64,000 bases of DNA from Clavulina sp. PMI_390 (lineage: Eukaryota; Basidiomycota; Agaricomycetes; Cantharellales; Hydnaceae): NCBI GenBank assembly GCA_015039315.1, contig WIDE01000073.1:1-64000 (forward strand), written 5' to 3'. Shown here in pieces: positions 1 through 64,000 of this stretch. The stretch's first letter is position 1, and each line of letters opens with the position of its first letter. Under the pieces are notes generated by a model. That model searched no databases and had not been told where the DNA came from. It saw only the letters and a program-made list of their open reading frames with translations. The position numbers and the translations under genes are program-made.

Positions 1-408
1 ATGGGAAATTTCATGTATTCCGATTAAAATGAACTTCTTGGGTTCCCGACCTAAGATTACGATTTTCTCGATGCTTCTTAAATTAAAGAACAGAGTTAAT
101 TAATATATAGATTAATTAAAGAACCCTCAGGAACTTTAATTAATAATTAATTAATCTCGGAGGGGAGCACGCGATCATATCGCTTGCGCTGATCAATCGC
201 ATTGATAAGCGCCAAGGCCGTTGCTGAGTGATGGCTGAGTAAGAGATCAAAACGGTCTCCGTGACACCCAGGTCAGCTGGTATCGGCGCTGCGTCGTCAC
301 GGATGTACTTAGTAAGAACTCCTCTGCTTCGTCATCGCTTAGTGATGTAAGCCGCTGACTCAGGCTTAGTCGCCTGAGTAAGCGACGAATGGAACGGGTA
401 TATATATA
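1..408. other. gene-free structured AT-rich region with inverted repeats
   Basis: I see no supportable protein gene here. Several near-perfect inverted repeats are visible. TTAATTAAT at 96-104 pairs with ATTAATTAA at 111-119. TTAATTAAAG at 112-121 pairs with CTTTAATTAA at 134-143 across a 12-nt loop. GCGCT plus ATCAAT near 192-203 pairs with ATTGAT plus AGCGC just downstream. CCGTGAC near 259 pairs with GTCACGG near 297. GCTTA at 337-341 pairs with TAAGC at 348-352. CTCAGGC at 359-365 pairs with GCCTGAG at 372-378, and this competes with GTCGC 369-373 / GCGAC 382-386. The belt leads directly into the hammerhead motif, so it may belong to the same RNA element. Confidence 0.6.
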
Positions 409-486
409 CTGGTGGACTATAGCTGATGAGTCCCTATCGACGAAATTCTTCTTCGCGCGAGCGAGAAGTATCCTATTCGCCACCAG
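409..486 (+). ncRNA. type I hammerhead ribozyme
   Basis: A self-cleaving RNA motif is readable base by base. The catalytic core CUGAUGA is at 423-429 and GAAA at 442-445. Stem II is G430-U-C with G439-A-C441, closing a six-base loop. Stem III runs from A445 to C456 and pairs with 461-471; it has one U-U mismatch, one bulged U453 and a GCGA (GNRA) tetraloop at 457-460. The expected cleavage triplet AUC is at 470-472, with the cut after C472. Stem I is C473-U-A-U476 with A419-U-A-G422, then an internal loop (477-479 / 416-418), then a perfect 7-bp helix (480-486 / 409-415). All core nucleotides of the hammerhead consensus are present, and the open end is stem I, which defines type I. The internal loop in stem I is where natural hammerheads make their loop-loop contact. 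In eukaryotic genomes such motifs usually mark retroelements (Penelope-like elements, retrozymes); I cannot tell which this is. Confidence 0.85.
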
Positions 487-555
487 CTTATCAGCTCGCC
501 TTCGGCTCGCTACTCCTCCCCTCCCCGACCCCGACCCCGAAGAGGGGTTTTGGTG

Positions 556-1320
556 TGAAAAGAAGAGGAAAAGTGAAGGTTGGAAGTGAAAAAGGTGGTG
601 TGAACCTGAAGGAAGGTGGACTTGAACCTGAGTGCTGAAAGAAGGGAGCCCTGGGGGGCTCCTGGGGGTTGACTAAAGAGTGCTAAAAAGGAGAAGCCTG
701 GTGACCCTTGAGTGTGGTTGAAAGGTGGAGTGACCCCAAGAGAGGTTGAACTTGAACCTGGGGCCTTTGGGTTGGAAAGAGAGTGAGTTGGTTTAAAACT
801 AGTTGTAAAAGAAAAAGTAGAGTACCTGTGAAAAGGTGTTGGACTTGGGCTTGGCTTAGCCTAGGAGGTTGGGAGCCCTGTGGGCTCCTGTGGCCTAAAC
901 CAGCCTGACCAAAGGGTGGTGAAAGAGAGAAGTTTGGTGACCCTTAAGTGTGGTAGTGTAGTTGAACTTGAAAGGAAAGGGAGTTGGGGTCCTGGGAGAT
1001 TGAGGAGGTTTGGTTTCCTGTAGGCTCTGGGGCTGACCCTGGTTGACCAAAGGGTGTTGAAGAAGCAAGGCTTGGTTGAGTGTGGTTGAAGGGAGAGTGA
1101 ACCTGGGCCAAGTGGTCTAGGGTCTAGGTGCCAAAAGCTAGTAGCCTTTGTGAGGTGGTGTTGTGAGTGAAGCTTGAAAGGGAGGGGTAAAAGTAGTTCC
1201 AACTGCAGGGCCAAGTAAAAGAAGAGGTGTTGGTTGAAGTACCAAAAATGGTACCAAAACTGTACACCCCAGTCTAGCACACTAGTGTCCAGCCAAAGAA
1301 GACAAAAAAAAAAAAAAACT
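556..1320. repeat. degenerate purine-rich direct repeats ending in an A-run
   Basis: The plus strand is strongly G/A/T-biased. At least three diverged copies of one unit can be aligned by eye, beginning near 641, 868 and 1005. Each has a GGGAGCCCTG/GGGCTCCTG-like start, then a GTTGACTAAAG- or CTGACCAAAGGGTG-like segment, then GGTGACCCTT and GAGTGTGGTTG. Spacing is irregular (about 227 and 140 bp), so this is not a clean satellite. A run of about 15 A lies at 1304-1319. Long open frames on the minus strand here are by-products of composition bias. Possible remnant of a retroposed element. Confidence 0.55.
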
Positions 1321-1378
1321 TGAACACTGGGTGGTTGAACATTTTGCGCCAAAGTGCCGGAAAAACCTCGCAAAAATG

Positions 1379-1460
1379 TGACCCGTACAGGGGTCGAACC
1401 TGTGACTTTAGCGTTAACTGTATATTAGCACTACACTCTAACCAACTGAGTTAACGGGTC
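1379..1460 (-). tRNA. tRNA-Ile (anticodon AAU) with 8-nt intron
   Basis: The minus strand folds into a complete cloverleaf. The acceptor stem is GACCCGT/ACGGGTC with discriminator A at 1379. The D arm is ACTC/GAGT, the anticodon stem TAGTG/CGCTA, and the T arm ACAGG/CCTGT with the TTCGACC loop. The anticodon is AAT at 1424-1426, which is isoleucine. A stretch of 8 nt (1415-1422) lies immediately after the base 3' of the anticodon, the canonical site of nuclear tRNA introns; removing it leaves a normal 7-base loop. It lies 160 bp beyond the stop codon of ARP1 and on the same strand. Confidence 0.93.
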
Positions 1461-1622
1461 ATTGCTGGAGGAGAACCCAGCAAACCACCCACTACCACTA
1501 TGCTCTGCTGGCCATTCTCGTGATGGTGGTATAGGAGATGTGGTATTAGATGCGCTGTAAGTGAAGTACAGAAACTGCTACAGGCAACCGAAAGCATAAA
1601 GACGATGAAACACGGCTGCGAT

Positions 1623-3370
1623 TTAGAACCCAGTCTTCTTGTGGATAATGTCCGGGTCCTCCCCGTACTCCTCTGAACTAACCCACATCTACAAAAGGTA
1701 CAGCGCATCAGCACGGGATGAGGTTGGACAACAAAAAACATGATATCATCGACGAGAAAGAGAATTACCTTGCGGAACGCATTGAGCCCAGCCAAGATCG
1801 ATCCACCGATCCATGTCGAGTACTTGCGCTCAGGGGGCGCAAAGATCTTGATCTTGACGTCCCTCAGAGCCAGTCTTCGGACCTCGTTCAAAAGGCGATC
1901 ACCGAAACCTGGAAAGAAGGGCCATACGATGTTAGCATTAGAGGTAGTCGCAACAGTACAAACCGTCGCCATAAAGGAAAAAGAGAAAGAGAGCGAGTCG
2001 AGAGACTCACCACGACATAATGTACTCCCGCCACTGAGGACAATGTTGGCGTACAGGTTCTTCCGTAGATCCATGTCGACGCGGTGGATGGAATCGACGA
2101 CGACTTGGTGCACGCCCGAGTACTCGGAGCCAATGATTTCCGGGTCGAACAACAGCTCGGGCGCTCGGAATCGCTCAGACCCCAACTGTGAAGAAAGAAA
2201 GATAGAACATGATGTCGTACATGAGTAAAACTTGGCGGAGATCATGTAATGAAGAACGATGAAGAGCGATACACACCTGCACGATGTTTCCGTCAGGTAA
2301 TCGAAAGTCCTCTGTCCGTGATCCGAGCTCCTTCTCCTCCTTTGACGGATTTGCGGCAATGTAGCACGTCTTCTCTTTCATCACCCGCACGGTCTCAAGT
2401 TCAGCGGTCGTGTGGAGATTGTGGCCTGCCTTCCGAAGGAGAATTTGGAGCTGCTGAGTGACATCCCTGACGAGAAAAAGGAGTTAGTCAATACGTCGAG
2501 CGAGTAAGCTGATATACACCGGAGACACAAACCTTCCAGCAATATCAACCCTCCTGATAGCGTTAGGCATCGAGAATCCCTCGAATATCGGGACTGCATG
2601 AGTGACGCCGTCGCCGCTATCCAGGACAACACCTGTGACTCTCCCCGACGCGTATCTAGTTGCAACAAAGGTCAAAGGGTGGAGAATGAGTAAAGGTGGA
2701 TGTCATCTTATGAGAGGGCGATGCTGGACGTACAATGATAAGACGGCTTGAACGGATGTGTGGAGGGCGGGGACGTTGAAGGTTTCGAAGAAGATTTGGG
2801 CAGCATTTTCGCGGTTCGAGCGGGGGTTCAGAGGGGCCTCCGTGAGGAGCACGGGATGCTGTTTCAGATGAGAAAGAAAAGTCAGAATTCGAAGATCTAT
2901 CCAAACGATACGAAAGAGGCGTCGCTCACGTCTTCGCTCAAAATCTTGAGCTCTTCTTGGTAGACATGTCCCCATATCTTCTCCATATCTTCCCAGTTGG
3001 TGACGATTCCGTGTTCCATAGGGTAGCGAATCTTGAGTAGGCCGCGGTAGTCCTGCGCCCTCCGTCCAATGAAGAAGTCGCCCTCGAGTGCTCCTGCCAT
3101 AACGCGAACGTGTTTTGGTCGACCGACACTGATGAAGACCAACACGTCAGTGTCGATACGATGATACGAATTACAATGGTGCCTACTAGGATGGGAAGAA
3201 GGATTTAGGATGCTCCTCGCCAGCAAAGCCAGCTTTTATTGTGCCCGAGCCCTGGTAGCACGAATTGAGCGGCTGGGTGAGTGACTGGAACGAGAGGTTG
3301 AAAGAAGAGAGTAAAGCACATTATCGATGACGACAGGGTGGTTTGTAATCAGGTCGTGAGCTTCGGCCAT
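1623..3370 (-). CDS. ARP1: actin-related protein 1 (centractin), dynactin filament subunit
   Basis: This is Arp1, the actin-like subunit that forms the short filament of dynactin, the cytoplasmic complex linking dynein to cargo. Nine exons join to 1134 nt (377 residues), close to the usual length near 376: 3320-3370, 3187-3251, 2930-3128, 2734-2858, 2533-2655, 2277-2466, 2011-2185, 1769-1908, 1623-1688. The first ATG at 3370 gives an N-terminus ending in PVVIDN, followed by the GSG phosphate loop. Other actin-fold landmarks are [29 protein letters not shown], the second phosphate loop [18 protein letters not shown] and [11 protein letters not shown]. The [15 protein letters not shown] stretch distinguishes Arp1 from conventional actin. 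It shares a 105-bp divergent promoter with LNP1. Confidence 0.95.
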
Positions 3371-3475
3371 ATCGAGGACGGTGAAGTTGAGAGTAGAATA
3401 AGACGCGCGACCCAAAAGCCAGTCGCGTCACGGCAACAACCGTTGTCACAGTAACGCCTTGTGACGCGCCTCGTC
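3371..3475. promoter_or_regulatory. divergent promoter ARP1/LNP1 with CGCGTCAC...GTGACGCG inverted repeat
   Basis: Only 105 bp separate the two start codons. Within them CGCGTCAC (3424-3431) and its exact reverse complement GTGACGCG (3461-3468) face each other. TGACGC is a half-site of the type bound by ATF/CREB bZIP factors. A regulatory role is inferred, not shown. Confidence 0.5.
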
Positions 3476-5099
3476 ATGGGTTGGTTCTCGTGGTTGTTCA
3501 GGAAGGTCCGCCCAACGCTATGACACGTCTATCTGTCTCTTAGCCTGCTCAACGCCACCTTTTTATAGAAAAGGAGCGGGAACTATGAGGAAATTCTCGA
3601 CTCTCTGGCCATTTCCATCTCCAACCGTCAAGGTCGCTTGACTGAGCTTGCTCTGCGCGAACGACGTGCAGCTCTCTGGGCGACCATTTACACCCTTGCT
3701 TGCTGGGCGATATACACCTTTGTCTGGTACCTCAATCTTATGCCGCGGTACTTTAGTGAACGAACACGTAGCAACATCGAGCTCGAACGTCTCGCACATC
3801 TAGCACCGGTCATCATTGGCCCTATCGCGTCAGTCATCCCACTTTCTAACAAAATATACCTTCTTCTGGTTGCTGAATAACTTTTAATAGTGCTTTGTTC
3901 CTCCGAAGGATCATCCAATACTGGTACCGGCGAAAAGGAGCTGCCGAAGGTATGTGTTGCCGCTCGTAGACCCCATTCGTGCAAACTAACAGCCTATATG
4001 CCGCCTGGAATAGAGGCCACCCTCAAAAAACTACTGGCCAAACAGCGCACTATCATCGAAGAGATCAAGCGAGAGACGAATTATTACTCGACCAAAAATC
4101 TCCTCGAGCGGTATGACCAGAAGCCCGCCTCCATTCCACAAACCCCAAAGAACCCACGTTCTAGCATAGTTAGTCCGCCACCCGCTCTTAAATCATTTCT
4201 CGCTGACTTCTCTCCCTGCTCGCTGTCAGAATCCCCAAACTCAACTTCGACAGCGCCCCAGACAGTCTGGCCATCCGGACCTCCCTACAATTTCAACTCC
4301 TGACGGTAATGCTACTCAGCAGCCACCCGCTACTCCGAATCCGGGATCTGGCCCACAGACTCTTCGTGCCCCCCTGTCGGACATGATGTCACCCCAGTTT
4401 CCTGGTGAGTGAGCACGACCCTCGTAGAGGCCCTCCCAAGGTAGCATTGCTAATATTGTTTGTGGTCTAAATCAGCAACCCCACCTGCGCAACCACAGCG
4501 ACAATGGTTCGATAAGGTGGCCGATGCGCTTCTCGGAGTAGACGAAGCAAACTCGAGCGGGCTCGATCCCGCCAAGTCCCGATATGCGCTTATTTGTGGA
4601 AGGTGCTCGGCTCATAACGGACTAGTCCTTGAAAGCCTCTGGGAAGATACTCGTGCGTACTATAGCCCGATCTCCTCTTCGTTAGCGGTGCCTCACGCCT
4701 GGTGTACGTTTCCTTTGAATAGAGTATGTGTGCCCGAAATGTGGCTTCTTCAATCCTTCCCCTCGCAGCCTGCGTAATCGCAGCTCTCCCTCTCCTTCTC
4801 CTGATGGGCGCTCCAGCCTCCGACGCCTCTCCGACATCTCTTCACTTGACGAACGGACCGGTCGACTCCCCAAACCAGATTTCCTTGGCGTTGCCGGGGG
4901 AAGTACTGTCGATGAATCCTCGCCCTCGCGATCAAGAGCGTCGGACGAGCGCGGGTCGCTCACCCCAGAGCATGCGCCTCGATCGGTATTAGGAATGGAT
5001 GTGACGCCTGATACGGGTGCTTCAATGGATACTCATCCTGAGCCCCAGTCAGCGCCGACCCAGGAGGGCGACGTTAGCGTTATGTCGGTTGATGAATAA
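3476..5099 (+). CDS. LNP1: Lunapark family ER-junction protein
   Basis: Lunapark/Lnp1 stabilises three-way junctions of the tubular endoplasmic reticulum. Seven exons (3476-3505, 3569-3828, 3891-3949, 4014-4168, 4230-4404, 4476-4652, 4723-5099) join to 1233 nt, 410 residues. The order of parts matches the family: an MGWFSWLFRKK start, a helical segment, two closely spaced hydrophobic segments (around LWATIYTLACWAIYTFVW and LAPVIIGPIAALF), a coiled stretch (LLAKQRTIIEEIKRETNYY), a proline/serine-rich linker, then the zinc finger with CGRC and CPKC pairs (ICGRCSAHNGLV ... YVCPKCGFFNPSP), and an acidic disordered tail. The linker exon 4230-4404 depends on using the donor at 4169; reading through it would give a stop at TGA. 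Divergent to ARP1. Confidence 0.93.
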
Positions 5100-5629
5100 T
5101 TGTAATTGGCAATGAAGGTGCAGTTCTCTATCTAGGATGCAATCGCTTCATACCTATCCTGTTACAACTCTATAAGTATATTCAGGTCATCCTCGATTAC
5201 ACTCTTTGCAATTGATTCATTCCTATTAGCCTATGATTCGCGTGTTGACCATGCTACCTGGTATATTAGTCGTAGAGGAATCGGACCGAGGATTTGAACA
5301 ACAATATGGCATTTTGGGGAGTGGATAGGACAAGTACGACCGAAGAAACATGGGCTGGAGCGATCGTGCTAGTGAAGGCATTAAGACGTAGGAAATAGGG
5401 ACATGGGGCATGCAGACATAGGAAGATTTCATCACAGGGTCGTCAAGAATGCAAATGAAGAAGAAAGTAAAATACTAACGCGTTGGCGAAGGGCACAGAC
5501 ATTGAACGAGCGGAACACAAAGAGAACTAGTAAGTCGAGGGTACGGCGATATGAAAGAATTAGGTCAAAAACAATAAATGTTGCAAATTACAGTGGCTAA
5601 ATGCACGAGGATATGGAAATAGAAGCTCT
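5100..5629. other. intergenic, convergent 3' ends
   Basis: Lies between the convergent ends of LNP1 and the acidic unknown gene, so it probably holds both 3' UTRs. I see no further gene or repeat. Confidence 0.6.
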
Positions 5630-8600
5630 TCAAGACGGTCGCAGGGGAGATGATGAGACCAAACTATTGGATTTCTTCGGTCGACCGCCAGATGGCGATA
5701 ACTGGAATGGATCTCCCAAAGTGAAGGCTTCAACGTCGTGATGAGCGCTATCATCAGTGCTAGTAGGAAGGAGCACAGGGGACACGAGGAATTGTCGAGG
5801 CTTGGAGGCCAAGCTTGCCGCCCGACCTCGTCTTTTGTTTGTGGCTGGCGTTGAGGTCTTTGGCGAATAAGTGGGGCGGGTAGGCGAAGATTGAACTCCG
5901 ATAATTGGAGAAGAATATTCAACTCCTCCGATGCCATATGAATGCGTGGGGGAGGTGGCGGTCGCCGCTGCCATCGTAACAGTGTGATTGACAGGCGAAC
6001 CTAGCACACCATTATGTACGGCATTCCGAAGACGATGGAAAGCATTGAAGGGAATACGATCCCAGCGCTGATGGGGCTTCGGCGTGGTCACTGTGAGCGA
6101 AGTAGCCACCTCGTCATCTGATAGCTCGTCGTCATCTTGGAGATGGAAAACATCATCAAGATCGATGGGAATGGGTAGCGGAACCCGTGTTGCAGTGGGA
6201 GTCGAGGGACCAGCGGCTTCGGTCGAGTTGCCGGTCTCCGAGGTATTGCCATTTCCATGAGCACTAGTGCTTATAGCGTCAAGGCTAAAGGGAATGGAAA
6301 TCTCGCTAATATTGGGAAGACTGCGTGACAAAGCAGGGGTAGGCGAAGTGGGTGTTGGAGTCGTCCGCGATGATGGTCGAACACGTTTTGGCGTTCGGAG
6401 CATAGATTCAATCTGGCGCCAGAAGATCCAAAGGAGAAAGAAGAGTGATCAGCGGATATTCAATCGAATCATTGAGCGGCAAGAAAGTCAAATGAATCAA
6501 TGTGGTCACAAGACAAGCAATGACGAGTCGAATGAATGTATAAAGAATGAAGAACTGAGTACTGACCTGGAGAACTGGTCTTCGTTTCTTGCGTTTGTGT
6601 GTACGAGAGTATGGCGATGGGATCACAGATGCACGCGAGCCATCAATCACCGCAGATGAGGGAGAGAGCGGCATGGATGTGTCAGTGATTGTAAACGAAC
6701 CCATGACGGGAATTAGTCGCCCAGACTCGGAAATTTGCGAGCCAGAGCCACGCGACGCAGTGGTGAGGGTGGAAGCGGTGGAGTCCTGACGACGGCGCCT
6801 GATTGAGAGGGCAAGTGGATCGGGTTTCGAGGACGAAAAAATGGATGGCGTAGTAACCGGTCCAGCAAAGGCCACGCTGGCAAAAGCAATTGGACCCAGC
6901 TCTGGATGGAGCTCATCTTCATCGGTTGTCTCGCCCTCGTCAATCGTCTCGTCCTCTTCAATTTCTTCGTACTCTTCGTCATCGTCATCGTCTTCATGGG
7001 GGCGGTCTGTGCCCACATCGTCGTCGGTTTCATCCGCTTCCTGCATCGAATCAGGCTCACTGGTGGTGAGGATCACATCAGAATCGAGGAGGGCCGCGCC
7101 AAAGATGAGGTCCATCATCTCGTCAGCGTCCTGCAGACCATGGGCAAAGACCAGCTGGCCATCCCAGTCTTCTGTGACGACAAGCGGGAGGGGCTGGTCC
7201 AAGCCTGCTACCAGGCCTGCTTCGACTGCGTTCACAAGCGACATTGCGTGAGCGGCGTCGTCACCGTTGGTTGCGGTGCCACCAGGAGCATGTCGAGAGG
7301 TAGCACCGGGGCCTTCGGTCTCCGAGTCGGAGGATGAAGAGTCGAAAGACGAGTCGGAGAGGTTGGCAAAAAATACATCAGCGTCGAAGTGATCTTCGTC
7401 GTCGCTCCAGGGATTGTTGTAAACGGGGCCATTCCCGTTAAGCCCCGAGGCGACGACGGCCATCCCATCCAGCTCGAGGTCATCGTCTTCGTCGCCCTCA
7501 CCATCCTCTTGTTCGTCGTCACCACTGCTGCCCGAATCGCCATCTGCAGCACTGGACGAGTCATCATCGGAAACCATGGTGTCATCGGCACCGACTGAAC
7601 CATGACGAGGCTCACGATTGGTCCAATGAGATTTATCCCAACGCCTACGTCCACCGCCTCCACCGCCGCCAGAGCCATCACCGCCGTTCTCTCTAGCAGT
7701 CTTCTCCAATTCACGACGGGTGCGGGCTTTTTGTCTGGCCAAGGTTTCCTCTTGGACGATCATGCGCTCCTCCTCGGCTTCGAGCTCGCTATCAGTGTCA
7801 TCAGCGTCAACATCATCATCGTCTGAGGAGGAAGAAGAATCGCTTTCGGAAGAGTCGTCGTCAGAGGATGGGGAGGAGAGGGATGACGAGTCGCTTCCAA
7901 AGATGGATGCAGGCACAAAGGTGGGGAGCCTCGTGGTCGTGGGGAGGGAATTGAATTCGGAAGCGATCGATCGCCCCGAAAGATGGGCAGGGGTCGATCG
8001 CTTCTGGGGCTTATTGGTCGCGCTCAGACCGCCAGCAGCAGTTCGACGAGCGGCAGGCTGGGACTGTGACATGCGGTGGTGGGCAGCGCGAGCGGCGGCC
8101 TGGCGTGCACTGAGATCGGGTTTAGTACCTCGGGCGCGTTTCTTATTATTCACGGGTAAAGCAGGGGCAGCGGAGATGATTCGAGCATTTGGAGACGTTG
8201 AGTCAAAAAAGTGCGGAGCCGTGGTGGTGGCATGGGAGTGCTCAAAGGATCCGACGACAGGTTTGGAGACTTTGAGGATCAAACGCTTCTTGTTACTCGT
8301 TGGTTGAGCAGAAGAAGCTGTAGCAGCAGAAGCAGCAAGAGCGGCGGCGGCGGCAGCTGCAGCATTGGAGGACGCCTTGGCAGCAGCAGCAGCGCCGCAT
8401 GTACATTCGTCTTCGCACACAACACACACGCCGGCTTCTTCGCCGGGCGCGGAAGTTGCAGCACTCTTTGGAGTAGTGCTGTCGTTTATACTATAGGAAT
8501 GAGCAGTCTGCAGGGAAGAAAGCGGCTTTGAGGGGTCTGTTTGTCGAGATCGTTGTCAGTCTCATCGCCGATTGTCACAGTGAGAAGAGAGGGAAAAAAA

Positions 8601-8636
8601 GTGCAACAGACCTTGATTCCGTTTGCTCTTTGCCAT
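5630..8636 (-). CDS. large acidic, serine-rich predicted nuclear protein, unknown function
   Basis: I do not recognise this protein. Three exons (8612-8636, 6567-8536, 5630-6412) join to 2778 nt, 925 residues; the first exon is only 25 nt, and its ATG gives MAKSKRNQD. Visible parts are a short cysteine cluster (CVVCEDECTC) near residue 50, a polyalanine tract after it, several serine/aspartate runs and long Glu/Asp stretches in the middle, and basic clusters (NKKRARGTK, HKRKKRRP) that could be nuclear signals. Near the C-terminus is the segment WDRIPFNAFHRLRNAV, which looks like the only ordered piece, followed by a Ser/Pro-rich tail. The pattern suggests a disordered nuclear or chromatin-associated protein, but that is inference from composition only. 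Divergent to BFR2. Confidence 0.75.
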
Positions 8637-8886
8637 TGTGAATGTCTGCTGATCATGGGAGGGTGAGAGGGCGCTATGAGCGTTGGTATTTTCTGTCTGC
8701 TGGAGGGAGCAGGCCAGAAAATAAGATGCTTGTGTCTGACGACGAGGCAAAAGGTGGGAGGGTCAAGCGAACAAATTCGCGTGTCACACGTCACGCAGTC
8801 ACCACCCAATGAAAAGTCAGCCCTCCCTCTGCGCTGCCCGACGCTGTCGGTTACGATGTTGAGAAATAGTGAAAAACTTACCCGTT
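8637..8886. promoter_or_regulatory. divergent promoter with ACGTCACGC motif
   Basis: A 250-bp region between the acidic protein and BFR2. It carries CACACGTCACGC near 8785-8796, which reads GCGTGACGT on the other strand, the same TGACG core seen in the neighbouring divergent promoters. Role inferred. Confidence 0.4.
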
Positions 8887-11013
8887 ATGACAGGCCTTGC
8901 GCAGCAGATCGCGGAGCTTGAAGATGTCCAACCGAAAGGTAAGCAGCCCTCTCTCGACTGATTGACTGAACTGTGCAGTACTGAGTTGCAATTGGTGGCC
9001 ACACAAAAAATCTAGAGTTCGATCCCGATGACTTTTCTGAGCAGCCCTCGGGCCAGCTCAGCGGCGATGGAGAAGATGGAGACGATCCGTCTGCGTCGCT
9101 GAACGCAGCACGGGAGCACTATGTGGATGTAGGGTGAGTTGTGGTGATCCTCGCATCCGCTTCCCCCCCTTCGCTTCTCGCTGCTAATATATCATACGCT
9201 TCGAACTTTTTTCTTGATATTGTTCCTGCTTTCCGCGCACGCGATCATCGTGTGGTTCCACCGGTCTCTCGGCCCAGCCCTTCATCCTTGCGCCGAGCAA
9301 ACCAGGATCTTGATGGATCCTTCCTAAAATATGCTGCAGTCAAAACATCCCGGCAGCAACTGGCAGGCGACATCGAACACGACGACTCGGAGGACAATGA
9401 CAGCAGCGCCCATTCAAACTCGGATCAATCCTCCGCAGAGGATGACGATCCCCACGTTGACGGCGATGAAGACGAAGAGGACGATGAGAGTGAAAATTCT
9501 GACGCAATGGACGAGGACTCTGCTCCACACCCTCAGCCCGCGTCCAAGCCTTCTGCCCTCCGGGAGCAAGACCTCACCTCTGCCCTACAAGCCTCCCGCC
9601 AGGCAGATCGTCTCAAGGGGAAGGCTATCTCCCGCCAACTCGTGAGTTCAAGACTTTTGCGTCAAGATCTTCCCGATCGTTCAACACCCTGCACTACAGA
9701 GGCTATGGGACTCACTTGTGGACGCCCGGATCAAAATGCAAAAGGGTATCACGATGACGAATGTTCTCCCTCCTGTACGTCTTTGCCGGCGCACCGACTC
9801 CAGTCGTAGGCTAACTTCCGCGCTATAGCCTATCACCACCGAAGTATACCGAGCATCATCGGCGCACACTTCGGAGCTTGTTGATTCGGTCCTAGCGGAA
9901 GCCCTTGCACTCTCCGAAGATCTCTTTGCTCTTCAGGAGGTTAGTGGCAGTCGATTAGCCGGTCATTCTGAAACTTATTTGATGGAACCCCTTGTCACTT
10001 CTTTTAGATGTTGGTCCAATCCCAGGATACCAAAATACCACCGCGGAAGAAACGCAAGCTCGGCACTGATGAGCAAACGCACGACCAACTAGAGCAACAA
10101 GTTGTCCGCTCGACCGAAGAATTTTCCGCGCTCCAGGCTTCGTAAGTGATTCATCCCCAACTGAGCGTACTCTCGCCTCACGCTCCACAATACCACCTCT
10201 ATGCATTTGGCACTTCTAGTTTGCATTCCGCCCAACTCTCCACACTCTCAAAGTGGTCTGCCAAAGTCAATTCTGTCGCGCCGACAGCTCTCCTTCCCTC
10301 TAAGCGTGCTTCATTCAAGCAGTCTCCAGCTGCGCCCAAGAGCGCCGTCGACATGATCGCAGAGACCCTTGACGAGGGCTCAGTCGCAAGAGCCAAGTTG
10401 GTAGGGCGAACTCGTGTGCGGCGAGGGCAAGTACAGGCGCGACTGGGCCTTGACTCTTCTATTGGCGAAGACGACGATGGGGCAGAACAAGGAAGCACTG
10501 GGAAGCCACACGCCCAAGGTGGAGTAGAGGGGGACGCGGAGGTGTTCGACGACACAGACTTCTACCAGGAGATTCTACGAGACGTGATTCAATCCAAATC
10601 GGGCGGTATGTCGAGTCGTTCTTTCGTCCTTCTCGCCTCTGTTATTATTATATCTCCTAATTTGGTCTCTTCTCATCTCGCCCGTCCTTCTAGTCATTGG
10701 CCTTGATCCCTCAAACTCTGGCAGCCTGAGGCCACCCAAGCTGAAAAAAGCGATCGACACGAAAGCCTCCAAGGGACGAAAACTGCGGTACGAAGTGCAC
10801 GAGAAGCTCCAGCACTTCATGGTGCCCATAACGAGCGGAACGGGGGCGGCAGCGTGGCACGAAGAGCAAGTGGATGAGCTCTTTGGAAGTCTACTGGGGA
10901 AAGGGTATATGGATGGCGGCCAAGGTGGAGCAGTAGACTCGATGTCTGCGCAAGATGCACAGACCGTCGGAGAGGCGATCCCAGTGGATCTAGGCGGGTT
11001 GAGGGTATTCTGA
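8887..11013 (+). CDS. BFR2: Bfr2/AATF family ribosome biogenesis protein
   Basis: Bfr2 (AATF/Che-1 in animals) is a nucleolar component of small-subunit pre-rRNA processing particles. Eight exons (8887-8938, 9016-9133, 9278-9641, 9700-9774, 9829-9939, 10008-10141, 10220-10605, 10694-11013) join to 1560 nt, 519 residues. The protein starts MTGLAQQIAELEDVQP. It has the family's acidic N-terminal part (EHYVDVG then SSLRR), a long Asp/Glu/Ser run, the conserved central segment WDSLVDARIKMQKG, a coiled region, and the C-terminal domain with DDTDFYQEILRDVIQ and KGRKLRYEVHEKLQHFMVP. The conserved boundaries support each splice join. Confidence 0.9.
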
Positions 11014-11386
11014 CGTCAAATATGGCTTTGATCGACGCGTCATCAGCGCCACCTTATTACCTTTGGATGCGGTCCTGGGAGCACTCCAAAAGCTGCGCGT
11101 GATGGCTGTCTCTGTATGCGTCCGATCTGTACTCGATTTTCTAATTGCCATATGAAGCCTGAATGCTTTCATTCTCTCAAGTGCGCAAACGTGCTATAGG
11201 TGCGGGTGAATCCCATTTGAAAAATAGAGTCAGAGGCGCAATTATGGGATACAATGAAGCATATTGCGATTATTACACGTGAGTTGCAGTGGGATCAGGC
11301 CATACAGCGCGATCACACAAGATGCTAGGTCGACGGCGTGGCATACACTAGATAAACCATCCTTGAAGTTCATCGACTAAGAAGGT
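11014..11386. other. intergenic, convergent 3' ends
   Basis: Lies between the convergent 3' ends of BFR2 and MMS2. I see no gene or repeat. Confidence 0.6.
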
Positions 11387-12222
11387 CAGAATACAGAGCC
11401 CTCAGGAGGCTGGGGCAACTTGCGATTGTTTGGAGAGGCCATCTCCCTGGAGCACAGAAGCAAGCGTCAGTTTGTATATAGATGAAGGCCTATGTAAAGG
11501 AATGGAAAACTGACTTGCGGATGTCGGTTAATATCTTCTCAAGAGTGGTGCTCTGCGACCAATTGCCAAGGACGGCGAGCTTGGTTTTGTCGATCGAGCC
11601 GTTGAGCTGGTTGACGAAAGGGAGGTTGACTTTGGAAACAAAGGCAATTTCTGGGGGCACATCAGGATAGCGCTCGCCACAGGTAATGCGGAGTGAATAG
11701 ATGCGATTTTCGTGCACGGTCTGTGTATCGTTGTGATTCGAATGAACAAAAACGTGAGCGATCGGGGGCGGTAGTGGCGGTGAGGCAAGGCGGTGATGTT
11801 GAATCAGGGAATGGAAGGGGATGGAACACGAGAGCAGGACGACCAGAAAGTGCAGAGCAAGGGTTGATACAATTCAGATGCATGCGGAGTGAACGAGCGC
11901 AGTACATGGCAAGCGAGAATCATGTGTGGCACCAAAGCGCAGGCAGGGGGTCCATCAGCTTGTGGAACACCGATACGATGAACAGATACGCACATGACCA
12001 GGCCCAATGATGGTGCCATTCCAGTGGGTCATCAGTAGGTCATCGCCGTCCTCGAGACCATATGAGCAGCTGCCATCGCCGATGCCCTTCTCACCCTTCT
12101 CGAGCTCCTCTAGCAGACGAAAGTTTCGCGGTACTTTATGAAACAAGGGGGATCGGAGCCAGCCGATGGTCAGTAGACTCCACGCTTTTGATGAGCCGCA
12201 GTTGCTCCACACCTTTGGCCAT
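11387..12222 (-). CDS. MMS2: ubiquitin-conjugating enzyme variant Mms2/UEV
   Basis: Mms2 is the catalytically inactive E2-like partner of Ubc13; together they build K63-linked ubiquitin chains used in post-replication DNA repair. Four exons (12213-12222, 11994-12134, 11515-11720, 11387-11446) join to 417 nt, 138 residues, the normal size for UEVs. The first exon is only 10 nt and gives M-A-K; the join yields [18 protein letters not shown], the classic UEV N-terminus. Also seen are [41 protein letters not shown] and the C-terminal [11 protein letters not shown]. The usual E2 catalytic cysteine position is absent, as expected (the stretch is LAVLGNWSQ). Divergent to HSE1, another ubiquitin-pathway gene. 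Confidence 0.95.
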
Positions 12223-12438
12223 TGACGAGCGCAGACCCTTTGGAGGCAATGAGAGATTGGAAACGACTCACAAAGTGTGACGTGACCCCTGATCACAGCG
12301 TGACTCTGTGACAATTGCACAGGTTCGAAGGGGAGACTCCGGAGCGCTGTCGGTTTTTGGAACTCTCTCGCAGCGACAACGAGCACACTCTCTCTGCACG
12401 CCTTGGTCTACTAGCGCTCATCGCGACCACCAGCGACC
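12223..12438. promoter_or_regulatory. divergent promoter MMS2/HSE1 with GTGACGTGAC motif
   Basis: A 216-bp shared promoter. GTGACGTGAC (12277-12286) holds two overlapping TGAC cores, and a further GTGAC-type site follows near 12300. Motif class as in the other divergent promoters here; function inferred. Confidence 0.4.
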
Positions 12439-15400
12439 ATGTTTCGCGGCGCACCGAATCCATACGACGAGATCGTCAGTACGTACCCAAGTTTATATCA
12501 TTCACTGGACTCCAGCGTCAACTCACCACGCCCCCATCTTGGCACGTCTAGTCAAGGCGACAGATGAACAACAGACCAGTGAAAATTGGGAGGTAATCAT
12601 CTCCCTCTGCGACAAGGTCATTGACGAAGGCGAAAATGGGTGCGTTAACTCGCGCGCGGTTGGCTCCTCGTCGTCATCGCTGATCGCATGATTCCACCTT
12701 TTCCCCATCCAGCGCCCGCAATGTCATCGCAGCAATCCTCAAACGACTAGCACATAGGACATCTAATGTGCAGCTCTATGCCCTGTCCCTAGCAGAGGCC
12801 CTCCAAAAGAACTGCACCGTCGAGCTCCATCGCGAAATGGCCTCCAAGTCATTCACTCAGGGCCTCGAGAAACTCATCAGTGACCGAGTGCGTATGCCCC
12901 TTGCATATCATATTCTAAACATAAAATCAAAATTCTCGCTGACATCTTCGGCTGGTTTCCTCTACAGAACACTCACGACAAAGTCCGCAAACGTGCTCTC
13001 GCACTTGTCAAGCAGTGGTCTGAATCTTTTGAGAGCGATCCAACCCTCGGCGTTATGAACGAATGCTATGAAAATCTTCGTGTCAAGGGTTAGTATGCGG
13101 TTCCTTGCTTGTCACTCTGCCAGCCATACATACGTAAGACCTTACTGACCCGCCCCATCATGTTGTTAGGCTATAAATTCGAAGGTGTCGTGGAACCCCC
13201 ACCACCGGACGCAGACGATGCTCTGCTTCGCCAAGAAGAAGAGGAGCTCCAGCGAGTGCTTGAAATGAGCAAAACGGACAAGGGTGGACGCGGCCACTGG
13301 GTAGACTACAGCGGAAACTTTGGTGCCTCGTCCTCAAGTGCTGGGCCGTCTGGCTCAGGAGGAGGAGCGGGTCCTTCAGGATCAGGATCAGGCTCTCGAA
13401 CCCACTATCCAAGCGGGTACAAGCCCAGCCCGAACCCCGCCCTCTCAGCAGAGCATCAGAACGCTCGGCCGTCTCCTCGTCCTAGTGTTCAAGCGAGCAA
13501 ACCAAAACCCGCCCCCGTTGAGACGCTCCCCCAATCGACATACGCACCAGAGCCACAACCCTCCTCGCCAGTCCAGCGAAAGCCGACTTACCGCGTGCAG
13601 AACGCCCCAGTCCAAAACCCAACCCCTCCTCCCGCGGCCGCCACGACTCCTGTGAGTGCCCACCCTCATGGACAACCCGTCCAGGCCCCTGCGTATGCCC
13701 AACCTGCTGCTGCTGCTGCTGCGCCTCAACCATATTATCAAGCACAACCTGCCCAAGCACCGGTTCCCGCAGCCGCTGCTGTCGCACCCGAACCCACCCC
13801 AGCGCCTTCAGCCGCCCCCGCACCTGCCCCTGCCGCCGCTACCCCGGCTCCAGCTCCCGCCGCCCCGCAAGCACCTCCTCCCGCCTCGCGTGTCCGCGCG
13901 TTGCACAAATTCGAGGCTACCGGTCCGTCCGAACTCGCGTTCGAAAAAGGCGACATCATCAAGGTCGTGAATCGCGAACACAAGGACTGGTGGCGCGGCC
14001 AGCTGCGTGGCAAGACTGGCATTTTCCCCGTCAACTATGTCGATCCCATCCCTGAGCCAACCGAAGAACAGCTTATCAAAGAAGCCCAGGCCGAGGCGGC
14101 AATCTTTGCTCAGGCGGCGTCGATCGATCGGCTCCTCGAGATGCTCAAAGCTGTCGACCCGCTGAAGGATAACTTGGCCGATAATGAGGAAATTCAGGAG
14201 CTCTATCGTAGCTCGATGATGTTGCGACCAAAGATTGTGAAGATGATTGATGTCTATACCCGGAAGAAATGTGAGTCGACCGTTACCTCTCTCTCACTCT
14301 TGTCGTCGAACGCAATGCTGATGTTTCGGGCCCTCGTTACCTACCTTCGGAATCGATAATAGCGGACCTTCTCTCTATGAACGACTCGTTCTTGAAGGCG
14401 CGAAAGGCGTATGATCAGGTGATGGAGGAGAGTCTCGCAAAGTACAACCCCGGAGGTACGTTCACATTCGGAACTTTTACCTCTCCTCTCGCTCATTCCC
14501 TTCGTTCGTGCAGCTTCGGTGCAGGATTATACCCCCCGCATGGTTGGTCCCACGCAGGCACAAGCGGCCGGTCAACAGGCTCCATACGGGTGGAACCCTG
14601 CCATTTATGGTGGACAGCAGTACATCCCACCGCAGCCGAATCCGTTCCCGCCACAGCAGCCTCAGCAGCAGCCACCTCAGCAACAACCGCCGTATGATCC
14701 CCAGCAGCAGCAACAACAACAGCAACAACAACAGCAACAACAACAGCAGCAGCAGCAGCCTCAATACCCAGGTCAGTATGGACCTGAGGTGGGCGGCCCT
14801 CAGCAGCAGCAGCAGCAGTACGCTCAGCAGCCATATGGCGTCCCCACACCGGCCCCTCAAGGCCAATACGGGCCGCATCCTCATCCTCAACAGCCTCCGC
14901 AGCATCAACAGTCGTTCGACACGCCAAATCCGTTTGACCGTGTTCAGTCGCCTCAGCAGGCCCAAGCGCTTGCACAGGCGCAGGCTCCGATCCAGAACCT
15001 ATATGGTCAACCAGGACCATACGGCCAGCCCCAGCAGCAGCAGCAACCTCCCCCACAGCAACAACAACAGCCTCAACAGCAGCCCCAGCAGCAACCACCG
15101 CCACAGCAGCAGCCCCAGCAGCTTCCCGCACCGGGCCAGCAGTCGCAGCAGCTCGCGGGGATGTACGCGCGCCCTGGTACTGCGATGCCCGAGGTACAGG
15201 CTGCATGGATGTCGCCACAAGGACAGATGCAACCCCAGCAACAACAACAGCAGCAGCCACAGCAGCAGCCGGCGCCGCAGGGCTATCAGCCACCTACGAC
15301 TGGTTCCCCTCAGGCTCAACCTCAGAACGGCGCACAACAGGGTTATATCTCGCCGGAGCAACCTCAACATCAGCCAGCGATGGGTCAAATTCCGACTCAG

Positions 15401-16750
15401 ACCCCGATGCCGTACGGCGCACCTATGGACCCCGCCGCACAGTACCAACCTCAGAACGCGCCTGTGGACCCCGCGACCATGTACCAGTCTCAGCAGCCCC
15501 AGCAGCCCCAGCAGCCCCAGCAGCAGCAGCAGCAAGCGCCTGCTATGGGAGGGCCTTCCCGTCAAACTAGTTTATCGGCTCAACGGAGTGGGTTTCAACA
15601 AGCCCCAGCTTTCCAGCATCAACCTTCGTTCGCCGTGAGCGTGACAGAGGCATCTCCGACGACATCGCTGCATGCAGGCGCCCCGTTCCGTCAGTCTCAG
15701 GAACCCGCGTCATCGGCTCCTCAGGAACTGGCCAATGAGCCCCAGCCAGCTCAGCAGTCCCCTCCTATGAATGGTGCTGGCTTCGGTGGACCACAGGCTC
15801 AACCCGTCAAGCGAATTCAGCCAAGTGGCACCTTCCTTGCTCAGGCGACGTATATCACCGACCAATACTACCCTCCCGGTGAAGGACCAGCCACCGCTCC
15901 ACCGCAGACCCAGGTTGAGCCACAGCTCGAGTCGCAACAACAATGGCAACCTCAACCTCAGACGTACGTCGCTCAGGAACCGGAACCGGAACCTCAGCAG
16001 ACGCAATCCCCTACTCCCGTTGCTGCTGAGCCTGCGCCCGCGCCTGCTCCTGAAAGCGAAACTGGCATCATTACTGGTCAGCCACCATTCCCGTGGCATC
16101 CCACAAGACCGTACGCAGACCAGGGAGCAGCCGCGTGGGCCAAATACTATGCACAGGGCGGGCCCGATGCTGCTGGAAAGGTGTATTTCATCACTGAGAC
16201 ACTCCCAATATTCGCGGGTGGTACAAACCCTTATATTGTTCCCGGCGCTACTCCACCCGCCACTTCCCAGGCTCAGGCTCAAGCGCAAACCCAGGCCCAG
16301 AATCAGAGACAAGGATCGGGGGGCCAACCGGGGAGGACCCAGTCCCCTGTGGCTGCGACGGGAGCTGCAGCTCGGGTGGCTGGAGCTGAGCTTGGGCGAA
16401 GGATGAGCTATGGACAAGCTCAACCCCAACCTCAAGCCCACACTCAATCGCCGACGCAGTCTCCTCGCCTCGCCACGGCATCAGCGATCCCGGCAGTAAA
16501 TGGTAGGGCCAGCCCTCAGGGCATGTATCTCAATACCAGCGATGATCCCAAATATGCTGGGCGTGCTGGTGTGCGACCTGCAAGCATGTTCCAGCAGTTG
16601 CACCAGCAACATTCGCAACAAGGCCACGCACCCTACGCGCAGTTCATGCAACCCCAAGGGCCTGATCCGGGTAGCGCCCAAGTTCAGAACGCGATGGCGG
16701 GACTGAGACTTGGCGGGCAACAACAGTCACGGGACGAAGGACTGATGTAA
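12439..16750 (+). CDS. HSE1: ESCRT-0 subunit Hse1 (VHS-UIM-SH3-GAT) with very long Q/P-rich tail
   Basis: Hse1 (STAM in animals) pairs with Vps27 on endosomes to bind ubiquitinated cargo and start multivesicular body sorting. Seven exons (12439-12478, 12552-12639, 12713-12887, 12968-13088, 13170-14270, 14363-14455, 14514-16750) join to 3855 nt, 1284 residues. In order: VHS domain (about residues 8-140; ATDEQQTSENWEVIISLCD, RNVIAAILKRL), a ubiquitin-interacting motif (DDALLRQEEEELQRVLEMSK), a Pro/Ala-rich linker, an SH3 domain (RVRALHKFEATGPSELAFE ... WWRGQL ... GIFPVNYV), and a GAT-like helical region (LLEMLKAVDPLKDN ... ELYRSSMMLRPKIV). The final exon encodes roughly 745 residues of Gln/Pro-rich sequence, making the protein more than twice the length I know for the yeast protein. 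Confidence 0.93.
14701..14759 (+). repeat. polyglutamine-coding CAG/CAA tract in HSE1
   Basis: About 20 consecutive Gln codons, CAG and CAA mixed. A second tract of CAGCCC-type units (Gln-Gln-Pro) lies near 15490-15537. The codon mixing argues the tract is kept at protein level rather than being a fresh trinucleotide slippage. Confidence 0.85.
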
Positions 16751-17793
16751 AAGACGCGGATTGGATCTCGACGACGATATGCTTCTCTTTTCCTCTATTC
16801 CTGTGTACGTGATGTGCTCTTCGTTATGGACTTGTAATTTCTATGCGTATTATAGTGTTAGTTGATACGCGTCGTAGGATCCATATCCCTTATGGATGTT
16901 CATCGGTCAATTTCTATCTATCGTTTTCATATCACACCCACAGTTGGTTTGACACCTATCCGTACGAAGAATTGGGAAGTAAATCTATATATCTAGCAAG
17001 AGCCCTGCGTTGGTCTATAACCCGTCATGGCCACAAATATTCTACGCTCGTTTCCTCAAACAACATAGATCATGAATAATCGGGCGGAGGGGACCTCTTC
17101 ACGTTCACCACATTTTTCCAGAGCTCAATTGGCCTTTTGGGCACGCGAATGGTGGTCTTGATACATCTTATCTGGTGATGTCATCTTCTGAGGTACAAAG
17201 GTTTAGCTCGCGTACCACCAAATTTGACTCGCTAGTGAGAGCTCGTATTTTGCATCGTCAATAGACGAAATTTCCATATGGGCAACCAGGCTGACGGAAG
17301 CAGGAGACAGGGAGAAGGCATGCTTACTACGTGCGCGCTCGCGTCTGCTAACATCCACTTCAACCCTGCCTCTCTTGACTGCATGGTGTCTCCTGTTGGG
17401 TCTTCAATGTTTACTGCGCCGAATGTATGTGCCGCATTTTTGAGATGGTTGTTAATGATTATGATGCGGCCTGGGTTAGCTACGATTTTCCATTGGTCTC
17501 ACCAAAACCTCTTCGTGCTGGCTCTCGGAGGTATCACACTTCACAGAGACTTGCTTCGGGAACGAGCCAAGTATGGTCCAATATAAGCGCATTACATTGT
17601 TGATGCTCTCACGTTGCAAGTGATACTGCCATAAATTAGGGGAGAAACAGGAAAGAAATGCCGATTAAACGGTGGCTTTATCGTACAGTATATTGTTGGA
17701 GAGAGTTACAAGTGTGTGCACGAAAATAAGGACTATACAAGAGAGGGGAAGAATGACGCAAGGTGACACTGAAACCCGAAGATGAAGAACCAA
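16751..17793. other. intergenic, convergent 3' ends of HSE1 and TOR
   Basis: About 1 kb between convergent genes. One plus-strand frame at 17278-17586 is open for 102 codons but has no recognisable domain and no splice context, so I do not call it. No repeat or RNA gene seen. Confidence 0.5.
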
Positions 17794-20700
17794 TCACCAA
17801 AATGCACACCTATATCAAGAGGAGCGTAAGCAAATTGGTACAGAATTGAAGAGTACGGGAAGCCTTCGTACCATCCATGGAAACACTGGCAAAGATTCTC
17901 GAGACTGGTCGCCTGCTCGAGAAGTTTGTTCACTTGAGCAGGTACATCAAGAACTTCGTCTTCTTTGAAATCACGCCCTGTAAAATAACATTTCAGGGGC
18001 CGTCGAACAGAAAAAGTTGAGCGTAGTACGTACCAGTGAGTTTGTTTTGTACACGGTTGTAGACGGATACGGCCTTCTTGTTTTGAACCTCATGAACGGC
18101 CTCATTGAAGATTTGTTGCTCATCCGCTTTGGCCTTTCGATTTGGTCCTTGCGTAGGGTACCTGCTCTGAACGCCACCATCTACTGCAACTAGTGACGGC
18201 CAAGTTAGTTGTGACACTCCCTAGATAATGCCTGTGGACGCACCCTCTCGTTGCCCATTGAGAGCACGGGTGTCGTCCGCTTGCAGTAAACGCCAGTTGA
18301 TTAGTGGATCATAAACGAACGCCTCCAACACAGCGAGAAGCGACTCCTTGTTGGCTCGCAGCACGGTCATGGATATTTCGCACGTGTTCCGGTAGCTTCC
18401 ATGAATACCGCTCACCTGAAAATAGCTCGTGATCAGTGAACGTTGAAACTAGAAAAATAGTCGTCAAAGTTACACACCTCCATCGCGTGCGTCAGCATCC
18501 TTGTCAATCGGAAAGGCACTTTCTCTGGGAACTTGTCGCGATGCATTGCAACCTCGAAACAATCGCCGAAGTCGATATGAATAACTTTTCCGGAGACACG
18601 ATCCAGCATCAAATTGGAGGGATGCCGATCTCCTAGCCCAAGAATATAGCCAACCATGCTGGTCACAGCCAAAGATCGAGTGTACGTTGACCGTCGATCA
18701 AGCCAAGCATCAGAGTTCGTGCTCTTCAACCAGAGCACACGGTACAGATCTTGACCAGTCGTGTTATCCAATGCATGGTCAAACACTTCAACCTTTTGCA
18801 TGACAGTGAGTATTTCATAGTCTGGCGCCATCTAATGGAAGAGTGAGTGTCATACAGCTGACTGTGACGTCCAGATTACAAACCTGCAACATGAGCCGGT
18901 ACTCGATATTAAGTAGAATTTTCCGGCTGTCGCGATATTCTTTTACCAGAATATGTAGAGTATCGGTATCATGAATCCAGCCAAGAAGACCGGCGTTGGG
19001 AGCTAGCGGAATGACAGGGAATCGCTGGATGTGCAAATGGCGCTTGAAGCTGTCGGTGTCAACAGCAAGAAGCGTGTTGATGAGACCAAACAGCTGCATG
19101 ACTCGTTCATCTTGGCGGAGATCCTCATGTCCTGGAAAGAAGTCAGATGAATCGAAGAAAGTGCGAGGGAAAAGGCACCTTTGAGGAGATACTGATAGTC
19201 CTTCCCGTCATCTCCTTTCAGATTGAGTCGCCGAGGTCGCTGTTTAGACGTTATTACCGCCAGTGTTGGTGCGAAGCTGGCAATTAGAACTATCCTTCGC
19301 TTGCTGTGGTATGTACCTGGGACGGCGAGCTCGAGATTCCTGGCGTTCAAGAGCTCGGGAGATACGTATTGAAGATCCAACGTTGTCAGCATAGGAAGTT
19401 GCTTCTCAACCTTCTTGAAAACCTGGTGAAGTAACAAGTAAGCGGGAAAGTAGATCGAACACAAATGATAGAATTTACCCCATAGTATATCTCCCAGGCG
19501 CGGTTCATTTCGTTGAGATCATTATATACCAGGAATCGCCGGCAGGCTGCTCGTGCTTCGCCGAGAGTCTTGCCGAAAACTTGGGCAAATGAGGTCTCCC
19601 TGGTGGTTTGTGGGCCCTGGAGAATGCATGAGCGTTACTAATAGCGATGGTTCCAAAACCGAACGTACAGCTTCGAGCTTGTCATGGAGCGGTGCCAGCA
19701 CGGCGATCATGCCCTCCGGATTTTTGTCCGTAAAATACAGCCTCGAAGCCTCCTCCAGCCCCTCGTGCCATAACTCATGCCACAATATTGCGACTCGAAT
19801 GAGCTCGTGGCTGACGAGCATTGCTTGCTCCACGAGGGTCGAGCTGTGCTCGCGCATTCGATCCATAATACCAGAAGCGGCTGTTTGTCGAGACACGCTA
19901 GACGAACCAGATGCGACGGTGAGTGGATAGATGAGAGCTTGGGGGTGCGCTTTGCCGATATCAATCAGGAGGGTATTGATGAGCCGCCGGACGTTTGCAC
20001 TTGGCGTTTGAATACGGGCAATGATCTGTGGGGTTGAGTGATGAATGATGTATATCTAGGGTGTTAAGGAAAGATGACGTACCTGGGGAACGACCTCCAG
20101 CCAGGTGTCCACAGCGACAGCACTGAAGCCATCTCCGATGGAATGGCAGACCTCATCATGGGCCCCAAACTTGAACCACAGTGTGAGCAGTCGGAGCACG
20201 TCTTGAAGAGAGCTCTTGTTGCTCAAGGAGATTGACCTAAAAAAGCCACCTATAGCATCCTTGACGTGCGCAACGAGGAGCTCAGGGTGTGCATCTTCGG
20301 GACCAGTTGGAGTTTCCAGCGCGCTGACAACTTCGAAGTTGGCGAGGGCCCAAGTATGCCACGCTTTGTACCACGCAGGGTCGAGTTGAGTTGACATTTG
20401 ATAACAACCCAAAATGTCATGGACAGAATCCTGTAGTGCAGTGGGATCGAGCATGTAAGCAGATGATGATTGCGTCATGAACGATAGCTTGAACACTCAC
20501 CGTGGTCCACTCTTGATGAAGCGCAGACTGCCACTCGCCTTGTTTCAAATAGCAACGGGCGAGAAGCTTGATATAGCTAGTCATTTTCGGCATGTTTCGC
20601 ACCTCATGAACACGATCAGCAGGATTGTCCAGATCAAGACCCAGATCATCCGCAAGGCGAGCAGAGAAGGTTGAGAGCCATGTCAAAGCCTGTTCGCGTT

Positions 20701-23700
20701 CCCCCTTGGCCCACATATACTTCAGATTCGCGTAGATGACTGGCGGAGGGGCTCGTATATTTTGCTTTCGCCAGCTACGTTAGTTCACAGTTGATTAACT
20801 GGGATTAAAAACTTACCCTTTCTTCATCCCCCGACTTTCCAAGCAAGGAATTAAGGGTTTTCTCGGCCAGGATCTTGCGGTCAGACTTGCGACAAAGGTT
20901 CGCAAATTTGATCCACATGGTCGTATCTTCAATAGCATTGAGGACCAGGCTGCGGACCTGAAGAATGCGTTGCCAGACATCAACGTCTGATTGACAGCCC
21001 TCCAGTCTTAATCATGCAAATCAATTAAATATAATCAAGCATGAGATGCGACGAAAAATCTTACCGACGCTGCCATGTATTCCGAATGGTAGCCTGGCGA
21101 TCTGGTTGATCGGCACTCTGCTTATAAGTGATAATTTCTTCAAGCTCTGATAGCATCTGGACCCGTACAACCACGCTACAGATGCAAAAAAAGGAAAAAT
21201 ATGAGGGGAACAGCTCGGGGTTGATCATATTGAAATAGACAACATACTTATACGCACGCCCGTAACTTTCGCCAACCAACGCTGTAAGCTCGCCATCAAG
21301 GAGATCCCTGGCTTTGTTGATGTGCTGATACGCCTTCGGGAACTGGTTCCGATGCACACATAGCACTGCCCGGTAGAAGGCCCTATCTGGCGAATCCGTC
21401 TTCATAACAGCAATATAATCATCCATCGCATCCCACTGATTGAGGGACCATGCGGCAGCTGCGGCAAGGGGTGCGATCTGGCGCTTCTCGTCTGATGTAG
21501 AGTTGGGCCAGCGGTCCGACACAGATGAAGATAACGCGTCCCACTCGCCCAGTGCATGCAAACATCGCATCCTCCCAATATGGAACTCGGGGGGGACAGC
21601 TACTCGCTCCTTGCCTCCTTTCTCGTTTGCTTTGGCGATGGCGTGGTTGTACGCATCAAGAGCATCCTGCCATTTGCCTAGCTTTTCGTACCACTCTTCG
21701 TGGCCAATGACGTCGGTCTGATTCCGTGCAAGTGTCAGGGTACCAAAAGCTGCGTCGTGCAACTGCAGTTTATTGTTGATCTCGATCAGCGATTCCACAA
21801 TACTGGGTGATGACTCGGTCCAAAACTCGAGTTCTTTGTAATGCAGGGCTTTTGCAAACGCGTGATAGTTGAGCGAACAATCGCCAAGTGTGCGTATGTC
21901 AATGGGGAGCGCTTTATCGTCCCGTTCAAGGAACTCAGCGAGATTGAGCAGAATGTGGATTACGTCAGAGGGTACCGTGGCTGCGACCAGACAGCCCTCT
22001 ATCGAGCGGACCAGGTCCTCCTGATACTGCTCAAACAGTTCCGTCCAACACGATACGAAAGCCGCGTTGAATAGCTCTCGTGCAAGAGGAGGGTGATGTT
22101 CGGCGAGCGTGACACAAGCACGCAGTGCGTGTGATGGAGACTCCTTCATCAGTTCGATAGCGAGGCGACGAATCCACTCAAACCAATCCTCCTTTGTCGT
22201 GACTTGAGATATATCCCAGGCCTGCTTAAGGTGCTGTTGATTTACCGCCATCTTGCTGGCCTCAAGAGCCGGCATATGATCATGATTATTGAAACTGCTC
22301 ATACCAATTTAGCACAGAATCGATAAATGGGCCGAACAAACAACTCACGGGTCTCCGGATTTGATCTCGGATGGGAGGTGCTCGCCTTTGAGCAATAAAT
22401 CTACTAATTCATCATACTTGGTATGGTTCAGCTTTGTATGTTTCCGGAGAGCCTAGTGAAAGGATGGTAAACAGAGCAAGTTTCAGCTGTCATAGCCATG
22501 AAATCCAAAGTCAAAAGGTGACATACTTTGTTGATCATAGGTACGAAAATCGTGAAATCCGCATCTAGTTGAATCAAGAGCATGCAGAGTGTATCCACCA
22601 CAGCCGTTGCTAGCTCAGGTGGGGTACCTCCCATCCCAGCTCCATTCACTCCCAGGGTTGTTGGCGCTCCATCCACGGCCCCAGTGGCCCCAGCTCCGAG
22701 GATCCTGACGAGCGGATGGATGATACGACTTGCGTGATCCGAGAAGTTCACTTTACGTGCCAAACCGTCAATCGTTTGCACGGCGGTAATTCGCAGGCTG
22801 GTGGATACATCGGTGCGCTCTGCAGTTCGCGTGATGACAGGAATGACGAGCTGTAGGTATTCCTCGACATTGGACCCGAACGCCCAGATAGCATGGAAGA
22901 CCTTGGTTTGGACCCCTTGGCGCTTCTCGGTAGGTTCACCGTCAAATAACTGGGTAGCGTTTCAGCGCCAATTAGAAGGATGTTGTTCGGAGAACAAGGA
23001 AATAAAGCTCACCTTGAGGAGGGCGGGCAAAACTGTATGCACGTACGGCTTGAATTCTGCATTGAGAGTCTTTGCCACGCTCGAAATGAGGCTAACAATA
23101 TGGTAGTCTATGTTCGGGTGTTTGGCCCACACCTAACGAGGAAATTAATTTGTGCTTTCAAAGTCCAATGAGACGAAATGGTGGCGTACCTCTGTGATCA
23201 AGTCAAAAATTGCATCTAGGTAATTCCTGACGTGCTGCCGGATGATCCATATAAGCGTCGCGAGCTGTTGGAGGTTTCCCTCAATACCTCGGGTGGTGGG
23301 ATTCCGGATTGCATGGAGGAAAGCAGGGATGATCTAGTGGCACTTTGTCAGCATGTTGTTCACTTGATTAGATGGAAAGCCAATGCCATGAGGAGATGGG
23401 ATGACAGCTAAAAGGCGGACATACGTGTGGGAGAAACGCGACCGCTTTCAGCCCCTGTGTGCGGAAGATGGCCATGATAGCCTCGATCGCATGGTGGTGG
23501 CTCATCTGCAAACTTGGGTCGCGGAGGACAGTGAGTAATGAGTTGATGGCTACTGCCTGGTAATACTCGTCGCTTGAGGAGCCGGTAGTGCTGAGCGCAT
23601 AGGATGCATCGGTGGTACTGGCGGTGCGAGAAGGCTCGTTCAGAATCTCATCGGTCTTGTTTTTCTAGGAAAGCACAATCAAAGGTTGGTTCATAGTCAA

Positions 23701-26700
23701 CAATGGGACTCATAGGGATAAAATCCCGACCAAAGGTACAGCAAACGTACCTGGGACGAATATGGATCCAGCGCGCCGAGAATCCCCATGACCTTGATCG
23801 TTTCTCGTCTCATTTGCTGGTTCTGCTCACCTCGCAATATTCTCGTCAACAACCCTAACAGTATAGGATGATCTTTGAGGGGTTCGATCACATAGGCGGT
23901 ATTACTGCACACGCTCCCAAGGGCCTTGATGGCTGCGTCTCGCCTCGGGGCACTTGACTGATCCTGTAGTGTATCGAGAATGATACTCATTATGTCATTG
24001 ATGTGAGGGGTAAGATCCTCGCCACCGACACGGGCAAGATTTCCGATACATGAGAGGATGCGTGATGAGATGGACACATTTGTGTCGCGGGCCTTCGGGA
24101 GAAGAACTTTGAGGATGGGAATAACGTAGGGTCGGATGAGGCGTTCGACTTTGGCGACGACCAGGTCAAGGAGAAGAGCGGATTCTTCGCGAGAGCGGCT
24201 AAAGGTAATAAATTAGCATCTTAAAATAAGTTCCACATTTTATCGTTGGTGACAGTTCAACGCACGTAACACCGCCATACTCCAGCTCCGTCAACAATTG
24301 AATAAGTGCCTTGCGCAGCGGGGGCATCACGTATGCTGGATTGTGCCTACTCAGCCGGCCGATGATCTCAATCGCCAGGACGCGATTCTGGAAAACTTCA
24401 TCATTGAGAGCAATAAACAGGGACCGAACGTTCTCTGCTTGGGCAAGATGGCGATCGAAGCGCTCTTCAAGGTTGGAAAGAACGATTTTGCGGATATAGG
24501 CATCTAAGAGAATGTAGAATAAGCATAATTGTGAATAGCGAGCTTGCTGACGAGGTTTAGATATTGATACGGACCAGGATCAGCAATCCCAACAACCAAC
24601 AGCCGATCAAGAACTTCGCTCATCACTTCGATCGCGTGTGCGCTCGCCTGATGGCAGATAGGGTCGCGTGCATAAAGGCGGCAGCAAGTTAAGGCGGCGG
24701 CCTGGCGGACGTCTGAATGGTCGTGCTCAAGGTATGGGAGGGCACGTTGGCGCGCGAACTCGGATAGTACGTGGCCTGCGGTCGAAACCATACCCAATCA
24801 ACATGTGGGTTAGAGAGGGGGAAGTGAAGAGAAAAGTCAAATGGAAATCAAGGCATCCGAGGTTTAGGTGGGGACTGACCGCTGAAGTCAAACGATCCAA
24901 GCGTTGTCAGAGCCATAGTAAGCATCTCAGGTGTCTAACATAAATGAGATGGGCCTCCGTCAATGAGGTTCTCTTAGCGAGATAAACCCCAGCGCACCTG
25001 TGTCGAAAGTACCTCCCGACTAACGAAAAGATTTTCCGCCCTCATCCCTGCTGGGCCTCCGGATGGCTTATAGTTCTGGCCCACAAGCACAAGTGATATC
25101 GAATCCAGTAGTCGTTCTGTTCAGACCGGCACGTCCCAAATAGGATGTGGGTGGTAGCTGTTGTCAGTCCTGGTGCCACATTCCACCAAAGGTCTGACGC
25201 AGTTGTGAGTTTACCTTGCACGGCTCCTAGAAGTGGTGGGATATGCACAGTGATATGGCCTAAGCAGGTACGCAGATGCTCGCTCAGCCCATACGCAAAC
25301 ATGAGATCAAGAACATCATGCAGTAGTTTGGTGAGGTTGGAGCCGACAGCGGCGGCGAGCATGCCAATGCATTGGAAGATAGTCTCCTCTTCAGGAGCAT
25401 TCTTCTTCCTATGCGGTTAGAGCACGGTTGGAGGGCGCATTAGTCAATATTGGAATCCGAGGATCGCTTTCAATATAATGAGGCAAGAGGCGAACATACC
25501 CGCGTTGACCAAACGCTTCCTTGACATTCGCCATGATTGGCTCTAAGAATGGCTTCATGTCACTCCCGACGACCTGTGCAATATGGCCAATCGCAAGGAA
25601 TGCTAGTATGCAAGACGACAAGAAAGTGACTCTTGAGTTCACAAAATACCCCCTGACAAGGATTAGGGACAATAGAGGGAGGAACTTACATAAGGCTCTC
25701 TCCACGCCAGCTCGCCTCAGAGCTGGCACCAAGAATGTCATCGTGCGATCCAAGAACTTTTCTGCAAACGTCTGGGTGTCATACACAGCAAGGGTGGGGA
25801 GTATGGAGATGACAGCGCGTCTGATTTGCGCATCCTTGTGCTCACGAAGCCTCCAAATAGCCTCTGCATTTTCGAGGAAAGATTCGTTGATATATTGAGC
25901 CTAAAACGTTGGAGAAACGTGACGTGTAAGATTGAAGTGTGACAAGGAACCAGGAGAGAGGGATGGGACGCACAGAGGACGAATGCAGTAGAATGACTCT
26001 ATAGGCGAGTAGACTACCATGGATGACATCAACCTGGGAGCTCTTCAGCCCGCTCAGACTCTCCTTCAGAATCTTGACAGGGTTCAGGCTGACGGCCAAC
26101 AAGTCTTGGCGGGCTCCGACGACGTCGAAGCAGCTCGCGAGCAGATCAGCGCCGGCTTCACGAATGTATGGTCTAACATCGCGAAGGGGGGTCCAGATCC
26201 ACTCAAGGACGACGTCGACAAACGCAGCGAACTGGTGAGAGAGGTGTCGGGCGAATGCTTTGAGGATGGTGACAGCACCATAGCGGTTGTAGTCGCGATC
26301 GGACCGAAGACCTTCGAGCAGTCGAGGAACCTCTGGCTGCAAGAAGGCGTCGCCAAGGTTGCCACCGAGCTCGAGGACCTTGTTGAGGGTTTTGGTGGCG
26401 GCAGCCGTCAGGTCTTGGTCAGTGGAGAAGTGGAGTGCCGACTTCACAAAGTTGTAGAAGCGGAAGTACTTGGCGGTATGAGTTTCGAACGAGTCCTCGT
26501 GGTCGATTTCAAGTAGGATATCGATAACGATGACACCTGAGTAACGCTCGTGAAGGTTTGGCGAGTGGACAAGTTGGAAGAGTGGGGGAAGGATTGCATC
26601 TTTCCAGATGTTTTCGGCCGAAGTCGAATAGGGTGGATCGGTAAGGATAGCACGAATCTGGTCATTTGTTGATGCGAGTTAGTGAACCAAGACACGCCGA

Positions 26701-26943
26701 GAATGGGACGAGTGCCCAAAGCATGATTTGCATGGTTGGGAATGGGATGAACATACCGTGTCACGGAATTGAACAGCTGCAGCCTTCCTTGTTTCTTCAT
26801 TTCTAGTGTCAAGTGAAGATTCATTTAACCATTGAAAGCGGCACACATGATCTGGTGGGGAAAGAGACGCGCACGCACCGTTGCTTCAGAGCAGCCCAGA
26901 TTGGGGCCAACCGTTCAGCCGCAGTGCCCACCAGCGCCGGCAT
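17794..26943 (-). CDS. TOR: TOR serine/threonine kinase (PIKK family)
   Basis: TOR is the large growth-controlling protein kinase of TORC1/TORC2. The gene is split by many short introns over 9.15 kb. The chosen ATG at 26943 gives [20 protein letters not shown], followed across an intron by [15 protein letters not shown]-terminal HEAT repeats fill roughly 26.9-22.4 kb and the FAT region roughly 22.3-20 kb. The FRB (rapamycin-binding) domain lies near 19.5-19.9 kb, with [16 protein letters not shown] keeping the serine and aromatic residues contacted by FKBP-rapamycin in known TORs. The kinase domain near 19.2-18.4 kb has [11 protein letters not shown] (catalytic loop) and HIDFGDCFE (DFG). The FATC tail ends HGWCAFW; its last residues come from a 16-nt terminal exon (17794-17809), found because it restores the invariant FATC ending. 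Confidence 0.95.
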
Positions 26944-27162
26944 CTCGTAACCGTGGAAGGAGGAGGATACCTAGATATTTTATTCTATCCCTTCGCCGAT
27001 ACGAAGATATTGTTAAGAGTCGGGAGAACAGGGGCCCAGCCGACAGCAGTCGCCTATCGCCGGTGACAACAGCGTGACGGGTGAGGACGATGTGAGAAAG
27101 GATCACGTGGCCCTTTTGAATGAGCCACAAAAATTCTTCTCTAGCACCAGAGAGCCAACAAC
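26944..27162. promoter_or_regulatory. divergent promoter TOR/BUD20
   Basis: A 219-bp shared promoter between a growth regulator and a 60S export factor. It has GGTGAC near 27062, CGTGACGGG near 27073 and an ATCACGTGGC E-box-like site near 27103. Shared control is inferred from layout only. Confidence 0.4.
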
Positions 27163-27807
27163 ATGCCTGGCCCGCAGCGACGATCGAGAGTGCACAAAGC
27201 CCAGAGGGACGTCCACCGCGCCGCCCGCACTAGAGTCAGCTATGGAACCCTTGTAAATTCATAAAGCTCTTCACTCATGCCGAACCACCATCAGGCAAAG
27301 ACCAAGGACCTCGATCAAATCCAACTTATTGACCTGTTACCTGAGAACAGAGCAAAGCTTGAGGCGCAACCCATTGATATTGACCTGTGCGTCTTCTTCT
27401 TACATGGGGTGTTGTTATATTTTCTGATCTCCCTTTTCCCCTTCTTGTTTTCTTCTTCGCCTGCTCGTTCACACATGGCATGCTGTGATGGAACTGCTCT
27501 CCACCTCTTGATCACCACTGTCGGCCTATCCGCCTATACTATCCCCCAACCTCTTGACGACTTTCCGTCTGATGATAGACCAGGGCTTGGTCAGCATTAC
27601 TGCGTCGAGTGCGCAAAATACTACGAGTCCGATGACGCCCTGAAATCCCACTGGAAGTCCAAAATTCATAAGCGGCGGTGTAAAGCCCTAAAAGAACCTG
27701 CCTACACTCAAGAGGAGGCTGATAGGGCAGCCGGATTGGGCAAGCGTGAGACAAAAAAGGACGTTACCAGCTCAAGTACGGAGACACCCATAGCAGTTGA
27801 AGGATAG
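27163..27807 (+). CDS. BUD20: C2H2 zinc-finger protein Bud20/ZNF593 family
   Basis: Bud20 (ZNF593 in animals) is a shuttling pre-60S ribosomal particle factor. Three exons (27163-27234, 27295-27386, 27579-27807) join to 393 nt, 130 residues. A basic N-terminus (MPGPQRRSRVHKAQRDVHRA) precedes a short acidic linker (KTKDLDQIQLIDL), then the single U1-like C2H2 finger HYCVECAKYYESDDALKSHW with KIHKRRCK, then the family's EPAYTQEEADRAAGLG motif. Size and motif order fit the family. Internal hydrophobic open frame between exons 2 and 3 is intron sequence. Confidence 0.92.
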
Positions 27808-28403
27808 CTTCGAGGCCTTTTCGTCTATTATTGTTCCTAGGTAAGCGTATCTCTATTTAATGTTTCCCCAATCGAGGGCACTAACTGCTTGACCGCTTGT
27901 ACAGATGCTATCTTATGTCGTCTCAGCTGTACTACGTTGTATTCATGATCTCACCACTTCATCAATCGCGATACTCTCCCATCTGAACACCCCTTCGCTG
28001 AGCGAGATCGCGGGCGTCTTCGGTTTTTCGTGATCGTCCCTGAACTGGATAGTGTCTCGACCGACTACCTCGAGGTGCTGATCCTGATTCTTCTGTTGTG
28101 TTATGCAACCTGATAGTGCCGTTTGATTCCGAGGCTGTGAAGTTGTATGCATCCATGCGGCTTCTCGGTTTGTCCGCGCCCGCTCTTATATCTCGTTTTG
28201 TGCTAATAATTGGATCAACGTTAGCAAGCTCATAATATGTTCTCCAGCATTCCATCAGACATGTGTGTGGTAGTCGGTGAAATGATAGATTCGAGAAGAG
28301 CTACTAAACACAATGGTGAAAGTAAAGAATCCACCGGTGACTGCTGCGGAATCTCGAAGCCAATCGGCAGATTCTTCGATCCATGCTCGATCTCGCGATA
28401 TTT
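27808..28403. other. intergenic, convergent 3' ends
   Basis: Between BUD20 and the acetylxylan esterase gene. No gene or repeat recognised; short frames on both strands lack any motif. Confidence 0.5.
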
Positions 28404-29535
28404 TTACAGGCACTGCGAATAATCTAAAGTCAAAGTCAGGCATGTTGCGACACTAAACCAAGTAGTAAACTGGGCTATGGACTCACAAGCGTTCGAGTAC
28501 TTGCAAGTCGACCCGGCAGCACAAGTGGTGCATCCAGCAAAGCCAATCCCACCACACTGGCCGTACAGTGCTGTCGTGCATCCACCTGTGCCGGTGCTTC
28601 CGGAGGCCGTCGAGGTTGTGGTGGTCTTCACAGTCGTCGTGGTGCCCGTACCAGTGCCAGACAGCATGGCGTTAACTTTGCTGGTGACGAAGGACGTGGC
28701 AGCGGCACCGTACTCCGTCGCGTAACCCTGATGCGTATTAGCGTCGGTGCCGTTGCAGCAGTAAGGATCAGCTGCGTCGCAGTACGACTGAATCCTGGAG
28801 GCATAGGGGCATTGGAAGCCTGCTGGACGAGGAGCAAACTAGATAAAGCACATGATTTAGAGCCAGAACAATAGGTGTCAGTAAAACGTTAGGAGGTAAA
28901 CCTGTAGTTTGGGGGCTACAACTTACCCCAGATGCCGTGCAGGTGCCAACATTGTAACTCAACCCTGGGATGCGGCGCGGGTCACCCATGAAGATGGCGG
29001 CTGCAATCTTTGCCTGCGCTGCTGTAGAGATGGGAATCGCCGTGCTAGAGAGGCCTTCGTTCGTGTCTCCGCCTGTGGGAAAAGTTGGTCAGTTATCGTT
29101 CCACCGTTACTGGTTATACTTATCGGGTGCACATATGTGCAAATCTTTTCAACTTGACTCACCTCCGCAGTAACCATCGTCGAAGATCTGTCCGCCCTGA
29201 CTATACCCAACTAGAACAAGCACCGTACTTGGGCATTGCTGGTTGAACGCGTTCACCTGGCTAGCGACAGCGGCTACACCCTGGATCACCGAGTTTGCAT
29301 AGCTCACACTACCACACGACGCCTGCCCACCACATGCGGGGTAGACAATCGCCTCAGACGTGGAGCCGGGGAAGTTGGCAAGGATCTCGTTCACCACAGG
29401 ACCAGCGGTACCGTATCCCTGCGCGACGGTTGTCTCACGAGCGCCAAAAACGTGGACGTTGGGGCACGCGCGTTTTTCGATAGAGGCCGCAGAAGCGCCA
29501 GCGATGAGGAGTGAGGAGAAGAGAAGAGGCAGCAT
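28404..29535 (-). CDS. secreted acetylxylan esterase (CE5) with C-terminal CBM1
   Basis: Predicted to remove acetyl groups from xylan outside the cell. Four exons (29163-29535, 28927-29072, 28487-28838, 28404-28423) join to 891 nt, 296 residues. The ATG at 29535 opens a clear signal peptide ([16 protein letters not shown]), followed by a Kex2-like KR at residues 21-22. The catalytic serine is in GYSQGG (near residue 112). The Asp and His are in ADPYCCNG and NTHQGY, spaced 12 residues, as in CE5 acetylxylan esterases; these cysteine motifs favour that over cutinase. A Thr/Ser-rich linker leads to a fungal cellulose-binding module ([20 protein letters not shown]). The terminal 20-nt exon completes the CBM with YYSQCL. 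A (TTGAG)n microsatellite near 29560 lies in the 5' leader. Confidence 0.93.
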
Positions 29536-30602
29536 TGTGTGGAGCAGCAAATTTTAAGAGCCTTGAGTTGAGTTGAGTTGCTGAGCTCCTCGATCACAGG
29601 GCCGCGCCTTTTATATGTATCAGGATGCCGCATCAAAGGAATTTAGACTATATGTTTTGGCTTTAGGTACTTTGTTCACGCGAAGTTGGGGGTAAATTTC
29701 GGACCAAAATTCAGGTTCCAGCAAGTCAATTTCGACGTAGAACCATGCATCATCACCGACTTGACCCCGTGTCTGATCCCCCGCACGGCGACTTCCAAGC
29801 CAACAGCTCTGCCAAGATCGTGCTTCTTTGGACGCTTAGACCTGTGCAAATCATTGAAATTGTGTTGGGTGAGCTATTCCCGAATGGAGAAGTGGGCAGC
29901 GCAGTGGGTCGGTGCTTGAACCTTATGGCGTAACTTTGCTAGACACAAGCTCGGAGAACGGTACCAGATGGAGTACTTATCTCGACTGTGTCAGCTGGCA
30001 ACTCGGTGACCTTGAGAGCGGTTTGTCTGAGCGGGCTTGGATGGATGGGTGGTATAGTATAGGCCACTCAGCGCCGATGTTACCCAGGAAATACAAGGGT
30101 GGTCTTTCAGGATATGCCATCTATAACATAGCTCGAATAACTGGGCTTTATCCAAGCAAGATTTCAAAGACGTTGACGAGCCACACGAAGGTGTTCACGT
30201 CACAGTCCACCGTGGGAAGGATTTCGAGTCTGGACTTGCTCCTTCTGGCGAAGTATCCGCCAAGCCTCCGGGGATAAATCACTTCGGCTCGGATCCTTTT
30301 CCGTGCCGAATATAGGTACAGCCCGAGCTTGCTCGCAGCTGCATATGATGCCAAGCATCATCTTGAATATATCCACGTACTTGAAAGCTAGCCATCTCTT
30401 ATGCAATACAAGAATAGAACCATCCGAGTCGACTCCGCGCATCTCCATTTGGCTGCGAACCGTCTTTCCGATAACCCCCGATATCTGGCTATCGCTCAGC
30501 TCTGCATTCCATAGATTGAATTCCCAGAATACAACAGTCATACTAGGAGTTGAGGTACACAGTAGTATATGACCGTAAGGTGCCCACATGACCTTACGAT
30601 AC
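29536..30602. other. intergenic region with unrecognised open frames
   Basis: About 1 kb between the esterase start and the 3' end of the first GH128 gene. Open frames exist on both strands (29912-30277 plus; 30200-30589 minus, 129 codons) and overlap each other. Neither has a domain or homologous neighbour I recognise, so I leave them uncalled. Confidence 0.4.
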
Positions 30603-31966
30603 TCAAAGCATCAGCTGGCCGACGGCCGAGATACTCCCATCATTGTTATAGAGGCACGAGCCAGTACCAACGGTGGAGACCGCGCCAGGGTCGTTCTAGA
30701 GAATGTATCCGGGTGAGCTACTCCAAAGAGACGAGACGAAAAGCATGACGTACCTGCTGCATGAGTGCGGGGCTGGTAGCAACGAACGGGAAGTAGAGCT
30801 GAACGTAATCCTGGGCATCGAGCCATGCGAATGCTTGTTTGTAGAAAGCCTATAGGAGCAATACCTGTTAGCATTCTGAGTCGCAAGTAGTATATGATGG
30901 ACGAAAGTGAGCGCAGGAGAAGGCCTAGAGAAGATGGCCTACAATCTGAGCACTCTGCCCACCAGCTGGCTTCTGAAGCGCAAATTCGCTTATCACGATC
31001 TTGAACTCGGAGAATTGGTTGTGCGCTTGGGTGACATGGGCCTTGAAGTCGGCGAACGAGGTGCCGTACCAGTGCTGAGATTGGGACGACAAAGAGAATG
31101 ATGAGCCAACAAATCATTGATCGAAGCAACCAAGAGAACGTAAGTGTATTCAGAAACGTACAAGGTTGATATAGTCAGCGTAGCAAGTGGAGCCACACGC
31201 GTTGATCATCTTCTGGAGCCAGTCGAGACCCTGACCACTAGCAGCGCTGTTTGTCACAGCGGGCAACGCCTTCTTGATGTTCTATAGAATTGTAGACCCA
31301 AATAGCATGATAAGCAAGGAGGGATTATGGAGTGACGAGAGGCTTCCTGATGGACACATACAAGCGGGTTGATCCATTTTTTGTACCACTGGATTTTGGA
31401 GCGAAGGCGGTCGTTACTATTATAGTATAACAAGCTTGAGAACACGCATAAACACATACAGTTGCCGCGTCGCTGGGAGTGATTCCGTTGATATCAGGTT
31501 CATTCAGCGAAAAAACGGCTGACATATTCAAGCGGTGGATGGGGAAGGAAGGAATCAGTCAAGATTAGACATTGTGATCGGCAAAGTAGGAGCAATGACT
31601 TACTAGCCCATCCTTGCGCGGCCTGGCGAGCGGCGAGCTGAGCGACTGGGGAGGATGATGAATCTTTTGTCTGCGAGAAGCCAGTGGATCATATGTGAGC
31701 AATAGCGCGAGGCAGCGAGGATGAATCAGATTAACAGCGCCACTCACCGCTTGCATTCCAATGAAGCCGAGACCCCCATTTTTCCCAGTTGACGTAGGGG
31801 GAGCATACGTTTCCCAGTCATAAATCGCTACAGTAGTGCCAGAACCATCATTCAACTTGGCAGGGTTCAGCGAGCCATTGTACCAGGGCCACGCAAGACC
31901 ACGCTTGCCAGCAGATACACTGGATATGAAGAGGGTGAAGGAGGCGAGGGTAACGGTGACGAGCAT
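30603..31966 (-). CDS. GH128 endo-beta-1,3-glucanase, copy A
   Basis: Secreted glycoside hydrolase of family GH128 (Asl1-like), acting on beta-1,3-glucan. Eight exons (31748-31966, 31604-31670, 31460-31518, 31362-31388, 31162-31281, 30943-31074, 30754-30849, 30603-30695) join to 813 nt, 270 residues; exon 4 is just 27 nt. The start at 31966 matches the other three copies; an upstream in-frame ATG at 31978 is less consistent. A signal peptide ends at VSAGKRGLAWPWYNG. The two catalytic glutamates are expected in SLNEPDING and VISEFALQ. The family core also shows IYDWETYAPP, GLGFIGMQA and LYFPFVATSP. The closest relatives are copies B-D in this window; a block of three F-box genes separates A from B. 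Confidence 0.92.
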
Positions 31967-32036
31967 ATCGCAAAACACGCGAGAGGAGCTGTTGGGGGAG
32001 TTATAGTGCGAAAGAACGAGCGAAACCGTGTTAGGT

Positions 32037-32044
32037 TAAGTAGA
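32037..32044 (-). promoter_or_regulatory. CTACTTAA TATA-like element, GH128 copy A
   Basis: Reads CTACTTAA on the gene strand, 71-78 bp upstream of the ATG. The same CTAYTTAA element sits 75-85 bp upstream in copies B, C and D. Confidence 0.55.
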
Positions 32045-32124
32045 AATCTTGTCGATGCTCATATTGCAGGATCTTCATTTTCTGGCGTAGGACCATGCGT
32101 TCGCGTCAACGGAGGGGAGGAAAC

Positions 32125-32146
32125 GTGATTAGCGATTATTGTCCAT
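32125..32146 (-). promoter_or_regulatory. conserved GH128 upstream block, copy A
   Basis: Plus-strand GTGATTAGCGATTATTGTCC, matched in all four GH128 promoters 138-171 bp upstream of the ATG. See the separate finding. Confidence 0.6.
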
Positions 32147-33012
32147 CACTTGACGGGTGACAGATGAACGTACTCATCTACTGCTAAATAGATCTTGAGT
32201 GAATCAGCAATTCGAAAATGTCCCAACCATCACCATGTGTGGGTGGTGACTCGCGCGACGTGCGGGGGAAACCCAATGCCAAGGATGAAGAGGGGATCAT
32301 GACCAAGCACGGGGTTGATCGCGAAATAAGCCGTCGGTTGACTCATTTCATTGATTTTCGGCGTCGAATCGAGGTTTTAGTGGAGAGCCACAGATACAAT
32401 ACAGGAATGGTGAGCAAATTTAGCCACTATCGGCGTCCCCATCGCCGTTGATGCTCGCGCCATTGACGGTTGGTTGCACACTGTATCGAGCCTGAATGAC
32501 CTCTGATTGTGAAGGGCTATTCGATTTGAGACAGCACCTCATGTATGAAGGAGTGCGAGCACGGGTTGCGGCTAAGATGAATTCATAGCAAAAGACGAAA
32601 GCATATGGGTGGTCCTGGGCAACAAATAAGGCACGCAACCTATCTCGGCTTGTGCCCCGTGTAAGTGTAATTGCAAGGATTATCGTTTCAAGTTTGGGAG
32701 CGCCCAAAACACTACTATGGCAGCTAATTTGGCAAATGTGAAGATGGAGCTGCGGAGCTTCCTACACTGGACGATCATCAACTCACCAGTGGGTTACAGC
32801 CATCTCATAGAAGGTTTCAAACGGACCACCATGATCGATGCCAAGGGGCGCCAAGTGCTGACCTAAATGAAATCACGCTGTCGTGACCTCGCGGGGCAAT
32901 CTTGTGCCTCGATCACGTTTTCCACACTGAAACACTGCCATACATATTGAAACCCTAGCGGCGAGGAATAGATTGGTGAACGGGATCTGACAGAAGCTTC
33001 GATGGTTCTTCC
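32147..33012. other. intergenic; upstream remnant shared with other GH128 copies
   Basis: No gene is supported. A short segment near 32339 (GACTCATTT...) aligns with segments about 370-400 bp upstream of copies B, C and D. Another near 32600-32650 (GGCACGCAA...CGGCTTG) resembles 45264-45300 upstream of copy D, so the duplicated unit was larger than the coding region. Confidence 0.45.
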
Positions 33013-34481
33013 CTATCCGTCAACTAGTCTCCGAAGACGCGCCTCTTCCGCGCGAATTTGTTGCAGTTCCCCGTCGTCGTGCCCGTTCATGGATAGTCCA
33101 CCGAATGCGAAACCGTCCACTCTAAATACTCTCCGAGGCTCCAGATTTAGAGGTTCGAATTCGGCAGCAATATCTCTAACGCCATTAATAGTGTGATCTC
33201 TTCCCTCGTTTGAAGTTATCTCAACGAGCCGAAGCGACGAAAGTACCGAGGGAATGGCGGACTGAGGCGAACCTTGCAGGATAAACAGTATCAGCAGCCA
33301 ACAGCGAAAATTACGGAATGGAAAGCGGTAGAACCGACCAGTTAACTCAATGAGCACAATTTGGACATCGGCCTGACTGATATTGCGCATATCGAGATGT
33401 TCGAGACTCGTCGCGCTCCTCAGGGATTCGAATAAAGCTTGGACGTGGAGACGCGCCTGAACCACGAGCGTGATTACAAGGTACTTGAGATTGCTTAGAG
33501 CCGTGCCTAGATTATACAGAGGCGGTAACACTCCTGTTGGGTTCAGAGCTAACATAGTAAAACTAGAGAAACCCCAATGATGCAGTTCTAGCATAGTCAG
33601 GCTGGACGTATTGATATGTTCACCGATGTCCTGGAGATGAGTCGAGAGGTAACGTAGGCCAGGAAGGCTCAACGGAAGATTCGGTTCGTCTACACAGCGA
33701 GGTGAGCTTTGGTTAGTGATAGGATCAATCCAACGAAGATGGAAGTACCATCAAGTGCGCAGATTCCTGGATGAGACAAAGCTTCGAGTGACGCCACGTT
33801 GATCTTGTTCAGCGAGACTGTTACCGGCGTTTGCACAATCAGCGCTTTGATATGAACATGAGAGAGGCCATCGAATAGGGAGAGACGACCATCTGGAAAG
33901 TCTTGTGCGACAAGAGGGCAGGATATCCCAAAGTTCAATGTGTCCAAATGAGGGAAGGGAGACGTGAGGGGGAAGACAGCCCTGACATGAGCTACACTCC
34001 CTAAACGAACATCAAGGGAACGGATTCGGGAGGAATGGGGGATAATGTGTTCTTGGAAGACGAGGAGGATCTCACTTCCAAGCAAATCGTCAGAAGTGGT
34101 GTGCATTTTATGCGAACGAGTGTCAAGGAGGATACTGATCGACGTGTTTCTTGACCTCTCGAGGAGCGTTTCCACGCGTATTCTGATTCGCAGTGAATTT
34201 TCAGGTGATTCTGGGTTGCCCCAGGGACATTCTCCGGAATGACCGCATATGATGCCGCTCCAAAGATCACTAGCTCCAAGTGCAACCACACGCCAAGTCG
34301 CGCACACCTGTGCCAAAGTGAGAGATTGCTGATGATACCGCCTCTTATCAAGAAGTTTTGCCCAGTTTGTAGCGATTCGGAAGACTTCCAAGAGCACTTC
34401 AGCCGGAAGAAACTGGGAGCCCTGATTAGTGCCACGACTGCTTGGTATTACACTGGCAACGTTTGATTGGGAAGAAGCCAT
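33013..34481 (-). CDS. F-box/LRR-like protein 1
   Basis: Predicted substrate-recognition subunit of an SCF ubiquitin ligase, of the family expanded in Agaricomycetes. Exons 33749-34481, 33339-33689 and 33013-33272 join to 447 residues. The N-terminal F-box-like motif is FLPAEVLLEVFRIA ... AQVCATWRVVALGASDLWSGI. It is followed by the family segment LRIRIRVETLLERS and irregular leucine-rich strands (HSSRIRSLDVRLGS, LKYLVITL, SLEHLDMRNIS). The second intron (33273-33338, 66 nt) sits at the position conserved across the family; it is stop-free and a multiple of three, so it could also be translated. Substrate unknown. Confidence 0.85.
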
Positions 34482-34831
34482 GATACAGTGGTTCAGGGAG
34501 AAGGAAAGAATAATAGATGGGGAGTATAAGGTCTTGTTTCAACGTCTTTCTTTGTAGATGGCGAAATCACAAAAAGAGGCTGAGACGTTGCGAGTGAGTG
34601 ACAGCACAACCACGAGACTCTTGTCACAGTGACTTGATCCCCATAACTGAGATATGGCGCTTTGATTTCACATACTTCTTCCCCGTTCTTTCCTTAATCA
34701 CCCATCAGCTCGCGTCTCAGCAAAACACATGGTCTATTCCGCCAAGAGAGGAAAGTGTACATGTTGGTAGCTAGAGAGCACATATTGATCATACCATCCC
34801 ATTGTGAAAAACGACCTCGCCGACGCCCACC
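34482..34831. other. intergenic between F-box genes 1 and 2
   Basis: About 350 bp, holding the promoter of F-box gene 1 and the 3' end of F-box gene 2. GTGAC sites occur near 34618-34632. Nothing else seen. Confidence 0.5.
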
Positions 34832-36220
34832 TTATTCACCTCGTCGAAGACGGTCCACCTCTCGTAGGATTTTCATATATACATTACGATCCTTTATAAT
34901 ATCCGCTAGTCCGTCGACCCTAACACCATCAAACACCACTTGAATGGATGGTCTTGACTGATGCAGAGAATGAACCACAGATGTAACAGAATCGATGAAT
35001 GAATGAGAAGTATTGGCGTCAGAATAGGTGGAAATCTCGAGAAGGCGTAGTAGGGAGAGCACTGGAGCTTCTGCCAGGGTGGAAGCACCTGCGTTCAAGT
35101 TCGCAAACATTGAGGAGGGGTGAGCAAATTCACCAAGGCATAAAAGGCCGCGGAGCTGACCTTCCATAAGAGAGAGGAGGCTTAGAGCGTCCACCTTGTT
35201 AATGCCCTTGATCTCGAGTACCCTAAGCGATGGGCTCCGCCTTATGATCTCGACGAGGTCGGAAATGGGAAAGCCATTATGCCGCCCTATTGACTGGATG
35301 ATCAGACATCTAAGCTCTGGAAAATCTTGAGGACGCAGCTGCGGTCCCGTGGGGAAGGTTATTCCTCGATACAGAAGCTCAAGCATTGTCAGATTTGGCG
35401 CGGCATGGAAATAAACCAGATGTTGATATCTGATGGATAAGTATTCGAGTCGAGCGAGGGGGAAGTGAAGATGATTCTGGAGGGAAACCTCATCCAGATC
35501 GGGGATGGACAATCTCCTCAGATGAACTGCGCTCTCTAAGAGTGGCGCGATGATGGGCCCATGATCGGGCCATATTTGCCAGCTCTCTGAGAACTCCAGA
35601 AGTGAGAGGAGATTGATACCCTCAAATGAGGTAGGGATAGGAGTTTTTGTGATCAAGGACTTGATATTGATGCTGCACGATGCTTCAAAGAAGGAAATTG
35701 GACGTAACGCCCCACTGCGAACGACGGCATTCCCTGTTGTTTCAAACGAGATAGATTCTAACATGGGAAGGGGGCATTTGATGGGGAAAATGGTCATGAT
35801 TGGCCCCATGATGGATATTATGACCTTGAGCTGGCGGAGCCTTGAAGCATGCGGGAGAATCATTTTGTTGAACATATCAGCAACAGCATTCAGGCTCTTA
35901 TCATCAGATGAACACCCGACGAAGACATCTATCGGAGAGCCTCTTGAGCGCTCCAGAAGGACTTCGATCCGGAGTCTATTACGCGAAAGGATGTCGGATT
36001 CAGATATTTGAGTCCATCGGCCTTGGGGTCGTAGGAGAGCACAACTGATGCTGCTCCAGAATTTGCTTGTGGACAATACCACATTGCTCCAGGTGGTACA
36101 AACCTGGATAATGCGGAATATTTGTGTATAGGTAGTAGCCTGAAAAACGCTTTTGTCGTCCAAAATACTCTCGAACATTTCAACAAGGAGCTCTGACGGA
36201 AGCGCGTTGATGTGGGCCAT
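34832..36220 (-). CDS. F-box/LRR-like protein 2
   Basis: Same family as F-box gene 1. The whole span is open (462 codons), but family alignment predicts an intron at 35089-35160 (72 nt, in frame). Removing it leaves 438 residues and restores spacing to the C-terminal block (SLLRLLEIS). The F-box is at the extreme N-terminus: INALPSELLVEMFESIL ... IQVCTTWSNVVLSTSKFWSSI. It is followed by NRLRIEVLLERSRGSPIDVFV and repeats with the pattern LRRLSIPDL, LEYLSIRYQ, LTMLELLYRG, LRVLEIKGIN. Nearest paralogue is F-box gene 3. Function beyond likely SCF adaptor is unknown. Confidence 0.85.
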   Translation of the reverse strand: MAHINALPSELLVEMFESILDDKSVFQATTYTQIFRIIQVCTTWSNVVLSTSKFWSSISCALLRPQGRWTQISESDILSRNRLRIEVLLERSRGSPIDVFVGCSSDDKSLNAVADMFNKMILPHASRLRQLKVIISIMGPIMTIFPIKCPLPMLESISFETTGNAVVRSGALRPISFFEASCSINIKSLITKTPIPTSFEGINLLSLLEFSESWQIWPDHGPIIAPLLESAVHLRRLSIPDLDEVSLQNHLHFPLARLEYLSIRYQHLVYFHAAPNLTMLELLYRGITFPTGPQLRPQDFPELRCLIIQSIGRHNGFPISDLVEIIRRSPSLRVLEIKGINKVDALSLLSLMEGQLRGLLCLGEFAHPSSMFANLNAGASTLAEAPVLSLLRLLEISTYSDANTSHSFIDSVTSVVHSLHQSRPSIQVVFDGVRVDGLADIIKDRNVYMKILREVDRLRRGE

Positions 36221-36727
36221 ACCAGTGAGGCGGTTCCAATGGTATCAATACGTTACACTGTATTGAATCAAATAGACTCCAATCCAGGAATCGCCGAGGT
36301 GTGCTATGTATATGTCGCTTGACTGGCAATTTGGGTGGTCACCGGAATCCTGCTGAGAGATGATCAGTCAGTTGCAAGTTTTGTTGGCGGTACTGGCACA
36401 CCTTTACAATATTCCGGGGCTTTGAGTGAGGTATGGACGGATAGATCAGAGCAACAGCGACGAGTGAGTCGCTGATCGCATCACGTGCTCCACTGCGGCG
36501 GCCGCAAGACTCGCGGAACAGTCCATCATCTTCGATTATTTATCACAATGTGTTGGTAATGCGCATTTAGGTCTTTGCTGTGCTCGCTACGTACCTGTAG
36601 CCGCCGCGTTGAGGCAGATATTCTTGTTCCCTTTCTCTCTCAACAATATTGGCCAACAATTAGAGCAATAAGATTGTCTTCGCTCGAACAATCATCGATT
36701 GTACCAAAAGTAATGCACCAATCGTCT
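36221..36727. other. intergenic between F-box genes 2 and 3
   Basis: About 500 bp with no recognisable gene or repeat; it holds the promoter of F-box gene 2. Confidence 0.5.
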
Positions 36728-38110
36728 TCACGCATTTTGGTAAACACGCCGAAACTGTTCAGCCTCATGCTGGATCTGCGCGTATGCGGCCCGAGCGTCC
36801 GTCACATCTGCCCCGTAGACGTGCCATTCATCGCATAAGGCTTGTAACTTTGGTCTTGAGGAGCATATAGAATGCATGATGGGCATAAGAGAGTTAAGAA
36901 ATGACTCGAGGGTACTTCGGTCTCTAGTTTTGGTGGAAAATTCGAGGAGGCAAAGAGAGGGAAGGAGCTCGATCTTTGTCGAGTGCAAAGCACCTACGAT
37001 GAAGTTCATGCACATAAGACGACTGGAATGATTAAGGAATGAACGGCAAAGGGGCTCACTGTTCATGAACGAGAGCATCTCAACAGCATCCATGCGAGTT
37101 ATACTCTTCATTATGAGGAGTTTGAGGGATGGAGCTTCCTCCAAGCACCTGAGGAGGTCTGGAATGCAGAGTTCACTGTATTTTCGTGATTCTCGGATGA
37201 CAAGATACTGAAGACTACGCAAAGTAGGGCCAAGCTTCCACGAGACGCCGTCGCGCACGTCAAAGTCCGAGCGTCGCACATCAAGCATGATGAGGTTCGG
37301 TGCGTATAGAAGATCACCGACCGAATGATAGCTTGTAGAAAGGTATTGGAGTCGTAAGAGTGGGAAAGGAGAGCATTCTAGTTGGGAGACTTCAAGGTCG
37401 GGGATGGATAGGCTCCTGAGGTGGGGGGCTTGGGTCAAAAGTTGTAGAACGAATGATGGCGGGATGCATAGGGATCCTCCGTGGAACCTGGAGAGGGAAG
37501 GTATATGTACCCCCTGGATCGATATGGAAAGGGGAGTTTTGATTTCCAGGAAGTCAAGATGCACATCGCACCGCTCATGGAAAAAGGAAATTGCTGGTAG
37601 GCCGCCTTTTGGAATACAGACCATATCCACAACTGTATCAAAAGAGAAGCACACCATCTTGGGAAATTTTTCTTTCAGGGGGAAGATATCCATAATGTGG
37701 TCGACACTTGGCATTGAAACATCAAGCCTACGAATGCGCGTAGCGTGTGGGAGAATAATGTCGTTGAAGATAGTGACCATAGGCTTGCCCCGTTCATCGC
37801 CGAACGAGCATTCGAGGAAGACGTCGATAGGGGAAGCTTTCGAGCGCTCAATAAGGCTCTCGATGCGAAGTCTACTCCGTGTAATGAGTCCCGACCTCGT
37901 GCCACGATATCCTGGAGACCGCAATACACAGCAGCTGATGCCGCTCCAGAACGTGGCTGTTGACAAGGCAAGAGAATTCCATAGTGTACAAACCTGGAGG
38001 ATGCGGAATAATTGTTTGTAGCGCCTTGTATCAAAAACTCGGATTTGGTCAACAACTGATTGAAAGATGTGGACAATGAGCTCTGGTGGGAGCGTGTTGA
38101 CGGACACCAT
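36728..38110 (-). CDS. F-box/LRR-like protein 3
   Basis: Third member of the minus-strand trio. Open throughout (460 codons), with a predicted in-frame intron at 36994-37059 (66 nt, GTGAGC donor) at the family position. Spliced length is 438 residues, identical to protein 2. N-terminal F-box: NTLPPELIVHIFQSVV ... LQVCTLWNSLALSTATFWSGI. Then RSRLRIESLIERSKASPIDVFL and leucine-rich strands (IRRLDVSMPS, LRSLSIPDLEV, LIMLDVRRSD, LKLLIMKSIT). The ATG at 38110 directly precedes the F-box. Confidence 0.85.
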   Translation of the reverse strand: MVSVNTLPPELIVHIFQSVVDQIRVFDTRRYKQLFRILQVCTLWNSLALSTATFWSGISCCVLRSPGYRGTRSGLITRSRLRIESLIERSKASPIDVFLECSFGDERGKPMVTIFNDIILPHATRIRRLDVSMPSVDHIMDIFPLKEKFPKMVCFSFDTVVDMVCIPKGGLPAISFFHERCDVHLDFLEIKTPLSISIQGVHIPSLSRFHGGSLCIPPSFVLQLLTQAPHLRSLSIPDLEVSQLECSPFPLLRLQYLSTSYHSVGDLLYAPNLIMLDVRRSDFDVRDGVSWKLGPTLRSLQYLVIRESRKYSELCIPDLLRCLEEAPSLKLLIMKSITRMDAVEMLSFMNSEPLCRSFLNHSSRLMCMNFIVGALHSTKIELLPSLCLLEFSTKTRDRSTLESFLNSLMPIMHSICSSRPKLQALCDEWHVYGADVTDARAAYAQIQHEAEQFRRVYQNA

Positions 38111-38522
38111 TCTAATTCAGGGAAACCTGGAAGGACTCGAGAAGAGAGTGTGTGGTGATCAATTGGATTGGATGTGAAATGGATTCGTGCGCACTGTTTG
38201 TAGCTTTGGCTTAAGTACGGGTAACGGTAGGCAGGTATGCTGATGGCGCACACGTTATCCAGAGCGAAGAGTGCGTCGTGATCGTTCCCTGTGGAATTAA
38301 ATCCGCCGGAGGCAAGCCACCTGATGTCAATGCATTCAATTTCTCGAAGATCTCGTAGGTGCACCTAGTCCTGTGGGAGCAAATCGTATCTTGGTCACGC
38401 GTCACATGAGGTGGTCACCTTCTCATCGCGTCTGATGGGGACGCAAGAACGACCATCCTTTGGGTTTCATGTTATCGTGATTTTAAATGAAACAATATAA
38501 TGTATCACAGTTTATCCCAAGA
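38111..38522. other. intergenic between F-box gene 3 and GH128 copy B
   Basis: About 400 bp with the promoter of F-box gene 3 and the 3' end of GH128 copy B. Nothing else recognised. Confidence 0.5.
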
Positions 38523-39885
38523 TTAAAACATCAAATCGCCAACAGCTGAGATACTGCCGTCATCGTTGTAGAGGCAAGAGCCGGTGCCAACGGAAGACAC
38601 AGCACCAGAATCATACTAAAAAAGATGTTTTAAATGAGCTTTAGCATTTCAATAACATAAGCTAGTGACATACCTCTGCCAAAAGTGAGGGGCTGGTAGC
38701 AACGAATGGGAAGTAGAGTGTAACCCAATCTTGTTCATCAAGCCACGCAAACGCCTCCTCAAAGAATGCCTAGAAGAATGATGAGAGGGGAAAGATGGGA
38801 CGAAAAGACATTAGCATCATTATTCCGGGAAGGAAACGAGGGGTTTTGCATACAATCTGATCACTCTGTCCACCAGATGGGTTAGCAAGCGCGAACTCGG
38901 AAATCACGATCGTGTACTCGGAGAATTGATCATGCGCCTGAGTTACATGCGATTGGAAGTCGGAGAATGACGTCCCATACCAGTGCTTTAATACCCAAAG
39001 ATACAGAAGCAAATCGTCAGGTTGTATTGCCCATAAGAGAGAAACAACAAGTCACGTACAAGATTGACATAGTCCGCATAGCAGCTGGATCCGCACGCAT
39101 CAATCATCTGTTGAAGCCAATCAAGGCCTTCCCCAGCAGTTGCGCTGTTTGTGACAGCGGGAAGCGCTTTCTTGATGGCCTAAGAGCACAAAGCGTGATG
39201 AGTAAACAGGTCATTGCCGAATGACCTACCCGGCTCAAAAGAGCATAGGCTTATATCCAGGAAGTGATGTCGACGTACGAGAGGGTTGATGTACTCAATG
39301 TACCACTAAGTTAAGCAAGAAGCACTGGATATGAGATGATATTTTCGCATACAACAGCGAGATTCACTCACGCTAGCAGCGGCAGAAGGAGTGATGCCAT
39401 TGATATCAGGCTCATTTAGGGAGAAAACAGCTAAAATATTGCAGGGAAAGTAAATCATGGCTATTCAGGGACTGCAAATACCCAAAAGAGTCAGTATGGT
39501 GGACTATAACGACTTACTTGCCCATCCTTGTGCTGCCTGGCGGGATGCAAGATCAGCGACTGGAGAAGACGACGAGTCCTCTGTCTGCAGCCAGCAGGAG
39601 GAAATACAAGACAATTTATTTTGCATCAGAATTTTTTTGGTATCAAGGCGGAAGCATTTCACTTACCGCTTGCATTCCAATAAATCCCAGACCACCAGTG
39701 CTACCCGTTGAGGTAGGAGGAGCGTAGGTCTCCCAGTCGTAAATGGCGACAGTCTCACCCTCGGAGTTGACGAATTTGCTGGGGTCAAGTGAGCCGTTAT
39801 ACCAAGGCCACGCGAGGCCACGCTTTCCAGCGGAAACACTGGAAACAAAGAGAGCGAAGGAGGCAAGGGTAGCGGTGGTGAACAT
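38523..39885 (-). CDS. GH128 endo-beta-1,3-glucanase, copy B
   Basis: Paralogue of copy A with the same exon plan. Start ATG at 39885 (MFTTATLASFALFVSSVSA signal peptide, then GKRGLAWPWYNG); stop TAA at 38523-38525 after AVGDLMF. Both catalytic-region motifs are intact: SLNEPDINGI and VISEFALAN. Differences from A include FVNSEGE in place of LNDGSGT in the first exon and LAEYDSG near the end, so it is the most diverged copy. It looks intact; no frameshift or stop is seen in the exons I aligned. Confidence 0.9.
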
Positions 39886-40659
39886 GTTGAAGGCGGGAGG
39901 GATGGTAGGTGCTTCAGAGGAGAAACGGGGGAGATGGCAAGCAGCCCAGAATTGAAGGGGTTTAAGTAGTATTATTTCTTTCGACAGAACCTGTAGTATG
40001 GGCCTCGCCGGACGAGGCAAAGGTGATTAGCGATCATTATCAATATCCGCCGAGTGCTGCGGTGAGTCGGCATGAAGGAAGGGTGGCAGCGAGAGCGGTA
40101 TAATATTAGAGAAGTTAGCTGAAGGCGCCATTTGGAACTTATTGCGGTTGTTTACTTGTACGCAGTTCACAGTGAGAGCAATCATACTGGGAGTAGGTTG
40201 AAATCGCGTGAGCAGTACCTTGCTGCCTATTCGAGTGGAAAGATAGGCATCGAATGACTCATTTGAATTCTCGTTCATCTTGTAGTGGAGCTGGTGGAGT
40301 TTTCGAAATTTGCGATGAGTGTAGGCAAGATATTGATGGGGTGCAACCGGCCAATATTCTTCAGTTGATCAGTGGCTACAAGGAATATCCAGCCGGGACA
40401 TCCGTCGATCCTGAGCTATTCCTGGAGACCCAGAGCGCCAAATTTAACTTGACCGTTTCACAAAAAGGACGTACCTTATATCACTTTTCATTTGACGGTA
40501 AAACTGCCTTGCGGATCTGGTGCGGTCACAGCTCCCTCGGGTCACACGTCACGATCGCTGAATCTCATCCAGAGTATATTAGTTGAAGGGCTACGATCTT
40601 CGCTATGGTCCTTGAAGTATTCCTCGGGCAGTTAAATTATATCAACCACCGCGTAGAGC
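39886..40659. other. intergenic GH128 B/C with upstream block and TATA-like element
   Basis: Holds the copy B promoter: the TTTAAGTAG element at 39961-39969 (CTACTTAAA on the gene strand) and the conserved block GTGATTAGCGATCATTATCA at 40023-40042. A plus-strand frame at 40254-40586 is open for 110 codons. Its first part overlaps the segment shared upstream of all four copies, and no domain is recognised, so I do not call it. Confidence 0.5.
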
Positions 40660-42041
40660 TCAGAGCATCAGCTGGCCAACGGCCGAGACACTCCCATCGT
40701 TGTTATAGAGGCACGAGCCTGTACCGACGGCCGATACCGCGCCAGGGTCATTCTGCCGAAGAAACACAAGTTAGATCCATTGGCAGTACCAAGGCGTGAG
40801 TATTTCATACCTGCTGCATGAGTGCAGGGCTGGTAGCGGCGAATGGGAAATAAAGGGTGACCCAGTCCTGGGCATCGAGCCACGCAAACGCCTCCTTATA
40901 GAAAGCCTGGGAGTCGGAAAACATGACAAGGGATGGGAGTAGTGGTAAGCATGAGGGATGAGTGAGAACCCCTCCAGAAAGCAAGCAGCAGGAGTCGAAC
41001 ATATAGAAGAAGCGGTGGAAACGCACGATCTGGTCGCTCTGCCCTCCAGCAGGGTTTGCGAGGGCAAATTCTGTGATCACGATCGAAAACTCGGAAAACT
41101 GGCTATGAGCCTGATTCACGTGGGATTGGAAGTCGTCGAAGGAGGCGCCATACCAATGCTGCAGACGAGAAGAACCGAGGAATAAATGAGACGTGTCCAT
41201 ATCGAGCCGCCTAGAGTCAATGCGCAACGTACCAGGTTCACATAGTCTGCGGAGCAGGTGGATCCACACGCGTCAATCATCTGCTGAAGCCAGTCAAGGC
41301 CCTGGCCAGAGGTAGCGCTGTTCGTTACTGCGGGGAACGCCTTCTTGGTGGGCTATGTGCATAGAGATCCGAGTGAGATCATGAGTTGACGAGACTGTCA
41401 AGCGACGGGAGCATCTCGGCCAGCGTGTAACTTACCAGAGGGTTGATGTATTCCTTGTACCACTGTATTTTGCCAGAAGTAAGCATCAAGGGGCTTCGTA
41501 TTGTGAGAGAGTTCCAAGGACGTACGCTGGCAGCATCGGAAGGCGTGATACCATTGATATCCGGTTCGTTCAGCGAGAAGACGGCTGGAGAGATCAGACA
41601 AGTCAGCGCCAGGCAAGAACGAAACCAGGCTCGAGAAGAGGCGCTTCGACATCATTCACAACACAGAACAACTCACTGGCCCATCCTTGTGCAGCCTGGC
41701 GAGAGGCGAGCTGAGCAACAGGAGAAGATGAGGAATCTTTTGTCTACAAGAAGCAGGCGAGTTGATATCAGATATGACACAAAGCCTGAGGCGAAGCGAA
41801 ACGAATAACAGTGCCCACTTACCCCTTGCATTCCGATGAAGCCGAGGCCGCCATTGCTCCCCGTCGAACTAGGAGGAGCATATGTCTCCCAATCGTAAAT
41901 GGCAACAGTGGTGCCGGACCCATCGTTCAGCTTGCTAGGATCGAGTGAGCCGTTGTACCAAGGCCACGCAAGGCCGCGCTTGCCGGCAGAAGCACTGGAC
42001 ACAAATAGGGCCAGGGAGGTGAGAACAGTGGCGGTAAGCAT
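40660..42041 (-). CDS. GH128 endo-beta-1,3-glucanase, copy C
   Basis: Same family and exon plan as copies A, B and D. ATG at 42041 (signal peptide MLTATVLTSLALFVSSASA), stop at 40660-40662 after GQLML. Motifs include LNEPDING and VITEFALAN; the second catalytic glutamate is kept although the preceding residue is Thr rather than Ser. Other differences are a CSADYVNL segment where the others have CYADY, and TKKAFPAVTN in place of IKKALPAVTN. Confidence 0.9.
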
Positions 42042-43215
42042 TTTAGGCAGAGGGTTAAGAAGAATGTCGGTTTGAGTGAGGATAGGGCAGAAGCTACGTG
42101 GGCCAAGACACGGAGCTTAAATAGTGGTTTGACCATCCTTTAGTGGCTTGGCTTGTGTCACCGCTGAGCATGCACACCCGTTGGTTCCACATCGACGGCT
42201 GGAGGGAAGGTGATTGGCGATTATTATCAATTATTAGTGGCGTAGTAATGGCACACCTCTGGAACAACCTAAATCAAGGGGTTATCTCCAACGGATCGTT
42301 AGTGAGTAAGGATAAGTAAGGTGTTTCAACCTCGCCACCTCCTGGTCTCAGTGCTGTCCAAGGGCAGCAAAGCCATTGTCACAAAGAACTAACATGGCCG
42401 CAATGTCTGACAGATTGGAATTCGTTCATTTGGTTGTGGATTTCAACGGGGCCAGTGGAGTCAATAAGACGAGCTTTCATAGATACGTAGGGAAGCGACT
42501 CCACAAACAATATCCTCACTGATCGTTACGTAGGCTCGGGGAGACGCTGGAAGCAGAGGCTATGGGTAGTGCACCCTTGAGATTCAGCGAAAAGGGTTGT
42601 GGTCCACTCGTTCATAACCTGGGACGAGGCAGAGAGATGGAGCACACCCGACAACTACCCCTCGGTGACAACAAACACAAGAGACCCCACCTCAACTGTG
42701 GTCATCCATAAATGCGATGAGATGCACTTCATTAAATGCATTACAAAAGCATGTAAATAAATTGTTATAGAACTCCGAGGAAATAACTATTTTTTTTCCT
42801 CCTCATTCACTTACCATCCATTCCACGCTTGTCCGTTGCCCCACCTCTCGTCCCAATCTGTAAAATTCTTTACCTCAAAGTTGTTATACATATTTTGGAT
42901 GCATCAAAAAAATAATATCCCCCGGATGTTGAGTGGTTACAGTGGATGTTCAATCAGCAAGTGCATCGACTGGAGGCTTCTTCTCAAGACCCAGCTCGAC
43001 AACGTCAAGATGGGACATATAGGTTATTCCACCTTTCATCTGGTGTGGAAAGGAAGTTTAAAAGCCCTAGCAACGTAGGCATATCTTCGAACCGTAAAGC
43101 ACAAATACTCGGTCTCGTTGACAGTATATTAGTCGAAGACGTATGATGAGGATCTATAGGACACACTCTACATGTATTAATAGGGAAGTAAAGTATATCG
43201 ATCATCATGCAGTGC
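42042..43215. other. intergenic GH128 C/D with upstream block
   Basis: Copy C promoter: TTAAATAG at 42118-42125 (CTATTTAAG on the gene strand) and the block GTGATTGGCGATTATTATCA at 42210-42229, which holds a CCAAT box on the gene strand. A segment near 42420-42470 resembles 44960-45010 upstream of copy D. From 42500 to 43215 I see only AT-rich sequence and no gene. Confidence 0.5.
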
Positions 43216-44556
43216 TCAGAACATCAACTGGCCGACAGCCGAGACGCTGCCGTCGTTGTTGAAGAGGCACGAGCCAGTACCGACGGTCGAGACGGCGCCG
43301 GAATCATACTAAATCGGATTACCACATGAGTACACTGCTGAAGAAGGAAAGTTGAAATATAACATACCTGCTGCAGGAGGGCAGGGCTGGTGGCAACGAA
43401 GGGGAAGTAGAGGGTAACCCACGATTGTGCATCAAGCCATGCAAACGCCTCCTTGTAGAAGGCCTGGGAAGGGAGGAAACCCAATTGCAAGCAGCAACAC
43501 ATGTGGAAAGAATTCAGTCAGTCAAGATGCGAAAAAGAATAAGGGAGCGAGCGACAAGAACGTACAATTTGGGCACTCTGTCCACCAGACGGGTTTGCGA
43601 GGGCGAACTCTGAGATCACAATCGTGAACTCAGAAAACTGGTTGTGTGCCTGGGTGACATGGGCTTGGAAGTCGGAGAACGAGGTACCATACCAATGCTG
43701 TAGACGGGAGAGGAAGTGGTTAATGAAATGTGTTTATATCGCATGTAATGGAGTGTAGAAGGACCTACCAGGTTCACATAGTCGGCGTAGCAGGTGGAGC
43801 CGCACGCGTTGATCATCTGCTGAAGCCAGTCAAGACCCTGACCAGCATTGGCGCTGTTTGTAACCGCAGGCAGCGCCTTCTTGATGGCCTGTGTGCATGA
43901 AGATCCACATCAGATGATATTTCGACTGAGACTTCGAAGCGAGAGTGACGTACGAGAGGGTTGATGTATTGCTTGTACCACTATATCAAGAGAAAGATTA
44001 ATTAATATAGGGAGCCCCGTGTTCCGATAAGGTTTCGAGGGACCCACACTAGCGGCGTCGGAGGGAGAAATGCCATTAATATCAGGCTCGTTCAGCGAGA
44101 AAACGGCTACATTGGTTGGTAACGCAGGAGAGTGCAGGGGCGGGATCAGTGTCAAGGCCTAGGATTTGAACAGCAACAGCGAGAGGAGACGTACTGGCCC
44201 ATCCTTGCGCGGCTTGACGGGAGGCCAGCTGAGCGACAGGAGAGGATGAAGAATCTTTCGTCTGTGAAAATGAAAAGAGCATCCATTAGCTGGGATGCTA
44301 GCAGCTCATGCGAATCAGATGAGCACTGGAAACTTACAGCTTGCATGCCGATGAAGCCAAGGCCACCGTTACCGCCAGTCGAGCTGGGAGGAGCATAGGA
44401 CTCCCAGTCGTAAATGGCGACGGTGGTTCCGGAACCGTCGTTCAGCTTGCCAGGGTCAAGGGAACCGTTGTACCAGGGCCATGCGAGACCGCGCTTGCCG
44501 GCGGAGACGCTGGAGACAAAGAGAGCGAGAGAAGCGAGGGTGGCTGCGGCGAGCAT
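43216..44556 (-). CDS. GH128 endo-beta-1,3-glucanase, copy D
   Basis: Fourth GH128 copy, same exon plan. ATG at 44556 (MLAAATLASLALFVSSVSA signal peptide), stop at 43216-43218 after GQLMF. Intact SLNEPDINGI and VISEFALAN motifs. The first exon has DWESYAPPSSTG where A and B have DWETYAPPTSTG. Its short intergenic distance to C and near-identical structure suggest C and D duplicated together after A split off, but no alignment was run. Confidence 0.9.
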
Positions 44557-45433
44557 CTTCAGTTGGAGTGGAGAAGGAGAGTGGGGTGTGGAGAAGGATA
44601 ATGGAGAAGACCATCGGCTGAGCGTACAAAGCTTAAGTAGTGCTACGATGGTGCTTCAAAGACTTGGCTTGTTTCAATGTTGACAATATGGGCCCATGTG
44701 TTTCACGTCGACGGCTGCGAGGCAGAGTGATTGGCGATTATTGTCAATTACCTGCGGGGCGGGATATCAGTCACCTCCGATAAACAGGAGAGGCGAGAAC
44801 GCATCGATAGTCAGGCAGAGATCGATGGAATGGACATTATTAGGTGTTTTAACTATCGTCGTTGGCTCGTTTTATCTTCCATGACGTCCTACGAGCTAGC
44901 AAACGGTCCGTCAAACAGGTCGTCGACAGAGACTGAGTTTATTGCAACGCTCGACGAGATGACTCATTTAATTTGATCGTCGTCTTCGATGGAGTCGGTG
45001 GAGCCAATAAGCTGCATGACGGGCATATTCGTAGTCAATGGATGAGCCGCTCGGTAACCCCAACAAGCAATATTGTCGTTGATCGTTACGTGTATCGGGA
45101 GTCCGGTGGCAAGCCGGCGATGGGGAATTCGCCACGAAAGAGAGAGGAAGAAGCCTGGACTCGAGGTTCACTGAAGCAATATAGGGTTGCTCATTTATCG
45201 ACTATGATGCGGACGAAGCAGGCGTATGGCGTTTCCATCGAAGCAACAGTGCTCCGTCGTAAACAGGGCACGCAAACCAAAATCGGCTTGGGCTCCGAGT
45301 GTCTCAAAGGATCATAGCTAGAACAAGGAGATGAATGGCATGAAGCTAGAATGATGTTCTGGGGCACGATATCGTGTAAAATACAAAAGGATGAAACTAT
45401 ACCCACAAGAGAGGGAAGTCAGCACGCGACAAA
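44557..45433. other. intergenic with copy D promoter
   Basis: Holds the TATA-like CTTAAGTAG (44632-44640) and the conserved block GTGATTGGCGATTATTGTCA (44727-44746) with a CCAAT box on the gene strand. A plus frame near 44973-45317 is open but lacks motifs and lies partly in the shared upstream segment; not called. Confidence 0.5.
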
Positions 45434-47227
45434 CTAATTCTTTTGTTTCTTCTGTTTCTTCCCCTCATCATCTTTCCCGCTCTTCTCCTTCACATCCTCT
45501 TTGGCTCCTTCTGCAAGCTTCTTTGCTTCCTCCGCCTTCTTCCTCAAGACTTCTAATACCTCCTCATATGTACCTTTCACGAGATTCTGTGCATCCTCCG
45601 AGTTGTCGCGTGCGACCGATGCCAACGCCGATAGGTCCGGAATCTATAATGTGACGAACAGTCCCAATGTCAATATCTAATCGAAGCCGAGACTCAGAGT
45701 GACCAGAGGCAACCAACATACCTTCTGTTGCACTTCCTCTGGCACAACGCCCTTCAACCAGCCCTGTAATCCCTCCCACTTGTCCCCAAGACCTTCGCTC
45801 GCCTCGCCACCCAAACTCTTGGCCGCCTCCTTCGCCTCCTCGATCTTGCCGTTGACCAACTCCTTGAGCTTGTCCTGATCAATCTTGCCCTTCTTACCGT
45901 CAACAGCACTCTTCACGGCGGACCAGATGGCAGCTGCGCTCGCACCCGCGCTGGATGAGCCAAGGAGAGAAGCATTATCGGTAATCATCTGCTGGACATC
46001 AGGGACTTTTTCAAGATACGGCTGTGCTGCCTGTGGTGATGTGTCATGGACGAGAGTACAAGGAGGACGCAGCATCAGGGTCGTTAGACACCGCTGACCG
46101 TGAATAAAATGGAAGCCAAAGATTGCGTACCTCTAAGGCCTTATTGTATGCCTGCTTGGCACCGTTGTCGGCAATCTTGCGAGCCTCATCTGTCTTCTGC
46201 TTCAGGAGGTCACGAGCTTTCGAGATGGAATCTGGCGAAAATCCTTTCGTTGAGAGATAAGTATTCACCCAAGACATAAGGAAGCATTAATAACATGAAA
46301 ACAATTACCATCCTTGAATAAAGCAACGACCTGCTTCGTTGTCTCCTCCACAAGCTTCTTGGCTTCTTCGCCCTGTTCGCCACCCTTCTCCGCCAAATTC
46401 TTCAGGTCGTCCCAGCCCTTCCCGAGCTTCTCCTTCACCTCAGGATGCTCGTCGAGCAGCTTCTGAATGCTACCTGACGAGGCTTTAGCTGCGAGCTGGG
46501 TGAGCTGCTCGCCACGCTTAGTCAAGATAGACACCACTTTTTGGGCGGTGGGGAGGTCTACTTGACCGCCCTTTTAGAAGGGGATCGACAGAGTGGACGT
46601 CAACTTCTTTTCTAGACGTTGTATAATGAAGAAAGTAGACAAAAACTAACCTGGACTGCATCCTTGAGCTCTCGAGTTGTGTCCTCTACAAGCTTCTGAA
46701 CCTCAGGCCCATGGCTCTGAGACAACTTGTCCAATTCATCGAACGTCTTGTCGACGTATCCGCTCGCGCCGGGGATGATAGCAACATAGCGCTTGGTGAA
46801 GTCGCGGAGGTATTGGATGGCCTCGTTTGGAGCAGGAGTCGAGTTGACGAACGAGTCTTTGGCAGAGACGAATGAATCTTTCACCGACCGAGCGCTGTTG
46901 ACAGCGGTTTTGAGACCCGAGAAGTGGTAATAGGCATATCCTAAAGCAAATGTTGTGTTGAGTACCAGCAATATTGATGGCCGAATTCGTGGGGCGGATG
47001 CAAGAACAAAGCGACATACCACCTAGAAGCACAAGGCCACCGCCAGCCGCTCCAGCAAAAAGGTAGCCTGTTGCATCACCGCTCCTACTTGCCCCGGTCG
47101 ATGTCGAGTTCCAGCGTGCTCGTGTGCGGTTGAAAGCGCGAGGTCGGACGACAAGTGAATGGTGGGGGGAGGTGTGTAACGATCGTCTTGATAGGTGGGA
47201 AGCGCGAAGAGTTGCGGAAGAGCTCAT
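45434..47227 (-). CDS. predicted mitochondrial membrane-anchored helical protein, unknown function
   Basis: Six exons (47020-47227, 46651-46940, 46309-46570, 46131-46243, 45722-46030, 45434-45643) join to 1392 nt, 463 residues. The N-terminus is rich in Ser/Arg without acidic residues (MSSSATLRASHLSRRSLHTS), typical of a mitochondrial presequence. A glycine-rich hydrophobic segment (YLFAGAAGGGLVLLGGYAYY) probably spans a membrane. The remaining 370 residues are Lys/Glu/Ala-rich and look almost wholly helical, with heptad-like and apolipoprotein/LEA-like periodicity (KKLVEETTKQVVALF, KLKELVNGKIEEAKEAAK), ending in a highly charged Lys tail. I recognise no named family. Divergent with F-box gene 4. 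Confidence 0.8.
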
Positions 47228-47789
47228 GATTACACCTGTACCTGACGTTCAAGGGGGGTCAGGGGCGAATCAAAGATTTGGAGATGGTCTAGTTGGAGGG
47301 AGGGGTTGACTTGAGGAGCGATAACCCATGCGAAGACTCCGTTATATATACGGGGGCGGCCACGAGACAGACGCCGGAAGGGGTCTGGGCAACTCCTCAA
47401 TTACGAATAGCAATGACGTCGTCGACGCGTCGGAGACTCCGAGCACGACGCCATCATCTATCGAGAGACAAAAGTTCACGCGCTTAGGATCCGTGACGTC
47501 AGGCTGGCGGCGTGACAGCTGACCCAACAATCAGTCGACGGCACGTTTTGTGATCTCAGGGTGAGTTTGGTATAGGTGTTCTTCTAGGCATCCTGTTCTT
47601 CTACAACTTGTCGCTGAGGAACAGAGTCTCTAAGTTCCAAGCCCACTAATTGAGACCTGTCATACTGTCCTTGCTCTTGGCACTGGCGACGAGTAGAGGT
47701 TGACAAACCAAGTCGCTTTCTCACTCGTCAGACTGCATTAGATACATTCCACCGATCCCAAGCGTGTCGTTTCTTTGTCGACCTACTCA
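47228..47789. promoter_or_regulatory. divergent promoter with palindromic CRE TGACGTCA
   Basis: A 562-bp region between the mitochondrial-protein gene and F-box gene 4. It holds a full palindromic CRE, TGACGTCA, at 47494-47501, a second ATGACGTCGTC near 47413, and CGTGACAG near 47510. The full site is the strongest bZIP-type motif in the window. Function inferred. Confidence 0.5.
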
Positions 47790-49228
47790 ATGTCTCTCGA
47801 TAACACTACTCAACATCGAATGAACACACTCTCTCCAATCTACTCTCTGCCATCAGAGCTGCTCTCGGAAATATTTCACAGGGCTATAGAGGATCTTCAC
47901 CCATTTGCCGCAGATCGCCACACTCGTGTTACATCCTTTACACATGTGTGTGCCCTCTGGCGCGCAATCGCAATCACTACAAGCGGCCTCTGGGTTAGCA
48001 TCGTTTGCGGCGATTCCTGGAGCGAGCATGGATCCCACTCCCCAGAGCGCTTCGAAAGCATGGAGAGCATCGAAAATCGGGTAGAAATGGCTCTTTCCCG
48101 CTCGCGGGAGTCCCCGATAGACGTACTTCTCGACTGCCCGTACTTTGCTGAAGATGCGAAGCTGCTTCCTCGAATGTTTCGGCGACTGGTGTTACCACAC
48201 TCCTTACGGATCCGCCGCCTTGAACTGCATCTCCCAAGTGGTGAGGAGATTGATGCCGTCCTACCGATCCTTCGTCCGTTCCCTTCCCTCTTCATGTTCG
48301 TGCTCGAAACAGGCTATAGGGTTGGCAGGAGGGATACTATTTATCCGTTCTCGCGCGGCTCTCAACTAGTCAACCTCAAACATGTATCGATCAGCTCTTC
48401 ATATTCAGTATTCATTGAGGGGATCCAGGTGTCATCCCTCGTATCTTTCTATCAGGGATCGCACCCATTTCCAATTTCAGAGGTTGTCCAGTCCCTCGAG
48501 GGGGCTACGCAGCTTGAAAAGCTATACATATCTACTGACGGGTCGAAGTCGTCTCTGACCCCACCGAACCCCACCCGCATCACCTTTCCACATCTTCGAT
48601 ACCTCGCAACTGCCAATTATGAATTTGGCTCATGGATTGATGCTCCAAATCTCGTCATGCTTGAGCTCCGTTATAGGGGATCCCGTGCCATTGAGACAAT
48701 ATGGTACAATCTTGGCTCCAACTTGGGTAAGCTGAGGCATATGGTCATTACCGCATCACATCCGTATGCGGGCATCAACTTTGGAGCTTTATTCGAGGCG
48801 CTGCATAGAGCGCCCATCCTGGAACATCTCGAGCTCAAGAAGCTCAACCGTGCCGACTTACTTGCTTCTATCATTCGTCTTCGTGGTGGGTGATTCCCTG
48901 TTGCTCCTAAAGCGTGGATTCCCCATCTTACTTTCTGTGGATATGTATCTGGCATATACTAGAGTTTCCTTCCTCTGCGGGTGGTCCTCTCATTCCCCTC
49001 CTTCGGCTTCTCGGGCTTTCCATCAATCTCGCGGATGCTAGATCGATGGAAGAGTTCGATATGACCCTCCATTCCGAGGTGGACGCATTGTGTTCTTCAA
49101 GATCAAGGCTTCGGGTTACGTACGGGAGTACCACATCGAGCGGAGCAGATGTGGACCAGTCTGACTCTACCTTCGAGCGCCTTTCTCAGGAGGCACAGTA
49201 CCTCTGCTTGCCTTATCACGAAATGTGA
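47790..49228 (+). CDS. F-box/LRR-like protein 4
   Basis: First of the plus-strand trio. Exons 47790-48885 and 48963-49228 join to 1362 nt, 453 residues. The ATG at 47790 (MSLDNTTQHRMNTL) is used; an upstream in-frame TTG is not a start. F-box: YSLPSELLSEIFHRAI ... THVCALWRAIAITTSGLWVSI. Then the family segment VEMALSRSRESPIDVLL and leucine-rich strands (RIRRLELHLPS, LEKLYISTD, LVMLELRYRG, LEHLELKKLN). The intron (77 nt) lies at the family-wide position but is not a multiple of three. The C-terminal block is GGPLIPLLRLLGLS. Confidence 0.88.
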
Positions 49229-49860
49229 ATTGTTGAATTGTCACCATTCTCTCCCCGCTTTGGCCCCCTGCTTGGCTATGGTGTTTGCCATGGTCGCCCT
49301 GTGGTACCCATGTTACCAGTTGCCGAACTACATTGTAATATTTGCCTGCCCGCCATAATCCAGTATGTGGTTCGAATGCAAGCATCGGGTATGTGGAAGG
49401 AAATCATAAAACTATTCCTGATAATGATTTCTTGTCATATAACACCTCTCGCACGAGCTTGCAGCAGTAACGCGGCTTCTAACCTAACGAACTTGTGTGC
49501 AGCCGTTGTCTCACCTGTCTTCAACGATGAATCCTATACTACAAACCGATGCCCCTAGCTTGGCGTGATCATACGCTGGGTGACAATGCCAAGCCAGTGT
49601 GTGACAGCGACTAACGCCGATCCACGGTTACCAGCCACATCTTGCAAATATTGTGACCTTTACTAGCGGTGTTGGCCGCGAGGGTTTTGACCAGATTTTT
49701 CAATAGGGAGAGGGTCAAGGTAAGCTAACCTTCATATTGCTATAACTCATCACGAGGAGGAGCTGGCACGCTCATCCGTGCCAGTTCTAGCTTGCCAGCT
49801 TCAAGGGCCCAACTTTATTCCAGAATACTTCTCGACTCGGTCTCATCTTTGATCTACATC
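49229..49860. other. intergenic between F-box genes 4 and 5
   Basis: About 630 bp; no gene or repeat recognised. Confidence 0.5.
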
Positions 49861-51282
49861 ATGTCCCTTGGCGATGCCATCCAGCTTCGAACCGAGCCTG
49901 GCTCCCATATACCGTCCCTCCCACCAGAGCTCCTTTCCAGTATTTTTGAGACAGCGTTGGCAGATTTCCACCCGTTCGATGCAAACCGACACGTTCGCTT
50001 GACCTACTTCACGCACGTGTGTAGCATCTGGCGTAATGTTGTGATATCCACAGGCAAGCTTTGGAGCAGCATTGTCTGTGGTGTATTGTCGGATGATGAA
50101 GGAGTCGAGTTCTCACACACTTTCGAAAGTATTGGGAACCGAGTACAGACGGCGCTTGACCGTTCTCAGGGCTCTCCAATTGACGTTTACCTCGACTCTC
50201 CTTATGCTGATGACCACCTGGGGCTTATTCCTCGAGTATTTCGGCAATTGATTTTGCCGCAATCCTCGCGCATCCGTCGCCTCGATCTGAATCTTGGTAG
50301 CGTTGAAAAAATCAATGGCATCGTACCTCTTGACTACTCATTCCCTTCCCTTTCCAACTTCGTCTTCCAGACCGGCTATGGTATCCGTGGGGGAGGTCTC
50401 ATCCGTCCGTTCCCCGATAACTTTGAATTGCCCAGTCTCAAGAATGTAACTATTGACTCGCCATTTCATGTTTCCCTTGAGGGGGCTCGGGTGCCATCCC
50501 TTGTCACCTTCTACCAGGAGTCGCACCCCTCATCACTGTCTCGGGTTATTCCGCTCCTCAAGCGATCAACAGGTCTTGAGAAACTATCCATGTCTGACAA
50601 TCAGCCTAATTTGTTTCAAAAGTCACCAGTCTCAGGTCCAACTATATTCCCCAATCTTCGGTACCTCGCCACCGCCAATCCCGGATTTGGCGGATGGCTT
50701 GATGCTCCCAATCTCGTCATGCTTGACTTCCGCCATCGAGACCTCGACTTCGACAGTGATGAAATATCATATAATTTTGGTTCTACGTTGGGGAAACTGA
50801 AATATGTGGCAATCTCCACTCCAAGATGGTATTCGGAAATCCGCCTCACTTCAATATTTGAAGCATTAGAGGGCGCATCCACCTTGGAGTATCTCGAGCT
50901 CAGATCGCTCAACCGTGCTGATATCCTCGCTGCTGTCATTCGTCTACAAGGTGGGCCATATTCTAATATTGTCTCTTTGTGTGCTTCACCTCGTTTTGAA
51001 TCACTCTCATTTGCACTAGATCTTTCCCCTGGTCGTGGGGGTCCATTGATCCCATGTTTACGACTCCTCAGGTTATCGTCAAATAACCGGGGTGCCGCCC
51101 CAAAGGAGGAATACGATAAGGACCTCCGCCATCAAATCGACTCTTTATGCTCCTTGCGACCAAAGCTTCGGACTACATACGGAGAGATAGTATCAAATGG
51201 AGGTGATGTGGATCAAGCTAACCTTGATCTCGAGCATTTTATTGAGGATGCGGAACGCCTTCGGTCCAACAACAGAATGTGA
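49861..51282 (+). CDS. F-box/LRR-like protein 5
   Basis: Start ATG at 49861 (MSLGDAIQLRTEPG). The region is open through to the stop, but alignment with genes 4 and 6 predicts an intron at 50951-51019 (69 nt, in frame, stop-free). Splicing gives 450 residues and places LSPGRGGPLIPCLRLLRLS exactly opposite the matching blocks of its neighbours. F-box: PSLPPELLSSIFETAL ... THVCSIWRNVVISTGKLWSSI. Then VQTALDRSQGSPIDVYL and leucine-rich strands. About 473 residues if unspliced. Confidence 0.87.
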   Translation: MSLGDAIQLRTEPGSHIPSLPPELLSSIFETALADFHPFDANRHVRLTYFTHVCSIWRNVVISTGKLWSSIVCGVLSDDEGVEFSHTFESIGNRVQTALDRSQGSPIDVYLDSPYADDHLGLIPRVFRQLILPQSSRIRRLDLNLGSVEKINGIVPLDYSFPSLSNFVFQTGYGIRGGGLIRPFPDNFELPSLKNVTIDSPFHVSLEGARVPSLVTFYQESHPSSLSRVIPLLKRSTGLEKLSMSDNQPNLFQKSPVSGPTIFPNLRYLATANPGFGGWLDAPNLVMLDFRHRDLDFDSDEISYNFGSTLGKLKYVAISTPRWYSEIRLTSIFEALEGASTLEYLELRSLNRADILAAVIRLQGGPYSNIVSLCASPRFESLSFALDLSPGRGGPLIPCLRLLRLSSNNRGAAPKEEYDKDLRHQIDSLCSLRPKLRTTYGEIVSNGGDVDQANLDLEHFIEDAERLRSNNRM

Positions 51283-51919
51283 TTTTACCCAGTATCTATA
51301 TCTGCGGGTTTCGAGTGCGCTCCGTGATCTCTCCTCTTAGGACCGTGTGCAATCCATGAACTGGTTAAAGGAGTGTATTGATGAACAAAGTTTAAGGACA
51401 ATCAATTTATAGCTCCACGGGACGTGGGGCGAGATATTGGCCATTCTCCATGAGGGCCTGGTGCTAAAAAAGGGAGGGTGACGAGGCAGCTGTGTTGAAA
51501 CAAACCTGGCAAGAGGGAGATGCTGCAGGCCTTTGCTTTCTGACTTCCCACGCCATGACATCGATATGGGGCCAAGTTTAGCCGAGTTGCCGGACTGACG
51601 TCGAGGATTATGTCAAACAATTCGTGAATCCACAAGATTACTTACTGCGTGGGCTAGCTAGTGCGTAACCTCAAGTTTTAGGTTTCGGGGAGGCAACAAC
51701 AAGGGCCAGCCACCCACGGAAGTTTGAGATCTTGAGCGAGTTCGGCAGTAACCACTACTCTCCGGGCCTTGCTCTCTCAACCATTGTGATCAGGTTGAGA
51801 TCACGCTGGAGCCGGTCCGCATACACCTAATCGCAAGATTGGCCCGACTACCGAGGCTTCAAAGCCAACTTTGGCGGACGATCTCCACATTCACAATCAT
51901 CTCACCCCTGCTATTTGTC
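51283..51919. other. intergenic between F-box genes 5 and 6
   Basis: About 640 bp; no gene or repeat recognised. Confidence 0.5.
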
Positions 51920-53306
51920 ATGCCCTTTACTGCCACAACCCAGATCCATTTAGATCATAGACCCTCTATCCATTCGCTACCACTGGAACTTTTGTCCGAA
52001 ATCTTTCGGGCGACTCTCGCAGGCCTTGAACCGTTTGACTCAAACAGGCAGATCCGACTGACACATATCACGCATGTGTGCGTTCCTTGGCGGGCCGTTG
52101 CAAAGTCTACAAGCTCCTTGTGGTCCAGCATCGTCTGCGGCGCCTTGCGAGATGTCCAGGGTCTCGAATTTTCAGAGGGTTTTGAAACAATTGAGAAGCG
52201 CGTGGAAACCGCCCTCAATCTTTCAAGACTCTCCGGTATTGATGTTCTCGTCAACTCCCCTTTCCCAAATGATCGTAAAGGCCTGATACGACTCATTTTC
52301 CAAAAGCTGGTACTACCACACTCTGAACGCATAAGGCGCCTTGACGTGGAGCTGGGAGGTATCATGAAGTTTCAAGGTGTTCTCACCCTTGACTACTCCT
52401 TCCCAAACCTCGTTATCTTCAGATTCAAATCAGGTGGTCAACCTTGGACGCATACCACCCTCTATCCCTTTCCATCTGGCTCGCAACTTCCTCGACTGAA
52501 ACACATAACACTCAACTCGCCCCACTTTGTGTCTCTCAAGAGTATCCATTTACCTTCTATTGTATCTTTCTCTCAACGAAATTATGTTCTGTCGGTCCCA
52601 GATGCAATCCAGGTGTTCGAACGAGCAGTACACCTGGAGAGGTTAATCCTACCAGGAGATTGGGAACCGAATCGTCAGAACCACACAAGTCCCGCGGTAT
52701 TTCCCCATCTTAAGTATCTGCAAACTACAGATCCCGAATTCGGCTTGTGGATCGATGCTCCAAGCCTCATCATGCTCGAGCTCGGAGATCGAGACTTTCA
52801 CTCTCAGGAAGTGATGTATAATTTTGGTGCTGCTGTACACAAGCTCAAGCATATGAGCGCCGACGTTTGGTCTCAATGGCAGTCGGGCGCTCGCCTGACG
52901 GCAATACTGCGCGCTCTACGAAACGCATCCGTACTGGAACATCTTGAGCTCACATCTCTCACACATACAAATATTCTTGGTACCCTCAACCACCTCCACG
53001 GTAAGTGTTTCTTTAGTGTGCAACTGTCTGAGTACTCATGACTTGGTTCTAGAGCTTCGCTCCTCTAACGGGGGTCCAATACTCCCAACTTTACGACTCC
53101 TCAAGTTCTCCTGTAGTAATTGGCTCTCTACGCAAGACGTGGACCCAAATGAAAGAATCCAGTCTGAAATAGACTCTCAATGCTCGTCCAGAGCAACACT
53201 TAGAATCCGCTATGGCGATATAGCGGTCAATTCAGATGATCCTCATGATCCGAAAATCAAAGATCTTCTCCAAGAGGCCCGATTTCTTAGAAGGCGTAGT
53301 TGCTAG
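51920..53306 (+). CDS. F-box/LRR-like protein 6
   Basis: Exons 51920-53000 and 53053-53306 join to 1335 nt, 444 residues. The ATG at 51920 gives MPFTATTQIHLDHRPS; upstream in-frame sequence begins only with TTG. F-box: HSLPLELLSEIFRATL ... THVCVPWRAVAKSTSSLWSSI. Then VETALNLSRLSGIDVLV and leucine-rich strands (RIRRLDVELGG, LERLILPGD, LIMLELGDRD, LEHLELTSLT). The family-position intron is 52 nt with a strong GTAAGT donor. C-terminal block GGPILPTLRLLKFS. Convergent with NUP85. Confidence 0.88.
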
Positions 53307-53565
53307 ATGCAAATACTCATGCATACGGACGCTCGCAATGTATTTATCTTCTCGCTTCAATGGCTTTGGTGATCAGCGTCTGATTGATAGACATCTATCT
53401 GGTATAAATAAGGAGCTCGCCGCGTGCGCTCCCCAGACCACCTTATATATGTAGTTTAAATAATAAGGCTCGAGGATACAGAAAATGATCATCAAGTACA
53501 TATACGCACTACGGACAGTAAAAATAGGAGGGCAAAGCATCCAGGACATCACCTCCTGGTATCAA

Positions 53566-56500
53566 TTAGTATCCAGCTACGGCACATCGCGCCAGATATC
53601 TGGCGATTGCGAGTCTTACAACCTGCAGTTGTGCGAGCGCACTGTCCACGTCAACAGGTTGATTTGTGATTGCCGTGTCATCGTTCGTCGACGATGAAGG
53701 ACTCCCACGCATTATATGATCCAATGCCCCCAGGTAATCGGCCCCATTGCCCTGCTCCGCGCGCGTGTAGATTTCTTCTAGATGCCGTAGTAGCTCATAT
53801 GCATCCTCCCGCGAGAGAACCATGTCTGAGTCTAGAAACAGTTGGGGATGTCCAATTGGTGAATTGATCTCCAGTGACGATAAGGAAGGCTGCATACCGT
53901 CCAACATTCCCCCAGCATCCAGCAGCACTACACCCCACCACCATTTAGGAACTATTCCGGCCCCTAGCATCACGACGAGGAAACGCGCTGCATCCTTCTT
54001 CTCTCCATTTGCGAACATTTCGTGGAACTCAGCATACCGCGCGATAAACTGCAAATTGGAGGCAAATATATCGTTTGAGGGGTTCACAGGGTTGGTAGAA
54101 GCGAGCAGATAGGTTGTTGGAATAGTGGCGACTTGCGTCCGGAACTCGTCAGCTCCTGGTACATGGGAACATAAGTGTTGGAATATTCAATATGGTCGAT
54201 AGAAAGTCAGAAAATCCCGGGCTAACCTTTTGTAATATAGACCTGGAGTAAAAGATCGGCTATCCGGCCAACTCCACGTCCATCACGAGCCATCACTGAA
54301 TACTGCACTGCCCGCCCATACAAACCTCTTCTGATAAGAGCTTGTGATATTGACTAGCGAATGATGGGATTCTTCATGAGTGGTGATACACAACCGTGAA
54401 GGTTTCACGCAAACTAGACGGACTCACCCGACAAACCGAATACAAGACATCTTCAAGCCCATAATCTTTGCACACATCAACAATCTTCAGAATTTTGTCC
54501 TCCCAATCCTTCCATGCTTTCGCCTCTCCTTCAGATTGGTCATTGCCTTCCGCATCGTCAAGGATCATATCGAGATCTGTATCTTCTTTTGCTTTACCCT
54601 TGCCTTTATCGGCTGTCGACGGTGCCTTTGGCACAGACTCGGCCGTGGCAAGCGTTGTTTGAGAGGGAAGAGAAACGTCAACGGGAATGCGCATGATCAC
54701 TTCTGCGACCAACGCCTTCCCCTCCGCACCACATGCACCCAGATACTCCAGTGTCACACGCCAAAGGGATGGGTCGGTGTATAGATGTTCAGCATACTCA
54801 ATAAGCAAGTTGGAACGGAGGGATAAGCCGCTGAGGCAGAAAGGCGTGTGAGAACCAGTTTCATGAAAGCATAATCTGAAGTGTCCTCACGTCACTTTTT
54901 GTACCTCGCCATCATCGAGCTCGCCTAGTTTGTCGAGAACGTCGACGGAGTGGGTTGCAAACCACAGGTCCCAGCGCCGAGCGCCTTGCATAGCCTGATG
55001 AGGGATTGTAGGGTGAGTACTTGACACTGTTTTCCAGCAAAAGCCACGAACAGATTGAGTGTCGTAGATCCCTAGCGCACTTTGAACGAGCTCATCTGGA
55101 TTGGCTTCGTTTACAGGGAGTCGCTTCAAAATCAGAGGGAGTGTCGAGCTGGGAGCGCACATTGCAATCAGTGACCAGTTTTCCATGGGGAAATACGGGA
55201 CAAGAACGCTTAGACACTCACGGTAATGCCTCCCTCGTAAACCTAACGTCATACCAAACGCCCCACACCCCGAGCGCTTCCCTCCATCCCCATCCTTGCT
55301 CCTTGCACATGGCAAACAGGGCCTCTCTGTCGCCTTCGAGAATGGCACAGATCTGCTCCACACCACTTCTCCACTCACCCTCTTCTGCCTGATCTCGCCT
55401 CACATTGGTGCCATCATCATCTTCCAGCTCGTCAACATGTCTCCGATAGTTCTTCACCAGCTGTTCTTTCCATCGCCGGTGGGCGGCGACGAATTCATCC
55501 TCAGTGTCGTACTCTCGTGATCGAGGATGCTTTTGAAGGATCGGGACGAGGTCTGTCATGAGTCGTCGGAGAATGCGGGATGGGTGCTGTGTGATCAGCT
55601 TGTTGAGGAAGTAGATTGCAGATTTGGGAATGCCTCGTAGGATGCACCTAATAGGGCAATGTAAAAAAAAGACTGATGGCACTGGAATCGTATGTTACAC
55701 AGCGCCTCACCTAACAACGAAGCCCCAGAATCCTTCATCTAGCCATGGCTTCTCATTCAGATCGAGGGCCGGGCCTTCTTCGCTCGTTGGAGCTACATAT
55801 TGTGCATTGAGCCAATACAGGAGCTCCTCTCCAACGAGGGTAGAAGCAGTAATGCCGGACTCGGAGGTGAAAAGCACCTGAAGGAGATGAACTGTGGAGC
55901 CAATGGCAGACCAATGGTTGTACCCCGTTTCGTTGAAATTTTCAGAGAGCTATCGATGTTACGGGAGGTTTAGTTGATATCGAAAGAATGAATTGAGCAG
56001 ATCCACCTACTCCGAGGCGATCAAGGTGGGCATAGACATTGTCCACATAGTAGCCTAGCGCTTTCCAGCAGCCTTTGATGAGCTCTGAGTTCTGGGAGCT
56101 GTCACAAGTTAGTGGGGTAGCACGAAGAGGAAAAAGATGGAGACTGGATCGTACAGTATGTTTTTATTATCCGTTTCGCCGGAAGTGACCCGCTGGAGGG
56201 AGTCGAATGTCACATAAGACTCTACGAAGAGCTGTACCAAGTTCAAGCATTAGGCCGATGATATGGGACAGATCGTTAGTAGTATCGGAACTCATCAACT
56301 CACTTCAGTGTCTTCTCGTCGTATCTTCTCCCATTGAGCAAAATAGAGTATTCTAGGGTGCTTCAAGTTTGTTGGTGGTGATTGAAAGTCCTTCTGCTCG
56401 ATTCGTAGGATGTTGAGTGCCAATGCTCTCTAACGAGGAGTTTTATGACTAACACAGGATTCATAGCCAACGAACGAATTTCCCCGAGGCGAGAGAGCGA

Positions 56501-56636
56501 AGCTGATGGTCCTCCCAGCTTTCTTGAACGCGTCCAGCTGGTCAGGCGAGCCCAGGGAAGGGTAGAGCGGTATGGGTGGCCTTTCGACAGACTCTTCAAT
56601 AGGAATAGCGTCCATTCGAACGTCTCTAGCAGGCAT
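53566..56636 (-). CDS. NUP85: nucleoporin Nup85 (Y-complex scaffold)
   Basis: Nup85 is an alpha-solenoid member of the outer-ring Y complex of the nuclear pore. The ATG at 56636 (MPARDVRMDAIPIEESV) is followed by a 48-nt intron (56428-56475) joining GNS to ALALNILRIEQKDF; several more introns follow. Family landmarks are HPRILYFAQWEK, ELLYWLNAQYV, EGFWGFVVR, CILRG followed by a long helical region, NLLIEYAEHLYTDPSLWRVTLEYL (the conserved solenoid kink region) and, at the C-terminus, ARYAEFHEMFANGEKKDAARFL with LSREDAYELLRHLEEI and VRLAIARYLARCAVAGY. These match the C-terminal half of animal NUP85 well. I did not fully resolve every exon boundary. Confidence 0.85.
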
Positions 56637-56943
56637 CGTGGAAGTGGACCAGTGAGTAGGGCACGAAACCTCGACGCGGCGCGCCAGTTGCAACTTGTTG
56701 TGGAGGATTTGGCGGGCACAACAACATCGTGGGAACTAGCTGGCCCCCACAACCACCAGGCCACTGTGCCTTGTCACCCCTTTAACTAGGAATTTGTAAT
56801 TGAAGATGACTCGCGATAATTGTAGGTTATATTCTAGGGGTGTCGCTAGTAATACGACGTCGTGACTTAGCCTTTGGCGACGACAGGACTTTCACGAATC
56901 CACTCTGGAAAGGGATATATATATATAGCATATGGAATCAATA
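56637..56943. other. intergenic, NUP85 promoter and FMO 3' end
   Basis: About 300 bp; no gene or repeat recognised. Short TATATATATA tract near 56920. Confidence 0.5.
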
Positions 56944-59531
56944 TCAGATAGTCTTTACAATCCCCTCCACCATAGCCTTGATTTGAAGCGCAAGGTATTG
57001 AGAATAAATACGGGAGAGTACGAAGTTCTGTTGCCAGAGTGGTCGAGATCAGCAATCAATAAAATTCATCTTGACGTCCAGACAACTCACCCCACCCATA
57101 TACCAGAAGCTGGAGGAAAGGAGATCGTCGGGAGTGGAAATTGTCGTCAGCACGGAGTTTTTCACTTACCGCTGCGAGCCATCGAAGCTTCAGCTTACCC
57201 AGGATGACCTGAACGCCTCCAAACGCCTTGGATCTCTCCTTCGTGATCATATCCCCACACTGGCCCAGTTTTGTCAGCGATAGTAGAGCCAAGAATTTTT
57301 CTTGTCGATTCGCGCATCGACTTGTAGCCTAGATAGAAGCATCAGCTTATGCGGTATTTTGTTTGTGCAAAGAAGGCTCACCAGTTGCAAGAACTACAAT
57401 ATCGGCTTCCAGAAAAGTGCCGTCTGCCATACGAATCCCATTCGATTCAAAGTGAGATACCTCATGACCAGCTTTGAGTTTCACTTTGCCTTCCACGATC
57501 AGGTCCGAACAGCCAGTGTTGATATAGTGACCCTAAGTAACATTGGGATCCAAGGTGAGAAACAGTTACTGGACGAACGGGACAGCACCGGACGCACCCC
57601 GCCTTTCTCATAGTATTTGATGAACAATCCTTTGCTCTCTTCGTCAAGTAGGAATCCGGCCTTTTTCAATCCATCATGAAGGGGTTTATCCATCTCGCAG
57701 ATCGTCTCGTACGCCTTGGTTGCGTACGGGAGATTTGCACGTTGTGGGAAGCTCGCAATCGCGAGATCCGAGTCCTGCAAATGTGAAGCAATTAACAATC
57801 AGTCCGGTGATATCTGGAGCAGAGACAACAAATATCCACCTCGGTTGGGGGCCCGCCCTCGTTGTAAAATGGTTTCAACAGCACGCCAAGCCCGGCTTCC
57901 GAGATAATGTATGTCTGCGAGCGCTGTACCATCGTTACTTCGGCACCAGCATTATAGAATTCCTGACAGATGTCATGACCTGCCGTACAAAGCATGAGTT
58001 TTGATCACGACGCTGAAGTAATGCTCACGATACGCACCTGAGTTGCCCCCTCCAACAACAACCGCTTTTTTCCCTTTCCACTCTGGGCAGTTTTGATAGC
58101 GGCTTGAATGCATCAAGACCCCCTGGAAATTCTCCGTACTTTTGAACGTAGGAATGTTGGGTTCCCCACTATGTTGGAAACGAAGTGAGATGGAGAGTCA
58201 TAGTGTCAGCATGATGGACGTACGCAGTGCCAGTAGCAAGGACAATGTGCTGGGTCTTGAGTTCACGAAGAGAACCATCACCCCTCCGGATTTTTAACGT
58301 GTAGAGACCCGTAGCCTCATCATAGGAGGTGCTGTCGGGCTCGACGGTGGATCCAAGCCACTATGGTGTGGAAAGAGCGACGATTAGAGATGGGCCCCAA
58401 GGCAGGCGGGACAGAGATATAAGGTAGATTCCCACGGCATGCTTACCACTCGCAAGTCCATAATATTAGCATATGATTCGAGCCATCCCGCCATTCTGTC
58501 CTTGGGGGCAGAGATCGGCCAGCAGTCAGGGAACTTCAGATACGGAAAGTGGTCGCTCCAAATGTATGAGTTGATTGTGAGGGTTTGATAGCGCTGACGC
58601 CAGATATCGCCGAGGCGTGCAGTCTTTTCCACTAGGAGAGTCCTCACTCCGAGGCGCTTTAGTCGCGCTGCGAGCATGAGTCCACATTGGGCAGCACCAA
58701 CAATAATAACTTGGGGGTCATCTTGCAGGAATTCCATCTCCTCCTCGCGCACATCGAACCAGCTCCTTGATGTCGTGCGTACCCCAGATTCTATGCCTCT
58801 CGGGCGCAGATCACGAGCGAGCTCGGGGTGATTTCTGAGCGAGGAGAGGGTAAGAGAGAAAGATAGGATCTTCCATGCGGCGTTTTCATTGGTGTTTGTA
58901 GTAAAGTCCGTGGAAGGGATGTCATGAAGGAGTCGGAGGAGGCCTTCACCGTGACCGATCGGAGTATCGAATGTGTAAAACGCCCTGTTCATATGATGGG
59001 ACGTCGTTTGGGTCAGGAAAGGTCGGTGAGCAGCATTTGGCCCAAGGTCATCCACGTACTGAACCCATTTCGTGCGCTCGTTATAGACAGGGGGACTTCT
59101 CGTCTCACTGATAGCCAAGTTAGTGATCGCCGGAATTCCATACTTCGCCCAGTAAGTTTCCAGGTCGCTCAGCGGGACTGACGCAAAGTCCCAGCCTGTG
59201 ATAAGCAAGCTGTTGGCGCGGAAGTGTGAGGAGAGGCCCGATTCAAAGAATTATACGATTTGAAATTTGCGACTCACTCGCGGAGATAGGCATTTGGTAG
59301 GCAAAGCTCTTGGATAGCAGTAGTACTCTGTCGTGTGAAACCGTCCTGTAGCTGCTCAAGGACAGCATTAGCTACCAAGCGAGCATCGAGTGTAGAGGAG
59401 GACTGGATAATCGGCATTTTGTCCCACTGTTGAAACCCAGCGAGGGATGCGATATTCAACTGTGCAGGAGGAGTGAAGCAAGAGGGGTAGACAACTGGGA
59501 GTGAGATGCGGTTTCGAGCTTGCCGATTCAT
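56944..59531 (-). CDS. flavin-containing monooxygenase (FMO/YUCCA-like)
   Basis: Predicted FAD/NADPH-dependent monooxygenase of the fungal FMO-like group, with an N-terminal NTF2-like extension. I chose the ATG at 59531 because SLPVVYPSCFTPPAQLNIASL looks like the family's conserved leader; the internal ATG at 59417 is an alternative. FAD site: IIVGAAQCGLMLAARL, where the middle glycine of GxGxxG is Ala. The FMO fingerprint FxGxxxHSxxY is present as FQGVLMHSSRY. NADPH site: AVVVGGGNSGHD. Also an ATGT motif (VLATGT) and the C-terminal GHPGFWYMGG with LSRIYSQYLALQIKAM, found after placing an intron at the HPG codon. Substrate unknown. Confidence 0.88.
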
Positions 59532-60377
59532 GGCAGCCGGGGACCAAAAGCTATGGTCGATGAGGAGAAGTTTGCTGGGTAAACCAGGGTATTCGCCGCC
59601 ACAGCTTCATATAGGTGAGATTGGCCTGGGTAAGAGGGAGCTTTGCGAATCTGGGCCATCATGGATAGGTGGCCGGTCACATACACAAATTTAGAGTTTA
59701 TTGAAGCCGAGATATCTGTAGAGCTGAGAGTTTCCATTGCATCGATTCTCCAACAGTAAAGGATGGCTTGCGGGATGGGTGGCCGAGTTTGGCTCTGTTG
59801 TCATCGACGGTGCTTTTTCAATCTCTTGTTCCCCAGCTGAGGAGGCTCAGGATTCGTTCCTTCAGTCTCCTCTTCGGCCTTACTTAGCGCACTGAACGCC
59901 TCTATACTATTCCCGATTCCTCTTGACAATCTGGATAAAGCCCTTCTCACTGATACCTGCGATTTTGAGTCTGCGAATGTGATGCAGGTTGGTCACGTGA
60001 CTCGCTCCCTCATTCGGCCGATTTCAAACTGCGCAGCTCTGGAGGCTATGTCGTTTCTTTTGGAGATAATGTAAGAATATGCAACATTTTTCGTTCTCGC
60101 GACGCCGTCTCTGGCAAGCTTTTGCAGCATATTTTGGACAATATTCGCTAGCGATGCAGCTATTCTAGCCTAGATTAACAATGATAGCTCTCCAGGGGTT
60201 GTGAGAGCAGCATGCGTGCTTTCGTGCTTTCCCTTACCGCCTCATCAAATTTTATATTTTCTCGGAAATCCTAGTCACTGGCGCGGAGACAAGGACATAG
60301 ACGCAGGGCTGATCTAATCAGGCTTATCGACCGCTCGTTCTTCTCGCTCATGCATATTGCGTGGTGCTTCTCCATCG
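59532..60377. other. intergenic with a short coding-like patch
   Basis: Between divergent FMO and the phosphotransferase-like remnant. A stretch around 59775-59885 reads as coding-like protein on plus (VVIDGAFSIS..., then QDSFLQSPLRPYLAH) before a stop, with no start or partner exon found; probably a remnant. A CACGTG E-box lies near 59995. Confidence 0.4.
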
Positions 60378-62100
60378 ATGTTGCAGACTCAGCGCCACTG
60401 GAATGAAACTTTTGAATGGGAAGACGAACCTGTCGCCGACTGGACATACTGTCCCAGTGGCCTCTCAGAGATCGCGTCAGATCACTTCAACATGAGGTGC
60501 CAAGTCCGCAAGAGTTTCTCAACTCGGAATCACCATGTACGTTCAGTCCATACGATTACTGAAGCCCGGCAAAATCTTTGATGTGACCCCATTTCACAAG
60601 CATTATGAGATCTTTCAAGACCGCGGCGAGGCTACGAGCTTATCTGACAAACTAAAGTATATCTTCCGCGTAGCGAGTCCAGAAATACCAGGGCACAAGA
60701 TGCAGTCAGAAGTAGGACCGGACAACACAACGACTTTATCGATGACTTGAGGAACTGACCTCTGAATGTATTATATTGCCACGATGGCCTACATCAGGCT
60801 CAAAACATCCGTACCGGTCCCGATGGTATACGCATGGAGCACCGAAACAAACAATCCTGCGGGCGCCGAGTGGATGTTGATGGATGATGTGAGTCTCTGT
60901 CATCGCGCTCGCTGACCTTAGTAATAAACGCCTCACGCGGCAACACTCCCTACCTTTCGCGTCATCAGATCACTCCACACCTCTACGGGACAGCTTGGCG
61001 GGAAGATCTCCTCTCGTTTAACATTAAGCTGTCGCTCATCCGGCAGCTCGCAACGTACATCTTAGAGCTCTATTGGCTTAGATTTCCTGAGGCGGGCTCC
61101 TTATACTTCGAGTCCGACGCATACTCAAAGTCCTCGCTCAGCGGCACAGAGGATGATGAAGGTCACGCCTTCGCAGTTGGGCCGATCGTATCACGCCACT
61201 GGTCCCCAATTCGCAAAGCCACGCGCGGCCAGGTATCAACAACGCCGGATGTCCATATCCCCGGAACGCTGAATAACAGAGCATACCACGCGTATCGAGG
61301 CCCATTTGATACCCCTGGAGAGTTTGTAGCTGCTCCACTGAAGGCCAATCTATGGCTTGCCGAAAGATTCCCGAATGAAACCTTCAGAAGCACCAACGAA
61401 GGACTCCACGTGGAAAGTGGGGATTCGCATAGTCAAACACGGGAGGGGCATGATCAAGTGACGATCGAGGACCTTAGAGCCTCATTCCCTCTCATGCGCC
61501 TAGCGGTTGAAGCGTGCAATTGGTACCCTGGAGCTGCCGCCCTCGATAACTTGAAAGGAAAGACACCAGACATGCCATTCACGTTCATTTGGGATAAGAT
61601 GGACTGGAGCAACCTTCTTGTGAGTTTTACGCTTTTGAAAGGCCATCACGGAGTGTCCTGCGCTCAATAGTAATCTTCCATCGATAAATCAAACGGTGCA
61701 GGTCAGCTTCGATGGGGGAGATGCAGAGATCACAGGAATTTTTAACTTGGAGTTTACTTCCATTGGTCCTTTATGGCTTGCAGCTGTTCCTCCACATGGC
61801 GTGCCCTATCCGATTGACACGGTGGACAACGAACAGAGGGGCACGCTTGAGCAGCAGGAACATTTATTTGAGACGTGGTTACGGGGGATATACGAAGGCC
61901 ATCTTGGTAGAGAGTGGAAATTGCAGTGGGAAAAAGGTCGTCATTGGAGGGAGTGGTGTCGCCACGTCGCACAAGATTGGTGGAAGTGGGAAGAGGCAGG
62001 TTGGACAGAGCACAGTCTCCGGGATTTGATCAGGTGGGCGAAGGAGAATCCTGGAAAGGGGAGAGACATGGAGAAATTTAAGCATGGAGCCTCTTTGTAG
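60378..62100 (+). pseudogene. APH-like phosphotransferase family, decayed
   Basis: Similar to the fungal aminoglycoside-phosphotransferase-like kinase family. An N-terminal part starts at the ATG 60378 (MLQTQRHWNETFEW). It is followed, in a different frame and without a usable intron, by FHKHYEIFQ ... KYIFRVASPEIPGHK. The next conserved block (ATMAYIRLKTSVPVPMVYAW) follows a donor at about 60714 but has no AG acceptor in the right frame. Downstream splices look normal (AEWMLMDD to ITPHLYG; NLL to VSFDGG). The catalytic motif HxDxxxxN is replaced by W-D-K-M-D-W-S-N, and the metal-binding Asp of the ITGIxDWE motif is Asn (ITGIFNLE). Two structural breaks plus lost catalytic residues argue for a pseudogene; a sequencing error could explain one break but not the residues. 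Confidence 0.65.
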
Positions 62101-62401
62101 AGCTAGAGGGTGGTGACGATCCCCAGACAGACGACGAGAATGGCCGCCGAGTCACAAGTTGTGACCGAGGACCGAACCTCGACTTCTGGCGCTCTTTTGC
62201 ATACCAAACTCCCTAGAGCTCGTTTTGTTGGCATCATACGAAAGTTTACGTTACGCGGGTGCGTGTAGTTCCGCGTCTATATAGATATACATCCTCACGA
62301 GATTACGCTCCGCGCCTCCCTTAGCCCAGGATGGTAGGAACACGTCGCTCAACTCGCTTGACTGGGCGCCAACTCAGTCGCCTGGCACAGTCCCACTCAA
62401 T

Positions 62402-63806
62402 CATGATGCAGTCACTCACCGGCTTCCGGTCGAGCTACTATCTGAAGTCTTAACACGTGTAGTGCACTCGTTTCCGGCACTTACTCGAGAGAATCCTTTG
62501 CTGCTTATCACGTCGATATGTCGCCTCTGGCGCGACGTCGCATTGTCTCTTCCTAAACTTTGGATGTTCATTCGCTTCAACGGGGACAAGAAAGTCTACT
62601 CAAGAAGCTCTTCAACCAGTCCTCCACGAGCGCGTGATAGAATCCGCGCTTTTCTCGCACGGTCAAAGAACCTGCCCATAGATGTCGACTATCGAATCCG
62701 GTACTCGTTTAAAAGTATAAAGCACCTTGAACTTTTACGGGATATCATCTTTCCTCATCTCTCGCGGTGTCGAACCTTATTCATTCAAGTGAATACCACT
62801 GAGCAAGTGCAACACATCATGCCGCTTCCAAATGATGTTAGAATGCTCCAAAACTTCCAAATACACCTCGAGGATACGCGATTTCATCCTCCTTCGACCC
62901 TCATAACACTCTTCGCCCCAGGTAATGGCATTAATCTACGTGGGCTTAGCATCTCCTCCATTCACTACCCCCTCCGGCTCGACAGCATCACGGCCACAGA
63001 GCTTCAGAGCCTGAAATACTCTGTCGAAATCGGTTCCCCAAACCTTGTGAATCTCCTGCAGTGGCTAGAAAGTGCCTCTTCCCTAGAAGAACTGGTTCTA
63101 GCAGACAGTCTTGCAGGTTCACCCCAGCCAGTAATCCTTCCCCGCCTCCGTTCTACGAACACCGGCTTTCGATCCGACCACCCCATTTCGTACAACTGGG
63201 TTGTTGAGGCTTGATCTGGAGCTGCCGTTTTCCGAAATGCCTGACGGTGTCAATTTGTCACTGGTTGGATGCGAACTTCCAAATCTCCGTCATTTGGGTA
63301 TTTCCCGCCATAGGAGCAATTTTGTCCCTATCCTTCCGTTTCTTCGGGGGTTCAAAAATGTTGTATACCTGCGTGTTGATGATTGGGAGTGGACTGGGGT
63401 TCTTCAACTCGTTCGCAATCTTGCTAATTTTGGTGGGTCGATCGATTATTCCCGACTAATAGTTGTGCCTTCTTAACACCTTCATAAATTAGGTTGTTTC
63501 CCGCTCAACGGCAGTGAGCCTTCGGAAGACAATCCGCGTCGGCTGCGAGGTAGCCCGTTCGATATCGATCTTTTCCCGAAGCTCCAGCTGTTCGAAATGA
63601 CCTCTATCCAGACAGAGTGGCAAACGTTGAGGCGGACTAACGTGGCCCATCTCCTAGATTGGACAGATGTCTCTACCCATTCTCCACTCAATCAGCTTCC
63701 TGTTGTACGACCTGCGCTTTCCTCCCATTTTGTAGACTGGGTTTGGACTGGGTCGGATGTCGATCAGCAAGTATCATGGAAATTCGGCTCGAATACGAAG
63801 CATTAG
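62402..63806 (+). CDS. F-box/LRR-like protein 7, irregular or damaged
   Basis: The reading frame carries an F-box (HRLPVELLSEVLTRVV ... TSICRLWRDVALSLPKLWMFI) and the family segment RDRIRAFLARSKNLPIDVDY, then leucine-rich strands (LRGLSISSIH, LVNLLQWLESASSLEELVLAD). No in-frame ATG precedes the F-box, so a first exon is missing or lost. A frame change is needed between about 63130 and 63230; one possible intron is 63131 to about 63229 with a weak GGAG acceptor. The next exon (LPFSEMPDGVNLSLVGC ... LRHLGIS) and a last exon after TTAG near 63493 (ending GSDVDQQVSWKFGSNTKH) look sound. Either a gene with unusual splicing or a young pseudogene. Confidence 0.5.
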
Positions 63807-64000
63807 CCAGGCGGACGACTGAGATGGAGCAGCAAGAGATTTTCCGCTAGGTTTTTCGTCATGATCACCCAACCTTGTGCGGTCTCTGTTGGTGCATTTC
63901 TCGATCATTTTCTGTTCACGAATATATCAGTGTGCATTTTTGCTCGATATAGCCTGTTCTTAAGCTAGTAGCTTAATCCAAAAGAGCGAATATTCTACCT

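Follow-up and report, generated by a model that had tools for sequence, protein, structure and literature searches.

Terminons are Athena-type giant retroelements of bdelloid rotifer telomeres, and Arkhipova reportedly described in 2017 that C-rich repeats adjoin the hammerhead ribozyme in them. In fungi, the endonuclease-deficient Penelope-like elements are called Coprina, and Cervera and De la Pena are said to have reported in 2014 that fungal Penelope-like elements have hammerhead variants that are stable as monomers, which would fit the ribozyme considered here. According to the excerpted text of PMC6431247, the 3' hammerhead of Terminons is closely followed by telomere repeats in reverse complement, for which pairing with the G-rich overhang has been proposed. 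In the available portion of PMC3846280, just one kind of Penelope-like element is given for fungi, the endonuclease-deficient one; such elements use exposed chromosome ends for priming, and telomere repeats are afterwards added as a cap. The hammerheads of Penelope-like elements and Terminons are characterized in the excerpts of PMC6155905, PMC7761336 and PMC7229834 as minimal, usually without helix III or loop contacts. Thus, since hammerheads in Penelope-like elements and Terminons have already been described, the kind reported here is known.

We analyzed the first 64 kb of contig C273 (141,257 bases), referred to below as the window, and searched the genome it belongs to (39.4 Mb in 301 contigs). 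At the outer edge of the window there is a hammerhead, followed by 36 nt and then by C-rich repeats that are probably telomeric, and this arrangement occurs in two copies, both at contig ends and with different inner flanks. We consider it probable that a retroelement attached to the telomere, working in the manner of a Terminon or an endonuclease-deficient Penelope-like element, has its 3' end at window positions 1-540. As no Penelope-type reverse transcriptase was found in searches that were weak for that purpose, the likeness to a Terminon end is one of working, and membership is unproven.

Like the Terminons, as excerpted, the locus has a 3' hammerhead and then C-rich repeats that are probably reverse-complement telomere repeats, and while the Terminons sit at chromosome ends in the same part of PMC6431247, the fungal copies sit at contig ends that are apparent chromosome ends. 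The repeat differs, being CCCCGA and not the (ACACCC)n or (TCACCC)n of the Terminon excerpt, and so do the full stem III, the 36-nt spacer from stem I to the repeats and the fungal host, and neither a reverse transcriptase nor the element length is visible here. With the fungal endonuclease-deficient Penelope-like elements, as portrayed in the excerpt of PMC3846280, the locus shares a fungal host and an apparent chromosome-end location, but their defining reverse transcriptase was not found in our genome searches. With the minimal Penelope-like-element hammerheads it shares the type I form and a place in a putative Penelope-like element, whereas stem III of the fungal ribozyme has 10 pairs. 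Among the literature matches listed, as excerpted, there was no prior report of a fungal Terminon-like ending, and an earlier one may exist; what seems new, among these matches, is the occurrence in a fungus of such a junction with a repeat of the TCGGG(G) type, together with a possible switch. If this interpretation is true, the hammerhead-plus-telomere-repeat ending would be known beyond rotifers, from a fungus whose repeat differs, would put the proposed annealing of such RNAs to the chromosome end to an independent test, and would point to a non-TTAGGG telomere in a probable basidiomycete. It would also supply a small RNA for asking what purpose the hammerhead of Penelope-like elements serves, plus a concrete switch to test.

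Two copies beside telomere-like repeats

The 3'-terminal part of the putative element occupies positions 1-522 on the + strand and runs on outward past the contig edge at position 1. The preliminary description had proposed a search for other copies, and one more was indeed found in the genome, at the very end of contig C250 (226091-226622, - strand), where 531 of 532 bases are identical to window positions 1-532 and the hammerhead is identical throughout. The sole difference between the copies is at 498, and the sequences diverge from 533. Both copies have the same orientation relative to the contig end, and both contigs terminate at the same base of the element, presumably because assemblers stop at the edge of a longer repeat. 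No tandem unit was seen in 1-532, each copy having one hammerhead, with the other side of any unit beyond the contig edge; positions 1-533 hold no long open reading frame (a 33-codon open stretch of frame 2, starting at position 2 and closed by the TAA at 101-103, is not significant); and a scan of 1-1400 for bacterial-type promoters and terminators gave no excess. The same description had placed the ribozyme in a retroelement and spoken of stable copies beside host genes. The anatomy of the telomere junction favors a retroelement, against which no fitting type of reverse transcriptase turned up, but host genes were the wrong frame, as each copy is found at a contig end (which may or may not be the end of a chromosome) and adjoins telomere-like repeats, and the nearest tRNA gene, at 1379, begins about 0.84 kb inward.

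Continuing 3' from the ribozyme, the two copies share CTACTCCTCCCCTCCCCGACCCC, with a gap of 36 nt between the hammerhead and the C-rich repeats, which begin as CCCCGACCCC in both. Beyond this point the window completes the telomere-like (CCCCGA)3, read directly at 523-540 on the + strand, and continues with AGAGGGG, whereas in the C250 copy CCCCGACCCC is followed by AAGCC. The repeats at 523-540 are complementary to (TCGGGG)3 across 18 nt. An exact genome search with the 16 bases CCCCGACCCCGACCCC found, besides the junctions, only positions 11-26 of contig C230, at whose edge the first ~60 bp are a mixture of CCCGA and CCCCGA, and a looser repeat pattern added only one tract in the genome, inside contig C162. 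Because this repeat is carried by the C230 edge and the junctions, because (CCCTAA)3 is absent from the genome, and because a telomerase RNA-binding domain is found on contig C13, TCGGG/TCGGGG is probably the host telomere repeat, as judged from one contig edge and these junctions. Rhizoctonia cerealis belongs to the same order as the probable host. It is annotated with CCCTAAA/TTTAGGG telomeres in the available part of PMC12144256. For a TCGGGG telomere, the literature matches listed, as excerpted, hold no prior report, and an earlier one may exist.

The tract in C162 (17721-20722, local 1389-1633) is 23 bp of CCCGA/CCCCGA-type sequence between identical 111-bp direct copies (1389-1499 and 1523-1633); it looks as if a staggered break had taken up telomere repeats and left a long target duplication, and there is no ribozyme there. 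By the probable telomere of C230 (1-6000, local 240-1260) there are diverged repeat copies containing, by eye, 'ccctgttcgac' and 'attttgccccctaa', a family that differs from the subtelomere-like one of C273, C250 and C147.

Inward of the junction and outside the element lies a purine-rich, subtelomere-like flank of diverged repeats (541-1300, the inner limit being approximate). Its A+G content is 0.635, and across three flank stretches 0.63-0.64. The longest flank matches, 72-77% identical, are C147:7-472 and the sequence beside the C250 junction, with shorter pieces 80-88% identical, and the C250 flank has one weak match, C7:109858-109950. Contig C147 starts with CCCCGA, followed by this purine-rich family, and by its sequence the start resembles an end without the element. 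From outside to in, the order in the window is thus element, telomere-like repeats, subtelomere-like repeats, a tRNA gene (1379-1460) and an open reading frame resembling, by eye, an actin-related protein. The tRNA gene, on the - strand, scores 52.3 bits in Rfam and resembles an isoleucine tRNA by eye; ARAGORN left it unnamed, and a short intron at the anticodon may be the cause. Further into the window, at 33000-53100 and 62462-63214, open reading frames with F-box-like starts and leucine-rich stretches form an apparent local gene family (by eye), and one F-box-like protein of the window has a single named relative, 46% identical, in Clavulina sp. PMI_390. The host is accordingly likely to be this fungus or a close relation of it in the Cantharellales.

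A pair of copies such as this could also represent a subtelomeric repeat, comparable to the Y' elements of yeast, that was copied between chromosome ends by recombination via internal telomere tracts and that holds the hammerhead as a relic. Such copying agrees with the 531/532 identity of the two ends, with the subtelomere-like DNA common to C250, C273 and C147, and with the existence of an internal telomere-like tract on C162, but the copies cease to be identical within the C-rich repeats, resemblance between the inner flanks is only ~77%, and the order of ribozyme and then repeat is that of the published Terminon ending. We regard recombination as an unlikely origin for the two ends.

Reverse transcriptases and the proposed mechanism

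A profile search of the genome with RVT_1 gave 25 matches at E <= 0.001 and 26 at E <= 10. Inspection of the longest frame showed the xDD motif in 20 of the 26 and in none of the other six, and the 20 are, by eye, what we take to be 9 LINE-like and 11 Ty3/gypsy-like sequences. The motif Q-x-x-G-x-x-M-G occurred in none of the 26 matches, and no Penelope-type reverse transcriptase was found among them, 20 of the 26 being classed; one animal Penelope-like protein, used as the query in a search without a positive control, had no match in the genome. As searches for a Penelope-type enzyme these are weak, because RVT_1 catches Penelope-like proteins poorly (two that we tried score 26.2 and 46.6 bits), because the telomerase on C13 was itself not among the RVT_1 matches, and because the outward part of the element is outside the assembly.

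The LINE-like reverse transcriptases of this genome, so labeled by eye, would be in keeping with a telomere-inserting LINE like MoTeR1 of Pyricularia. Telomere-targeted LINEs are known in fungi from the excerpt of PMC10088271, but here it is the 3' side of the common unit that carries the ribozyme, by the C-rich repeats, whereas the part of PMC7761336 available places LINE ribozymes at 5' ends, and no LINE-like open reading frame is found in 1-533, which leaves a LINE quite improbable. Animal type I hammerheads are often found, according to the excerpt of PMC7229834, in retrozyme-like small non-coding elements spread via circular RNA, but an element of that sort is a very improbable source of a locus with one hammerhead per copy and no tandem unit in 1-532 (the sequence up to the contig edge), and with both copies ending at telomere-like repeats.

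For the telomere-attached retroelement that we favor, it can be hypothesized that transcription of the element in the + direction yields an RNA with CCCCGA repeats at its end, that this tail anneals to an exposed TCGGGG overhang, and that a reverse transcriptase encoded by the element extends the 3' end of the overhang by copying the element RNA. Since reverse transcription would proceed from the 3' end of the chromosome, the 3' end of each copy would come to lie inward and its 5' end outward, and telomerase would later heal the outer end. Where copies are stacked, the hammerhead of the outer copy could cut a read-through RNA and set the 5' end of the next copy. The template RNA would need its own 3' ribozyme uncut, because the annealing tail would be lost on cutting at 472/473, and a helix between 421-431 and 486-496 could, speculatively, hold that ribozyme closed. 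For a Penelope-like element of a lizard, the excerpt of PMC11167929 states that ribozyme mutants still inserted in vitro, that cleavage occurred only with protein and that no reads ended at the cut site; these results leave the role of Penelope-like-element ribozymes unsettled, and the cleavage part of the model may be dispensable. Counting against the Terminon-like reading, the outward part of the element falls outside the assembly, so no open reading frame, element length or outer telomere is visible; the repeats are 36 nt from the ribozyme and not adjoining it; and a longer RNA is predicted to favor a fold other than the hammerhead.

The hammerhead at 409-486

The ribozyme is a type I hammerhead on the + strand (409-486), in which 24 standard pairs in stems I-III surround the conserved core. 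The core segments CUGAUGA (423-429, +) and GAAA (442-445, +; A445 pairs with U471) and the cleavage triplet AUC (470-472, +) are read in the sequence, and the cut is predicted at 472/473, after C472. Stem I consists of 7 bp (409-415/480-486) and 4 bp (419-422/473-476) on either side of a 3 x 3 internal loop (416-418/477-479), stem II of 3 bp (430-432/439-441) with a 6-nt loop, and stem III of ten pairs (445-446/470-471, 448-452/464-468 and 454-456/461-463) closed by the loop GCGA (457-460). The features of a type I hammerhead, i.e. the CUGAUGA and GAAA core, an NUH triplet, three helices and an open stem I, are therefore present, and the core, helices, GNRA loop, AUC, 7-bp distal stem I and internal loop that the preliminary description had named were all found where it had put them.

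Folding of 405-490 gave a z of -2.34, with an equally good fold in 4 of 200 shuffles. The minimum-energy fold of the 78-mer (-24.7 kcal/mol) has stems I, II and most of III in common with the hammerhead (-22.8 kcal/mol). Genome-wide, there were 73 matches to CTGATGAG-N2-28-CGAAA, and helix scoring took in 33 of these 73 places. The two hammerhead copies reached 15 helix pairs each; in 28 of the other 31 scored, no fold contained stems I and III, and the remaining three reached 13, 12 and 10. The third place in the genome to match the exact pattern of core plus stem II, C247:31102, was rejected, having neither stem I nor stem III, and in the viral contigs the exact core had 0 matches.

The Rfam models behaved differently. 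At the curated cut-offs they gave no hammerhead in the 64-kb window, at E <= 1 there was no match in 300-620, and at E <= 10 the only one was RAGATH-1-hammerhead (RF03152; E 2.9), the best Rfam resemblance, of which the sequence is not a member at 14.3 bits against a cut-off of 56.3. When the genome was searched with RF00163 and 73 of 6,821 first-look candidates were scored, 409-486 was not among the matches; two other places, at 22.8 and 17.4 bits, were both set aside as below the cut-off of 34. A covariance model built from the two copies was significant only at those two (63 sequences, 278,445 bases), with three further hits at E 3.5-4.8. An Rfam covariance search was the check by which the preliminary description had proposed that its hammerhead be judged, and the lack of a significant match counts against that claim on its own terms. 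The type I assignment thus stood by sequence and structure, though not by Rfam, where nothing rose above the curated cut-off. We infer that Rfam missed it because stem II is short and stem III long and interrupted. In our judgment, the helices outweigh the model scores, and 409-486 is confirmed by its sequence and structure as a real type I hammerhead, for which self-cleavage is predicted. That the resemblance is due to chance, which the preliminary description had called very unlikely and which would suit the Rfam miss and a core that alone is not rare, being expected about once per window (CTGATGA-N6-20-GAAA was observed once in the 64 kb against 1.11 expected), has an exceedingly slim prospect, as 0 of 200,000 shuffles of the 78-mer with the core and cleavage-site letters fixed formed every helix and 1 of 200,000 reached the total of 24 pairs.

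A possible off-switch

On folding 395-540 we noticed, post hoc, an alternative helix, in which 421-431 (5' arm, + strand), covering the core with the whole of CUGAUGA, forms 11 pairs, two of them G-U, with the anti-core at 486-496 (3' arm, + strand); this pairing excludes the hammerhead fold. It is possible, if rather doubtful, that the locus is a fungal Terminon-like element whose tail tracks the TCGGG(G) host telomere and whose hammerhead has a built-in off-switch in the pairing of 486-496 with 421-431. The switch would close the ribozyme once the tail is made, such that the annealing tail would stay at the RNA's own 3' end, and if true it would resolve how the template RNA escapes losing that tail through the cut at 472. 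We treat it only as a lead, because the helix was noticed post hoc, the energy model is one without tertiary contacts, and the two copies amount to one independent sequence.

A complement covering the core, of at least this length, arose in 46 of 20,000 letter shuffles of 487-540. For RNAs that start at 405, the hammerhead is favored when they end at 486-493 (proximal stem I 0.94), the prediction is mixed for 405-496 (blocking helix 0.59), and the blocking helix is favored when they end at 500, 510 or 540 (0.95-0.96). Adding upstream sequence blurs the picture: with ends at 496-540, the blocking helix takes values of 0.45-0.96 (start 395), 0.56-0.97 (start 330) and 0.78-0.97 (start 250), and for the starts at 330 and 250 the hammerhead is in the minority (distal stem I 0.05-0.31) even when the RNA ends short of the blocker. 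In 395-540, the blocked fold (-38.3 kcal/mol) is lower in energy than the best fold that retains the hammerhead (-35.3 kcal/mol).
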